Assembly (NCBI GenBank): GCA_034439735.1 | Contig: JAWXAX010000088.1 | Coordinates: forward strand, 1-44,413 | Source: Rhodothermales bacterium | GTDB lineage: Bacteria; Bacteroidota; Rhodothermia; Rhodothermales; JAHQVL01 | Length of the DNA: 44,413 nucleotides | Direction: 5' to 3' | In this document: positions 1-44,413 of the stretch, piece after piece | Numbering within the stretch: position 1 is the first letter of the stretch | Layout of the letters: each line of letters opens with the position of its first letter | The notes under the pieces: model-generated | Told to the model about the DNA's origin: nothing | Databases searched by the model: none | Seen by the model: only the letters and a program-made list of their open reading frames with translations | Program-made: the position numbers and the translations under genes

Positions 1-2
1 AT

Positions 3-359
3 TTCCTGGAGATGAACTTCGATACACGTCCGGCGGACCCCGTCGCGAAACTCACTATACGCAATCTGATCGATGCACCGGACGCGGCGCCCCGGGGCGG
101 CGGTGCTCTAACGATCGCCGGCTCCGCCATGGGCCGCGCGCGGACGAGCACATTACCCCCGGAACTCGTCACACTCCCCCTGGCGGATGTCCGTCTGAAC
201 CGGCTCACGGGAGAACCCATCCGTTCTTTCCGCTCGAATGCGGAGGGCCGGCTCGTGCACGGAGGCCTGATCGATATCCCCCCGGGCACGCCAATCGTGA
301 TGACGACACATACTTCATCCAGTGCGGATGCCAGAATCATCCAAACACTGCCGGTTTAA
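3..359 (+). CDS. 3' end of an unrecognised CDS, cut by the left edge
   Basis: The frame is open from the first bases of the window to a TAA at 357-359, so this is most likely the C-terminal part of a longer protein. An ATG at 12 exists, but in-frame codons continue upstream of it and no spaced ribosome binding site precedes it. The visible 115-odd residues have no transmembrane segment and no motif I recognise. They are rich in Pro, Thr, Arg and Ala, and the tail has alternating hydrophobic residues that could form beta strands (LPLADVRL, LVHGGLIDI). It lies 130 bases upstream of, and on the same strand as, the polysaccharide locus, so it may be its preceding gene. No function is assigned. 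Confidence 0.55.
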   Translation, partial: FLEMNFDTRPADPVAKLTIRNLIDAPDAAPRGGGALTIAGSAMGRARTSTLPPELVTLPLADVRLNRLTGEPIRSFRSNAEGRLVHGGLIDIPPGTPIVMTTHTSSSADARIIQTLPV

Positions 360-418
360 TCGAAACAAAACACACGGTGTGGCACTGTACTTGAACATGC
401 CGACTTGTCGCAATTTCT

Positions 419-426
419 TACGTTTG
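419..426 (+). promoter_or_regulatory. Candidate Bacteroidota-type -7 element upstream of the polymerase gene
   Basis: TACGTTTG matches the Bacteroidota -7 consensus TAnnTTTG and lies about 64 bases before the start at 490, in the first gap of the locus. I could not place a matching -33 TTG/TTTG at the usual distance: TTG occurs at 391 and 405, neither well spaced. This is a motif match only. Confidence 0.25.
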
Positions 427-489
427 ATATTCCCGCGGGGCCGTGACGCCTCTCTTTTGTAACCAGTTCCTCGATGTCTCATAACGGTC

Positions 490-1932
490 ATGTCCAGCCT
501 GCTTGAAAAAGCGTCAAGCCGGCGTTCGCCCCTGGAGATCAGCGCGATGGTGCTCATCGCGCTGTCGTTTTTTGCATTTCTGGTGTTCGGGGGTGAAAAA
601 GTCGTCCTGCTCCTGAACGGACTCTGTCTGGCCTTCGGATTGGTACTCGTGGCCTATAAATACCACTGGGTCATGGTGGGGCTCTGGGGGCTCGCGACGC
701 AGATCATGGTAGAAGTCGTGATCTGGGACTATTCGAACTATGTCGAGCCTTCGATCAGCGCCGGGGGCGGCGTCGACATGTTATATGGCGACCCGATTCT
801 GTTCGCCATGCTTACGGCAATGTCCATCAAAGTGGCTTCCGGCGATCTACGGGCCCGCCATGTACTGTTAAGGGAGAACCTGTGGTGGACCATCTTCATG
901 GGCTGGATGGTGTTCGAACTGGCTCGCTCGATGATGCTGTTTGGTATTGTCAGCCCCATGGGCGAATTCCGCACGTACTTCCGCGAAATCCTCATCGTGC
1001 CCTACGTGATCATCTTTGCCCGCAGCCGGCACGATCAATGGCGCGTGTTCCAGATCCTGGTGGGCCTGTCTCTTTCCTTCATCGTGATCGGTCTTTTCCG
1101 CGGCGCGTACGTCCACAACTTCGCCTTTCATGCCTACGCCAAGTGGCTCTATCAGCATGGCTCGCTCGGGCTATTGTGGGGTACACTGGCGATCTACCTC
1201 ATGAAGCAATTCGGCTTCTGGTGGCGGAGTAACACGTTGCTTGCGATGCTGATCGGTATCTCGATGGCGCTGACCATCATCGCCAGCCATCGCTCGGTAT
1301 GGCTGGCGGCCATCGTGTCATTGTTCGTGCTGTTCCTGATGGGGTATTTCCGGATGGGCACGATCATGAAACTGGCGTTTATCGCCATGACCGCGACGAT
1401 CCTGCTGGGTCTCGTCTATGAAGAACTGGATCTCTTCGGCTATATCCAGGAGCGGATGACCGCGTTGACAGCCCCATCCCAGGATCAGACGGCGAGTTGG
1501 CGCTTCTATTTGTGGATGGACGCCATTGAGCAATCGAAGGCGCATTTTCTCGAAGGAAAAGGACTCGGCAATTACTTTCAGTTGCGGTCTCCGACCGGAT
1601 CGATTGTAACAGCGATGCTCCACAATCAATATATTCAGCTTCACTACCAGATCGGGATTATCGGGCTGGTGCTTTACCTCGCTTTCGCGCTCCAAACGTA
1701 CGTACGACTGCGTCGTACGTACGTGGAGACGCTCGACCCCTTTTACAAGATGACGGCCCTGTTGAGCCTGGTGGTACTGCTGGGCGCGTCGGCCTATTAC
1801 GTGGCGTACGATTTTGAACCGTTTACCTGGTTATTCGTGAGCCTCGGACTTGCGATTGCGCAAAACCACGCGGAGGAGAAAGAGGCCGCGCGGTTGTATT
1901 ATCGGGCTTATTATGCCCAGAACCGAATGTGA
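490..1932 (+). CDS. O-antigen polymerase/ligase family membrane protein (Wzy/WaaL-like)
   Basis: A 480-residue, almost wholly hydrophobic protein with roughly ten to twelve predicted membrane segments, the usual size and shape of Wzy polymerases and WaaL ligases. Near the C-terminus (about 377-400) is HNQYIQLHYQIGIIGL, which matches the HNxx(L/I)...E/QxGxxGL pattern of the Wzy_C/O-antigen ligase family. The role would be to join lipid-linked repeat units on the outer face of the inner membrane into a polymer, or transfer the polymer to an acceptor. Sequence alone does not separate the two, but the flippase and priming transferase in the same locus favour a polymerase. The stop overlaps the next gene's possible GTG start by four bases. 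A perfect 13-bp inverted repeat lies inside the gene at 1696-1724. Confidence 0.85.
   Translation: MSSLLEKASSRRSPLEISAMVLIALSFFAFLVFGGEKVVLLLNGLCLAFGLVLVAYKYHWVMVGLWGLATQIMVEVVIWDYSNYVEPSISAGGGVDMLYGDPILFAMLTAMSIKVASGDLRARHVLLRENLWWTIFMGWMVFELARSMMLFGIVSPMGEFRTYFREILIVPYVIIFARSRHDQWRVFQILVGLSLSFIVIGLFRGAYVHNFAFHAYAKWLYQHGSLGLLWGTLAIYLMKQFGFWWRSNTLLAMLIGISMALTIIASHRSVWLAAIVSLFVLFLMGYFRMGTIMKLAFIAMTATILLGLVYEELDLFGYIQERMTALTAPSQDQTASWRFYLWMDAIEQSKAHFLEGKGLGNYFQLRSPTGSIVTAMLHNQYIQLHYQIGIIGLVLYLAFALQTYVRLRRTYVETLDPFYKMTALLSLVVLLGASAYYVAYDFEPFTWLFVSLGLAIAQNHAEEKEAARLYYRAYYAQNRM
1696..1724 (+). repeat. Perfect 13-bp inverted repeat with 3-base loop inside the polymerase gene
   Basis: ACGTACGTACGAC (1696-1708), loop TGC, then GTCGTACGTACGT (1712-1724). 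The arms are perfectly complementary. The coding reading is T-Y-V-R-L-R-R-T-Y-V, in a cytoplasmic-loop-like stretch after a membrane segment. There is no T-run, so it is not a standard terminator. Confidence 0.8.
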
Positions 1933-2813
1933 TACCCCTCCACGGCGCCCTTGCGTCGTGCATGCGATCTGCACCGATGAAACAAGCGTTCATAAATTCA
2001 CTCCCGAAGTCGGGCACACACCTTACGGCGAAATGCCTCAAACTGATGGGGTATTCCGAACGGGACCATGTGGGATCCGCCCAGGTGCTCAACCCGGGCC
2101 TGGCGAGCAAACTCCGCCGGCTATCGTGGTTGCCGGTGCGCCAGGGTTACCTCGTGGGGATCGACACACCGGTGGAGATTTCGCGCAGGGCGGTGCATCG
2201 GATGCTCCGCCGAGCGCCGGCTCATTCGTTTTTCACGGCGCACGTGGGCTACGCGACAGCCTTGCTGGATGCCGTAGTGGCCCACGACGTGCGGCCGATC
2301 GTTGTTTTTCGGGATCCGCGTGCGGTGCTGGTTTCGTTCGTCCATTATGTCGCCGAGCGTAAAGAGCACGTCATCCACGAGGAGTTTGCGAGCCTCACCA
2401 TGGAGGAGCGGTTCGACGCCGTGTTAAACGGCCGGCGCTTCCGCAACGCCTACCTCGAATCGCTGCGAACCCGCTGCCTCGCCCTAGAAGGCTGGCTGAA
2501 TTCGGACGATACCGTCAAAATCCGATTCGAAGACCTGGTGGGTAATCGCGGAGGCGGATCGGACGAGATCCAGCGCAACACGTTGCAGCGTCTGTGCGAC
2601 AGCCTGGACATTGTGAATCCGCCTATCGACAAAGTGGTCGAGGAGCTGTTTGGCCCCGGTCGTCACACCTTCCGTAAAGGCCAGGTCGCCTCCTGGCAGG
2701 AAGAGATTCCCGAATCCCTCATGCCGGCCGTCACCGCGAAGGTAGGCGACATCATCGAGCGCTGGGGGTACCACGAGCTGTACAAGGAGCTCGATACCGT
2801 TTCATCCTCCTGA
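1929..2813 (+). CDS. PAPS-dependent sulfotransferase
   Basis: A 294-residue cytosolic protein. SLPKSGTH near the N-terminus is the 5'-phosphosulfate-binding loop of PAPS sulfotransferases (PKSGTxW/H type), and VVFRDPRAVLVSFVHY at about residues 118-133 fits the 3'-phosphate-binding segment (RDPRxVxxS). It should move sulfate from PAPS to a hydroxyl on a glycan or other acceptor. Start choice is open: GTG at 1929 overlaps the polymerase stop by four bases (GTGA), while ATG at 1962 and ATG at 1977 put the loop closer to the N-terminus, as is common in the family. None has a clear Shine-Dalgarno sequence. Its position between polymerase and flippase, with a PAPS-synthesis gene downstream, points to polysaccharide sulfation. 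Confidence 0.88.
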   Translation: MIPLHGALASCMRSAPMKQAFINSLPKSGTHLTAKCLKLMGYSERDHVGSAQVLNPGLASKLRRLSWLPVRQGYLVGIDTPVEISRRAVHRMLRRAPAHSFFTAHVGYATALLDAVVAHDVRPIVVFRDPRAVLVSFVHYVAERKEHVIHEEFASLTMEERFDAVLNGRRFRNAYLESLRTRCLALEGWLNSDDTVKIRFEDLVGNRGGGSDEIQRNTLQRLCDSLDIVNPPIDKVVEELFGPGRHTFRKGQVASWQEEIPESLMPAVTAKVGDIIERWGYHELYKELDTVSSS

Positions 2814-2840
2814 GGACCTCGTTCCTCCGTCGGGTTTATC

Positions 2841-4259
2841 ATGCACATCCAGGCTCGCTCGGGTATGGCGGGAGATTTTCTTGCGCGGCTCCGCGGCCAA
2901 GGACTGGTCGCCCAGCTCGTCCGTGGCTCTAGCAGCGGCCTCGTTTCGAGAATCGCTGCCGCCGGGGTCGGGTTCGTATCCGTCGGCGTGCTCACCAATT
3001 ACCTGGGCATCGAGCACTACGGTGATTATGCGTACGCGCTCGCCTGGCTCACGATGCTGGCCACCGTAGGACGGCTCGGGTTCAATAAATCCGCGATTCG
3101 TTACCTCGCCTCGTATCGTGCTTCGTCGGACTGGCCTCGGATCCGCGGCTTCATCTTGTATTGCCGCAGGATCACCTACTGGATTTCGACGGCGGCGGCG
3201 CTGCTAGTGGCCGGCGTATTATGGCTCGCCTGGGATCCCATCGCTGCGTATTACGGCAACGAGCGATTTCTGATCGCCATGATGCTGGCGCTCATCTCCC
3301 TCCCCCTCCTCAGCTATTTACAGGTCAGTGAAGGCGTCCTGGATGGATTTAAAAAGGTCGCGCAATCTCAGATCCCCCTCCGCATCGCCCGTCCGGGGCT
3401 GATCGCCCTGTTTACGGTGATGGTCTATTCCTGGACGACGATGGGGCGCACCGTCAGCACCAGCGGAGCGACGGTCATGACGGTTGAATCCGCCATGATC
3501 ATCAACCTCGCCGCGACGTTGATGGCCTTGCTCCTTGCCGGCGTGCTCGTACGCCGCACGCTGCCCGCAGAGGTCAAGACCGCTAATCCGGTGTTCGAAT
3601 CCCGCGACTGGTTCATTACTTCGCGGGACATGATGTGGACATCCGGCTTCAACCTGGTGATCTTTGAGGCGGACCAGATTCTACTGGGCCTGTTTTCCAC
3701 AACCGAGGATGTGGGCGTATTCAGCGTCGCCTCGCGTGTCGCCCAGTTACTCATTATCGCCCTCACGGCCACGAACGCCATTCTCTATCCGATGACAGCC
3801 GACCTCTTTGCGCGCAAGAAGATGCACGAGTTGCAGCGGATCGTGACGCTCGGCGCCAATGCGGTGTTTTTCATCGCGATTGCCCTGGCCGTCGTACTCT
3901 TCGTCGGCTCAGGCTATCTGGAGTTGATATTCTCGGAGGGATTCGGCGCCTCCACGCCGCTTTTACGCGTGTTGATCATCGGCCAGATCGTGAACGCGTT
4001 CACCGGGCCGGCGTTGTTGCTCCTCAATATGACCGGCCATCACCGGGATTCAGCTCGCATCCTCGGGTTCACGGCCATCATCAATGTCGTGATGAACGTA
4101 GGCCTGATCAAGCTGTACGGAGCGATGGGCGCCGCCGTCGCCACGTCGCTTTCCATCATCCTCTGGAACACGATTGCGGCCTTCGTCGTCTGGCATCGCT
4201 TAAAAATCGTATCGACTGCCCTCTACTGGCCCAAAAAACGGGGTAACACCAGTGAGTGA
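2841..4259 (+). CDS. Polysaccharide flippase, MOP/Wzx-like
   Basis: A 472-residue integral membrane protein with about 12-14 hydrophobic segments and the layout of the polysaccharide_synt family: an N-terminal GSSSGLVSRIAAAGVGFVSV-type first helix, then a YGDYAYALAW motif (about 54-63) resembling the LG...YG.Y....S/W signature of Wzx flippases. It should flip undecaprenyl-diphosphate-linked repeat units across the inner membrane. It begins 27 bases after one sulfotransferase and its last eight bases overlap the start of a second one, so the three are probably translated together. That arrangement fits sulfation on the cytosolic side before export, although this is inference. Confidence 0.88.
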   Translation: MHIQARSGMAGDFLARLRGQGLVAQLVRGSSSGLVSRIAAAGVGFVSVGVLTNYLGIEHYGDYAYALAWLTMLATVGRLGFNKSAIRYLASYRASSDWPRIRGFILYCRRITYWISTAAALLVAGVLWLAWDPIAAYYGNERFLIAMMLALISLPLLSYLQVSEGVLDGFKKVAQSQIPLRIARPGLIALFTVMVYSWTTMGRTVSTSGATVMTVESAMIINLAATLMALLLAGVLVRRTLPAEVKTANPVFESRDWFITSRDMMWTSGFNLVIFEADQILLGLFSTTEDVGVFSVASRVAQLLIIALTATNAILYPMTADLFARKKMHELQRIVTLGANAVFFIAIALAVVLFVGSGYLELIFSEGFGASTPLLRVLIIGQIVNAFTGPALLLLNMTGHHRDSARILGFTAIINVVMNVGLIKLYGAMGAAVATSLSIILWNTIAAFVVWHRLKIVSTALYWPKKRGNTSE

Positions 4260-5304
4260 GACAGAGCGTGATCCAGAGCGTGAGACGAAGCCTAGGACAG
4301 CTCGTGATCCGGTCAACGACGCCGCGCAAAAGCCTGTCCAGCCCATCTTTCTGTTATCGCTCCCACGCAGTGGGTCGACGCTGCTGCAGCGCATCCTCGC
4401 CAAACACTCGGCCATCGACACGGCCGCGGAGCCGTGGATCCTGCTCCCGCTCGTCAGCACCATGCGCAGCGAGGGGGTCTACACGAACTACGATCAGAAC
4501 GCCGTCGTCGACGCCATTCGGGACTTTTACACCGCGATGCCCGGCGGCCGCGCTACGTTCACCGGCGCCCTTCGCGATCTGGCCCTGCGGCTCTACACGG
4601 ATCGAGCCCGCCCAGGGGCCCGGTATTTTCTCGACAAAACGCCCCGGTATCATCTCATCCTCGATGAGATTTTCGAACTCTTCCCGGACGCCCGCTTCGT
4701 CTTCCTCTGGCGGAACCCCCTCTCCGTCATCGCGTCCATGCTGGATACCTGGCACCGCGGTCACTGGTACCTCTACTTTTTCAAGATCGATCTCTACGAG
4801 GGATTCGAACGGCTCATGGCAGCCCATGAGAAGTATGAGAATAGGGCGTTCAGTATTCGTTACGAAGACATAATCTCCGAACCCGAACTATCTTGTAAGG
4901 ACTTATGTAGGTACCTTGATATCCCCTTCGAGCCCGCCATGATCGACGATTTCCAAAGCGTCGACCTCGGCGGTGAGATGGGGGATCCGACGGGCGTCAA
5001 GGCGTACCGCTCCATCAGCGATGGCTCGCTGGATAAATGGAAGCAGTCGCTCCGGAATCCGATCCGCAAAGGATGGTGCCAACGGTACCTGACGTGGCTC
5101 GGCGAGCGCCGGCTCGCGGCACTTGGCTACGACCTTGATGAACTCCGTACCGAACTACACACGATCCCCTTTTCCATGAAACGAGCGGGCGGCGACATCC
5201 TCCGAATGACGTACGGCCTCGTGTATCAGTTTCTGGAATTGCGTTTACTCCAAGATAAACTCAAGCGTCTCCCCCAGCTGAAACGAGTTCATCCTCACCT
5301 GTAA
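4252..5304 (+). CDS. PAPS-dependent sulfotransferase (Sulfotransfer_3-like)
   Basis: A 350-residue protein with the PAPS loop LLSLPRSGSTLLQRIL at about residues 32-47 and a 3'-phosphate-binding segment FVFLWRNPLSVIASM at about 151-165. Both are typical of the PRSGST sulfotransferase subfamily. The GTG at 4252 is the only usual start codon before the loop, and it overlaps the flippase stop by eight bases. The roughly 30 residues before the loop are charged and low in complexity (repeated Glu/Arg/Asp). Sequence similarity to the upstream sulfotransferase appears limited to the two cofactor motifs, so the two probably act on different positions or sugars. A stretch at about 4825-4935 uses AT-rich codons (ATA, TTA, TGT, AGG) unlike the rest of the gene. 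Confidence 0.88.
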   Translation: MSETERDPERETKPRTARDPVNDAAQKPVQPIFLLSLPRSGSTLLQRILAKHSAIDTAAEPWILLPLVSTMRSEGVYTNYDQNAVVDAIRDFYTAMPGGRATFTGALRDLALRLYTDRARPGARYFLDKTPRYHLILDEIFELFPDARFVFLWRNPLSVIASMLDTWHRGHWYLYFFKIDLYEGFERLMAAHEKYENRAFSIRYEDIISEPELSCKDLCRYLDIPFEPAMIDDFQSVDLGGEMGDPTGVKAYRSISDGSLDKWKQSLRNPIRKGWCQRYLTWLGERRLAALGYDLDELRTELHTIPFSMKRAGGDILRMTYGLVYQFLELRLLQDKLKRLPQLKRVHPHL

Positions 5305-5345
5305 CTCCGATCGCCGAGCGTTTTCGCTCATAGAAGTCTGGTCAC

Positions 5346-6335
5346 ATGACGTATCTCATTGCGACTCACTCGCAATTGTTCGCTCTTACATTTGATGGGA
5401 ACTGGCGTGTGACGGATGTCCGCCCGCTGGCCCGAGGCCATCATTACGGCATCGGCTTTCTAAAGAACGAGGAAGTGGACGCTGTGTTAGTGAAGCAAGA
5501 TGACCGCCGGCTGCGCGTGCTAGACCGTCAATCGCTCGAAGAAGTGGCGGACCCTATCCCCTTCCTCGGCGAAACCGGCGCTATCCACCAGATCAGCTGT
5601 TCAAACGGCGGCCTGTATTTTACGAACACGGATTTTAATAACATCGTATACCAGACGCTGGATGGTACGACGTACCATTCGTACCACTTCGAAGGGAAGA
5701 GTTTCGATCACAACCACATCAACTCGGTGTTTCCCTGCGGCAACCAGATCTACGCCTTGCTGCACAACAAAGGACGCACGTTGACCGAACTGGCGATCCT
5801 GGACCACGACCCACGCGCCGGCTTCACCTACCGCCAGTCGCTCAGTATCTGGGACCACGGGTGCCACAACGTCTTCCTCGAAGGCACGCGGATGTATTAT
5901 AATGCGTCCTCGACCGGTCAGTTTGTGGCCGTGGATCTCTCAACACAACAAATCCTCACCCGGCTCACCTACCCGGGGCATACCAAGGGCATCTCCGTCG
6001 TTGGGGATCACATCGTGATCGGCTTCTCAGAACACGCCGAACGCCACGCCCGCGATAAAACGCGGGGATTTCTGGCGGTGATCAACCAGAAGACGCTCAA
6101 GGAGATCGACATCATCGAGCTGGACGAACTTGATCTTCCAATCTCGGTGGGCAACATCAACGAGGTGCGCTGCATTTCGGGAGGCGAGCGCACCCATGCC
6201 GCGGAAGCGCCACTCGATCTGGACTGGACCTACCTGCGCCTTGCGCGCCGGAATCCAGCCGAGTATTTATTTAAACACGTCTCCCTGTACGCGACGCGGA
6301 GTCTGAAAAAACTCACGGGAAACCGCAAGCTTTAG
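5346..6335 (+). CDS. Unrecognised cytosolic propeller-like protein in the sulfated-polysaccharide locus
   Basis: A 329-residue protein with no signal peptide or membrane segment. It is rich in short alternating hydrophobic stretches separated by polar turns, with a recurring layout of about 45-50 residues (HHYGIGFL, IHQISCSNGGLYFT, HNHINSVFPCGNQIYALL, CHNVFLEGTRMYYNA, KGISVVGDHIVIGFSE). This suggests a six- or seven-bladed beta-propeller. Conserved-looking histidines recur at the same place in several blades (HHYG, HQIS, DHNHINS, DHGCHNV, HTKG), which could form a central ligand site. I do not recognise the family. It follows the second sulfotransferase by 41 bases, so a role linked to the sulfated polymer is likely, but enzyme, sensor and scaffold all remain possible. 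Confidence 0.75.
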   Translation: MTYLIATHSQLFALTFDGNWRVTDVRPLARGHHYGIGFLKNEEVDAVLVKQDDRRLRVLDRQSLEEVADPIPFLGETGAIHQISCSNGGLYFTNTDFNNIVYQTLDGTTYHSYHFEGKSFDHNHINSVFPCGNQIYALLHNKGRTLTELAILDHDPRAGFTYRQSLSIWDHGCHNVFLEGTRMYYNASSTGQFVAVDLSTQQILTRLTYPGHTKGISVVGDHIVIGFSEHAERHARDKTRGFLAVINQKTLKEIDIIELDELDLPISVGNINEVRCISGGERTHAAEAPLDLDWTYLRLARRNPAEYLFKHVSLYATRSLKKLTGNRKL

Positions 6336-6529
6336 ACGCATTCCCGCGGCACCGATACCTCTGACGTCACGTGCCTTCGCTTTCAGCGAAACCCGGAGGG
6401 GTGTAACGAATTGGAAAGGCACACCATGGCAACGGATTCGCTCCGCGCGCCATTGCGCGCGTGCACCGGGTGAACCCGCCTCGTCCCTAAGCGCCCATCG
6501 CCTTTGTTACGCAGCCTCCACTCAATCCG

Positions 6530-7420
6530 ATGTCCGCAACAACCCGCATTACAGCCGTCCTGGCCTGCCACAACCGCAAGCCCCTGACGCTGAAATGCCT
6601 TGAGAACTATTTCGCCCAGATGGTCGATGACACCGTGGCGTTGGAGGCCGTCGTTCTGGACGATGGCAGTTCCGATGGCACGAGCGAAGCGATTGCCGCG
6701 CGCTTTCCCCGGGTGCGGTTGCTCCATGGGGATGGATCGCTCTTCTGGAATGGCGGGATGCATCGGGCGTTTGGAGAGGCCACGGCCACTGGCTCGGAGT
6801 ATTACCTGTGGCTCAACGACGATACCCAGCTCTATCCGGACACCCTCGGTCGGTTCATGAAAACCGTTCGCCAACTGGAGGTGGCCGGGTACGAGCGCAA
6901 CATGATCGTCGGCTCGGTTCAGGACCCTGCGAGCGGCGCATTGACGTACGGAGGCTCCGTGCGGAGCAGCACCTGGCACCCCCTGAAATTCGAACTCGTC
7001 GCCCCGGCGGATCATCCCTTGCCGTGTGTGATCATGCACGGAAATTGTGTGCTGATCCCGGACGACGTGGCGCGGCTGGTCGGTAATCTCGATCGTGGGT
7101 TTTCTCACGCTATCGGGGATATTGACTACTCGCTGCGCGCCACCGAAAAGGGTGTTTCCGTGTGGATCGCCCCCGGGTACGCCGGCACGTGTGCGACGAA
7201 CCCGATCGATGGCAGCTGGCTCGACACGCGGCTTTCGCTGCGCGAGCGCTGGCGCCAGGTGACAGGCCCCAAAGGCCTTCCGCCCCGTGAGTGGATGTAC
7301 TTTGCGCGGAAATATGCCGGCATGATGTGGCCTATCTACGGGTCGCTGCCGTATGTACGCATGACCCTGTCCGCCGTGACGGCACGGTTCGGGCACCAGA
7401 AATTACGACCCATCGCGTGA
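6530..7420 (+). CDS. Family 2 glycosyltransferase
   Basis: A 296-residue GT-A fold enzyme. TAVLACHNRKPLTLKCL at the N-terminus is the nucleotide-binding start of GT2. VVLDDGSSDGT (about 42-52) is the DDGSxDGT motif, and LWLNDDTQLYPD (about 94-105) supplies the metal-binding NDD (DXD-equivalent). GDGSLFWNGGMHRAF resembles the subgroup of rhamnosyltransferase-like GT2 enzymes. It should transfer a sugar from a nucleotide donor to the growing lipid-linked repeat. No membrane segment is evident, so it would act at the cytosolic face. A 194-base gap without a gene precedes it and holds a short TTCGCT/AGCGAA hairpin. The next gene encodes a second enzyme of the same type, suggesting an old duplication. 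Confidence 0.9.
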   Translation: MSATTRITAVLACHNRKPLTLKCLENYFAQMVDDTVALEAVVLDDGSSDGTSEAIAARFPRVRLLHGDGSLFWNGGMHRAFGEATATGSEYYLWLNDDTQLYPDTLGRFMKTVRQLEVAGYERNMIVGSVQDPASGALTYGGSVRSSTWHPLKFELVAPADHPLPCVIMHGNCVLIPDDVARLVGNLDRGFSHAIGDIDYSLRATEKGVSVWIAPGYAGTCATNPIDGSWLDTRLSLRERWRQVTGPKGLPPREWMYFARKYAGMMWPIYGSLPYVRMTLSAVTARFGHQKLRPIA

Positions 7421-7457
7421 TGGGCGCTCCCGCCTAGACCGTTTGACCCCTATTCCC

Positions 7458-8327
7458 ATGGTTTACGTCGTTACCCCGGTCTTCAACCGAAAAGCCATCA
7501 CCCAGCGATTCCTGGCCTGTCTGCAGCAGCAGGACTATCGCGACATCCGCGCCGTCATCGTAGACGACGGGTCGACTGATGGGACGTCTGACATGATCCG
7601 GGCCGAATTTCCAGAAGTCACTATTGTGACCGGCGACGGCAATCTTTGGTGGACCGGGGGCACCAACGCCGGCCTTCGCCATGTCCTGGCGGAAGCCCGC
7701 GCGGATGACTTCGTGCTGATCATCAACGACGACCTGGAGTTCGACGCCGCCTACGTGGGCCGGCTGGTCGCCTTCGCCCAGGCGCATCCGCGCACCCTGG
7801 TAGGATCCGTGGTGATCGACATCGAAACGCCGGACACCATCTGGGACGGCGGCCGCATCACCAACTGGTTCACGGCCAAGGACCGGGTGCTGCATGTAGG
7901 CCGGCGATTGTCTGAATTCTCACCGGGTCATGCCGTAGAAGTCTCCCAGCTCACGGGCCGGGGCATGCTCGCGCCGGTAGGCGTATTTAATGAAGTAGGG
8001 TTGTATGACGAGGTGCATTTCAAGCACCGGGGCGACACTGAATTCCCCGTGCGCGCGTGCCGGCGTGGGTACAAGCAGGTGGTCGCCTACGACGCGTCCG
8101 TGCGTAGCCACGTACATAAAACCTATGAGTTCGACGTCAAGGACGTATATCGATTGGGCGACATCAAACGCTATTTCTTCGACTTTCGCTCGTCGTTTTG
8201 GGTCAAGTTTCGCTTCTACTTTGCGCTCAAAACCGCTACCTCGCCGCTGCAATTCGTCTCATTTTTTACGTGCGACATGGTCCGCGTAACGGTACACTTT
8301 CTGAAACGTCTGCGATTGAGCGCTTGA
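7458..8327 (+). CDS. Family 2 glycosyltransferase
   Basis: About 289 residues from the ATG at 7458. An in-frame TTG at 7443 is possible but would add only five residues before the family's usual start. VYVVTPVFNRKAITQRFL opens the GT2 domain, VIVDDGSTDGT is the DDGS motif, VLIINDDLEFD carries the NDD metal site, and GDGNLWWTGGTNAG parallels the GDGSLFWNGGMHRA segment of the neighbour, so the two genes are related copies. HFKHRGDTEFPVRACRRGY fits the acceptor-side region of the family. The C-terminus is basic and hydrophobic and may touch the membrane. Predicted role: addition of one sugar of the repeat unit. Confidence 0.9.
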   Translation: MVYVVTPVFNRKAITQRFLACLQQQDYRDIRAVIVDDGSTDGTSDMIRAEFPEVTIVTGDGNLWWTGGTNAGLRHVLAEARADDFVLIINDDLEFDAAYVGRLVAFAQAHPRTLVGSVVIDIETPDTIWDGGRITNWFTAKDRVLHVGRRLSEFSPGHAVEVSQLTGRGMLAPVGVFNEVGLYDEVHFKHRGDTEFPVRACRRGYKQVVAYDASVRSHVHKTYEFDVKDVYRLGDIKRYFFDFRSSFWVKFRFYFALKTATSPLQFVSFFTCDMVRVTVHFLKRLRLSA

Positions 8328-8378
8328 AGGCCCGCTCCCGCGCGCGCCATCCCGTGTATTTGCCCATCGTTCATACCC

Positions 8379-8387
8379 AGGGGAGGG
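8379..8387 (+). promoter_or_regulatory. Strong Shine-Dalgarno sequence before the GT4 gene
   Basis: AGGGGAGGG ends three bases before the ATG at 8391. It is one of very few clear purine-rich ribosome binding sites in this window, and it fixes this start. Confidence 0.6.
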
Positions 8388-8390
8388 TTC

Positions 8391-9404
8391 ATGAAAAGAA
8401 ATAAATCGCGCAAGGAGCGGTGTCTATTCATCGTGTGGAAAGGGTATCAGCGCCGCGCCGAGGTTCTGGCGCCGTTGTTTGATGCCGAAATCAAGTGGGT
8501 ACCCCATCTTTTCCGGAGCAAGCGTCTGCGGCCGCTCGACTATCTCTACAAACTCGTCGTCACCATCTTCCATATCCTGCGCAAGCGCCCCAGTTATGCG
8601 ATTGTCCAGGCGCCACCGCATTATGCCGCCCTGCCCGCCATCCTGTGCCGGTTGCCTTACATCCTGGATGCACACAACGGAGTGTTCCAGTCCTACTGGC
8701 ATAAACTCCCCCTCTTTAATCGAGTGATGCGCCGCGCCCAGGCCGTGCTGGTGCACAACCCCGAAGTGTTGGCTCTCTTTCATGGCGATTACCCGGAGAA
8801 GCCTTTTTTTGTCGTCGCCGACCCGCTTCAGCGCATCGAGGCGCCGAACGCGGTGCGTGAGGCCAGTAAGATACTCTTCATCTGCTCGTTCGACCCGGAT
8901 GAACCCGTCGAGACCATTGCCGATGTCATCGCCCGGGTGCCAGAGTACACGTTTGTCATCACGGCCGATCTAAAAAAGTTGCCCACGGCGTTACGTCAGC
9001 GGATAGAAGGGTATCCCAACGTCCTTCTCACCGGTTTCCTCAGCACCGGCGACTACCACCGGATGTTGTGCACCAGCACCGCCGCCATCGCGCTCACGAA
9101 CATGGTGGCCACCCAGCAATCCGGGGCCTGCGAGGCTCTTTCGTCCGACACCCCGCTCATTGCCAGCCGCTCCAGCCTCTCCGAGAAGCTTTTTGGCGAG
9201 TGGGCGACGCTGGTTGAAAACACGCCCGACGCGATCGTCGCCGGCATCCGGAGTCTCGATACAGCGCCGCTACATCTCGAAGCCTATCGCACGGCGTGGA
9301 ATCAACAGGTCCGTGCGGGCGTGATCTCTGTTCTGGAGGAGGTGTTACATGTCCCGGCGGGAGATTCGGCGCCTGACGTGCGCGAACAGCATCTCACTTC
9401 GTGA
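8391..9404 (+). CDS. Glycosyltransferase of the GT4 / group 1 type
   Basis: A 337-residue GT-B type protein. The N-terminal half has RCLFIVWKGYQRRAEVLAPLF followed by hydrophobic strands and DAHNGVFQSYWHKLP, similar to the acceptor-side D-x-H-N region of GT4 enzymes. The C-terminal half has ILFICSFDPDEPVE, a GFLS turn and QQSGACEALSSDTPLI, which corresponds to the E-x7-E / EALAxGxPV donor-binding motif in a divergent form. It should add a sugar to the lipid-linked intermediate at the cytosolic face. The start is set by the purine-rich site just upstream. No signal peptide is seen. The donor sugar cannot be read from sequence. Confidence 0.82.
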   Translation: MKRNKSRKERCLFIVWKGYQRRAEVLAPLFDAEIKWVPHLFRSKRLRPLDYLYKLVVTIFHILRKRPSYAIVQAPPHYAALPAILCRLPYILDAHNGVFQSYWHKLPLFNRVMRRAQAVLVHNPEVLALFHGDYPEKPFFVVADPLQRIEAPNAVREASKILFICSFDPDEPVETIADVIARVPEYTFVITADLKKLPTALRQRIEGYPNVLLTGFLSTGDYHRMLCTSTAAIALTNMVATQQSGACEALSSDTPLIASRSSLSEKLFGEWATLVENTPDAIVAGIRSLDTAPLHLEAYRTAWNQQVRAGVISVLEEVLHVPAGDSAPDVREQHLTS

Positions 9405-9454
9405 ATTCTAGCGAGGATTCCTACGTAGCAGGCGGCTACAGGCACGGGACGTGA

Positions 9455-9462
9455 TAAGTTTG
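9455..9462 (+). promoter_or_regulatory. Candidate Bacteroidota-type -7 element before the beta-helix gene
   Basis: TAAGTTTG matches TAnnTTTG and lies 143 bases before the ATG at 9605, just ahead of a strong hairpin. No good -33 partner is visible. If real, transcription would start before the hairpin and give a structured leader. Confidence 0.22.
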
Positions 9463-9476
9463 GCACAATTCTGCAT

Positions 9477-9514
9477 GGGGCTGCCGACATCGTATCACCG
9501 ATGCCGACAGCCCC
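9477..9514 (+). terminator. Strong 16-bp hairpin between the GT4 gene and the beta-helix gene
   Basis: Left arm GGGGCTGCCGACATCG (9477-9492), six-base loop, right arm CGATGCCGACAGCCCC (9499-9514), with 14 of 16 positions paired. No run of T follows (the next bases are CTCCTGTTTCG), so it is at best a weak intrinsic terminator. It could equally be a leader or processing structure. Confidence 0.45.
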
Positions 9515-9604
9515 CTCCTGTTTCGTGCATCTCCGATTGCGCCGGCGCTGGCCGCCGCAATCGCTCCCCCGGTGTTTACCAAATTACTCGCTACGCCAAT
9601 CTCT

Positions 9605-11722
9605 ATGCGATTGACCCGACTCGTGTGCCCTTTCGCGACGTTCTTGACGATAGTTTACTCCCTGATCCTTGTCCCACCCGCGCTCGCCCAGCAATGTTAT
9701 TTGCAGCAGGACTGCGGACCCGGCTCGATGTGTGGCGCCAACGGCATCTGCCGGCCCGTACGTGATGTACTCACCGCCGGCGGCGGGGTCATCCACTGGG
9801 TAGATGCCGCGAATGGCAGCAACAGCAACCCCGGCACGGAAGGCGCCCCCTGGGCGACCGTCGTTTACGCCGCCCAACATACCAGCGTGCAACCCGGCGA
9901 CGCGATCCTCATCCGTGAGGGTACCTATTATGGCGAAATCATCCCGGCGCGCGGCGGTACATCGGGCAACCGCATCGCCTATGCGGGATATCCCGGCGAA
10001 CGCGTGGCGATATCTGGAGCCGTACCCCTCTCAGGCGCCTGGACCCTGGACGCCAGCCAGATATGGAAGATGACCTGGACCCTGCCGCCGCTCTGGGTGC
10101 GCCGTGTAAACGATGGTGTGCCCCAGGACGACGACGCGCGCCGGCGCGACGTCCTCATCGCCGACGACCAGATGCTCAAGGCCGTTTACACACGCGCCGA
10201 TGTTGTGGAAGGCACCTTCTTTCTCGAAGGATCGCCGGCGAACCCCACCCGGATGTATGCCTGGCTGCCCGGCGGGATAAATCCAAATAACGCCCGGATG
10301 GAGACCAGTCGCACGAACAACCTGTTCACACCCTCCGGCAGTGAAGCCAACTGCAATGTGGGCGAAATTCGTGGCTACTTCCATTTCGTCAACCTGATCT
10401 TCCGGCATACCGCGAACGATGGACTCACCGGCGCATTGTGTGTCGGTAGCCAGGGGTCGCTGGTCGAGAACGTGACGGCAGAGTGGAACAACGGCGCCGG
10501 CATTTTCATGCGTGGCGACGACCACATCGCCCGTGGTGTGTACGCCTTCAGCAACGGCATGAGCGGTGTCCGAGGCGAATATTGCGATCGATGCTTGCTC
10601 GAGTATGCAGAGAGCCGATACAACAATTGGAAGGGATACAAACCCTTCTGGGAGTCAGGCGGCGGAAAGTGGCTTTATACGACGAACTCCACATTCCGCC
10701 ACCTCAACTTTTCAGACAATGAAGGCCCCGGCCTCTGGCTGGACACCGAGAACTACGGCAATACGATCGAACGCAGCGTGTTCGACAACAACTACGGGGT
10801 CAATGTATTTCTGGAACTGCTCACAAACGACACCATCGTCCGCAACAACGTGATGACCCGCGCCCGGTTCGCGCGTCCAGCCTTCTACGGATATGGCCTG
10901 CTGGTGCATGCCGCGAACGACAATATGATCCTGCACAACACCATGCTGGCGAATGAAGGGGGCGCGATGCGGATTCGGGCGGACTACCGGGGCAAGTCGA
11001 CCGGAAACCGATACTACAACAACCTGTTTGTCGCCAACACACTCATTGAGCATGGCACCGAACGGCGATCCAGTGAGCTGTCGTTTGAAGAACACGTCAC
11101 TGTTGACGATGCACGCAGTAACACGGGTGACGGCAATGTCATGTGGCACCGCAGCTATGCGTCACAAGAGTATAATACGTTCCAGTTCCGGCCGGCCAGT
11201 GGCGTGAACGTCGTCCACTCCTCCAACTTGAAAGACTGGCAGAACGCGGCGCTGACCGACTACAATTCCATCGTGGTGGACCTTTCAAAAGCGCATGTCG
11301 TTGACACCACCGACATGGTTAAGGGTTGGCGCCTGGCCGACGGTTCGCAGATCATAGGCAAGGGAGTTGCATTGCCTTCGGATATGCCGCCCTTGCTCGC
11401 CGATTTCGACGGCGACCCTCGCCCTGTCAAAGGCTCCGACCCTGGCGCGGATCAATTCAGTAGTGACGCACCGGACAATACGACGGCCGGCGTGCCGGGG
11501 GATGCCTCGGGCAACGGCCTGGTTACGGCGCTAGACGCCTCTCTGGTGCTCCAGCATGCCAGTGGCCTGCTCAATCTGGGGGCTCAACTCGTTGCCGACG
11601 CCAGCGGAGACGGCGCCATCACGGCCTTTGATGCTTCATTGATCCTAAAATTTATAACCGGCTATATTTCCTGTTTCCCGGTCGCCCCGGAATGCCAGTC
11701 CGCGGGGAAGCAATCGCTTTGA
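9605..11722 (+). CDS. Secreted right-handed beta-helix protein with C-terminal dockerin
   Basis: About 705 residues from the ATG at 9605. A GTG at 9572 is in frame but would put 11 extra residues before the signal peptide. The signal peptide is residues 1-28, ending PPALA before QQCYL. A small Cys-rich segment (CYLQQDCGPGSMCGANGIC) follows. Residues 50-600 show the parallel beta-helix pattern: an opening W-V-D-A-x-N-G-S-N-x-N-P-G-T turn, QPGDAILIREGTY, and many Asn-rich turns (NNYGVNVFLELL, RNNVMTRA). The last ~60 residues hold two calcium-loop repeats, DASGNGLVTALDASLVLQ and DASGDGAITAFDASLILK, which form a dockerin type I. Beta-helix proteins are often polysaccharide lyases, epimerases or binding proteins. 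Here it could trim or modify the polymer outside the cell. No cohesin is seen in the window. Confidence 0.87.
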   Translation: MRLTRLVCPFATFLTIVYSLILVPPALAQQCYLQQDCGPGSMCGANGICRPVRDVLTAGGGVIHWVDAANGSNSNPGTEGAPWATVVYAAQHTSVQPGDAILIREGTYYGEIIPARGGTSGNRIAYAGYPGERVAISGAVPLSGAWTLDASQIWKMTWTLPPLWVRRVNDGVPQDDDARRRDVLIADDQMLKAVYTRADVVEGTFFLEGSPANPTRMYAWLPGGINPNNARMETSRTNNLFTPSGSEANCNVGEIRGYFHFVNLIFRHTANDGLTGALCVGSQGSLVENVTAEWNNGAGIFMRGDDHIARGVYAFSNGMSGVRGEYCDRCLLEYAESRYNNWKGYKPFWESGGGKWLYTTNSTFRHLNFSDNEGPGLWLDTENYGNTIERSVFDNNYGVNVFLELLTNDTIVRNNVMTRARFARPAFYGYGLLVHAANDNMILHNTMLANEGGAMRIRADYRGKSTGNRYYNNLFVANTLIEHGTERRSSELSFEEHVTVDDARSNTGDGNVMWHRSYASQEYNTFQFRPASGVNVVHSSNLKDWQNAALTDYNSIVVDLSKAHVVDTTDMVKGWRLADGSQIIGKGVALPSDMPPLLADFDGDPRPVKGSDPGADQFSSDAPDNTTAGVPGDASGNGLVTALDASLVLQHASGLLNLGAQLVADASGDGAITAFDASLILKFITGYISCFPVAPECQSAGKQSL

Positions 11723-11810
11723 CCCGGGATTCCGCCACCTTGTCGCCGGCGCAATGAGTGCGTAGCGCTCGACCGCTGGAGCGGCGCGCCATTCGCTGAA
11801 CGAACGAGCT

Positions 11811-13049
11811 ATGAGAGTATTGTTAGCGGCCTACGCCTGCGAGCCCCATCGCGGGTCAGAGGAAGGGTTCGGCTGGAACTGGGCCACCCATCTCGCCAGC
11901 CAGGGGCACGACGTCTGGGTGATGACACGTCCGCTGGCCCGGTCGGCCATTGAACGCGCCATGACCGAGGCGCCGATGCCGAATCTGCACTTCGTCTATG
12001 TGGATATCCCGTCTCGGTATCGCCGTTTTATCAAGGGCCTGTTCGGTGTCTACGCGCACTATTTCCTGTGGCAACGCTCCGCGTATCGGGAGGCAAAAAG
12101 CGTCATCGGCCGGCAGGAGATTGACCTGGTTCACCACGTTACCTGGGGCAGCCTCATCGGAGGATCGTGGCTGTGGAAGCTCGGGAAGCCGTTTGTGTTT
12201 GGCCCGGTGGGCGGCGGCCAGGTGGCGCCTGCCGCCTTCTCCCGGTATTTCCCGACACGCTGGCGGGAGGAGTCGCTCCGAACCTACATTACCGTGAAGT
12301 GGCTGCCTTACTTGCCCTCGACGCGGAGGATGTTGCGGCACACGACGCTGCTCCTGGCGACCAATAGCGAGACCCTCGCCATCGCCCGTCAGATGGGCGC
12401 ACCGCGAGCCGAGTTGTTTCTGGACACCGGGCTGCCGGCGACTTATTACGCCGCCGAGCCCAAATATCATTTTCGAGACCATACAGCACACATCCTCTGG
12501 GTAGGCCGTCTGCTGGAGCGCAAGGCGCTGCTGCTTTCACTGGAGGCCGTCGCGCGGCTCAAGATCCCTTTTTCGATGACCATCCTGGGAGATGGTCCGC
12601 AGGACGCCGATGTGAACGGCTGGATCGAATCGCTGGGTCTGACCGGGCGGGTACACGCCCCCGGGCGCGTCGCCTGGAGCGAGGTACAGCGTGCGTATGA
12701 AGAAAACGAGATCTTTTTGTTTACCAGCCTGCGGGATTCGTTCGGGTCGCAGTTGTTGGAGGCGATGAGTAACGGCCTGGCGATCGTCACGTTGGATCAT
12801 CAGGGTGCGCACGACTTTGTACCGGACGAAGCCGGCCTCAAGGTGCCTGTCACCACGCCGGAAGAAACGGCCGAGCGCCTTGCCGATGCCATTGCAGCAC
12901 TCTATCGGCAGCCGGAGCGGCTGGCCGGCATGAGTGCCGCCGGGCTCGCGTTCGCCCGGACCAACGAATGGACCCTTAAAGCCAAACAGGTGACGCGCCT
13001 GTACGACACGATTACTCCCCAAACCCCCCGTCGCGAACCCGTGTACTGA
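11811..13049 (+). CDS. Glycosyltransferase family 4
   Basis: A 412-residue GT-B enzyme. MRVLLAAYACEPHRGSEEG is a common N-terminus of GT4 enzymes that bind a lipid-linked acceptor, with the GSEEGFGWNWA segment placing the glycine loop. The donor half contains LWVGRLLERKALLLSLEA and TILGDGPQ, then the conserved E-x7-E region DSFGSQLLEAMSNGLAIV (about 307-324). The predicted role is transfer of a hexose or similar sugar to the growing repeat. It is preceded by 88 bases without a clear ribosome binding site, and is followed by 122 bases with no gene or clear regulatory element. Confidence 0.9.
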   Translation: MRVLLAAYACEPHRGSEEGFGWNWATHLASQGHDVWVMTRPLARSAIERAMTEAPMPNLHFVYVDIPSRYRRFIKGLFGVYAHYFLWQRSAYREAKSVIGRQEIDLVHHVTWGSLIGGSWLWKLGKPFVFGPVGGGQVAPAAFSRYFPTRWREESLRTYITVKWLPYLPSTRRMLRHTTLLLATNSETLAIARQMGAPRAELFLDTGLPATYYAAEPKYHFRDHTAHILWVGRLLERKALLLSLEAVARLKIPFSMTILGDGPQDADVNGWIESLGLTGRVHAPGRVAWSEVQRAYEENEIFLFTSLRDSFGSQLLEAMSNGLAIVTLDHQGAHDFVPDEAGLKVPVTTPEETAERLADAIAALYRQPERLAGMSAAGLAFARTNEWTLKAKQVTRLYDTITPQTPRREPVY

Positions 13050-13171
13050 TCTTCACCGCCTCTTAATCTGCCCGGACCGTCGTATTTTTCAGCGATGGCG
13101 CAAGGCTGATACGAACGAGTCAGTAAGAAATACACGGCCGCGCGTCACAGATTCTCCAGTCGTAACGGTAT

Positions 13172-13957
13172 ATGTACACCGCCCCAAGGGACAGTCGCAC
13201 CATCCTCACGATGCAGGTTGATGTGACGAGTTATCCCGATGCGACGCAAAAAGTGGTCAATTGGGCGCGTGAGGGGCGCTCACGCATCGTGTGCGCCGCC
13301 AACGTGCACATGGTGATGGAGACCCACGACGACCCCTCGTTCGGGAGCATCGTGAACGGTGCGGATCTCGTGACACCGGATGGCGTGCCGCTTGTATGGG
13401 CGCTCCGTCTGATGGGGGTCGAGGAAGCCACCCGCGTGTACGGACCCGATCTGACATTGCATGTCTGCGAGGCAGCCGCGCTGCAGCGCATCCCGATCGG
13501 GCTGTATGGCGGCACGCCGGAGAGCCTCGACGACTTCGAAACGTTCCTGACGCAGCGGTTTGCCGGCACCCATATCGGCTGCAAGATCGCGCCCCCCTTC
13601 CGCCCGCCCACGCCGGAAGAGGATGCACGGTATATTCAGGAGATTAATACGTCCGGCGTTCGGATCCTGTTTGTGGGCATCGGTTGTCCAAAACAGGAGA
13701 AGTGGATGGCGGAGCACAAGAATACAGTACACGCCGTCATGTTGGGCGTCGGCGCCGCGTTCGATTTTCATACGGGACGCGTGCGCCAGGCCCCTGGCCT
13801 GATCCAACGGTTGGGTCTGGAATGGGCCTTCCGCCTGGCTATGGAGCCCGGGCGACTCTGGAAACGATACCTGAAGCACAACCCTCGCTTTGTCGTGCTG
13901 TTTTTGCGTCAACTGCTCGGACAGCGTGCGAAGAAAGGCATCAACACGAAACGATAA
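13172..13957 (+). CDS. WecG/TagA/CpsF family glycosyltransferase (GT26)
   Basis: A 261-residue protein with the hallmarks of the family: an Asn-containing NVHMV segment (about 45-49), TPDGVPLVWALRLMG (about 68-82), LYGG, FVGIGCPKQEKWM (about 168-180, the GxPxQE motif) and GVGAAFDFHTGRVRQAP. Members transfer N-acetylmannosaminuronate, ManNAc or another sugar from a UDP donor to a lipid-diphosphate-linked acceptor, often as the second step after priming. A later ATG at 13211 is in frame, but the family's N-terminal strand (ILTMQVDVTSYPDA) favours the upstream start. It ends 13 bases before the PAPS-synthesis gene and is likely co-transcribed with it. Confidence 0.9.
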   Translation: MYTAPRDSRTILTMQVDVTSYPDATQKVVNWAREGRSRIVCAANVHMVMETHDDPSFGSIVNGADLVTPDGVPLVWALRLMGVEEATRVYGPDLTLHVCEAAALQRIPIGLYGGTPESLDDFETFLTQRFAGTHIGCKIAPPFRPPTPEEDARYIQEINTSGVRILFVGIGCPKQEKWMAEHKNTVHAVMLGVGAAFDFHTGRVRQAPGLIQRLGLEWAFRLAMEPGRLWKRYLKHNPRFVVLFLRQLLGQRAKKGINTKR

Positions 13958-13970
13958 CCAAAAGGAAAGG

Positions 13971-15698
13971 ATGAGTACGTTGACCCTGATCGAACCCCAT
14001 GGTGGTGAACTTTGCGAGCTCCTGTTGAAGGACAAGAAATTGGAAGCCGCGCTGCAGGAAGCCATCAATCTCCCCTCCATCACCCTGAACGCGCGCCAGC
14101 TGTGCGACATTGAGCTGCTCCTGAACGGAGGTTTCTCGCCGTTGCGCGGCTTCATGTCGCAGAAGGATTACGACCAGGTCGTCGAAGCCATGCGCCTCGC
14201 CGATGGCACGTTGTGGCCGATGCCGATCACGCTGGACGTGGCCGAAGCCACTGCGAAGGACTACAAAGGGGGCGACAAGATTGCCCTCCGCGACCCGACG
14301 GGCCTCCTGATCGCGCTGCTCACCGTCTCCGACGTGTGGAAACCGAATAAGGAGACCGAGGCCCAGAAGGTATTCGGCTCGCTCGACAAGAAGCACCCGG
14401 CGGTGTCGTACCTGTTCGACCAGTCCGGCGATTACTACATCGGCGGCTCGCTCGAAGGCGTTCGCCTGCCGATCCATTACGACTTCATGGAGCTGCGCCA
14501 TACGCCCCGCGCCCTGCGCGCCGAGCTGGAAGCGCGCCAGGCCGAGAAAGTCGTGGCGTTCCAGACGCGTAACCCGATGCACCGCGCTCACAAGGAGCTG
14601 ACCGACCGCGCCGCGGCCGAAGTCGGCGGGCACCTGCTCATTCACCCGGTCGTCGGGTTGACGAAGCCGGGGGACATCGACTACTTCACGCGCGTCCGCT
14701 GCTACAAGAAGCTCGTCACGCACTACCCGGGCAACCGGGCGCACCTGAGCCTGTTGCCGCTGGCGATGCGCATGGGCGGCCCACGCGAGGCCGTCTGGCA
14801 TGCGATCATCCGCAAAAACTACGGGTGTACGCACCTGATCGTTGGCCGCGACCACGCCGGCCCCGGCAACGACAGCACCGGCAAGTCCTTCTACGGACCG
14901 TACGACGCCCAGGAGCTCGTCTCGAAGCATGAAGCCGAACTCGGCATCAAGATGCTCGACTTCAAGATGATGGTGTACGTGCCCGCACTGGACACGTACA
15001 AACCCGTCGACGAAATCAAGCAGGGCGAAACCACCCTGGATATCTCCGGCACCGAATTGCGCAAACGGCTCCAGGATGGCGACGAAATCCCGGCCTGGTT
15101 CTCGTACCCGGACATCGTCGAAGAGCTGCGCACGACACACCCGCCGAAGCACCAGCAGGGCTTCACGGTCTTCTTCACGGGCCTCTCGGGCTCCGGGAAG
15201 TCGACCATCGCCAACGCACTCATGACGCGCTTGCTTGAGCACTCAGGCCGGCCGGTCACCCTGCTCGACGGGGATGTCGTTCGGACCCACCTGACGAAAG
15301 GCCTCGGCTTTACGAAGGAGGATCGCTCGATCAACGTCCAGCGCATCGGCTATGTCGCCAGCGAGATCACGAAGCACCGCGGCATCTGCCTCAGCGCTCC
15401 GATCGCGCCGTACGAAGCCGACCGCCAGGCCAACCGCGCTTCGATCGGCGCCTACGGGGGCTACATCGAGGTGTATGCGGAGGCGTCGGTGGAAGTGTGC
15501 GAAAGCCGCGACACGAAGGGACTCTACGCCAAAGCGCGCGCCGGCCTGATCAAGGGCTTCACAGGGATCGACGATCCCTATGAGATCCCGACGAACGCGG
15601 AAGTGGTCTGCGTTACCGAGAAGGAAACGATCGACGAAAGCACGGAGAAAGTCCTCCAGAAGCTGTTCGAACTCGGCTTCCTCAAGGCGGGCGCCTGA
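13971..15698 (+). CDS. Bifunctional sulfate adenylyltransferase / adenylylsulfate kinase (PAPS synthase)
   Basis: A 575-residue fusion. Residues 1-390 are ATP sulfurylase: QTRNPMHRAH (198-207) is the ATP-binding QxRNPxHxxH motif and GRDHAGPG (292-299) the second conserved site. Residues 395-575 are APS kinase: P-loop GLSGSGKST (404-412), LDGDVVRTHL and GFTKEDRSINVQR, with the FTGIDDPYE segment near the end. It turns sulfate and ATP into APS and then PAPS. The order (sulfurylase then kinase) is the one described in Aquifex-type bacterial and fungal enzymes, the reverse of animal PAPS synthases. The ATG at 13971 follows AAAGGAAAGG. The frame is open 27 codons further up, but that stretch overlaps the previous gene and lacks family similarity. 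It is the sulfate-donor source for the two sulfotransferases. Confidence 0.95.
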   Translation: MSTLTLIEPHGGELCELLLKDKKLEAALQEAINLPSITLNARQLCDIELLLNGGFSPLRGFMSQKDYDQVVEAMRLADGTLWPMPITLDVAEATAKDYKGGDKIALRDPTGLLIALLTVSDVWKPNKETEAQKVFGSLDKKHPAVSYLFDQSGDYYIGGSLEGVRLPIHYDFMELRHTPRALRAELEARQAEKVVAFQTRNPMHRAHKELTDRAAAEVGGHLLIHPVVGLTKPGDIDYFTRVRCYKKLVTHYPGNRAHLSLLPLAMRMGGPREAVWHAIIRKNYGCTHLIVGRDHAGPGNDSTGKSFYGPYDAQELVSKHEAELGIKMLDFKMMVYVPALDTYKPVDEIKQGETTLDISGTELRKRLQDGDEIPAWFSYPDIVEELRTTHPPKHQQGFTVFFTGLSGSGKSTIANALMTRLLEHSGRPVTLLDGDVVRTHLTKGLGFTKEDRSINVQRIGYVASEITKHRGICLSAPIAPYEADRQANRASIGAYGGYIEVYAEASVEVCESRDTKGLYAKARAGLIKGFTGIDDPYEIPTNAEVVCVTEKETIDESTEKVLQKLFELGFLKAGA

Positions 15699-16040
15699 TC
15701 CGCGCGAGGTAAGTGATACCATGATAACCGGACGAAGGGGGCGCACGCTCTCTTCGTCCGTTTCTTTTCGGGAGACTTCTTTTTCAGGGGGCTCCGCCGC
15801 GCCGAAATGACGATACGAACGGTGAGACGGATCGAGTGAAGCCAGTACCCCCCTGTCAGATTCTAACGACCGCACATCCCGTCGCCGCCCTTCAACACGC
15901 CATCCTGGCCATCGGCCTGCCGGCTGTTTTCTTTCCCAATTTTGGATCGTAATTCCAGGTGCGACGTACGCAGGAAATCCTTCCTGGCGCCGCCACCCGG
16001 TCTCATTTTTGATAGTATTCGTTTTAAACTCTGCGCACTC
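15699..16040 (+). other. 342-base intergenic stretch between the PAPS synthase and UDP-glucose dehydrogenase genes
   Basis: It contains the terminator at 15729-15768 near its left end, then about 270 bases with no supported gene. The AT-richer last 50 bases (TTTTTGATAGTATTCGTTTTAAAC at 16005-16028, read in part) are the best place for a promoter of the next gene, but no consensus element is clear. A second transcription unit probably starts here. Confidence 0.6.
15729..15768 (+). terminator. Intrinsic terminator after the PAPS synthase gene
   Basis: Perfect 9-bp stem CGGACGAAG (15729-15737) / CTTCGTCCG (15752-15760), loop of 14 bases that can pair further through G-C and G-T pairs, followed by TTTCTTTT. 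It sits 30 bases after the stop codon and is the clearest terminator in the locus. Confidence 0.85.
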
Positions 16041-17405
16041 ATGCATGTAGCCATCATAGGAACTGGATATGTAGGCCTGGTATCGGGAACGTGTTTCTCC
16101 GAGATGGGCAACGCAGTCGTCTGCGTCGATATCGATCGATCGAAAATTGAGCGGCTCACTTCTGGTAAATTGACGATTTTCGAGCCCGGTCTGGAGATTT
16201 TCTTTGAGCGCAACCTCCGCGAAGAGCGTCTGCATTTCACTTCCTCGCTGATCGATGCCGTTCGACACGCCGAGATCATTTTTCTGGCGTTGCCCACGCC
16301 ATCCGCGAGCGATGGCTCGGCAAATCTTTCCTACGTGCTGGGCGTCGCGGCCGACATTGCCGATCTGCTCCGCAAGGACTCGGCCCTCGGCTACAAGGTG
16401 ATCGTAAATAAAAGTACCGTACCCGTGGGCACGGCAGACCGCGTGACAGCGGTGTTTCTCGAACGTGGCCTGGTGGCCGGCGAACACTTCGATGTCGTCT
16501 CCAACCCGGAATTTCTCCGTGAAGGCGTGGCCGTGGAGGATTTTATGAAGCCCGAACGCGTCGTGGTCGGTTCGACAAGCACCCGCGCCCTCGAGCTAAT
16601 GCATTCGCTCTATGAGCCCTTCGTTCGCCAGGGCAATCCCATCCTGGATATGGATCCACGATCGGCCGAGATGACGAAGTATGCCGCCAACGCCTTCCTG
16701 GCCACGAAGATCTCGTTCATGAACGAGATCGCCAATCTCTGCGAATCCGTCGATGCCAATGTCGACATGGTCCGCGTGGGTATTGGCCTTGACAGCCGCA
16801 TCGGAAAGCAGTTTTTGTACCCGGGGATTGGCTTTGGTGGGAGCTGTTTCCCGAAAGACGTAAAGGCCCTGAAGTACACCGCGGATGAATATGGCTATAC
16901 GTTTGCCGTGCTCAACGCGGTGCTGGATGTCAATGAGAAGCAGCGCGGCCTGTTGGTAGACCGCGTGCTCGCGTATTTCGGAGGCGACATCGCCGGCAAG
17001 AAGGTCGCTATCTGGGGCCTTTCCTTCAAACCGAATACGGACGACGTACGCGAGGCGCCGGCGCATGTGATCATTCGGGGGCTGCTCGCTCACGGCGCCA
17101 CAATCGGTGCCTTCGACCCTGAAGCGATCGAAACCACGCGCGCCGAGCTGGGCGAAACGATTACGTATCACGAGGATAGCTACAGCGTTCTCGACGATGT
17201 GGACGTGCTCGTTATCTGTACGGAGTGGAATGAATTTCGGCGGCCCGACTTCGAGAAAATGCGCAGCCTCATGCGCCATCCGATCGTGTTCGACGGCCGC
17301 AATCTCTATAAACCTGAAACGATGGCTACCAAAGGATTTACGTATTTTTCGATCGGCCGCCCCCACGTTCCCGCGAACGTGGGCGCCCTCGAAATGGAGC
17401 GATAG
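16041..17405 (+). CDS. ugd: UDP-glucose 6-dehydrogenase
   Basis: A 454-residue enzyme of normal family length. [16 protein letters not shown] holds the NAD-binding GxGYVG (7-12), the middle domain has the conserved ASPEFLREG-type segment in the form NPEFLREG, and [10 protein letters not shown] carries the catalytic cysteine (about C269). The C-terminal domain has the [16 protein letters not shown] signature. It oxidises UDP-glucose to UDP-glucuronate with two NAD+. The ATG at 16041 is chosen because the Rossmann strand begins at once. The frame is open 33 codons upstream without similarity. It is followed after 28 bases by the gene that uses its product. Confidence 0.95.
17362..17383 (+). repeat. 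Perfect 9-bp hairpin at the 3' end of the UDP-glucose dehydrogenase gene
   Basis: CCCACGTTC (17362-17370), loop CCGC, GAACGTGGG (17375-17383). It lies within the last ten codons, has no T-run, and precedes the UDP-glucuronate decarboxylase gene. Confidence 0.6.
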
Positions 17406-17433
17406 ATTCTCAATGGCGTTGAAGTAACGGACT

Positions 17434-18384
17434 ATGAAACGTACTCTTGTCACGGGCGGAGCCGGCTTCCTGGGATCGCACTTATGCGATCGGTTTATCC
17501 AGGAAGGGCATGAAGTCCTCTGTGTGGACAACTTCATCACAGGCCGGCCCGATAACATCGCGCACCTGATCGGCAACCCCCAGTTCACGTTTATCGAGCT
17601 GGACATTACAAACTACATCTACGTGGAGGGCCCGCTGGATTATATCTTGCATTTTGCAAGCCCCGCCTCACCAGTAGATTACCTGAAATATCCCATCCAG
17701 ACGCTCAAAGTGGGCGCCCTGGGCACGCACAAGGCGCTTGGCCTGGCCAAGGCCAAAGGCGCTCGCTTCCTCAGCGCGTCTACGAGCGAAGTCTACGGAG
17801 ACCCACTCGTACACCCGCAGTCTGAAGAATACTGGGGCAACGTCAATCCCATCGGGCTGCGAGGCGTCTACGACGAGGCCAAACGCTTCGCGGAGGCTAT
17901 GACCATGGCCTATCATCGCTATCACGGTGTCGATACGCGGCTCGTTCGCATCTTCAACACCTACGGTCCGCGGATGCGGCTGGACGACGGCCGGGCACTC
18001 CCGACCTTCATGAAGCAGGCGCTCAACGGCGAATCCATCACCGTGTACGGCGACGGCAGCCAGACACGTTCGTTCTGTTATGTCGATGATCTTATCGAAG
18101 GCATCTATCGCTTGCTGATGAGCGACGAGACGGGCCCGGTGAACATCGGCAACCCGGACGAGATCACGATTCTCGATTTCGCCCGCGAGGTGATCTCCCT
18201 CACCGGGAGCCCGAGCGAAGTGATTTTCAAGAATCTTCCCGATGACGACCCCAAAGTGCGCCAGCCGGATATCAGCAAAGCGAAGCGGATATTGAACTGG
18301 ACGCCTCAGATCGAGCGTCGAGAAGGACTGCGGCGAACACTGGCCTATTTCCGTAAGGAAGAAGCCGCACTGCCCCAGCACTGA
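17434..18384 (+). CDS. UDP-glucuronate decarboxylase (UDP-xylose synthase)
   Basis: A 316-residue short-chain extended dehydrogenase. GGAGFLG (8-14) is the NAD-binding turn, STSEVYGDP (116-124) holds the catalytic Ser/Glu region, and YDEAK (146-150) the Tyr/Lys pair. The combination [25 protein letters not shown] and [10 protein letters not shown] is characteristic of UDP-xylose synthases rather than 4-epimerases. The reaction decarboxylates UDP-glucuronate to UDP-xylose through a 4-keto intermediate. It lies 28 bases after the dehydrogenase that makes its substrate, so the pair forms a complete UDP-glucose to UDP-xylose branch. No Shine-Dalgarno sequence is clear. There is no membrane segment, unlike animal UXS. 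Confidence 0.92.
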
Positions 18385-18542
18385 CACGACTATAGCCGCG
18401 GAGGCCGGCCCCATCCCATGCGCCCATCGGCTATGCCCCACATAGCCTTATTGGATAGGCACCGGTAGCCTGCGGCACGTAGTGACGCGTCCTACCATCC
18501 TGGTGGCGCATGTCGCTTGCGCTCAAGGTTGAACGGCCCGGT

Positions 18543-18580
18543 CAGGGGGTGACGTAACTTGCGAGTCACGTCACCCCCTG
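18543..18580 (+). repeat. Perfect 13-bp inverted repeat before the priming transferase gene
   Basis: CAGGGGGTGACGT (18543-18555) and ACGTCACCCCCTG (18568-18580) with a 12-base loop. There is no T-run. It may be an operator for a dimeric regulator, a leader hairpin, or a weak bidirectional terminator for the upstream gene. Confidence 0.75.
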
Positions 18581-18591
18581 GTCTGATCCCT

Positions 18592-18632
18592 GGAGTCCGT
18601 ATCCCCGCGCATTTCCGAGCGGTACGGACTCC
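18592..18632 (+). repeat. Second inverted repeat, 10 bp, before the priming transferase gene
   Basis: GGAGTCCGTA (18592-18601) and TACGGACTCC (18623-18632) with a 21-base loop that can itself pair (CCGC/GCGG). It starts 11 bases after the first inverted repeat and ends 30 bases before the ATG at 18663, with TTTTT at about 18643. The pair of structures fills most of the gap. Confidence 0.7.
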
Positions 18633-18662
18633 CCGGTCACTCATTTTTGAAGGGTCACAGTA

Positions 18663-20120
18663 ATGGAACTTGTTGAGGTACTTTCTGAACGCACGTTCTA
18701 CGACCGGCTTCCGCGTAGAGGGGAATGGCTTGTCTCCTACCTCAGACACCGCCTGCAGAACGTCCTGGTGCTTGCCGCGAGCGACATGATCGCCATCGTA
18801 CTGGCTTTTCTACTGGCCGGCTCGATTCGCCTGTTCTGGCAGGGCGCGCTACTGATCCCGGATTGGGCCTGGTATCTGATCCCCGCCTGGTGGATCGGCA
18901 CGGCCATCACACAACTTTTGCCCAGTTGGGGGCTCGGCCCGGTCGAGGAACTCCGACGAACGGTCCTGCTGCTCATTGTAATATTCGCCGGCGCCGCCGT
19001 CGTGTTGTTTATTAGCAAGGCCTCCGAGTCCGTCAGCCGTATCACCCTCACCCTCTCCTTCCTGTTCAGCGTCGTAACCGTCCCGTTCATGCGGATGCTG
19101 GTCAAGCACCTCCTGATCCGGCTCGGGGTCTGGGGGCTGCCCACGGTCATCTACGGCGGCGGGGAGTTCGCGGAGCGCATCGTGCGCTTCCTCCAGGCGG
19201 AAAAGGGCCTGGGCTACAAACCCATTGGCATCTTCGACGACGACCCATCCTCCTGGAATACCGCGCTACTCAACGTTCCGATCGAAGGCGGGACCAACCT
19301 CGTGACGCCGGAAGCATCGGTGGCCATCCTCGCGATGCCGAGTATGTCCAGTGCTCGCGCCACCGAACTGCTGGAAGGCCCGCTCTCGTATTACCGCACG
19401 GTGTTGCTCGTGCCGGACCTCCTGGAGTCGCCCTCGCTCTGGGTCAAGCCGCGCGACCTGAGCGGGATGCTGGGACTGGAGATCACGTCCAATCTCATCA
19501 ATCCGGTCTCCCGATTCGCCAAGCTTACGTTCGACGTGCTCGTCGTCCTGCTCACCAGTCCGATCTGGTTTCCGATCTGCGCGACGCTGGCCTTCCTGAT
19601 CTGGTTCGAGGACCGGCAGAGCCCCTTTTTCTTGCAGGAACGTGTTGGGCGCGGGGGCAAGATGTTTCGCACGTTTAAATTCCGCACCATGGTGCCCAAC
19701 GCGGAAGCGGTGCTACGGCAAAAGCTGGAGACCGACGAAGTGATGCGGACGGAGTGGGAGACGTTTTACAAGCTGCGGAAAGACCCACGGATTACCAAGA
19801 TAGGCCGGCTGCTTCGCCGGCTCAGCCTGGACGAATTGCCCCAATTGATCAACGTGCTGCGGGGCGAAATGTCGCTTGTGGGCCCTCGCCCCCTGCCCAC
19901 CTATCACTGCAATGAACTGCCGCGACGCGTCCGCGAATTGCGCGAGCGGGTTCGGCCGGGCATCACGGGGCTGTGGCAGGTGTCCGGCCGGAGCGACACC
20001 GGCAACGAGGGCATGGAGCAGTGGGATCCCTACTACGTCCGAAACTGGTCGCTGTGGCTGGATGCGGTCATCCTCGTACGCACCATCACGGCGGTCTTGA
20101 AAGGCTCGGGCGCCTACTGA
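18663..20120 (+). CDS. Polyprenyl-phosphate sugar-1-phosphate transferase (WbaP-like priming enzyme)
   Basis: A 485-residue membrane enzyme with the WbaP layout: four to five N-terminal membrane segments (about 35-150), a nucleotide-binding-like middle domain (VIYGGGEFAERIVRFLQ), a membrane hairpin (about 280-310) and the C-terminal bacterial sugar transferase domain with FKFRTMV, LRRLSLDELPQLINVL, MSLVGPRPLP and RPGITGLWQVSGRSD. It starts repeat-unit assembly by moving a sugar phosphate (often galactose- or glucose-1-phosphate) from UDP-sugar to undecaprenyl phosphate. Its 3' end overlaps the convergent PEGA gene by seven bases, so no terminator separates them. The two inverted repeats upstream suggest separate control of this committed step. 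Confidence 0.93.
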   Translation: MELVEVLSERTFYDRLPRRGEWLVSYLRHRLQNVLVLAASDMIAIVLAFLLAGSIRLFWQGALLIPDWAWYLIPAWWIGTAITQLLPSWGLGPVEELRRTVLLLIVIFAGAAVVLFISKASESVSRITLTLSFLFSVVTVPFMRMLVKHLLIRLGVWGLPTVIYGGGEFAERIVRFLQAEKGLGYKPIGIFDDDPSSWNTALLNVPIEGGTNLVTPEASVAILAMPSMSSARATELLEGPLSYYRTVLLVPDLLESPSLWVKPRDLSGMLGLEITSNLINPVSRFAKLTFDVLVVLLTSPIWFPICATLAFLIWFEDRQSPFFLQERVGRGGKMFRTFKFRTMVPNAEAVLRQKLETDEVMRTEWETFYKLRKDPRITKIGRLLRRLSLDELPQLINVLRGEMSLVGPRPLPTYHCNELPRRVRELRERVRPGITGLWQVSGRSDTGNEGMEQWDPYYVRNWSLWLDAVILVRTITAVLKGSGAY

Positions 20121-20920
20121 CGCACGAGTCGGATCGCGAGCACCCCGATGCCGACCTGCATCGCGCCGAGAGCGACGGCCGCGCTTCGGTCATACCGCTG
20201 GAAACTGCCCCGAAGCCGTGGATCGCCGTCTACCGCATAGAGCTCGTAACGGGAATCGGCTTTCATCTTATAATGGACCGCCAGCACCCCGGAAGCCACG
20301 GCGGCTCCACCCAGGGCGACGTTGAGCCAGCGCCCACGCGGTCTCCGGACCAGCTCGTCGACGGCGTCGAGCGCCAGGTCCGGCGCGGCCGGCTGCAGGG
20401 TTTCATCGTGCCGGTTCCAGATGCGATCCCCGGGGGTGAGTCGTTTTAATTCATACCCATCCTTTTGAAGCAGAAGCACACCCATCAGCGGCGCGGGAGC
20501 CGTGTGGAGCAGCGGCGTCGTACCGAGTAATGAGCGCCCCGCCGGCGTTTCGAGCAACACATTGGCGTCGAACGGATCGGAGGTGATCGCGTAATGAAAC
20601 ATAAAATCCAACGTGACATCCAGAGTATCCACGGTAAGCAGGTTCACGGATACGTGTGCTGGCGTCATTGACCAGTTGTCACCCGAGGGATAGACGAGGC
20701 GGAGCCGGGTCGTTTCGCGGGGCACCACAAACCACTGCGTCTGGGCTCGGCCGAGATACAACGAGTCCGCATAGACGAGCGCATCTGGCGTATTACTCCT
20801 GAGGGAAATGACCGCCGCTTCCTGGGCGACTGCCGGCACGGTCGCAGCGAACGCCAGCAAGCCGGCAACCCAGGCGGCGGATAAGGAGGGGGCCAGGCGC
20901 GGGAATCGTTCCATCTTCAT
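20114..20920 (-). CDS. Exported protein with PEGA-like repeats and a C-terminal hydrophobic segment
   Basis: A 268-residue protein with a signal peptide ending at about A32 (VPAVAQEA). Two PEGA-like segments follow: ISLRSNTPDALVYADSLYLG (about 38-57), and a later one with VLLETPAGRSLLGTTPL and LLLQKDGYELKRL, matching the V-x-S/T-x-P-x-G...LG-x-TP...GY pattern. A hydrophobic stretch around 200-215 and one at the C-terminus could anchor it. PEGA domains are small beta domains found on surface and envelope proteins; a precise role is not known. Its start abuts the stop of the lipoprotein gene upstream, with no base between them, so the two are translationally linked. A later ATG at 20914 is possible. 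Confidence 0.75.
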   Translation of the reverse strand: MKMERFPRLAPSLSAAWVAGLLAFAATVPAVAQEAAVISLRSNTPDALVYADSLYLGRAQTQWFVVPRETTRLRLVYPSGDNWSMTPAHVSVNLLTVDTLDVTLDFMFHYAITSDPFDANVLLETPAGRSLLGTTPLLHTAPAPLMGVLLLQKDGYELKRLTPGDRIWNRHDETLQPAAPDLALDAVDELVRRPRGRWLNVALGGAAVASGVLAVHYKMKADSRYELYAVDGDPRLRGSFQRYDRSAAVALGAMQVGIGVLAIRLVRQ

Positions 20921-22096
20921 TTACTCGGTTACGGCCGTCTCCGCAACGCGGAAGGCGACGAGTCGTTGAGGTTCCGAAAGCACGAACACCATGTCGTCGG
21001 TTGCCGCCATAGCGGATTGGACGCGGCCGGGCATCGCATACTCCCAGAGCTTGAGGCCCGTGTTTCTATCCAGCGCCACCAATTCCCGTCCAAGCGTGCC
21101 GGCATAGACGGTGCGTTGCGTCATCAGCGGGGCGGCGGTCACCGGCGCCTCTACATCGACGCTCCATAATTCAGTCCCACTCAGCGCGCGAATCGCCCGC
21201 ACAAACCCATCCGTCGTACCAACGACCAGGACGCCGTCGCGCGGGTCGAAGGCGGTGGCGGAGAAGCGAACCGTGGTGTCCGGCAGCGCCAGCGTCCAGC
21301 GCGTCTCGCCGGTGCGGGCGTCCAGGCCGTACATCCGGCCACGTGTGGTCGGGACGATGACCACGCCGGAACCCAGGCCCAGGGATTGGAGCACCGGCGT
21401 GTGCAGATCCCGCCGCCAGCGACGGACGCGATCCACGACATCCACTCCGAACACTACGCCGGCCTCGTTGGCCACATAAACCATGGGCCCATCCGCGACA
21501 GGAGTACTGAGGACATAGGCCATGGAATCGAGGGCATGCGCCCAGCGCTCGTGGCCCTGTTCCACCTCAACCACGCGGAGCATGGCCGTGGCATCGATGA
21601 CGACGGCGAGGGAATCAAGCGCGAGCACGCCGGCTTCGACCGACGCCTCGCGCAGTTTCCAGGCTTCCTTGCCCCGAACGAGATCGAATCCCGTAATGGA
21701 TTCCTTGCGCTTGGCTCCCGGCACGAGCAGCATCGTGCCGGCGATGGCCATCCCCCCTTCGACAGGCGCACTAAATCGAACGCGCCCTACCCGTTTGCCT
21801 TTCTCGACATCGAGGGCGAGCAGTTGACCTTTTCGGTTGGCGACCAGAACGAGGTCGCCGGCAACGAGGACCGACCCGGGCCCGGTGCCGGCCCCGACAT
21901 CGAATTCCCAGGCTTCTTCCAGCGGAGGCTCGATACGCCAATCGGCCATCGACGTGCGCGCCAGGTTGGCGCCCGACGACAGCCAGTCGTCGGGCTCGAT
22001 CGTGCGTGACGTGTAGGAAAACGAGTTGCAGCCGGCGAGCGTTAGCGCCAGAAGCACAATCGACAGGAGCGAAGCCGCGGGGGTGCTAGAAGTCAT
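20921..22096 (-). CDS. Lipoprotein with PQQ-like beta-propeller repeats (BamB-like fold)
   Basis: About 391 residues from the ATG at 22096. The signal peptide ends in the lipobox LAGC (20-23), so C23 should be lipidated. The rest is a propeller of PQQ-like repeats: LLALDVEKGKRVGRVRFS, ITGFDLVRGKEAWKL, VFGVDVVDRVRRWRRDL, MYGLDARTGETRWTLAL, VRAIRALSGTELWSVDV and LVALDRNTGLKLWEYAM, each with the G-x-x-x-W tail. This fold is shared by BamB, which helps the BAM complex, and by several periplasmic dehydrogenases. No cofactor-binding residues are evident, so a structural role is more likely. An open frame extends 30 codons further, but the lipobox spacing fixes the later start. It overlaps the end of the upstream barrel gene by 11 bases. 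Confidence 0.85.
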   Translation of the reverse strand: MTSSTPAASLLSIVLLALTLAGCNSFSYTSRTIEPDDWLSSGANLARTSMADWRIEPPLEEAWEFDVGAGTGPGSVLVAGDLVLVANRKGQLLALDVEKGKRVGRVRFSAPVEGGMAIAGTMLLVPGAKRKESITGFDLVRGKEAWKLREASVEAGVLALDSLAVVIDATAMLRVVEVEQGHERWAHALDSMAYVLSTPVADGPMVYVANEAGVVFGVDVVDRVRRWRRDLHTPVLQSLGLGSGVVIVPTTRGRMYGLDARTGETRWTLALPDTTVRFSATAFDPRDGVLVVGTTDGFVRAIRALSGTELWSVDVEAPVTAAPLMTQRTVYAGTLGRELVALDRNTGLKLWEYAMPGRVQSAMAATDDMVFVLSEPQRLVAFRVAETAVTE

Positions 22097-25037
22097 AACC
22101 AAAGAAGAATTGCCGGAACATCCGGTCGGAGGGCACCCAATCGCGGTAGGAATAACCGAGATCATAGCGCAGCACGATGCCTCCAAAGAGGTTCATCCGC
22201 AGACCAACACCAAGCGCGCCCAGCGTCTGCCCGGTTCGGATATTCGGCTGCGCGTCGTTGTAGCCGTCGTTCCAGGCGTGCGCGGCGTCGAAGAATAGCG
22301 CGCCCCGCAGGTTGGCCACTCCGAATGGCGCGAGCACCGGGATATAGATGGTCGGGTTGTTCAGTATCGGAAAGCGGAGTTCGTTGGAGACGAACCACAT
22401 TTTTTTGCCGCGAACGCTGAACAGACGCTGGCCGCGCAGGTCCCAGCTCCCGCCCAGGATAAAGAGCCGCGCCTCGCGCCCCTCGTTGAGCCGGCCGACC
22501 ACGCGCGACGCAAACGTGAGCTGGCGCGTTAGGCGGAGATAATACCGGATATCGGCCATCAGGCTGAAATAATTGACGTTGGAATACCGTACGTCCGACG
22601 TGTAGCCGGCCGTCAGGTTGGCGCGCCAGCCCTGCATGGGCCCATTCATACCGTAGAGCGTGTTGTCGTGCACGAGGGAGATCGTATTCGACAGCAAAAT
22701 GGCTTCTCGATTGATCTGCTCGACCGGGATCTCGCGGTGATTCCAGTTCAGTGACGTACTCAGCTCGACGCGCTGGAACATGGAGATCGGGTAGCTGACA
22801 GCGCCCATGCCGCCATAAATCGTCTCAAAGACAAACGGAAAGCTCGTCGGGGCGTCGGGGTCCGTAATGTCGTAGCGTTCGCCGCCGTACCGATACAGAC
22901 CGTAGGAATAATTGGTCCTCCGGTGGGTCTGCACTCGGGTGACAGCCACGTTCATGCTCTGGAGGAAGTCCTGCCGGGAGCGGCCCAGGTTGAAGAGCGT
23001 GAGGAACCACCGGTCGTTGCTCATCAGGTCCGACACGGCGACGAGAGCACCGCCGTAGGTGCCGAGCACCTGATTCTGGCTGACCATGCCCTGCGCGACA
23101 TCGAGCGAATACTTGCGCTTATAGGGGTTCAGCGTCACCTCGCTCTCGGCGTCGATGCGATCGAAAGCCCAGTGTTCACCGGTCAGGGTGATCGGGTGTT
23201 CGATTTCGGTGCTCGGATGTAGCAACAGTGAATCGGCGCCGGCGAGCGTCCGGATCGTAAAGCTCATCTGCTCGAAGCTGGTGAAGACGATCCGGCCGTC
23301 GCGCGTCCAGACAGGATCGTACGCTGCCGTGGTAATGTCGGTGAGACGGCTGGCGGTTCGCGTCAGGGTGGGCGCCGTCAGCAGGTTCTCGATGGGCGTG
23401 CGCGAGGCCGAGGCGACGGCTGGCGGCACGCCAATCTCCTGTGTCATGTCGATCGCCCAGATATTCTGCGGCCCGAACCGCCCGACACTGTCTCGTCGGG
23501 CGCTGGTATACAGCAGGAATCGCCCATCCGGAGTCCACTGCGGTGAGAAATCGTGCTGGGTGCCGAAGGTGACGTAGCGGATCGAGCCGTCGTCCAATCC
23601 GTAGGTGAACAGATTGTAGGCGCCCTCATCGCCGGATGACGTGCGGTCGGACGAGAAGGCGATATGCCGACCGTCCGGGCTCCAGGATGGATCGCGTTCG
23701 TCGTAACTGTCGTTGGTAAGCTTGGTCAGCGTCTCTGTGCGGGTGTCGAAGCGATACAGATCGTTAAATCCGCTCCGGTCGATCGAGGTAAAGGCCAGCT
23801 GTTCACCTTCTGGATCCCAGGAGGGCGAGTATACCGCGATCAAGTCGTCGAACTGATACGACGCCGCCAATCGATCGGCGACGAGATCGTATACATGCAG
23901 GCTATTGCTGCCCCCGCTTTTGGTGACAAAGGCCAGCTTACCATCGGCCGAGATGCTCGTCCGGCTTTCGAAAAAGTGGAAGGCCTCAAAGCGATGATCG
24001 CGTTCTCCCTTGATCAGCACCCGCTCTTTGCCCGTCGGCCGGAAGAGGGAGTCCAGCTTCACCTCATAGAGGTTGGTGTATCCGGTCCGGTTTGCGATGT
24101 AATACACTTTCCGGGTGCCGTCGGCGAACTCGTAGAACGCCGGCTTCGAACTGAACCCCGGCCGCGATAACGGCTTCGACATGAGCGAAGGCGGCGCGGT
24201 CGTGGCCAGTTCCGGGTAATATTGCTCCTTCATCCACGCGACCCACCGGTCGGAGATGCGGGTGAAGTCCTCGTGTAGCGTCAACTCAAGCACTTTTCGG
24301 AAATCCGTCTCCTTCCAGAAGTTGTCGATCAGCCGGAGAATCTTTTCCTCGCCGTACGTCTGCGAGATAAATCGAAAAACGGCCTCGCCCTCCTTATACA
24401 TGAGGTACGTGCCGCTGATGCGGTGCATGCTTTCGAGGGGCACCAGGTAGTTCGAGAAGATAGCGTCTCGCATCACCATCTCGTGCTGATAATCCGGTTC
24501 GCCGGACCAATACTCGGCCAGCCCTTCCGTAAACCAGAGCGGCGGTAGTCGGTTGGCCGGGATGCGGTATTCCTTCAGCACCCGGAGCACTTTCACGAAC
24601 GTAAACACATGGACGAGTTCGTGGCGGATCACCCGGCGGAATTTGTGGATATCGCCGTTGGCCGGGATGACGACGCGCCCTTTCAAAAACTCAAAAAACC
24701 CGCCGACGCCGTCCGGAATAAAACCGGACGTGGTGTTCGTTTGCTTAAAGTGGAGGTTGGACGAGTAGAAGATGAGCGGCACACGGTGGTTGAGCGTGTA
24801 GTTAAACCGATTCTCCAACTCGGCATACACGGTTTCAGCGAACTGCGCCCCATACTCCGCCAGCTCCTGCATCTCGGGGTAATAGAGCACATCGAAGTGC
24901 TCGGTCTTCATCACCTGCCAGTCGAAATTCTCGTACTGGATCTTGTTGCGGCCGAAGTGATACTGCGCCTGTGCCGGCTGGATGACGCACAATAGCCCGA
25001 GAAGTAGCGTAACAACGCCCTGTCGAAATGTCGCCAT
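22086..25037 (-). CDS. Exported metalloprotease-like protein with TolB-like propeller and outer-membrane barrel
   Basis: 983 residues from the ATG at 25037, chosen because a signal peptide starts there (ending QPAQAQ, residues 20-25). The frame is open 58 codons further up without similarity. Domain 1 (about 30-330) has HELVH (139-143) and downstream WFTEGLAEYW with E171, the zinc-ligand layout of gluzincin/MA-type metallopeptidases. Domain 2 (about 350-650) has TolB/WD40-like repeats: SPSWDPEGEQLAFTS, DPSWSPDGRHIAFSS, SPQWTPDGRFLLYTS and DPVWTRDGRIVFTS. Domain 3 (about 660-983) is rich in alternating aromatic strands and ends in ...FFFGYDF, the terminal-Phe signal of outer-membrane proteins. 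The barrel would anchor the protein in the outer membrane. Whether the first two domains face the periplasm or the outside is not visible. Confidence 0.88.
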   Translation of the reverse strand: MATFRQGVVTLLLGLLCVIQPAQAQYHFGRNKIQYENFDWQVMKTEHFDVLYYPEMQELAEYGAQFAETVYAELENRFNYTLNHRVPLIFYSSNLHFKQTNTTSGFIPDGVGGFFEFLKGRVVIPANGDIHKFRRVIRHELVHVFTFVKVLRVLKEYRIPANRLPPLWFTEGLAEYWSGEPDYQHEMVMRDAIFSNYLVPLESMHRISGTYLMYKEGEAVFRFISQTYGEEKILRLIDNFWKETDFRKVLELTLHEDFTRISDRWVAWMKEQYYPELATTAPPSLMSKPLSRPGFSSKPAFYEFADGTRKVYYIANRTGYTNLYEVKLDSLFRPTGKERVLIKGERDHRFEAFHFFESRTSISADGKLAFVTKSGGSNSLHVYDLVADRLAASYQFDDLIAVYSPSWDPEGEQLAFTSIDRSGFNDLYRFDTRTETLTKLTNDSYDERDPSWSPDGRHIAFSSDRTSSGDEGAYNLFTYGLDDGSIRYVTFGTQHDFSPQWTPDGRFLLYTSARRDSVGRFGPQNIWAIDMTQEIGVPPAVASASRTPIENLLTAPTLTRTASRLTDITTAAYDPVWTRDGRIVFTSFEQMSFTIRTLAGADSLLLHPSTEIEHPITLTGEHWAFDRIDAESEVTLNPYKRKYSLDVAQGMVSQNQVLGTYGGALVAVSDLMSNDRWFLTLFNLGRSRQDFLQSMNVAVTRVQTHRRTNYSYGLYRYGGERYDITDPDAPTSFPFVFETIYGGMGAVSYPISMFQRVELSTSLNWNHREIPVEQINREAILLSNTISLVHDNTLYGMNGPMQGWRANLTAGYTSDVRYSNVNYFSLMADIRYYLRLTRQLTFASRVVGRLNEGREARLFILGGSWDLRGQRLFSVRGKKMWFVSNELRFPILNNPTIYIPVLAPFGVANLRGALFFDAAHAWNDGYNDAQPNIRTGQTLGALGVGLRMNLFGGIVLRYDLGYSYRDWVPSDRMFRQFFFGYDF

Positions 25038-25322
25038 GATACACGGATCCTGTAGATGTATGAGCCACATACCGCACGCGAACCGGCGCCAGGGCTTTCG
25101 GCCTGCGGCGGGCTTCATCATTTCTTGTTTTCTGGCAACGATGCAGAGGCAATTCTCGTTCCCCCGTTGTGCGGCCAGCCCACCAGAGATACTACGCGCG
25201 AAGGGTAGCAAACACCTACCGTCCCGATCAGGTGAACCCGCCGGCCCAGCATAAATGCGTCCTGAGTGGCCGATTCAAGGCTCCGAGCCGGGAAGTGCCC
25301 TGCCAGGAGCCCTGCGGGCGAC

Positions 25323-26393
25323 TTATACTTTTGCCAGCGCGTCCTTCAGCTGGTCGATGAGCCCGATCGGCGTAGGGTCGACGCCACGCAGGTAGGCGGC
25401 GTACAGGCTCGCCCAGTCGCCCAGGTTGATGAGCGACACCATCCGGGTCAGACGATGGTCGCCCTCGGATTGGACTTCGGCCCAGCTGCCGGCGCGCGTG
25501 TCGATGAGGGAGCGGGTTACGTTCATCCGGTGCTGGATACGCGGGTGGTCCTCGCGGTCCCGCAACACGATCACGCCCATGTGTTTCTGGAGCGATGGCG
25601 CGCCGGTTTGCTCCCAACCCATGATCTCGTTGTGATTCAATTCGGGGTACAGGTTGCCCGCGGCCATCATCTTACTATTTTCCTGAAATTGGCCCCGCCA
25701 ACGCAGATTGACGGCCTCGAGCAGTCCGTTCGAGCTATACACGAGCGGTATCCGTCCGACGACGCCATCCGCGATCGTCCGGGCGAGGTGGGTGGACGCG
25801 GGGTCGCTGTACCGCGCTGTCTGTGCACGCAGGAGGGCGTCTGCCTCGTCCCACGCGCCGTCGGCCACCTGGATGAGGCCCATTTTCCGGGCAAATACCA
25901 TCAACACGGCGAGCGAGTATCCGATGGCGGCGCGGGGCGACATACCGCCCGGGATCTGGGCGTAGGGTAACCCATGTTTCCGCGCCAGATCCAACAGTTG
26001 ACCCCCGGATGCGATGCACACGATGGTCGCCTTCCGTGCGATGGCTTCTTCGAAGCCGGAAAGGGATTCCTCGGTGTTGCCCGAGAAGCTCGAAGCGACG
26101 ACCAGCGTCCGGTCGTCCACGGACGCCGGAAGCGCATAGTGCCGAACGACCTGGATCGGAATGCGCGACTGGTCGACGGCGTAACACCGGAGCAAGTCGC
26201 CCGAGATGGCCGATCCGCCCATGCCGATCACCACCAGCTGGCGCATGGTTCTGGCGTCGATCGATAACGAGACGGCCTCGGCGATGGCGCGTCCCTGCTT
26301 GAAGTGGTCGGGGAAGCCGGCGACCAGGTCGTACATGCCCTGGGTGTCGATGCGGCGGATATCGGAAAGCGTCAGATTTGTTTGGGATTGCAT
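25323..26393 (-). CDS. Bifunctional phosphoglucose/phosphomannose isomerase (SIS domain)
   Basis: A 356-residue enzyme with two SIS folds. VIGMGGSAISGD (55-66) and ASSFSGNTEES (100-110) are the sugar-phosphate binding loops, and the segment with RWRGQFQENSK, YPELNHNEIMGWE holds the conserved Glu and His of the bifunctional PGI/PMI family. It interconverts glucose-6-phosphate, fructose-6-phosphate and mannose-6-phosphate in the cytosol, and could feed both glycolysis and mannose-type sugar nucleotides. It follows the PTS Enzyme I gene after 99 bases on the same strand, so it may share the transcript. About 285 bases separate it from the next gene downstream, with no clear terminator. Confidence 0.9.
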   Translation of the reverse strand: MQSQTNLTLSDIRRIDTQGMYDLVAGFPDHFKQGRAIAEAVSLSIDARTMRQLVVIGMGGSAISGDLLRCYAVDQSRIPIQVVRHYALPASVDDRTLVVASSFSGNTEESLSGFEEAIARKATIVCIASGGQLLDLARKHGLPYAQIPGGMSPRAAIGYSLAVLMVFARKMGLIQVADGAWDEADALLRAQTARYSDPASTHLARTIADGVVGRIPLVYSSNGLLEAVNLRWRGQFQENSKMMAAGNLYPELNHNEIMGWEQTGAPSLQKHMGVIVLRDREDHPRIQHRMNVTRSLIDTRAGSWAEVQSEGDHRLTRMVSLINLGDWASLYAAYLRGVDPTPIGLIDQLKDALAKV

Positions 26394-26492
26394 AACAACG
26401 AGTTATAATGATCAGGCATACCCGATCGGATCAATGGACGGAAACTACTGAAACGACACATCCGCGGCCGGCCGAGACGGCCCTGTGATGCA

Positions 26493-28364
26493 TCACGTGA
26501 GAGAGGCCTGGGGTGACGTGACGCCGGCGTCTGCGGCGCCTTCAGCGTCATCCCTCATGAACTGGAAATAGTCGATATCACGGTCTTTAAGCCAGCCAAG
26601 CAGGATGCGCGTGCGTGTCTTCTGATCGTGCGTCTCCATCATCTCCTGCGCCAGAAGAACAGCTTCCTGTCGTTCCATCGACCGGATCACGCGTTTGATT
26701 TCCGGCAAAAAAATGGGTGCGGCGCTCAATTCATGGACGCCGAGCCCCACAAGGACTGGGATGGCGCGTGGATCCGCCGCCAGTTCCCCGCACACACTGA
26801 CCGGAATACCCTCCTGTTCCGCCGCCTTCACGATTCTGGCGATGAGAAGCAGCACGGAGGGGTGGAGGGACTGGTAGAGGCCGGAGACGAGGTCGTTGCC
26901 ACGATCGACCGCCAGCACGTATTGCGTCAGGTCGTTTGTGCCGATCGAAAAGAAATCGACCTCACGGGCAAACCGTTCGGCCGCGAGGGCCACCGCCGGC
27001 ACCTCGACCATGATGCCAAAAGGAATGGCCTCGTCGAACGCCAGACCCTCCTCGCGCAGCGCGACCTTCACCTCCGCGATGAGCTGCTTGAGTTGCATCA
27101 CTTCCGACAGATCGGTGATCATCGGGACGAGGATGCGGACGGGACCGTGGGCGCTGGCGCGCAAAATGGCGCGCAACTGCGGCAACAGCAGGTCCTCCTG
27201 TTTATCCAGCAACACCCGGATACCGCGCCAGCCCAGAAACGGGTTGTGCTCCCGATGCGCCATGGGCAACATCTTGTCGCCCCCCAGATCTAGCAATCGC
27301 AGCGTCGTGGGACCGCCGCGATTGGCGAGCACGATGTCGCGGTAGGTGGCATACTGCTCATCCTCCGTACAGCTCAGCGTGCCTCGCATGAGAAACAGGA
27401 ACTCGGTGCGAAACAGCCCGATGCCCTCCGCGCCATACTCTTCCACGAGCTCGATCTCCTCCTTGAATTCGAGGTTGGCGCGGAGGAAGATGTGCAAGCC
27501 GTCTTTGGTCTCGGACGCGAGCGGGATGTAGGCGCGTTGTTCCTCCAGAAGCCGCTGGTACCGCTCGCGCAGGCGTTCATACACGCGGAGCGTCTTTCGG
27601 GTAGGGTTGACGATCACCCTACCGTTGAAGCCGTCCAGGACGACCCGATCGCCTTGCTCCACCTCGCGACTGAGACGATGCATGCTCACCACCGCCGGCA
27701 CCCCGAGCGCGCGGGCCATGATCGAAACGTGTGAGGTCGGCCCCCCGAAGTCCGTGGCGCAGCCCCGGATGTTACGCCGGCTGAACAGGATGACGTCGGC
27801 CGCTGTCAGGTTTTCGGCGACGACCACCGTCTCAGGTTCGATGGCCGAGATCAGCTTGCCGCGCCGGAGGTTGCGAATGATGCGGTCCTGGACGTCCAAC
27901 AAATCGTTTGCACGCTCCCGGATGTACTCGCTTTCGCTGGACTCCATTCGCTGGCGGCTCTCCGTGATGGCCGACTTGACGACGTAGCCGGCGTTGATGC
28001 ACTCACGGCGGATTCGGTCGATGACCTCTTGCTGGAACGCAACGTCTTGCAACATCAGGGATTGCGCCATAAAAATGCCAGCGCTGGTGTCCCCCAACTT
28101 CTCCCGTGCTACCGAGGCGATCTTTTCCAACTCACGCTCGGCGCTACTCACGGCACTGAGGAAGCGTGTGACTTCAAGTTCGACTTCTTCCGCCGGCACA
28201 TCGTGCCGCTGGACATCGATGGCTTCGCGCGCGTACAGATACACCGGCCCGATGGCGATACCCTGCGACACGCCGATCCCGTGTAGGATGCGCTCGCCGG
28301 CTTCGGCGGGCTCGGCAGCGCCCCGTTCGAGCGCGTCATAAAAGCTCGGCCTGTCTGCGTGCAT
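26493..28364 (-). CDS. ptsI: Phosphoenolpyruvate-protein phosphotransferase (PTS Enzyme I)
   Basis: A 623-residue protein, about 45 longer than the E. coli enzyme, mostly at the N-terminus and C-terminus. GGPTSHVSIMARALGVPAVV carries the phosphorylated histidine (about H212), the PEP-binding barrel has LFRTEFLFL and GTNDLTQYVLAVDRGND, and SVCGELAADP supplies the catalytic cysteine. It takes phosphate from PEP and passes it to HPr. The HPr gene lies 38 bases upstream. No Enzyme II component is in the window, so the pair may serve regulation or a distant permease. The C-terminal tail (after about 585) is charged and ends in a short low-complexity stretch. It lacks a GAF domain, so it is not the nitrogen-PTS form. 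Confidence 0.93.
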   Translation of the reverse strand: MHADRPSFYDALERGAAEPAEAGERILHGIGVSQGIAIGPVYLYAREAIDVQRHDVPAEEVELEVTRFLSAVSSAERELEKIASVAREKLGDTSAGIFMAQSLMLQDVAFQQEVIDRIRRECINAGYVVKSAITESRQRMESSESEYIRERANDLLDVQDRIIRNLRRGKLISAIEPETVVVAENLTAADVILFSRRNIRGCATDFGGPTSHVSIMARALGVPAVVSMHRLSREVEQGDRVVLDGFNGRVIVNPTRKTLRVYERLRERYQRLLEEQRAYIPLASETKDGLHIFLRANLEFKEEIELVEEYGAEGIGLFRTEFLFLMRGTLSCTEDEQYATYRDIVLANRGGPTTLRLLDLGGDKMLPMAHREHNPFLGWRGIRVLLDKQEDLLLPQLRAILRASAHGPVRILVPMITDLSEVMQLKQLIAEVKVALREEGLAFDEAIPFGIMVEVPAVALAAERFAREVDFFSIGTNDLTQYVLAVDRGNDLVSGLYQSLHPSVLLLIARIVKAAEQEGIPVSVCGELAADPRAIPVLVGLGVHELSAAPIFLPEIKRVIRSMERQEAVLLAQEMMETHDQKTRTRILLGWLKDRDIDYFQFMRDDAEGAADAGVTSPQASLT

Positions 28365-28402
28365 GGCGGGAGTACGTTCTGGTGGAAGCGGACGAGGTCG
28401 TT

Positions 28403-28672
28403 TTACTTCTCTTCGCCAAATCCGTCCGCGAAGATGCGGGCGATCTCATCGGCTGCCTGGTGTTCATCGGAGCCTTCAAAGGTTAGGGTAAGGATGGCGC
28501 CCTGTTCGGCAGCGAGCGTCATTACGCCAATAATGCTTTTGCCGTTGATCTCGTACCCGTCTTTTTTGATGTAGAAATCCGACTTGAATCGTGCGGCGGC
28601 ACGCACAATCATGGAAGCCGGCCGCGTATGCAGCCCCGCCTTGTTGGTTACCGTTACTTCCCGAACGAGCAT
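28403..28672 (-). CDS. ptsH: Phosphocarrier protein HPr
   Basis: An 89-residue protein of standard length from the ATG at 28672. GLHTRPAS places the phosphoacceptor at His15. NGKSIIGVMTLA places a serine at exactly position 46, the site that HPr kinase modifies in other bacteria. The frame is open a further 37 codons upstream, but that stretch has no family similarity and overlaps the polyprenyl synthase end. It carries phosphate from Enzyme I to acceptor proteins. The retained Ser46 suggests possible regulation by HPr kinase/phosphorylase, although no such gene is in the window. Next to ptsI, downstream of the polyprenyl synthase by 82 bases. Confidence 0.95.
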   Translation of the reverse strand: MLVREVTVTNKAGLHTRPASMIVRAAARFKSDFYIKKDGYEINGKSIIGVMTLAAEQGAILTLTFEGSDEHQAADEIARIFADGFGEEK

Positions 28673-28754
28673 CTCCGAATCACATGGTTTACACTGAATG
28701 GTACGGCAGGCACGCCCTGTCGAAAACGGTCGAAAACAGCCGGGGACCTCACCG

Positions 28755-29756
28755 TCAGTGGATGCGATGCTGAAGACGGGCAATCAGATGGTGGAGCGTC
28801 GCGCGGGCGGACGACTCGGGCAACACGGCGAGGCCGGCCAGGGCGGCTTCGCTATGCTTGAGGACGGCGCGGCGGGCTTCCTCGAGCACGCCGAGTCGGT
28901 CCATCCGCGCCCTGGCCTCGCCAATCTCGGCTTCAGGCAGCCCAGGCGTGTCCACGATGCGTCGGAACCAGGCGCGATCGTCGCCTTCGGCCACTTCCAG
29001 CGCCCTGAGCAGAAGATAGGTTTTTTTCGCCTCTTGAAGGTCCCCCCCTACTTTTTTTCCCCACCGTGCGTCGTCGGCCACGAGATCGAGCAAATCGTCC
29101 TGGATTTGAAAAGCAAGCCCGACATGCCGGCCCAGATCGCGTAGCGCTTCGCGGAGCTTGGCATCGGCGCCGGCAATCCAACCGCCCAGTTCAAACGACG
29201 TTTCGATGAGCGCGCCTGTTTTCCGATAGATCATCTGAAAATACTCTTCAACCGTCACATCGGACCGGGACTCGAATTCCTTGTCCATCGCCTGGCCTTC
29301 ACACAGATGGCGCACCATGCGGAAGTACGTCCCGAACAGGTCCGGCAGATGCGGGGAATCGACCCGGGCGAGCAGGTCGTAGGACAGGGCTACCAGGTAG
29401 TCCCCGCACAGAATGGCGGTGGACTCGTCCCACCGCGCGTGCACCGTGGCCGCGCCGCGCCGCGTGAGCGCATGGTCCATGATGTCGTCATGGACGAGGG
29501 TGAAGTTATGAAAGACTTCGACAGCCAGCGCCGCAGGCAACGCTCGGACCCGGTCGGCGCCGAGCGCCTCCGCCGTAAGGAGGAGCAACACGGGGCGGAC
29601 TCGTTTACCGCTGGCCTGGAGGACGTATCGAACCGGTTCATACAGGGATGGTGGTTCCAGTGCCGGCTCGAGGCCGAAGAGACCGGCATCGACCAGCTCA
29701 CGCAACGTCTGCGCCAGCTCATCGGGCGATCGGGCGGCGAGGGAAGCCTGCGGCAT
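28755..29756 (-). CDS. Polyprenyl (farnesyl/geranylgeranyl-type) diphosphate synthase
   Basis: A 333-residue all-helical trans-prenyltransferase. LVHDDIMDHALTRRG holds the first Asp-rich motif (D90, D91, D94), and FQIQDDLLDLVAD the second. GKRVRP (50-55) binds the allylic/IPP diphosphate. A phenylalanine lies five residues before the first Asp, which in this family tends to limit chain length to the C15-C20 range, so a GGPP/FPP product is more likely than a long quinone side chain. The gene starts 26 bases after adenylate kinase on the same strand and probably shares its transcript. Possible uses are carotenoids, archaeal-like lipids or quinones; the window does not decide. Confidence 0.9.
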   Translation of the reverse strand: MPQASLAARSPDELAQTLRELVDAGLFGLEPALEPPSLYEPVRYVLQASGKRVRPVLLLLTAEALGADRVRALPAALAVEVFHNFTLVHDDIMDHALTRRGAATVHARWDESTAILCGDYLVALSYDLLARVDSPHLPDLFGTYFRMVRHLCEGQAMDKEFESRSDVTVEEYFQMIYRKTGALIETSFELGGWIAGADAKLREALRDLGRHVGLAFQIQDDLLDLVADDARWGKKVGGDLQEAKKTYLLLRALEVAEGDDRAWFRRIVDTPGLPEAEIGEARARMDRLGVLEEARRAVLKHSEAALAGLAVLPESSARATLHHLIARLQHRIH

Positions 29757-29782
29757 AGGAGATCGGAGGTGTGCCCGCGCGA

Positions 29783-30436
29783 TCAGTCCGCTTCCGTGGC
29801 CGGGATATCGGCCATGATCAGATCCACGATGGCATCGTGGACTTCCTCTTGCGGCATCGTACCGTCGATACGGGCGTATTTCGGATGCCCTGAAAAATGG
29901 CTTTCGACGGGTTTTGTTTCTTCGTGGTAGATGCTCAGCCTTTTTCGAATGGCTTCCGGGCGATCGTCCGGGCGCTGTACGATGAGCGACGGATCCAGCG
30001 AGGCCGGCGGCGGCTCAAATTCGAGGTGGTAGTTCTCGCCAGTCTTTTTGTTGACCCTCCGGGCGGACAGACGCTCGACGATCACATCGTCGGGCACTAC
30101 CAGTGAGATGATGGCATCCAGGGGCGCGCGATTACGCGACAGGAACTGCGTCAACCACTCCGCCTGTTCGACCGTACGGGGATATCCATCCAGGATGAAT
30201 TGATCATAGCTCTGCTCCGCAATGGCTTCCTCCGTAATCTTCTTCATGACCGGGCCGGGCACCAACCGACCCTCGTTGATATAATCCTTCGCGATCGCAC
30301 CCACGGGCGATTTCTCCACGATGGCCGCACGGAGCATGTTGCCCGTGGAGATATGCTTGAGTGTAAATCGCTCGATGAGCCGGCCGGCCTGTGTGCCTTT
30401 CCCGGCGCCTGGCGGCCCAAATATCAGGATGCGCAT
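29783..30436 (-). CDS. adk: Adenylate kinase
   Basis: A 217-residue enzyme. GPPGAGKGTQ (7-16) is the P-loop, HISTGNMLRAA the AMP-binding segment, DGYPRTVEQAEW the conserved AMP/ATP site, and RRVNKKTGENYHLEF the start of the LID domain, which is of the long type and lacks the zinc cysteines. It equilibrates AMP, ADP and ATP in the cytosol. The start follows directly from the P-loop position. The gene is followed after 26 bases by the polyprenyl synthase. APS kinase and ATP sulfurylase elsewhere in the window consume ATP and release ADP/PPi, but no direct link is implied. Confidence 0.96.
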   Translation of the reverse strand: MRILIFGPPGAGKGTQAGRLIERFTLKHISTGNMLRAAIVEKSPVGAIAKDYINEGRLVPGPVMKKITEEAIAEQSYDQFILDGYPRTVEQAEWLTQFLSRNRAPLDAIISLVVPDDVIVERLSARRVNKKTGENYHLEFEPPPASLDPSLIVQRPDDRPEAIRKRLSIYHEETKPVESHFSGHPKYARIDGTMPQEEVHDAIVDLIMADIPATEAD

Positions 30437-30561
30437 GATCTATTACTATCCGGTTGGATGCGGACTGTCACTTACTTCCTGGAGCACTAAAAAGGTTTCA
30501 TCAAGAAAGCGAGTAGCTTGCCTGAGCCGTCGAGCCGGCGCCCCGTCGGCCCCATGCGCGA

Positions 30562-31080
30562 TCAGCGGCCTGAGGACCGTCCGTCACCCACAGTGCTGTC
30601 GTTCGTAGGCGCCCCTCTGGCGGAAAGTCTTTCTTCCAGAAAGCCCAGAACCGACCTTCTAGCGAAGTCGATTGCAAGTCCAGAAGCTATACCAAATACC
30701 TTGCCCGCGATACCGCTTCCGCGAGAGGGTGGCAATGAGTCGGCCAACGAAGGGGCCACCTCGCGCACAGCCCCCAGCAGGAGGGTAGCCATCTCTGTAT
30801 CGGAAACGTCGGCTTCCTTGCCGATATCGACCAGGCGATCCACGTATCCGCCGACCCGGGAGCGACGTACCGCTCCCTCCCGACGTTTGCCCAGCAGCAG
30901 CCCTATGGCTACGCCGGCAACCACGCAGGCGGTAACTCCTACCCAGGGTTTCCGCTTTACGTAATCGCGCACATCCTGGCCGGTTCGCTGCACTTCGTCC
31001 TGCAACGCGTCCAGATGCTTCGATATGGCTTCTTCTGACGCTACTAATTGCGCCTCCAGATCAGGCAGTTCCGTCTTCAT
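30562..31080 (-). CDS. Small membrane protein of the YtxH/DUF883-like type
   Basis: About 172 residues from the ATG at 31080 (the frame is open 20 codons upstream into the overlapping gene). An N-terminal acidic helix (about 1-45, with heptad-like EEAISKHLDALQDEVQ) leads to RDYVKRKPWVGVTACVVAGV, a single membrane segment with a glycine zipper (GVAIGLLLGKRR). This is the ElaB/YqjD/DUF883 layout. A further amphipathic C-terminal half contains a second weakly hydrophobic stretch. In Enterobacteria, relatives bind ribosomes or the membrane in stationary phase, but the role here is unknown. Its start lies within the end of the holin-like gene (20-base overlap), so the two are probably translated together. 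Confidence 0.75.
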   Translation of the reverse strand: MKTELPDLEAQLVASEEAISKHLDALQDEVQRTGQDVRDYVKRKPWVGVTACVVAGVAIGLLLGKRREGAVRRSRVGGYVDRLVDIGKEADVSDTEMATLLLGAVREVAPSLADSLPPSRGSGIAGKVFGIASGLAIDFARRSVLGFLEERLSARGAPTNDSTVGDGRSSGR

Positions 31081-31525
31081 GCCGTTCGAGTTCAGGCAGC
31101 GTAATCCGCCCGACGTCGGACGTTTCGCGCACGCCCTCAATCGGTATCGAACGTCTACCGCGTTTTCGATGATTCAGGGCAAACAGCAAGGCTGCGCCGC
31201 CAAACAACACCCCGCCTACGATGAGAAAGCCCCAGATGGGGCCCACCCACACACTCACACCGAGCGCCAGGGCAACCAGGATAAACTGCAGTCCGGCGAG
31301 GGCCACCACGCCGGCAAGCACATCCAGCGCCACCTGTTTTCCTTTCGCCTCCACCTCTTCGCGTACCCCCGCGACCGCTCGCTGGATCTTGAGATCGACC
31401 CATCCGCGCAACTCCTCCATGAGGCCCCGCGCATGGCCGGAAATACGCGTGAGTTTACCCTCGAGGTCCGGGCCGGCCTCGGGATCAATGCGTACTCGGT
31501 GATTGGTCTGCTCGTTCATCTTCAT
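31061..31525 (-). CDS. Small protein with two membrane segments, phage-holin-superfamily-like
   Basis: A 154-residue protein. A charged amphipathic N-terminal helix (about 20-65) is followed by two adjacent hydrophobic segments (about 68-90 and 96-117, with WGFLIVGGVLFGGAALLFAL), then a basic and acidic tail. This is the layout of the family usually named phage holin family/putative Actinobacteriota holin-X superfamily. Those proteins are common outside phages and often sit beside YtxH/DUF883 genes, as here, so a lytic role is unlikely. No phage genes are nearby. ATG at 31519 is an alternative start. The gene faces the Nfu-like gene across a 98-base divergent spacer that must hold both promoters. 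Confidence 0.75.
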   Translation of the reverse strand: MKMNEQTNHRVRIDPEAGPDLEGKLTRISGHARGLMEELRGWVDLKIQRAVAGVREEVEAKGKQVALDVLAGVVALAGLQFILVALALGVSVWVGPIWGFLIVGGVLFGGAALLFALNHRKRGRRSIPIEGVRETSDVGRITLPELERHEDGTA

Positions 31526-31623
31526 ACGGCTTAGTCCAGCAACCTCACGGCGGCTGAGCGGTGTAATAGTGAACGTCTAAATCTACGCGCAAACGGCGGA
31601 TTCGCAATAAGAAGCCTTATGTT

Positions 31624-31908
31624 ATGCCTGGAGTACATGCCTCACCTACGCCCAACCCCAACAGCTTGAAGTTCACGCTGGCGCGCGGCCGGTTTCTCGA
31701 AGAAGGCATGGCGTCGTTTCGGTCGTCCGACGAGGCGGCAGGGACCCCTTGGGCCGAGCAACTATTCGCTATCGAGGGCATTGCGAATCTGTTCGCGATG
31801 CCGCAATTCCTCACCGTGACAAAAACGGCCCAGGCATCCTGGGATACGCTGTACGGCGAAGTCGAGGCTGTGCTCATGGCCTTTTTTGTAGCTGATCGCG
31901 ATGTCTGA
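31624..31908 (+). CDS. Nfu/NifU N-terminal domain protein
   Basis: A 94-residue protein consisting only of the Nfu N-terminal domain. TPNPNSLKFTL (8-18) is its signature, followed by F-R-S-S-D-E-A-A-x-T-P, LFAIEGIANLFAMPQFLTVTK and a final W-x-x-L helix. In complete Nfu proteins, this domain precedes a CxxC iron-sulfur scaffold domain, which is absent here. It may help iron-sulfur cluster delivery as a separate partner, but the function of the isolated domain is not established. The gene converges with the acyl-CoA reductase gene, with 43 bases between stops. Confidence 0.85.
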   Translation: MPGVHASPTPNPNSLKFTLARGRFLEEGMASFRSSDEAAGTPWAEQLFAIEGIANLFAMPQFLTVTKTAQASWDTLYGEVEAVLMAFFVADRDV

Positions 31909-31951
31909 GTCTGTCGCCGTACCCCTTCCAACCTCCGACATCCCCTCCGGT

Positions 31952-33055
31952 TCATACCCTCTCCCCGCAACGTACCAGGAAATCGATCGTGTCGATGGCG
32001 TCCGGGCGCCAGTCCAGGGGGGGACGCTGAGCATCACCGGGCTGGCACCGAGCTACGTGCGTCTGCAGCCGAGGGCCCAGACGCTCTGTCATGGAGACGA
32101 TCTGCAGATCGTCTCGCCGAGCCTCCAGCCAGGTCTCCACCTCTTCCAGGCGTGTATACTCAGTCCAGCGGATGTGGCCCGGCTCCTGGGCCTCCGGCTC
32201 ACCCTTGCTAAGCAAAAAGGATAGGTCCTCGCCATAGGCATGCGGCATGCCCAGAGCCTGCAGCATGGCCTGACGCATCTTGAGCGAGGTGGGCGTTTTG
32301 TGATGGGCCGGAAATACGCCTCGAAAAGCGGCGAACGCCGCAAGCATGGCATCCGGCGGGGACCCCGCCGGCGCCCAGATCACGGCGACATTACGGCATC
32401 CCCTGCCCTCGTGCAACAGTGCGTCCTCGGCCATCGCTTCCAGTTCGTCCTCTGTCTCCCGACCATCGAGAATCCCCACCCCGAACCGGTGGCCCCGCAA
32501 CAACCGGCACGCCGGCCCGATGCCCTTTCCCTCACACACGGCCTCGATCTGTTCCAGCGTATCCCCATGGCCACTTGCAATAACGGATTTTGCCATCCGG
32601 GCGGCCGAATCAAACGGAACAAACTGGACGGGCAACCCTTCGACCCGCGACGCCACGCCAGCCATAAATGCCGGCAACAGATGGGGAGAACGCGACGATA
32701 GTGCGCCCAGATACCGATGCCCCGTCAACACCACCGCGAGCACATCCTGAAACTCCACAAACGGCACATTGCCGGGATTAAGCACCGCGATATCCATCGC
32801 TCGGGGCGTTCGACGGCCCTTGAGCCACGCACGCAGCCCGTCCGACGTAGCCAGCGCGACCTGCTGATTCACAGCGAACGCGATCGCCTCCTCGGTAAAG
32901 GTGTTGTCCAGCGCCAGTGTACGATCGACCGCCTCGGCGCGATCCGGAAACGCGGGATCACGCCAGAGGGCCGCCTGTTCAGTGATGGCGAGGATCAACG
33001 CCTCGGCATCAGTCGCCACCCGGGACGCCGTGATTGCCTTCCGCTTCGAGCTCAT
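31952..33055 (-). CDS. LuxC-type acyl-CoA reductase
   Basis: A 367-residue member of the aldehyde dehydrogenase superfamily, LuxC branch. The segment LLHEGRGCRNVAVIWAP (about 226-242) contains the catalytic cysteine in the C-x-N-V/P context of LuxC relatives, and AVLNPGNVPFVEFQDVL (about 90-106) is the conserved nucleotide-side motif of the Bacteroidota subgroup. The expected reaction is NAD(P)H-dependent reduction of an acyl-CoA or acyl-thioester to aldehyde. No luciferase or LuxD/LuxE partner is present. The start overlaps the end of the cytochrome c gene by 47 bases. A GTG at 33019 would shorten the overlap to 11 bases. Confidence 0.85.
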   Translation of the reverse strand: MSSKRKAITASRVATDAEALILAITEQAALWRDPAFPDRAEAVDRTLALDNTFTEEAIAFAVNQQVALATSDGLRAWLKGRRTPRAMDIAVLNPGNVPFVEFQDVLAVVLTGHRYLGALSSRSPHLLPAFMAGVASRVEGLPVQFVPFDSAARMAKSVIASGHGDTLEQIEAVCEGKGIGPACRLLRGHRFGVGILDGRETEDELEAMAEDALLHEGRGCRNVAVIWAPAGSPPDAMLAAFAAFRGVFPAHHKTPTSLKMRQAMLQALGMPHAYGEDLSFLLSKGEPEAQEPGHIRWTEYTRLEEVETWLEARRDDLQIVSMTERLGPRLQTHVARCQPGDAQRPPLDWRPDAIDTIDFLVRCGERV

Positions 33056-33515
33056 CGATCGTCCAGGTCTCTTTCCGATCCTTCACATGGCTCCGAACGG
33101 CGGCCACTTCAGCCGGCGTCACGGCATCCGCCGCGTTGCCGAAATTGGTGCGGACGTACGTCAACACATCGGCAACCTGCTGATCGTCCAGGAACGACCC
33201 CCACGGCGGCATCATGCCACTATACGTGACACCGTTCACAACCACCTCGCCGCTGAGACCGTTCAGGATGACACGGATGAGCCGGCCCTTGTCGCCCCCG
33301 ACGAATTCGGACTCCTTCAACGGAGGGAATACGCCCGGCACTCCCTCTCCGCTCATCTGGTGGCAGGAAGTGCAGCGGGTGAGATAGATTTCCTGTCCAT
33401 CCACCTGAATCGTCTCCGGCGCAGCAGGCGCTCCAGACAATGGTGTATCGGAGACGCTGAATGCGGCCAGAAGAATGACGGCGGCGGTGGTGGTTACAAT
33501 CGCCAATGGCTTCAT
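33009..33515 (-). CDS. Exported class I cytochrome c
   Basis: A 168-residue protein with a hydrophobic N-terminal segment (1-22) that may be a cleaved signal or an anchor. CTSCH (48-52) is the heme c attachment site. YSGMMPPWG (98-106) offers Met101/102 as the sixth ligand, and the helix DQQVADVLTYVRTNFG (about 112-127) matches the C-terminal helix of small class I cytochromes. It should carry electrons in the periplasm. The segment after about 130 is polar and not part of the core fold. The 3' end overlaps the acyl-CoA reductase start by 47 bases in another frame. Confidence 0.9.
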   Translation of the reverse strand: MKPLAIVTTTAAVILLAAFSVSDTPLSGAPAAPETIQVDGQEIYLTRCTSCHQMSGEGVPGVFPPLKESEFVGGDKGRLIRVILNGLSGEVVVNGVTYSGMMPPWGSFLDDQQVADVLTYVRTNFGNAADAVTPAEVAAVRSHVKDRKETWTIDELEAEGNHGVPGGD

Positions 33516-33685
33516 TACGTTTTTCGGCAGTTTGATGGTAGGTGGAGACGGCCGGCGCGTGCGCGTGCCATCAAGCGATGTATCGGATTCGGGGCCCGTT
33601 AGTTCCGAAAAACCCCGGAAGTTTTAGCAAGAACGAAGCAGCCAGCCGTAGTGGTGTACAGCGTTCTACGGTGGGTACAGCCATG

Positions 33686-34921
33686 TTATCGAGCCCCTTT
33701 TGGCCGTTCCGTTTCTGGCTCCTCTTTAAACAGGAGGAAAAACGCGATGGCGAACACGAGTGTCGCGCCGGCGAAGAGTCCCCAGAACAGGCGCCAGTCG
33801 GGCAACGCGAGGGTCCCCCCCTGCCCGTACGTGTTGACAAACGCCCCGGAGATCTGTGTGCCCAGAAAAAACCCAACGCCCTGGGTCAGCAGTACCAGAA
33901 GACCCTGCACCTGGCCGCGGATTTCGGGCGACGTTTTTTTGTCGATGTAGATCTGCCCGGTCACAAAGAAAAAGTCGTAGCAGATCCCATGGATCAGGAT
34001 GCCGATCATCACCAGCCAGAACGTGCCGCTGAGTGCGGCGCCGGCGAACACCGTAAAACGCACCACCCAGGCCAGCATGCCCAGCATCAGCATCCACTTC
34101 ACCCCCAGGCGAGCAAAAAAGAAGGGAATGAGGAGCATAAAAACGATTTCAGACGCCTGACCAAAGGACATCTCGAAGCTCGGATTCTGGAAATGCGGGA
34201 TGTTCAGATTGTCGTGCAGCGCCTTGAAGTAGACCGGGGCATACGGGAAGTAGGTGCCGAAGGCGATGAAGATCAGCATCGCGGCGACGAGAAAGACGAC
34301 GAACGAGCGCGTTTTCAGCTCGCGGAGGGCGTCGATGCCAAGGATCTGCTTCCAGCTCGTTTTCTGGCCGGCGGAGGGCGGCGGCGTGAGCGGCAATGTG
34401 AAGCTATAGACCCCCAGAAACAGGGCGGCCGCCCCACCGATATACAACGGCAACGGCGTCGAATCCGCCTGAAGCAGCTTCCCGATCGTGATCCCCGCTA
34501 CCACCCAACCAATGGTCCCGAACACGCGCACCACCGGAAACTCCTTCTCCGGATTCGTCATGTGATGAAACGCGAGCGTTGCCGTGAGGCCCAGGGCAGG
34601 GAAGTAACAGATGGCATGGACGAACAGTAGCGGCAGGAAAAGCGCCGTGCCGGCGTAACTCGGCATCGCCATCATGGCCACGCCAGCGATGAGGCTGAGC
34701 ACGCCGAGCACCTTTTCGGAGTCAAAAAAGCGATCCGCCACCATGCCCAGAAAAAACGGCGCGATGATCGCCGTCAGGGGGCCCAGCGAATACGCCCAGT
34801 TGATCGACTCCCCCATGCCAATTGTACCCATGTAATTCCCCAGCGTGGGCGCCCAGGCGCCCCAGATGAAGTACTGCACGAACATCATCAGACTCAATCG
34901 CGACGTCAGGAGCAAATTCAT
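33686..34921 (-). CDS. Major facilitator permease, nucleoside:H+ symporter family (NupG-like)
   Basis: About 411 residues from the ATG at 34921; a GTG at 34957 is in frame but adds a polar leader before the first membrane helix. Twelve hydrophobic segments are evident. SLMMFVQYFIWGAWAPTLGNYM in the first helix and FFLGMVADRFFDSEKVLG in loop 2-3 match the NHS/NupG branch of the major facilitator superfamily. FHHMTNPEKEFPVVRVFGT resembles its FH...F..VR..GT signature. Transport of nucleosides or related solutes with protons is the best guess; substrate is not proven. It is divergent from the sugar dehydrogenase gene across 173 bases. A TTCCG/CGGAA hairpin with an 8-base loop lies downstream near 33604-33621 but lacks a good T-run. 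Confidence 0.85.
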   Translation of the reverse strand: MNLLLTSRLSLMMFVQYFIWGAWAPTLGNYMGTIGMGESINWAYSLGPLTAIIAPFFLGMVADRFFDSEKVLGVLSLIAGVAMMAMPSYAGTALFLPLLFVHAICYFPALGLTATLAFHHMTNPEKEFPVVRVFGTIGWVVAGITIGKLLQADSTPLPLYIGGAAALFLGVYSFTLPLTPPPSAGQKTSWKQILGIDALRELKTRSFVVFLVAAMLIFIAFGTYFPYAPVYFKALHDNLNIPHFQNPSFEMSFGQASEIVFMLLIPFFFARLGVKWMLMLGMLAWVVRFTVFAGAALSGTFWLVMIGILIHGICYDFFFVTGQIYIDKKTSPEIRGQVQGLLVLLTQGVGFFLGTQISGAFVNTYGQGGTLALPDWRLFWGLFAGATLVFAIAFFLLFKEEPETERPKGAR

Positions 34922-35094
34922 ACGGTTGGTGGTAATGAGTTGGCCGGCGCGAAACACCCATTTCGCGCCGGCAAGTAAACAATCGGCCCGCTGGTTCGCA
35001 AGCCCCCGGCCAGGCGCAGGCGCCGATTCTAAGGATTGCCGATTAAAGGATTTCAGGGTACAGATTCAGCACTTAATTCAGTACGCGATTCTAG

Positions 35095-36243
35095 ATGTCG
35101 TATCCGCTCCGCTTCCTCATCTTGCCCATTCTCCTGCTTACATCGCTCCACTGCGTGTCCGCGCAGGAGGTGCTGGAACCGGCGTTTCCGAACCTCTCGT
35201 TTCGTCGGCCGGTCGATCTCCAGTCGCCGCCGGACGGCACGAATCGACTGTTTGTCGTGGAGCAACCCGGCAGCATTCGAGTATTCGCCAACGAGGCCGG
35301 CGTCCAGGGGGCGACCGAGTTTCTGGACATTGAAGCCCGCGTGAACGACCGTGGCAATGAGGAGGGCCTGCTCGGCCTCGCGTTTCACCCCGAATACAGC
35401 GAGAACGGCCAATTTTACGTCTACTATACCGCCGACAATCCCCGGCGCACCGTCGTCGCTGGATACAGGGCCGACCCCTCCGACCCGAACCGCGCGCTCG
35501 GCGACAGCGAGTCGGTCATCCTGGAGGTCAATCAACCCTTCAGCAATCACAACGGAGGGCAGATCGTTTTTGGGCCAGACGGCTACCTGTACATCGGCCT
35601 CGGGGACGGCGGCTCGGCGAACGATCCGATGGGGAATGGCCAGAACCGCCAGAGCCTGCTTGGCGCCATCCTCCGGATCGATGTGGATGCCCCGGCCGGT
35701 GGATTGGCCTATGGCATCCCGACGGACAACCCGTTCGCCGGCAATGCCGAAGGGTTCCGCGAGGAGATCTTCGCTTACGGCCTCCGCAACCCGTGGCGAT
35801 TCAGCTTCGACAGCGAGACAGGATTCCTGTGGGCCGCGGATGTCGGGCAGAATAGTTTTGAGGAGGTTGATATCATCGAAAAAGGGGGCAATTACGGGTG
35901 GAATATCCGCGAAGGGTCGCATTGCTTCTCTCCGCCTTCCGGTTGCCCACAAGACGGCCTGATTGACCCCGTCTCCGAATACGGCCGAGGCGACGGGGGC
36001 TCGATCACCGGCGGCTACGTCTACCGGGGGGACGCCATTCCAGGCCTTTTCGGTAAGTATATCTTTGCCGATTTTAGTTCGGGGCGTATCTGGGCGCTGA
36101 CCCTGGATGGAAAACGTGTCACAGATCGGGTAGAATTGCTGAATTCGAACCTGAATATCTCGGCTTTTGGTGTCGACGGCGCCATGAACCTGTATCTTTG
36201 CGCCTTCGATGGGTCCATTTACCGGCTGCGTCTCCCCGAATAG
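35095..36243 (+). CDS. Exported PQQ-dependent sugar dehydrogenase (GSDH family)
   Basis: A 382-residue protein with a signal peptide (1-23, ending CVSAQ; a cysteine at 20 is not in a good lipobox). The six-bladed propeller has the family hallmarks: RPVDLQSPPDGTNRLFVVEQ, EEGLLGLAFHPEY, NHNGGQIVFGPDGYLYIGLG (catalytic-type His at about 152), YGLRNPWRFSFD, ADVGQNSFEEVD and GGNYGWNIREG. Family members oxidise aldose sugars in the periplasm using PQQ, or are uncharacterised soluble relatives. The substrate is unknown. It ends 37 bases before the deaminase fusion gene, with which it is likely co-transcribed. No PQQ biosynthesis gene is in the window. Confidence 0.9.
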   Translation: MSYPLRFLILPILLLTSLHCVSAQEVLEPAFPNLSFRRPVDLQSPPDGTNRLFVVEQPGSIRVFANEAGVQGATEFLDIEARVNDRGNEEGLLGLAFHPEYSENGQFYVYYTADNPRRTVVAGYRADPSDPNRALGDSESVILEVNQPFSNHNGGQIVFGPDGYLYIGLGDGGSANDPMGNGQNRQSLLGAILRIDVDAPAGGLAYGIPTDNPFAGNAEGFREEIFAYGLRNPWRFSFDSETGFLWAADVGQNSFEEVDIIEKGGNYGWNIREGSHCFSPPSGCPQDGLIDPVSEYGRGDGGSITGGYVYRGDAIPGLFGKYIFADFSSGRIWALTLDGKRVTDRVELLNSNLNISAFGVDGAMNLYLCAFDGSIYRLRLPE

Positions 36244-36280
36244 CCGGCCGTCTCTTCTGTAACGCTCTCGCTGTCGTCTC

Positions 36281-38281
36281 ATGTCGATCTCATCCAGGTC
36301 AGCCTCCGCTGTGGCCCTTGCCCGAAACGTACAACTTCCCAGCACGCGCGAAGCCGGCGCACAGCTGGAACGCGTTCCCGTCCGCATTTTTGAAGGCTCG
36401 GACGAACTCGCGGAAGAAGTCGCCCGCTACATCGGCCATTTGATGCGCACCCGGCAAGAAGCCGGCAAACAACTCGTACTGGGCCTACCCACAGGGTCCA
36501 CACCGATCGGCGTATATCAGGCCTTGATCCGCGCTCATCGCCAGGAGGGGCTTGATTTCAGCCATGTCGTCACGTTTAACCTGGACGAATATTACCCCAT
36601 CACTCCGGACCAGCTGCAGAGCTACCACCGGTTCATGGCGGAGAACTTCTTCAACCACGTCAATATTCCCGCGGAGCAGATCCACATCCCGAAGGGCGAC
36701 ATTCCTCGTTCGGAAATCGAGGCCTTTGGGTATACGTACGAACGGGCAATCGAGGAAGCCGGCGGGATCGATCTGCTCCTGCTCGGCATTGGCCGCAGCG
36801 GCCATATCGGGTTCAACGAGCCAGGCTCCGGCATCACGACCCGCACCCGGCTGATCACGATCGACGAGATCACCAAGAAGGACGCGGCCAGCGATTTCTT
36901 CGGCGACGAATTTGTACCCCGCGAAGCGCTTACAATGGGCGTAGGCACCATCCTGGCCGCCCGGGAGATCATCCTGATGGCCACCGGAGAACACAAAGCC
37001 GGCATCATACGCAAGGCCGTCGAGGAGCCCACCAACTCGAACATAACAGCATCGTACCTGCAGGAGCATGACCGGGTGTCGATCTACCTGGACGAACCTG
37101 CTTCCGGAGAACTGACCCGCGTAAAAACGCCGTGGCTGGTCCGCGACGTGGAATGGACGCCACTGCTGACGAAACGCGCCGTCATCTGGCTCTCCGAACG
37201 CGTCGGGAAGGCCATCCTCCGCCTCGAGTCGGCCGATTTCTTCCAGAACAACCTCCATAGCCTCGTCTACGCCCACAAAAACGTGGATACCCTGTGTCGG
37301 AGCGTGTTCGAAGACCTGCGCCGGCGCATCGTGTATCAGGACTATCTCTTCCGTCATAAACGGGTCATCTGCTTTAGCCCCCATCCCGACGACGACGTGA
37401 TCTCGATGGGTGGCATGCTGGACAAGGTCGTGGCGAATGAAAACGACGTGACGGTTGCCTACATGACCAACGGCTCCGTCGCGGTCTTCGACGCCGACGT
37501 GCGCCGCTACCTCCGCTTCCTGGACATGAGTCTGGATGTGTTTCAGTTCGACGCCCGAACACGCAAGCAATTCGGGGAAAAGACGTCCCGCATTCTGGAT
37601 TTCCTCGAGCGGAAAGGGTCAGGAGAGATCGACCTGGAAGAGGTGCAGCGGATCAAGGCGTACATCCGGTACGCCGAGGCGATCGCCGGCATCGAAGTCC
37701 TCGGCTTAAAATCTTCCCAGGCACGCTTTCTTGATATGCCGTTTTACAGGACCGGCACCGTACGCAAAGCGCCCGTGGGCGAGGCAGATGTCACGGTCGT
37801 GCTCAATCTCCTCCGCGAGATCCAGCCACACCATATTTTTGTCGCCGGCGACCTCTCCGACCCCCACGGCACCCATCGGATGTGTTACGTCGCCATCCGG
37901 GAGGCACTTCGCCGGTACCGCATCGAACGAGGCATCGCCGATCCAGACCAGCTTGCACTAACCCCCGAAGCCATCGCCCAGGCCCCGCCGGACGATCACT
38001 GCCCGCTCGTCTGGTTGTACCGCGGCGCATGGCAGGAATGGGAAATCCATAAGGTGGATGTGTTTATCCCGATGTCGAAGGCAGACCTCGACCGGAAGAT
38101 CGAGGCCGTCTTTAAACACGAGAGCCAGAAGGACCGCGCCATGTTTCCCGGAGCCTACGACACCCGCGAATTCTGGGAACGCGCGCGCGACCGCAACCGT
38201 GCCACCGCCGAAGCCCTTAACCGCCTCGGGCTCCCGGAATTTTATGTTTCCGAGGCCTTCGTGACGGCGTATGGGATGTAA
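36281..38281 (+). CDS. Glucosamine-6-phosphate deaminase fused to a PIG-L/LmbE deacetylase-like domain
   Basis: A 666-residue two-domain protein. Residues 30-290 are NagB: GLPTGSTPIGVYQAL (about 68-82), FNLDEYYPI (99-107) and IGRSGHIGFNEPGSG (170-184) with the catalytic His-x-Gly-Phe-Asn-Glu. Residues about 350-660 are PIG-L/LmbE-like: SPHPDDDVISMGG (PHPDD at 367-371), and DPHGTHRMCY with the HxxH zinc pair. NagB turns glucosamine-6-phosphate into fructose-6-phosphate and ammonia. The PIG-L domain would remove an N-acetyl or similar group from an amino sugar, so one chain could do both steps. This fusion is a known Bacteroidota form; the substrate of the second domain is not established. Confidence 0.93.
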   Translation: MSISSRSASAVALARNVQLPSTREAGAQLERVPVRIFEGSDELAEEVARYIGHLMRTRQEAGKQLVLGLPTGSTPIGVYQALIRAHRQEGLDFSHVVTFNLDEYYPITPDQLQSYHRFMAENFFNHVNIPAEQIHIPKGDIPRSEIEAFGYTYERAIEEAGGIDLLLLGIGRSGHIGFNEPGSGITTRTRLITIDEITKKDAASDFFGDEFVPREALTMGVGTILAAREIILMATGEHKAGIIRKAVEEPTNSNITASYLQEHDRVSIYLDEPASGELTRVKTPWLVRDVEWTPLLTKRAVIWLSERVGKAILRLESADFFQNNLHSLVYAHKNVDTLCRSVFEDLRRRIVYQDYLFRHKRVICFSPHPDDDVISMGGMLDKVVANENDVTVAYMTNGSVAVFDADVRRYLRFLDMSLDVFQFDARTRKQFGEKTSRILDFLERKGSGEIDLEEVQRIKAYIRYAEAIAGIEVLGLKSSQARFLDMPFYRTGTVRKAPVGEADVTVVLNLLREIQPHHIFVAGDLSDPHGTHRMCYVAIREALRRYRIERGIADPDQLALTPEAIAQAPPDDHCPLVWLYRGAWQEWEIHKVDVFIPMSKADLDRKIEAVFKHESQKDRAMFPGAYDTREFWERARDRNRATAEALNRLGLPEFYVSEAFVTAYGM

Positions 38282-38321
38282 GCGATGCGCATTGTTAAGG
38301 GCGCCCTGGTGTGTAGGTGGA

Positions 38322-38831
38322 TCATCCCCCCTGGTAGGCGATGATGTTCTGCCTATACTTGTCAGCGAAAACCTCGATCGAGGCGCGCTCGTCTTCCGTC
38401 AGCGGGCGGATGACGCGAGCGGGGTTGCCGTAAACGAGTGATCCCGGCGGGACGACAGTCCGGCTCGTCACCAGCGCGCCGGCGCCTACGATGCTGCCCG
38501 TCCCGATCACCGCCTGATCCAGAATGATCGACCCCATGCCGATCAACACCCGGTCCTCCACCGTGCAGCCGTGAACGATGGCGCCATGACCAATGGTAAC
38601 CCGATTGCCGATCGTCGCTGGTCCCGTAACGCCGGTTACATGCACCACGGCATTGTCCTGGATGTTGGTTTCGGAGCCTATCCGAATCCGGTTCACATCG
38701 CCCCGGATCGTGGCATTGAACCAGACGCTGCAGTATGGCCCGAGCACGACATCGCCAATGACATCGGCGGAAGGAGCCAGGAAAACGGTGCGGTCGACCG
38801 TCGGAACAATTCCTTTAAAGGGATGGAGCAT
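38322..38831 (-). CDS. Gamma-class carbonic anhydrase-like hexapeptide-repeat protein
   Basis: A 169-residue left-handed beta-helix protein with hexapeptide repeats (VIGDVVLGPYCSVWFNATIRGD, seen in parts). The zinc histidines of the gamma-carbonic anhydrase family fit H64 (in AVVHVTG), H82 (in TIGHGA) and H87 (in IVHGC). Length and spacing match YrdA/PaaY/CaiE relatives, of which only some are active carbonic anhydrases. It would be a cytosolic trimer that hydrates CO2 or binds a related ligand. The gene converges on the deaminase fusion with 40 bases between stops, and is divergent from the next gene, with about 110 bases between. Confidence 0.9.
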   Translation of the reverse strand: MLHPFKGIVPTVDRTVFLAPSADVIGDVVLGPYCSVWFNATIRGDVNRIRIGSETNIQDNAVVHVTGVTGPATIGNRVTIGHGAIVHGCTVEDRVLIGMGSIILDQAVIGTGSIVGAGALVTSRTVVPPGSLVYGNPARVIRPLTEDERASIEVFADKYRQNIIAYQGG

Positions 38832-38942
38832 ACGAGTTGGTGGGTGTGCGAATCCTGATCTCGAACGGAATAAACGAGATTGTAACCTGACCCGCGCACG
38901 CTGCGTAAAGATTTTTGTTTTCCAGACTGCCCAATCCGTTCA

Positions 38943-40181
38943 ATGTCTTTGCCACCTTCCATGCGAAACACCGCCATTTTTCTCTGCGCGATCAGTTGCC
39001 TGGCCCTTGCTCCACGCGCCGGCGCCGACGACACCCCAGGCCGCATCTATGGACGCATCACAACCACCGATGGCGACGTGCTGGAAGGACTGATTCGCTG
39101 GGATCGTAATGAGGCGAGCTGGGTGGATGTATTAAACGGCTCGAAAGTGATCTATACGGACGCTTCACGATCGGGGGGCGGGCGGCGCATCGAGATTTTT
39201 GGGTATACGGTGTACGAGTCGACAGGCGACGACACCTATTCGCGCACATCGGGCATCCGCTTCGGGTCCATCCAATCGCTCGAGCGAGCCGGCAACGAAA
39301 AAGCCATTCTAATCCTCCAGTCGGGCGAGGAAGTCGAACTGATCAATGGGTCGACCGACATCGGCAATGACGTGCGGGATGTGATCATCGAGGACGCGGA
39401 GCGCGGACGAGTCGAGCTTCAGTGGCGCGATATCAAGCGCGTGGATCTGTTCCAGGCGCCGGCGCCGATCGATTCCGCGTTTGGGGAGCGGCTGTTCGGT
39501 ACGGTAATCACGCGGGACGGAATGGAGTTCACCGGATTTGTGTGCTGGGATGTGGACGAAGTGCTCACGGCCGATATCCTCGACGGCAATGACGAAGAAG
39601 GCGAAAGGCACAAGATCCCGTTTAGTGAGATTGCTTCCATTCGCCGCAACAGCTCCAGCAGTTCGCTGGTGCGGCTGATCGATGGCGAAGAGCTGGTTCT
39701 GCGCGGCACGAACGATGTCAACAGCAGCAATAGCGGCATCCTTGTGCTCGATCCCGAGCTGGGCCAGATTGAGCTGGATTGGGACGCATTCGAGGAACTG
39801 ATCCTCGACTCTCCCGATACGGCCCCCAATTATGCTTCCTTTGCGCGGATCGGCCGCATCGCCGGCACTGTGTTTACCCGCAGCGGCGACCGGCACGAAG
39901 GGTTGATTCGCTGGGACGATGACGAAACCCACACCTGGGAATTTCTTGACGGCGAATTAAACGACATCCAGTTCGATATCGAATTCAGTAAGATCCGCTC
40001 AATCGATCGCCTGTCTTCCCGCGAGGCCGAAGTGGTATTGCTGGACGGCCGGCGTTTCGATCTCCGCGGCTCCAACGACGTCGACAGCGACAACGATGGT
40101 ATCTTTGTGATCGATGAAAAGGGCAACGAAACCCGCATCGACTGGCAGGACTTCGAACGCGCCGTCTTCGATAAGCCTTGA
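38943..40181 (+). CDS. Exported protein of three tandem ~110-residue repeats, function unknown
   Basis: A 412-residue protein with a signal peptide (ATG at 38943 or, giving a more compact signal, at 38961; cleavage near AGADD). Three related modules follow: about 34-170, 183-288 and 304-410. Each runs G-x-I/V-x-T-x-x-G-x-x-x-x-G-x-I/V-x-W-D...D-x-L-D/N-G...F-x-x-I-x-S-I/L-x-R...L-x-D/S-G-E/R...L-x-G-x-x-D-V...V-x-D...W-x-D/A-F. The GTNDVNSSNSGI and GSNDVDSDNDGI stretches are the best-matching segments. No transmembrane anchor or enzyme motif is seen. The protein is very acidic. I do not recognise the family; the repeats suggest a binding or scaffold role in the periplasm or on the surface. 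No Shine-Dalgarno sequence precedes either start. Confidence 0.85.
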   Translation: MSLPPSMRNTAIFLCAISCLALAPRAGADDTPGRIYGRITTTDGDVLEGLIRWDRNEASWVDVLNGSKVIYTDASRSGGGRRIEIFGYTVYESTGDDTYSRTSGIRFGSIQSLERAGNEKAILILQSGEEVELINGSTDIGNDVRDVIIEDAERGRVELQWRDIKRVDLFQAPAPIDSAFGERLFGTVITRDGMEFTGFVCWDVDEVLTADILDGNDEEGERHKIPFSEIASIRRNSSSSSLVRLIDGEELVLRGTNDVNSSNSGILVLDPELGQIELDWDAFEELILDSPDTAPNYASFARIGRIAGTVFTRSGDRHEGLIRWDDDETHTWEFLDGELNDIQFDIEFSKIRSIDRLSSREAEVVLLDGRRFDLRGSNDVDSDNDGIFVIDEKGNETRIDWQDFERAVFDKP

Positions 40182-40241
40182 AGGGTTTAGGGTTCGAGGT
40201 TTAAGGTCGGAGTCCCTTAAACCCCGAACCTTGAACCCTTC
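40180..40241. terminator. 27-bp imperfect inverted repeat between the convergent genes (bidirectional terminator)
   Basis: Left arm 40180-40206 (starting GAAGGGTTTAGGGTTCG), loop of eight bases, right arm 40215-40241 (ending GAACCTTGAACCCTTC). 24 of 27 positions are exact; in RNA, two of the three others can be G-U pairs. It fills the whole gap between the stop of the repeat-protein gene and the stop of mutS (stop codon at 40242-40244 on minus). T-rich tails are poor, so termination may rely on stem strength. Confidence 0.75.
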
Positions 40242-42902
40242 TCAAAGCCACTGCTTCAGCTCCACGAGTTTGAGCAGCGCCTCCACGGGCGACATCCGCT
40301 CCGGGTCGATCCGGCGTAGTGCGTCGGCGACTTTCTGGGCCTTCGGGTCCTGCACTTCGAACAGCGAAAGCTGCAGCCGGTCGTCCGCAGCTTTTGGAGC
40401 CGGTGCGACGGCCTGCCGCCGGCCATCTCCCCCAACCTCCAGACGCTGACTCTCCAGTTGGTGCAAAATCTCCTGTGCTCGTGCAATAACGGCCTCCGGG
40501 AGGCCGGCCATACGCGCGACCTCGATGCCGTAGGAGTGATCCGCGCCGCCGGGAATCAACTTGTGGAGGAAGATCACTTTCCCGTCGTGCTCCTGGACCT
40601 GGACGCGCATATTCACGATCCGATCGTAGCGCGAAGCGAGTTCGTTCAACTCGTGGTAGTGCGTGGCGAACAAGGTGCGCGCGGCCACCGCCGGCCGCTC
40701 GTGGAGGTACTCGACGAGCGACCACGCAATCGATAGACCATCGAACGTGCTCGTCCCACGGCCGAGTTCGTCGAGGAGGATGAGGGAATCCGGCGTGGCG
40801 TTGTTGAGTATGTTCGCCGCCTCGTTCATCTCCACCAGAAAGGTACTCTCACCCGATGCAAGGTTGTCCGACGCCCCAACACGCGTAAAAATCCGGTCCA
40901 CAACCCCTATTCGCGCCCGCGTAGCCGGCACGTACGACCCCACCTGCGCCATGAGGACAATCAAACCCACCTGGCGGAGGATGACACTTTTGCCGGCCAT
41001 GTTGGGGCCCGTAATGATAATAATCTGCTCGCGGACGGGATCGAGCGAAACGCTGTTTGCGATAAACGGCTGTCCGTGCGGCAAGAGCTGCTCGACCACC
41101 GGATGCCGCCCGTCCACGATATCGAGCCGGCGCGAATCGTCGAGCTCCGGCCGGACGTACCGGTGGCGAGTCGCGGCCTCGGCGAAGGACGCCAGGCAGT
41201 CCAGCTGCGCAAGGCTATCCGCGTTGCGTTGAAACGCCGGCACCTGATCGGCCACCCGCGCGCGCAACTCCTGATACAGTGTCGTCTCGATCGTCAGCAT
41301 CCGCTCCTCGGCCGTGAGGATCTTCTCTTCGTACTCCTTTAACGCCGGCGTGATGTACCGCTCGGCGTTTACCAGCGTCTGCTTTCGTATGTAGTCCGCC
41401 GGCACCTTGTCCCGATGGGCGTGGGTGATTTCGATATAATATCCGAAGACGCGGTTGAAGCCGACTTTCAGCGAAGGAATACCTGTCCGCGTGACTTCGT
41501 CTTTCTGCATCCGGGCGACCCAGTCTTTCCCGGTGCGGGTGAGGGTCCGTAGTTCGTCGAGTTCGGCGTTATACCCTGGCCGGAAAACCCCACCATCGGC
41601 GAGCGTCGCCGGCGGTTCATCGACGATGGCCTCGCGAATCAGGGTGACGACCTCGGTGCAGGGTTCGAGCCGGTCCACGAGCGCGGCGATAAAGCTGTTG
41701 GTTGATCCGGCCAGGAGCTGGCGCACGACAGGGATGACTTCCAGAGCCGAGCGAATAGCCATCATGTCGCGCGGTGTCGCGCGGCCCGTCGAGAGGCGCG
41801 CCGCGAGGCGCTCGAGGTCGCCGATCGGGCGGAGTGTCACACGAAACTGCTCGCGAAGGGTGGCGCCATCGACGAACGTGCTCACGGCCGCCAGGCGCTC
41901 TTCAATGACGGCAACCTGCCGCAGCGGCTGGAGCAGCCAGCGACGCAGCCGGCGGGCGCCGATCGGCGTGACGGTGAAATCCAGGATCTCGACCAGGCTC
42001 CCCTCCTGCCGGCCGTTCTGCATCGACGCCACGAGTTCGAGGTTGCGCTTCGTCTGCACGTCCAACGCCATGTAGGCATCGCTGGCGTGGTAGGTCAACC
42101 GCGCGATGTGCGGAAGGCGGCCTTTCTGGGTTTCATTGAGGTAATAGAGCGCGGCGCCGGCGGCCACGATGCCGATCTCGTATGCATCCACTCCAAACCC
42201 CTTAAGCGAATGGGTCTTGAAGTGACGCAGCAGGGTTTCCAGCCCGAAATCGTACCCGAAACACCAATCTTCTTGCGGTGTGACCAGGTATCCGTGGGCG
42301 CGGAGCCATCGGATTTCGTCCTGCCGGCGCTTGTCCACCAATACCTCCGCCGGCGATATCATATGAAGAAACTCCAACAGCCCTGAAGCGGATACTTCCG
42401 ATAGGGCGAATTCGCCTGTGGAGGCATCCAGATAGGCCACGCCGGCCGTATCGTTTTTGACCTTTCGCCCGCCCCAGTGCACGGCGGCGAGGTAGTGGGA
42501 TTGTTTGGGATGAAGGAGCTGCTCGTGGAATGAGACGCCCGGAGTGACCACTTCGACAACGTCGCGCTTGACGATCTTCCGGGCGAATTTGGGATCTTCT
42601 AGCTGTTCGCAGACGGCCACGCGGTAGCCGGCCTGCACCAGTTTGGGGAGATAATTGTCGAGGGAGTGGTAGGGAAAGCCGGCGAGCGGAACCGTGCTGG
42701 CCTTGCCGTTCGATCGTTTTGTGAGCGCGATACCTAGTACCTTGCTTACCGTCTCGGCATCTGTTTCGAACGTTTCATAAAAGTCCCCCATGCGAAACAG
42801 GAGGATGGCGTCCGCATGACGCTCCTTGATTTTATAATACTGCCGCATGAGCGGTGTGAGCGCGCCGTCGGCTGCGCTCTCCTTCGAGGCGGAGGGGGCC
42901 AT
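40242..42902 (-). CDS. mutS: DNA mismatch repair protein MutS
   Basis: 886 residues from the ATG at 42902 (a GTG at 42920 is in frame). MGDFYETFETDA (38-49) contains the Phe-x-Glu mismatch-reading motif (FYE, 41-43). The clamp and lever regions follow, then the ATPase with Walker A ITGPNMAGKSVIL, Walker B LILLDELGRGTSTFDG and the conserved TLFATHYHEL. The Walker A reads GPNMAGKS where most MutS have GPNMGGKS, a known MutS variant. It binds base mismatches and starts repair with MutL. The C-terminus has a helix-turn-helix-like tail ending in SPVEALLKLVELK, typical of MutS1. It is divergent from the right-hand repeat gene. Confidence 0.97.
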   Translation of the reverse strand: MAPSASKESAADGALTPLMRQYYKIKERHADAILLFRMGDFYETFETDAETVSKVLGIALTKRSNGKASTVPLAGFPYHSLDNYLPKLVQAGYRVAVCEQLEDPKFARKIVKRDVVEVVTPGVSFHEQLLHPKQSHYLAAVHWGGRKVKNDTAGVAYLDASTGEFALSEVSASGLLEFLHMISPAEVLVDKRRQDEIRWLRAHGYLVTPQEDWCFGYDFGLETLLRHFKTHSLKGFGVDAYEIGIVAAGAALYYLNETQKGRLPHIARLTYHASDAYMALDVQTKRNLELVASMQNGRQEGSLVEILDFTVTPIGARRLRRWLLQPLRQVAVIEERLAAVSTFVDGATLREQFRVTLRPIGDLERLAARLSTGRATPRDMMAIRSALEVIPVVRQLLAGSTNSFIAALVDRLEPCTEVVTLIREAIVDEPPATLADGGVFRPGYNAELDELRTLTRTGKDWVARMQKDEVTRTGIPSLKVGFNRVFGYYIEITHAHRDKVPADYIRKQTLVNAERYITPALKEYEEKILTAEERMLTIETTLYQELRARVADQVPAFQRNADSLAQLDCLASFAEAATRHRYVRPELDDSRRLDIVDGRHPVVEQLLPHGQPFIANSVSLDPVREQIIIITGPNMAGKSVILRQVGLIVLMAQVGSYVPATRARIGVVDRIFTRVGASDNLASGESTFLVEMNEAANILNNATPDSLILLDELGRGTSTFDGLSIAWSLVEYLHERPAVAARTLFATHYHELNELASRYDRIVNMRVQVQEHDGKVIFLHKLIPGGADHSYGIEVARMAGLPEAVIARAQEILHQLESQRLEVGGDGRRQAVAPAPKAADDRLQLSLFEVQDPKAQKVADALRRIDPERMSPVEALLKLVELKQWL

Positions 42903-43292
42903 AATCACCGATCGGGTCACAGATCGTGTACAAATGCCGAACGCGGCGTCGAGCCAACAGGAAAAGGCGCAAAATACAACACAGCAAGCAACCCGGTAGA
43001 CATTTTTTCCTCGATCCGCCCCTTTTTACCCGGAGTCGATGCCGTACTACGCCGTCTCGACTGTGTTACTTCGGGACACGGCGACCGATTGTGTGGCACA
43101 TATCGGTATCAAAAATACTCCTGTCAGCCTGTAAGCAATCGCTTTCCATCTCTCTCACTTCGTGGCATACTTTTTTCGGCGTTTCTCGATTCACCTGCGC
43201 CAATTCGGGCAGAAGCGCTGAGAGCCGAGCACATCACACTGCTCTCGTTCCGCAGTCGTTGGCACTCTTAACTATTCTCCAGGGCTCTATCA
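42903..43292. other. 390-base divergent spacer between mutS and the right-hand repeat gene
   Basis: No ORF here is supported by a family motif or a good start. The region is richer in AT than its flanks, with TTTTTT runs near 43003 and 43172. An imperfect palindrome CCGAT...ATCGG (43085-43089 and 43102-43106, with TGTG/CACA inside) could be an operator. It must hold the promoters of both divergent genes, but no -33/-7 pair is clear. Confidence 0.6.
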
Positions 43293-44413
43293 ATGATCAA
43301 CCGTTTACAACACCTCTTCGCGACACCATTTCGTCGACAGAACATGGCCACTTGCCTGGTCGCATTGACCGCTTTCGCCATTCCGTTCGTTTCCTTCGCC
43401 TCCGCTCGGGCTGATTCGCCCGATGGACCGATCGATCTCACGCGGTACGGCCGGCTCCTCCAGACCACCCCGCTCTCGAGCGTCTCACTGTTATTCTCCG
43501 CTCCTGCGTTCACCGAGCTGGCCGCCGGCGACTTGGCCAACCCGTTCCCGGCCGGCAACCCGGAAACATTTGGCACGCCTTCTCTGGGCGACATCGATGG
43601 CGATGGCGACTTCGACCTCGTCAGTGGCGAAGAGTTTGGGGGATTTGTGTACATCGAAAACACGGGCGACAACACAACGCCGGCGTACACCCAGCAGTCA
43701 GGCGTGGCGAATCCGTTCGACGGTCTCACCACGGGCGCTAAAAACGCCCCTGTTCTGCTCGACATCGACAACGACGGCGACCTTGATGTCATTGCGGGCC
43801 AGGAGGATGGAACGTTTACACTCCTAGAGAACTCGGGAGATGCGAACACTCCGAACTTTGCCGTGGCCGGCGTGAATCCGCTCACCGGCGAAGATAACGG
43901 TAGCCGCAGTGCTCCGGCCGCAGGCGACCTCGACGGTGACGGCGATCTCGACCTCGTCGTTGGCGACCTCTCGGGCGCTCTGTTCTTCTACGACAACACC
44001 GGCACCGCCGCCGCCGCCGTCTTCACCCTCGTCTCGGGCGTCTCGAGCCCCTTCGACGGCATCGATGTCGGCGCTCACTCCAAGCCCGCCCTCGTCGACC
44101 TCGACAACGATGGCGACCTTGACCTGGTGGTGGGGGAAGACACGGGGGTCTTCTTCTACTACGAAAACACCGGTGACGTCAATGCGGCCGCCTTCTCGGC
44201 CGTAGTCGGCGCCTCCAACCCCTTTGATGGCTTCGACGCCGTCTCTAAGAGCGCGCCGGCCTTTGCCGACCTCGACAACGCCACCGGCGTCGACATGGTC
44301 AGCGGCAACACGAACGGCGACTACTACTACTACGAAAACGCCGATCCCCTGCCCGTCGAGCTCACCAGCTTCTCGGCTGTCTCCAACGGCAGCCAGGTCA
44401 CGCTTTCCTGGAC
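43293..44413 (+). CDS. Secreted FG-GAP/VCBS-like calcium-loop repeat protein, cut by the right edge
   Basis: The frame is open from the ATG at 43293 to the window end, giving at least 373 residues. The N-terminal 40 residues form a signal peptide (second Met at 18, cleavage near SARA/DS). Five repeats of about 57 residues follow, each with a calcium loop: DIDGDGDFD (about 100), DIDNDGDLD (157), DLDGDGDLD (212), DLDNDGDLD (269) and a decayed DLDNATGVD (326), and each with F-x-x-x-E/D-N-T/S-G. After the last repeat comes DPLPVELTSFSAVSNG, the linker that often opens a fibronectin-like domain before a type IX sorting signal in Bacteroidota. The expected C-terminal sorting domain lies outside the window. 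Likely a cell-surface or secreted protein. Confidence 0.88.
   Translation, partial: MINRLQHLFATPFRRQNMATCLVALTAFAIPFVSFASARADSPDGPIDLTRYGRLLQTTPLSSVSLLFSAPAFTELAAGDLANPFPAGNPETFGTPSLGDIDGDGDFDLVSGEEFGGFVYIENTGDNTTPAYTQQSGVANPFDGLTTGAKNAPVLLDIDNDGDLDVIAGQEDGTFTLLENSGDANTPNFAVAGVNPLTGEDNGSRSAPAAGDLDGDGDLDLVVGDLSGALFFYDNTGTAAAAVFTLVSGVSSPFDGIDVGAHSKPALVDLDNDGDLDLVVGEDTGVFFYYENTGDVNAAAFSAVVGASNPFDGFDAVSKSAPAFADLDNATGVDMVSGNTNGDYYYYENADPLPVELTSFSAVSNGSQVTLSW

Follow-up and report, generated by a model that had tools for sequence, protein, structure and literature searches.

According to sequence comparison and structure prediction, one gene of a Rhodothermales bacterium combines, in a single polypeptide, a gluzincin metalloprotease domain with an intact zinc site, a TolB-like propeller, and a 16-stranded Omp85 barrel bearing the L6 motif, and is paired with a gene for a BamB-like lipoprotein. 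The gene lies in a 44,413-nucleotide stretch of contig JAWXAX010000088.1 (hereafter, the window). Outer-membrane protein assembly outside the Proteobacteria is still being worked out, with Bacteroidota BAM structures dating from 2025 (PMC12611786). Against this background, the analysis points to an ancient Omp85 protein, found in several phyla, that contains its own protease, has a constant BamB-like partner, and yields concrete predictions about a complex and an active site.

Domain architecture of the 983-residue protein

The gene occupies positions 22086..25037 on the minus strand, which a preliminary description of this DNA had left unspecified, and comprises 983 codons plus a stop. Its start was placed at the ATG at 25037, near which homologue matches begin, rather than in the TTG-extended frame reaching 25211. 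The open reading frame is a real gene, with Pfam matches above curated cut-offs for Peptidase_MA_2 (residues 134-270, E 4.7e-9), PD40 (three stretches, E 1.2e-20), and Omp85 (PF01103, residues 781-950, E 1.4e-11). Together with these matches, the three-domain AlphaFold model of the full protein (mean pLDDT 86.8, pTM 0.85) bears out the preliminary proposal of a protease, a propeller, and an outer-membrane barrel in one chain. Residues 1-23 (24969..25037, minus strand) were recognized by eye as a Sec-type signal peptide, with a hydrophobic run ending in AQA and a modelled helix at residues 2-18; cleavage would occur after residue 23.

The protease domain covers residues 24-284 (24186..24968, minus strand) and was also modelled separately (pLDDT 86.0). 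Its top structural matches are M9, M30, and M1 structures (Z 17.2 to 13.7), which identifies the gluzincin catalytic fold. M9 collagenase is the closest solved fold (Z 17.2 over 236 residues, 3.7 Å), and the M9 collagenase profile gives a weak match (E 0.0019). The HExxH motif and downstream Glu ligand characteristic of gluzincins, which the preliminary description had picked out, correspond to HELVH at residues 139-143 and E171 within WFTEGLAEY, with E175 and Y214 also conserved. All six residues (H139, E140, H143, E171, E175, and Y214) are invariant in 57 of 57 aligned wider members. H139, E140, H143, and E171 are likewise invariant in all 32 aligned orthologues of the same order, which a whole-gene search had retrieved; the alignment includes 32 of the 37 orthologue-bearing genomes of the order. 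A chance occurrence of the motif was rejected because of this invariance. The search pattern used for named genomes contained the WFTEGLAEY site, which biases the invariance of E171 and E175 in those loci; the same-order and phylum sets were retrieved by whole-sequence or whole-domain search and are free of this bias. Measured as the mean majority fraction, conservation is highest in the peptidase (0.62), followed by the barrel (0.54) and the propeller (0.46), which fits the expectation for an inward-facing house-keeping enzyme. The genome contains several paralogues, with five peptidase matches.

The propeller spans residues 285-610 (23208..24185, minus strand; PD40). Its model aligns with TolB (Z 26, about 242 residues, 2.2-2.3 Å) and with the six-fold design Pizza6 (Z 23.5), and the predicted fold is six-bladed, in place of the four TolB-like blades originally counted. 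TolB-like propellers are found in many unrelated proteins, and a PHROGs search gave a weak match to the propeller alone. The TolB equivalog model TIGR02800 scores 94.3 bits against a cut-off of 343.15, in agreement with the earlier view that a Tol-like name does not describe this protein. The possibility that it is simply TolB, BamA, or BamB under another name was rejected, as the scores fall under the curated cut-offs; for BamA (TIGR03303), the value is 25.4 against 297.15 bits. A separate BamA gene in the same genome reaches 368.4 bits with this model.

A 16-stranded BamA-type barrel is described as the defining feature of the Omp85 superfamily (PMC4104836). The barrel domain (residues 643-983; 22089..23111, minus strand; PF01103) is predicted to have exactly this architecture, with 16 strands between residues 643 and 981, and it matches the Deinococcus radiodurans BamA barrel (Z 23.9, 309 residues, 3.7 Å). 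Structure prediction, suggested earlier as a check on the barrel, thus returned one, and the terminal Phe noted at that time is the last residue of the protein. Omp85 proteins carry an RG-containing L6 motif of the VRGF/Y type, represented here by LRGQ at residues 867-870 in the loop between strands 11 and 12 (R868 in 57/57 and G869 in 52/57 aligned members). This loop has a conservation of 0.66, versus 0.18-0.61 for the other outer loops, which are mostly short and poorly conserved. Because the barrel is of the 16-stranded Omp85 type with L6 between strands 11 and 12, the N-terminus, and hence the protease and propeller, should face the periplasm. The suggestion that these domains are displayed at the cell surface is therefore probably wrong. 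A Pfam search of the 983-residue protein detected no POTRA family, the region preceding the barrel being made up of the protease and propeller. The Omp85 identity of the barrel had escaped the preliminary description, as had two features described below, the BamB-like neighbour and a clade whose active site is dead.

A BamB-like partner and a clade without the active site

Directly downstream, at 20921..22096 on the minus strand, lies the gene for a PQQ-propeller lipoprotein, which probably starts with the ATG at 22096, within the 3' end of the Omp85 gene. The product matches PQQ_2, a family of BamB-like fold, above cut-off (E 1e-38), while the BamB equivalog TIGR03300 gives 159.1 bits versus a cut-off of 285.2. 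It carries the lipobox LAGC, the Cys of which is present in 19/19 aligned partner sequences; a lipobox pattern matched only 47 of 69, in part owing to its excessive strictness. In a six-frame profile search, a BamB-like gene was adjacent in 66 of the 79 loci for which 1500 nt or more of downstream sequence was available (69 matches minus 3 weak ones more than 2.4 kb away) and 13 lacked an adjacent partner. The profile was built from the 86 loci themselves, among which at least two genomes are represented in duplicate (L014/L073 and L024/L056). Of the 69 adjacent Omp85-partner pairs, 26 have an Omp85 stop codon that directly overlaps the partner's start codon. An even sample of 148 genomes of the phylum contains 35 carriers, among which the partner is present in 32 and adjacent in 30, with 3 lacking any long partner match; a comparable match occurs in none of the 113 non-carrier genomes of the same sample. 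At the sequence level, these distributions show the Omp85 protein and the BamB-like lipoprotein to be evolutionarily paired in several phyla, and their co-inheritance suggests a machine involved in outer-membrane construction or surveillance.

The third gene of the run (20114..20920, minus strand) encodes an exported PEGA-like protein of 268 residues. The PEGA match is under the cut-off in the window's protein (E 0.014), but of three orthologues scanned, two match more strongly (E 8e-16 and 3e-15). Among the 75 loci offering 2500 nt or more of downstream sequence, 55 have such a third gene. In some Gemmatimonadota (e.g., L095), the upstream gene encodes a HEAT-repeat cyclophilin-type prolyl isomerase, a folding-factor type, and this isomerase cluster was found in 6 of 86 loci, five times at position -1.

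The protein belongs to a deep orthologous group found in Rhodothermota, Ignavibacteriota, Calditrichota, Zixibacteria, Gemmatimonadota, and others. Within the same order, 37 of 40 relatives possess an ortholog; the other three, all of one genus, do not, so the group is not universally essential. A search for exceptions led to rejection of the idea that the zinc site is never lost, as the active site is gone from a separate Bacteroidota clade (7 of 20 divergent members in the sample), which keeps the fold and barrel; an xRGx string occurs in the C-terminal part of all 20. Loss of the zinc residues in all homologues, the outcome that would have told against the protease assignment, was not observed: the site is kept in most homologues and lost in this one clade. 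In a quick tree, which carries a long-branch warning for one pseudo-protease row and was relied on for two monophylies only, the window's group and the pseudo-protease clade are each monophyletic, and the active site was lost once. The scaffold can accordingly work without proteolysis, and the clade offers a natural control for testing directly what proteolysis contributes to an Omp85 machine. Among plasmid records, no full-length relative was detected, none of the 61 that matched reaching 80% query coverage. With regard to the earlier remark that related proteins usually bear Tol-like annotations, the best annotated plasmid relative, with 51% query coverage, is named "basic secretory protein-like protein".

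Possible roles at the outer membrane

We tentatively favour an Omp85 machine that faces the periplasm, is assisted by the BamB-like protein, and has proteolysis built in, somewhat analogous to BepA acting on BAM, a reading given slightly less than even chances. The protease and propeller would stand in place of the usual periplasmic POTRA domains, hanging in the periplasm beneath the barrel. Client polypeptides travelling to or across the outer membrane may be recruited or held by the propeller together with the BamB-like lipoprotein, and the protease could cut those that are misfolded, stalled, or in need of processing, as BepA does on the BAM complex. Since a BamA gene scoring over the cut-off is present elsewhere in the genome, the protein would act beside the normal BamA and not as its replacement. 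Several findings count against such a machine: the usual client-handling module of Omp85 machines, POTRA, is not recognized, and the genome has four M48 peptidase matches, so BepA-like work may already be covered. The same holds for the three relatives without an ortholog, the clade that dispenses with the active site, the loci and carrier genomes in which the partner is missing, and the wide spread of TolB-like propellers among unrelated proteins. In a bolder form, which we regard as possible but doubtful, the system would be a self-contained proteolytic machine for outer-membrane assembly and quality control, consisting of an insertase barrel, a client-docking propeller, a protease for failed clients, and its own BamB-like lipoprotein; it would serve as a second system beside BAM across much of the FCB superphylum, with the dead protease of a Bacteroidota branch acting as a binding domain.

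Alternatively, the protein could be a BamA-BamB-like fusion that assembles outer-membrane proteins, the role that Heinz and Lithgow (2014, PMC4104836) proposed for the uncharacterized WD40-Omp85 subfamily; its peptidase would then mainly bind clients, with catalysis secondary. The single loss of the catalytic residues in a clade that retains fold and barrel fits this proposal, yet the invariance of the catalytic set in the window's group and the high conservation of the peptidase do not; moreover, a separate BamB-like partner means that the propeller need not replace BamB. We therefore consider this reading rather unlikely. Equally improbable is a role for the barrel mainly as an anchor, with the enzyme maturing or shedding one class of exported proteins or lipoproteins. 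The intact collagenase/aminopeptidase-type site would suit such an enzyme, and the several paralogues could serve different substrates, but a plain anchor would not need the invariant L6 Arg or a BamB-like partner. Transport of the protease and propeller through the barrel to the cell surface would recall PlpD, a passenger-Omp85 protein first called a type Vd secretion system; the enzyme domain of PlpD has since been shown to lie in the periplasm (PMC11116518). Such transport would also require folded domains totalling some 600 residues to cross a 16-stranded barrel, and the supposed passenger protease is the most conserved domain, unlike what is generally expected of surface proteins, making this route very unlikely.

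Relation to known systems

TolB, a soluble periplasmic protein of the Tol-Pal system, has the same propeller fold but is set apart by the equivalog score. The M9 collagenase peptidase unit shares the protease fold at about 13% identity over structurally aligned positions, the other collagenase domains being absent from the window protein. Like the favoured machine, BepA places a zinc protease at an Omp85 machine in the periplasm; it is, however, a separate M48 protein, whereas the protease here belongs to the same polypeptide as the Omp85 barrel. In the BAM system itself, BamB binds to BamA, and BepA works on substrates bound by the complex (PMC13067283). PlpD and other patatin-Omp85 proteins likewise carry an N-terminal, periplasmic enzyme domain on a 16-stranded Omp85 barrel, but there the barrel is preceded by a patatin lipase and a POTRA, here by a zinc protease and a propeller (PMC11116518). 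The "Metallo" Omp85 subfamily has been named Omp85-metalloprotease on the basis of a domain given as PF00149 (PMC4104836). This domain was not found in the Pfam search of the window protein. We take PF00149 to be the calcineurin-like phosphoesterase family, which is no protease.

The literature searched yielded no account of a gluzincin fused to a propeller and an Omp85 barrel. The closest known proteins are those of the WD40-Omp85 subfamily, which likewise combine a TolB-like propeller with an Omp85 barrel and lack POTRA (PMC4104836). The window protein has the same WD40/TolB-type propeller N-terminal to its barrel, and the two are probably the same proteins or overlapping sets. The WD40-Omp85 description, in the portion of PMC4104836 available, mentions no peptidase; relative to it, the intact gluzincin and the BamB-like partner gene are what is new here.

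Domain architecture and active site

The window protein, encoded on the minus strand at 22086-25037 (ATG start, 983 residues), contains Peptidase_MA_2, PD40 (three stretches) and Omp85 (PF01103) domains that all pass the curated Pfam cut-offs. Its NCBIfam matches are all sub-threshold, among them those to TolB (94 bits; cut-off 343), the Omp85 family, BamA and flagellinolysin. An AlphaFold2 model built on a 57-sequence alignment (mean pLDDT 86.8, pTM 0.85) predicts an N-terminal mixed alpha/beta domain followed by a propeller and 16 long strands spanning residues 643-981. Compared with solved structures, the modeled propeller matches TolB (Z 26, ~242 residues, 2.2-2.3 Å) and the barrel matches D. 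radiodurans BamA (Z 23.9, 309 residues, 3.7 Å). The N-terminal domain, modeled separately (pLDDT 86.0), aligns best with the peptidase units of M9 collagenases (Z 17.2, 236 residues, 3.7 Å), next with M30 and then with M1 enzymes, all three being gluzincins. The Pfam domains, the model and the structural matches thus bear out the anatomy of the preliminary description, a protease, propeller and barrel in one chain, except for its count of four blades.

Residues H139, E140, H143 and E171 are invariant in all 32 aligned orthologues of the same order (an orthologue is present in 37 of 40 relatives, five of these 37 having been left out of the alignment). Together with E175 and Y214, they are also invariant in all 57 wider members, although the loci from named genomes, found by a pattern search on the WFTEGLAEY site, are biased toward E171 and E175. 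HExxH and the Glu are likewise kept in 20/20 more distant members of the pattern-search set and in 9/9 paralogues. Judging from this conservation, the active site is under selection.

Family distribution and a pseudo-protease clade

Group A, the orthologous group of the window protein, is set apart by a branch with full support (29/29 rows given to a quick tree). By record names, it covers Rhodothermales, Ignavibacteria, Calditrichota, KSB1, Marinimicrobia, Zixibacteria, Glassbacteria and Gemmatimonadota, and its same-phylum members mostly cluster together in the quick tree, a branching pattern that appears to fit vertical descent. The closest named relative is found in a Rhodothermaceae MAG (L073, 67% identity), and the wider family extends to Aminicenantes, WOR-3, Eisenbacteria and Delongbacteria. 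One copy, on a contig recorded as belonging to a Clostridiales MAG (L131), clusters with Aminicenantes in the quick tree, possibly because the contig was misbinned or misnamed. An even sample of 148 genomes from the window's phylum yields 101 with a peptidase-domain match of E ≤ 1e-10, and most of the matches listed fall within open frames of ~900-1200 aa, which equals the three-domain protein in length.

Three further paralogues with the same layout are encoded in the window's own genome (L044, L045 and L046; 977-1098 aa from the predicted Met); L046 falls into a very divergent group that also holds L049 and L052. Open frames of much greater length, 2140 and 1530 aa, occur for some paralogues (G032 C1:4531113-4532585, G004 C1:2964908-2966530, G018 C1:2788512-2789933) and may represent real extensions or chance frame read-through in high-GC DNA.

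Exceptions to active-site conservation were sought among 20 divergent members drawn from the phylum-wide domain search. The preliminary description had named loss of the zinc residues in all homologues as an outcome that would count against it; the site is kept in 13 of these 20, as in the wider members. In the other seven, HExxH and the Tyr are gone, together with the ligand Glu in five, while the barrel RG motif and C-terminal Phe are retained in all seven. These site-less members, three-domain proteins of 1092-1204 aa from Bacteroidota genomes (L154-L159 and L162), form one group in the quick tree (SH-aLRT support 100%, with a long-branch warning), and therefore one loss suffices.

The BamB-like partner and other neighbouring genes

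Directly downstream, at 20921-22096, lies the gene for the partner, a BamB-like PQQ-propeller lipoprotein (PQQ_2, 1e-38) that scores 159 bits against the BamB model, below the cut-off of 285. Its lipobox Cys is invariant in 19/19 aligned members. A six-frame profile search matched the partner in 69 of the 79 loci having at least 1500 nt downstream; three of these matches are weak and >2.4 kb off, leaving 66 adjacent. Spacing was counted on 69 adjacent pairs, three of them from shorter loci: the stop codon overlaps an in-frame ATG in 26, and an in-frame start codon lies between -14 and +3 relative to the stop in 49. In the even sample, 35 of 148 genomes are group A carriers (peptidase match with E ≤ 1e-100). 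A partner match over at least 220 model positions occurs in 32 of the 35, directly downstream in 30, and in none of the 113 non-carriers, five of which have partial matches. Thirteen loci of paralogues or pseudo-proteases, taken with their flanks, show no partner nearby, although one of them (L181) is cut off downstream, and the BamB-like neighbour is absent from L184-L186, the counterparts of L044-L046 in genome G009.

In 55 of 75 loci, the next gene in line encodes another exported protein, the third of the run, some members of which contain PEGA domains. In Zixibacteria, the second downstream gene instead encodes a HEAT-repeat protein of ~730 aa (L100, 11958-14144), and in some Gemmatimonadota a single upstream gene combines HEAT repeats with a cyclophilin-type prolyl isomerase (L095, 5836-7893). 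Upstream in the window, on the same strand, a run at 25323-30436 encodes PGI/PMI, PtsI, HPr, a polyprenyl synthetase and adenylate kinase; parts of it are found again upstream of orthologues, the PtsI/HPr cluster in 35 of the 86 loci and PGI/PMI in 24. A 367-aa protein encoded at 31952-33055 (minus strand) has no Pfam match at E 0.01, and its cluster recurs in 14/86 loci.

Topology, proposed function and relation to known systems

Like other Omp85 proteins, the modeled protein has a 16-stranded barrel whose strands 11 and 12 are joined by the loop bearing the L6 motif; its protease and propeller should therefore hang in the periplasm. Conservation is highest in the peptidase (0.62), followed by the barrel (0.54) and propeller (0.46), and the outer loops except L6 are short or variable, a profile that agrees with the predicted periplasmic placement.

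A separate BamA is encoded in the genome (368 bits; cut-off 297), which also holds 11 Omp85 barrel family matches, 10 of them above cut-off; the window protein would therefore be an extra machine. The BamB-like partner and, in some phyla, the nearby prolyl isomerase point to clients destined for the outer membrane. A precedent is provided by BepA, described in PMC13067283 as a zinc protease that acts where clients stall at an Omp85 machine. On these grounds, we favour with at most moderate confidence a built-in, BepA-like role, in which the zinc protease would act on clients stalled at its own Omp85 machine, over the main rivals, a pure scaffold role and that of a dedicated processing protease.

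Within the literature searched, no paper was found that describes a protein joining a gluzincin to a propeller and an Omp85 barrel. The family PF00149 is that of calcineurin-like phosphoesterases. It underlies the 'Metallo' class of Heinz and Lithgow (PMC4104836). The same authors defined a WD40-Omp85 subfamily and compared it to a BamA-BamB fusion; the section on this subfamily mentions no peptidase (PMC4104836), and PMC11116518 counts the WD40-like subfamily among the poorly characterised ones. PlpD is an enzyme-Omp85 fusion whose enzyme was once believed to be displayed and is in fact periplasmic (PMC11116518), the placement proposed here for the protease of the window protein. Because the WD40-Omp85 section mentions no peptidase and the literature search was negative, the window protein is judged new as a variant. 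New within the literature searched are thus the protease-bearing variant, its BamB-like partner and a natural pseudo-enzyme branch.
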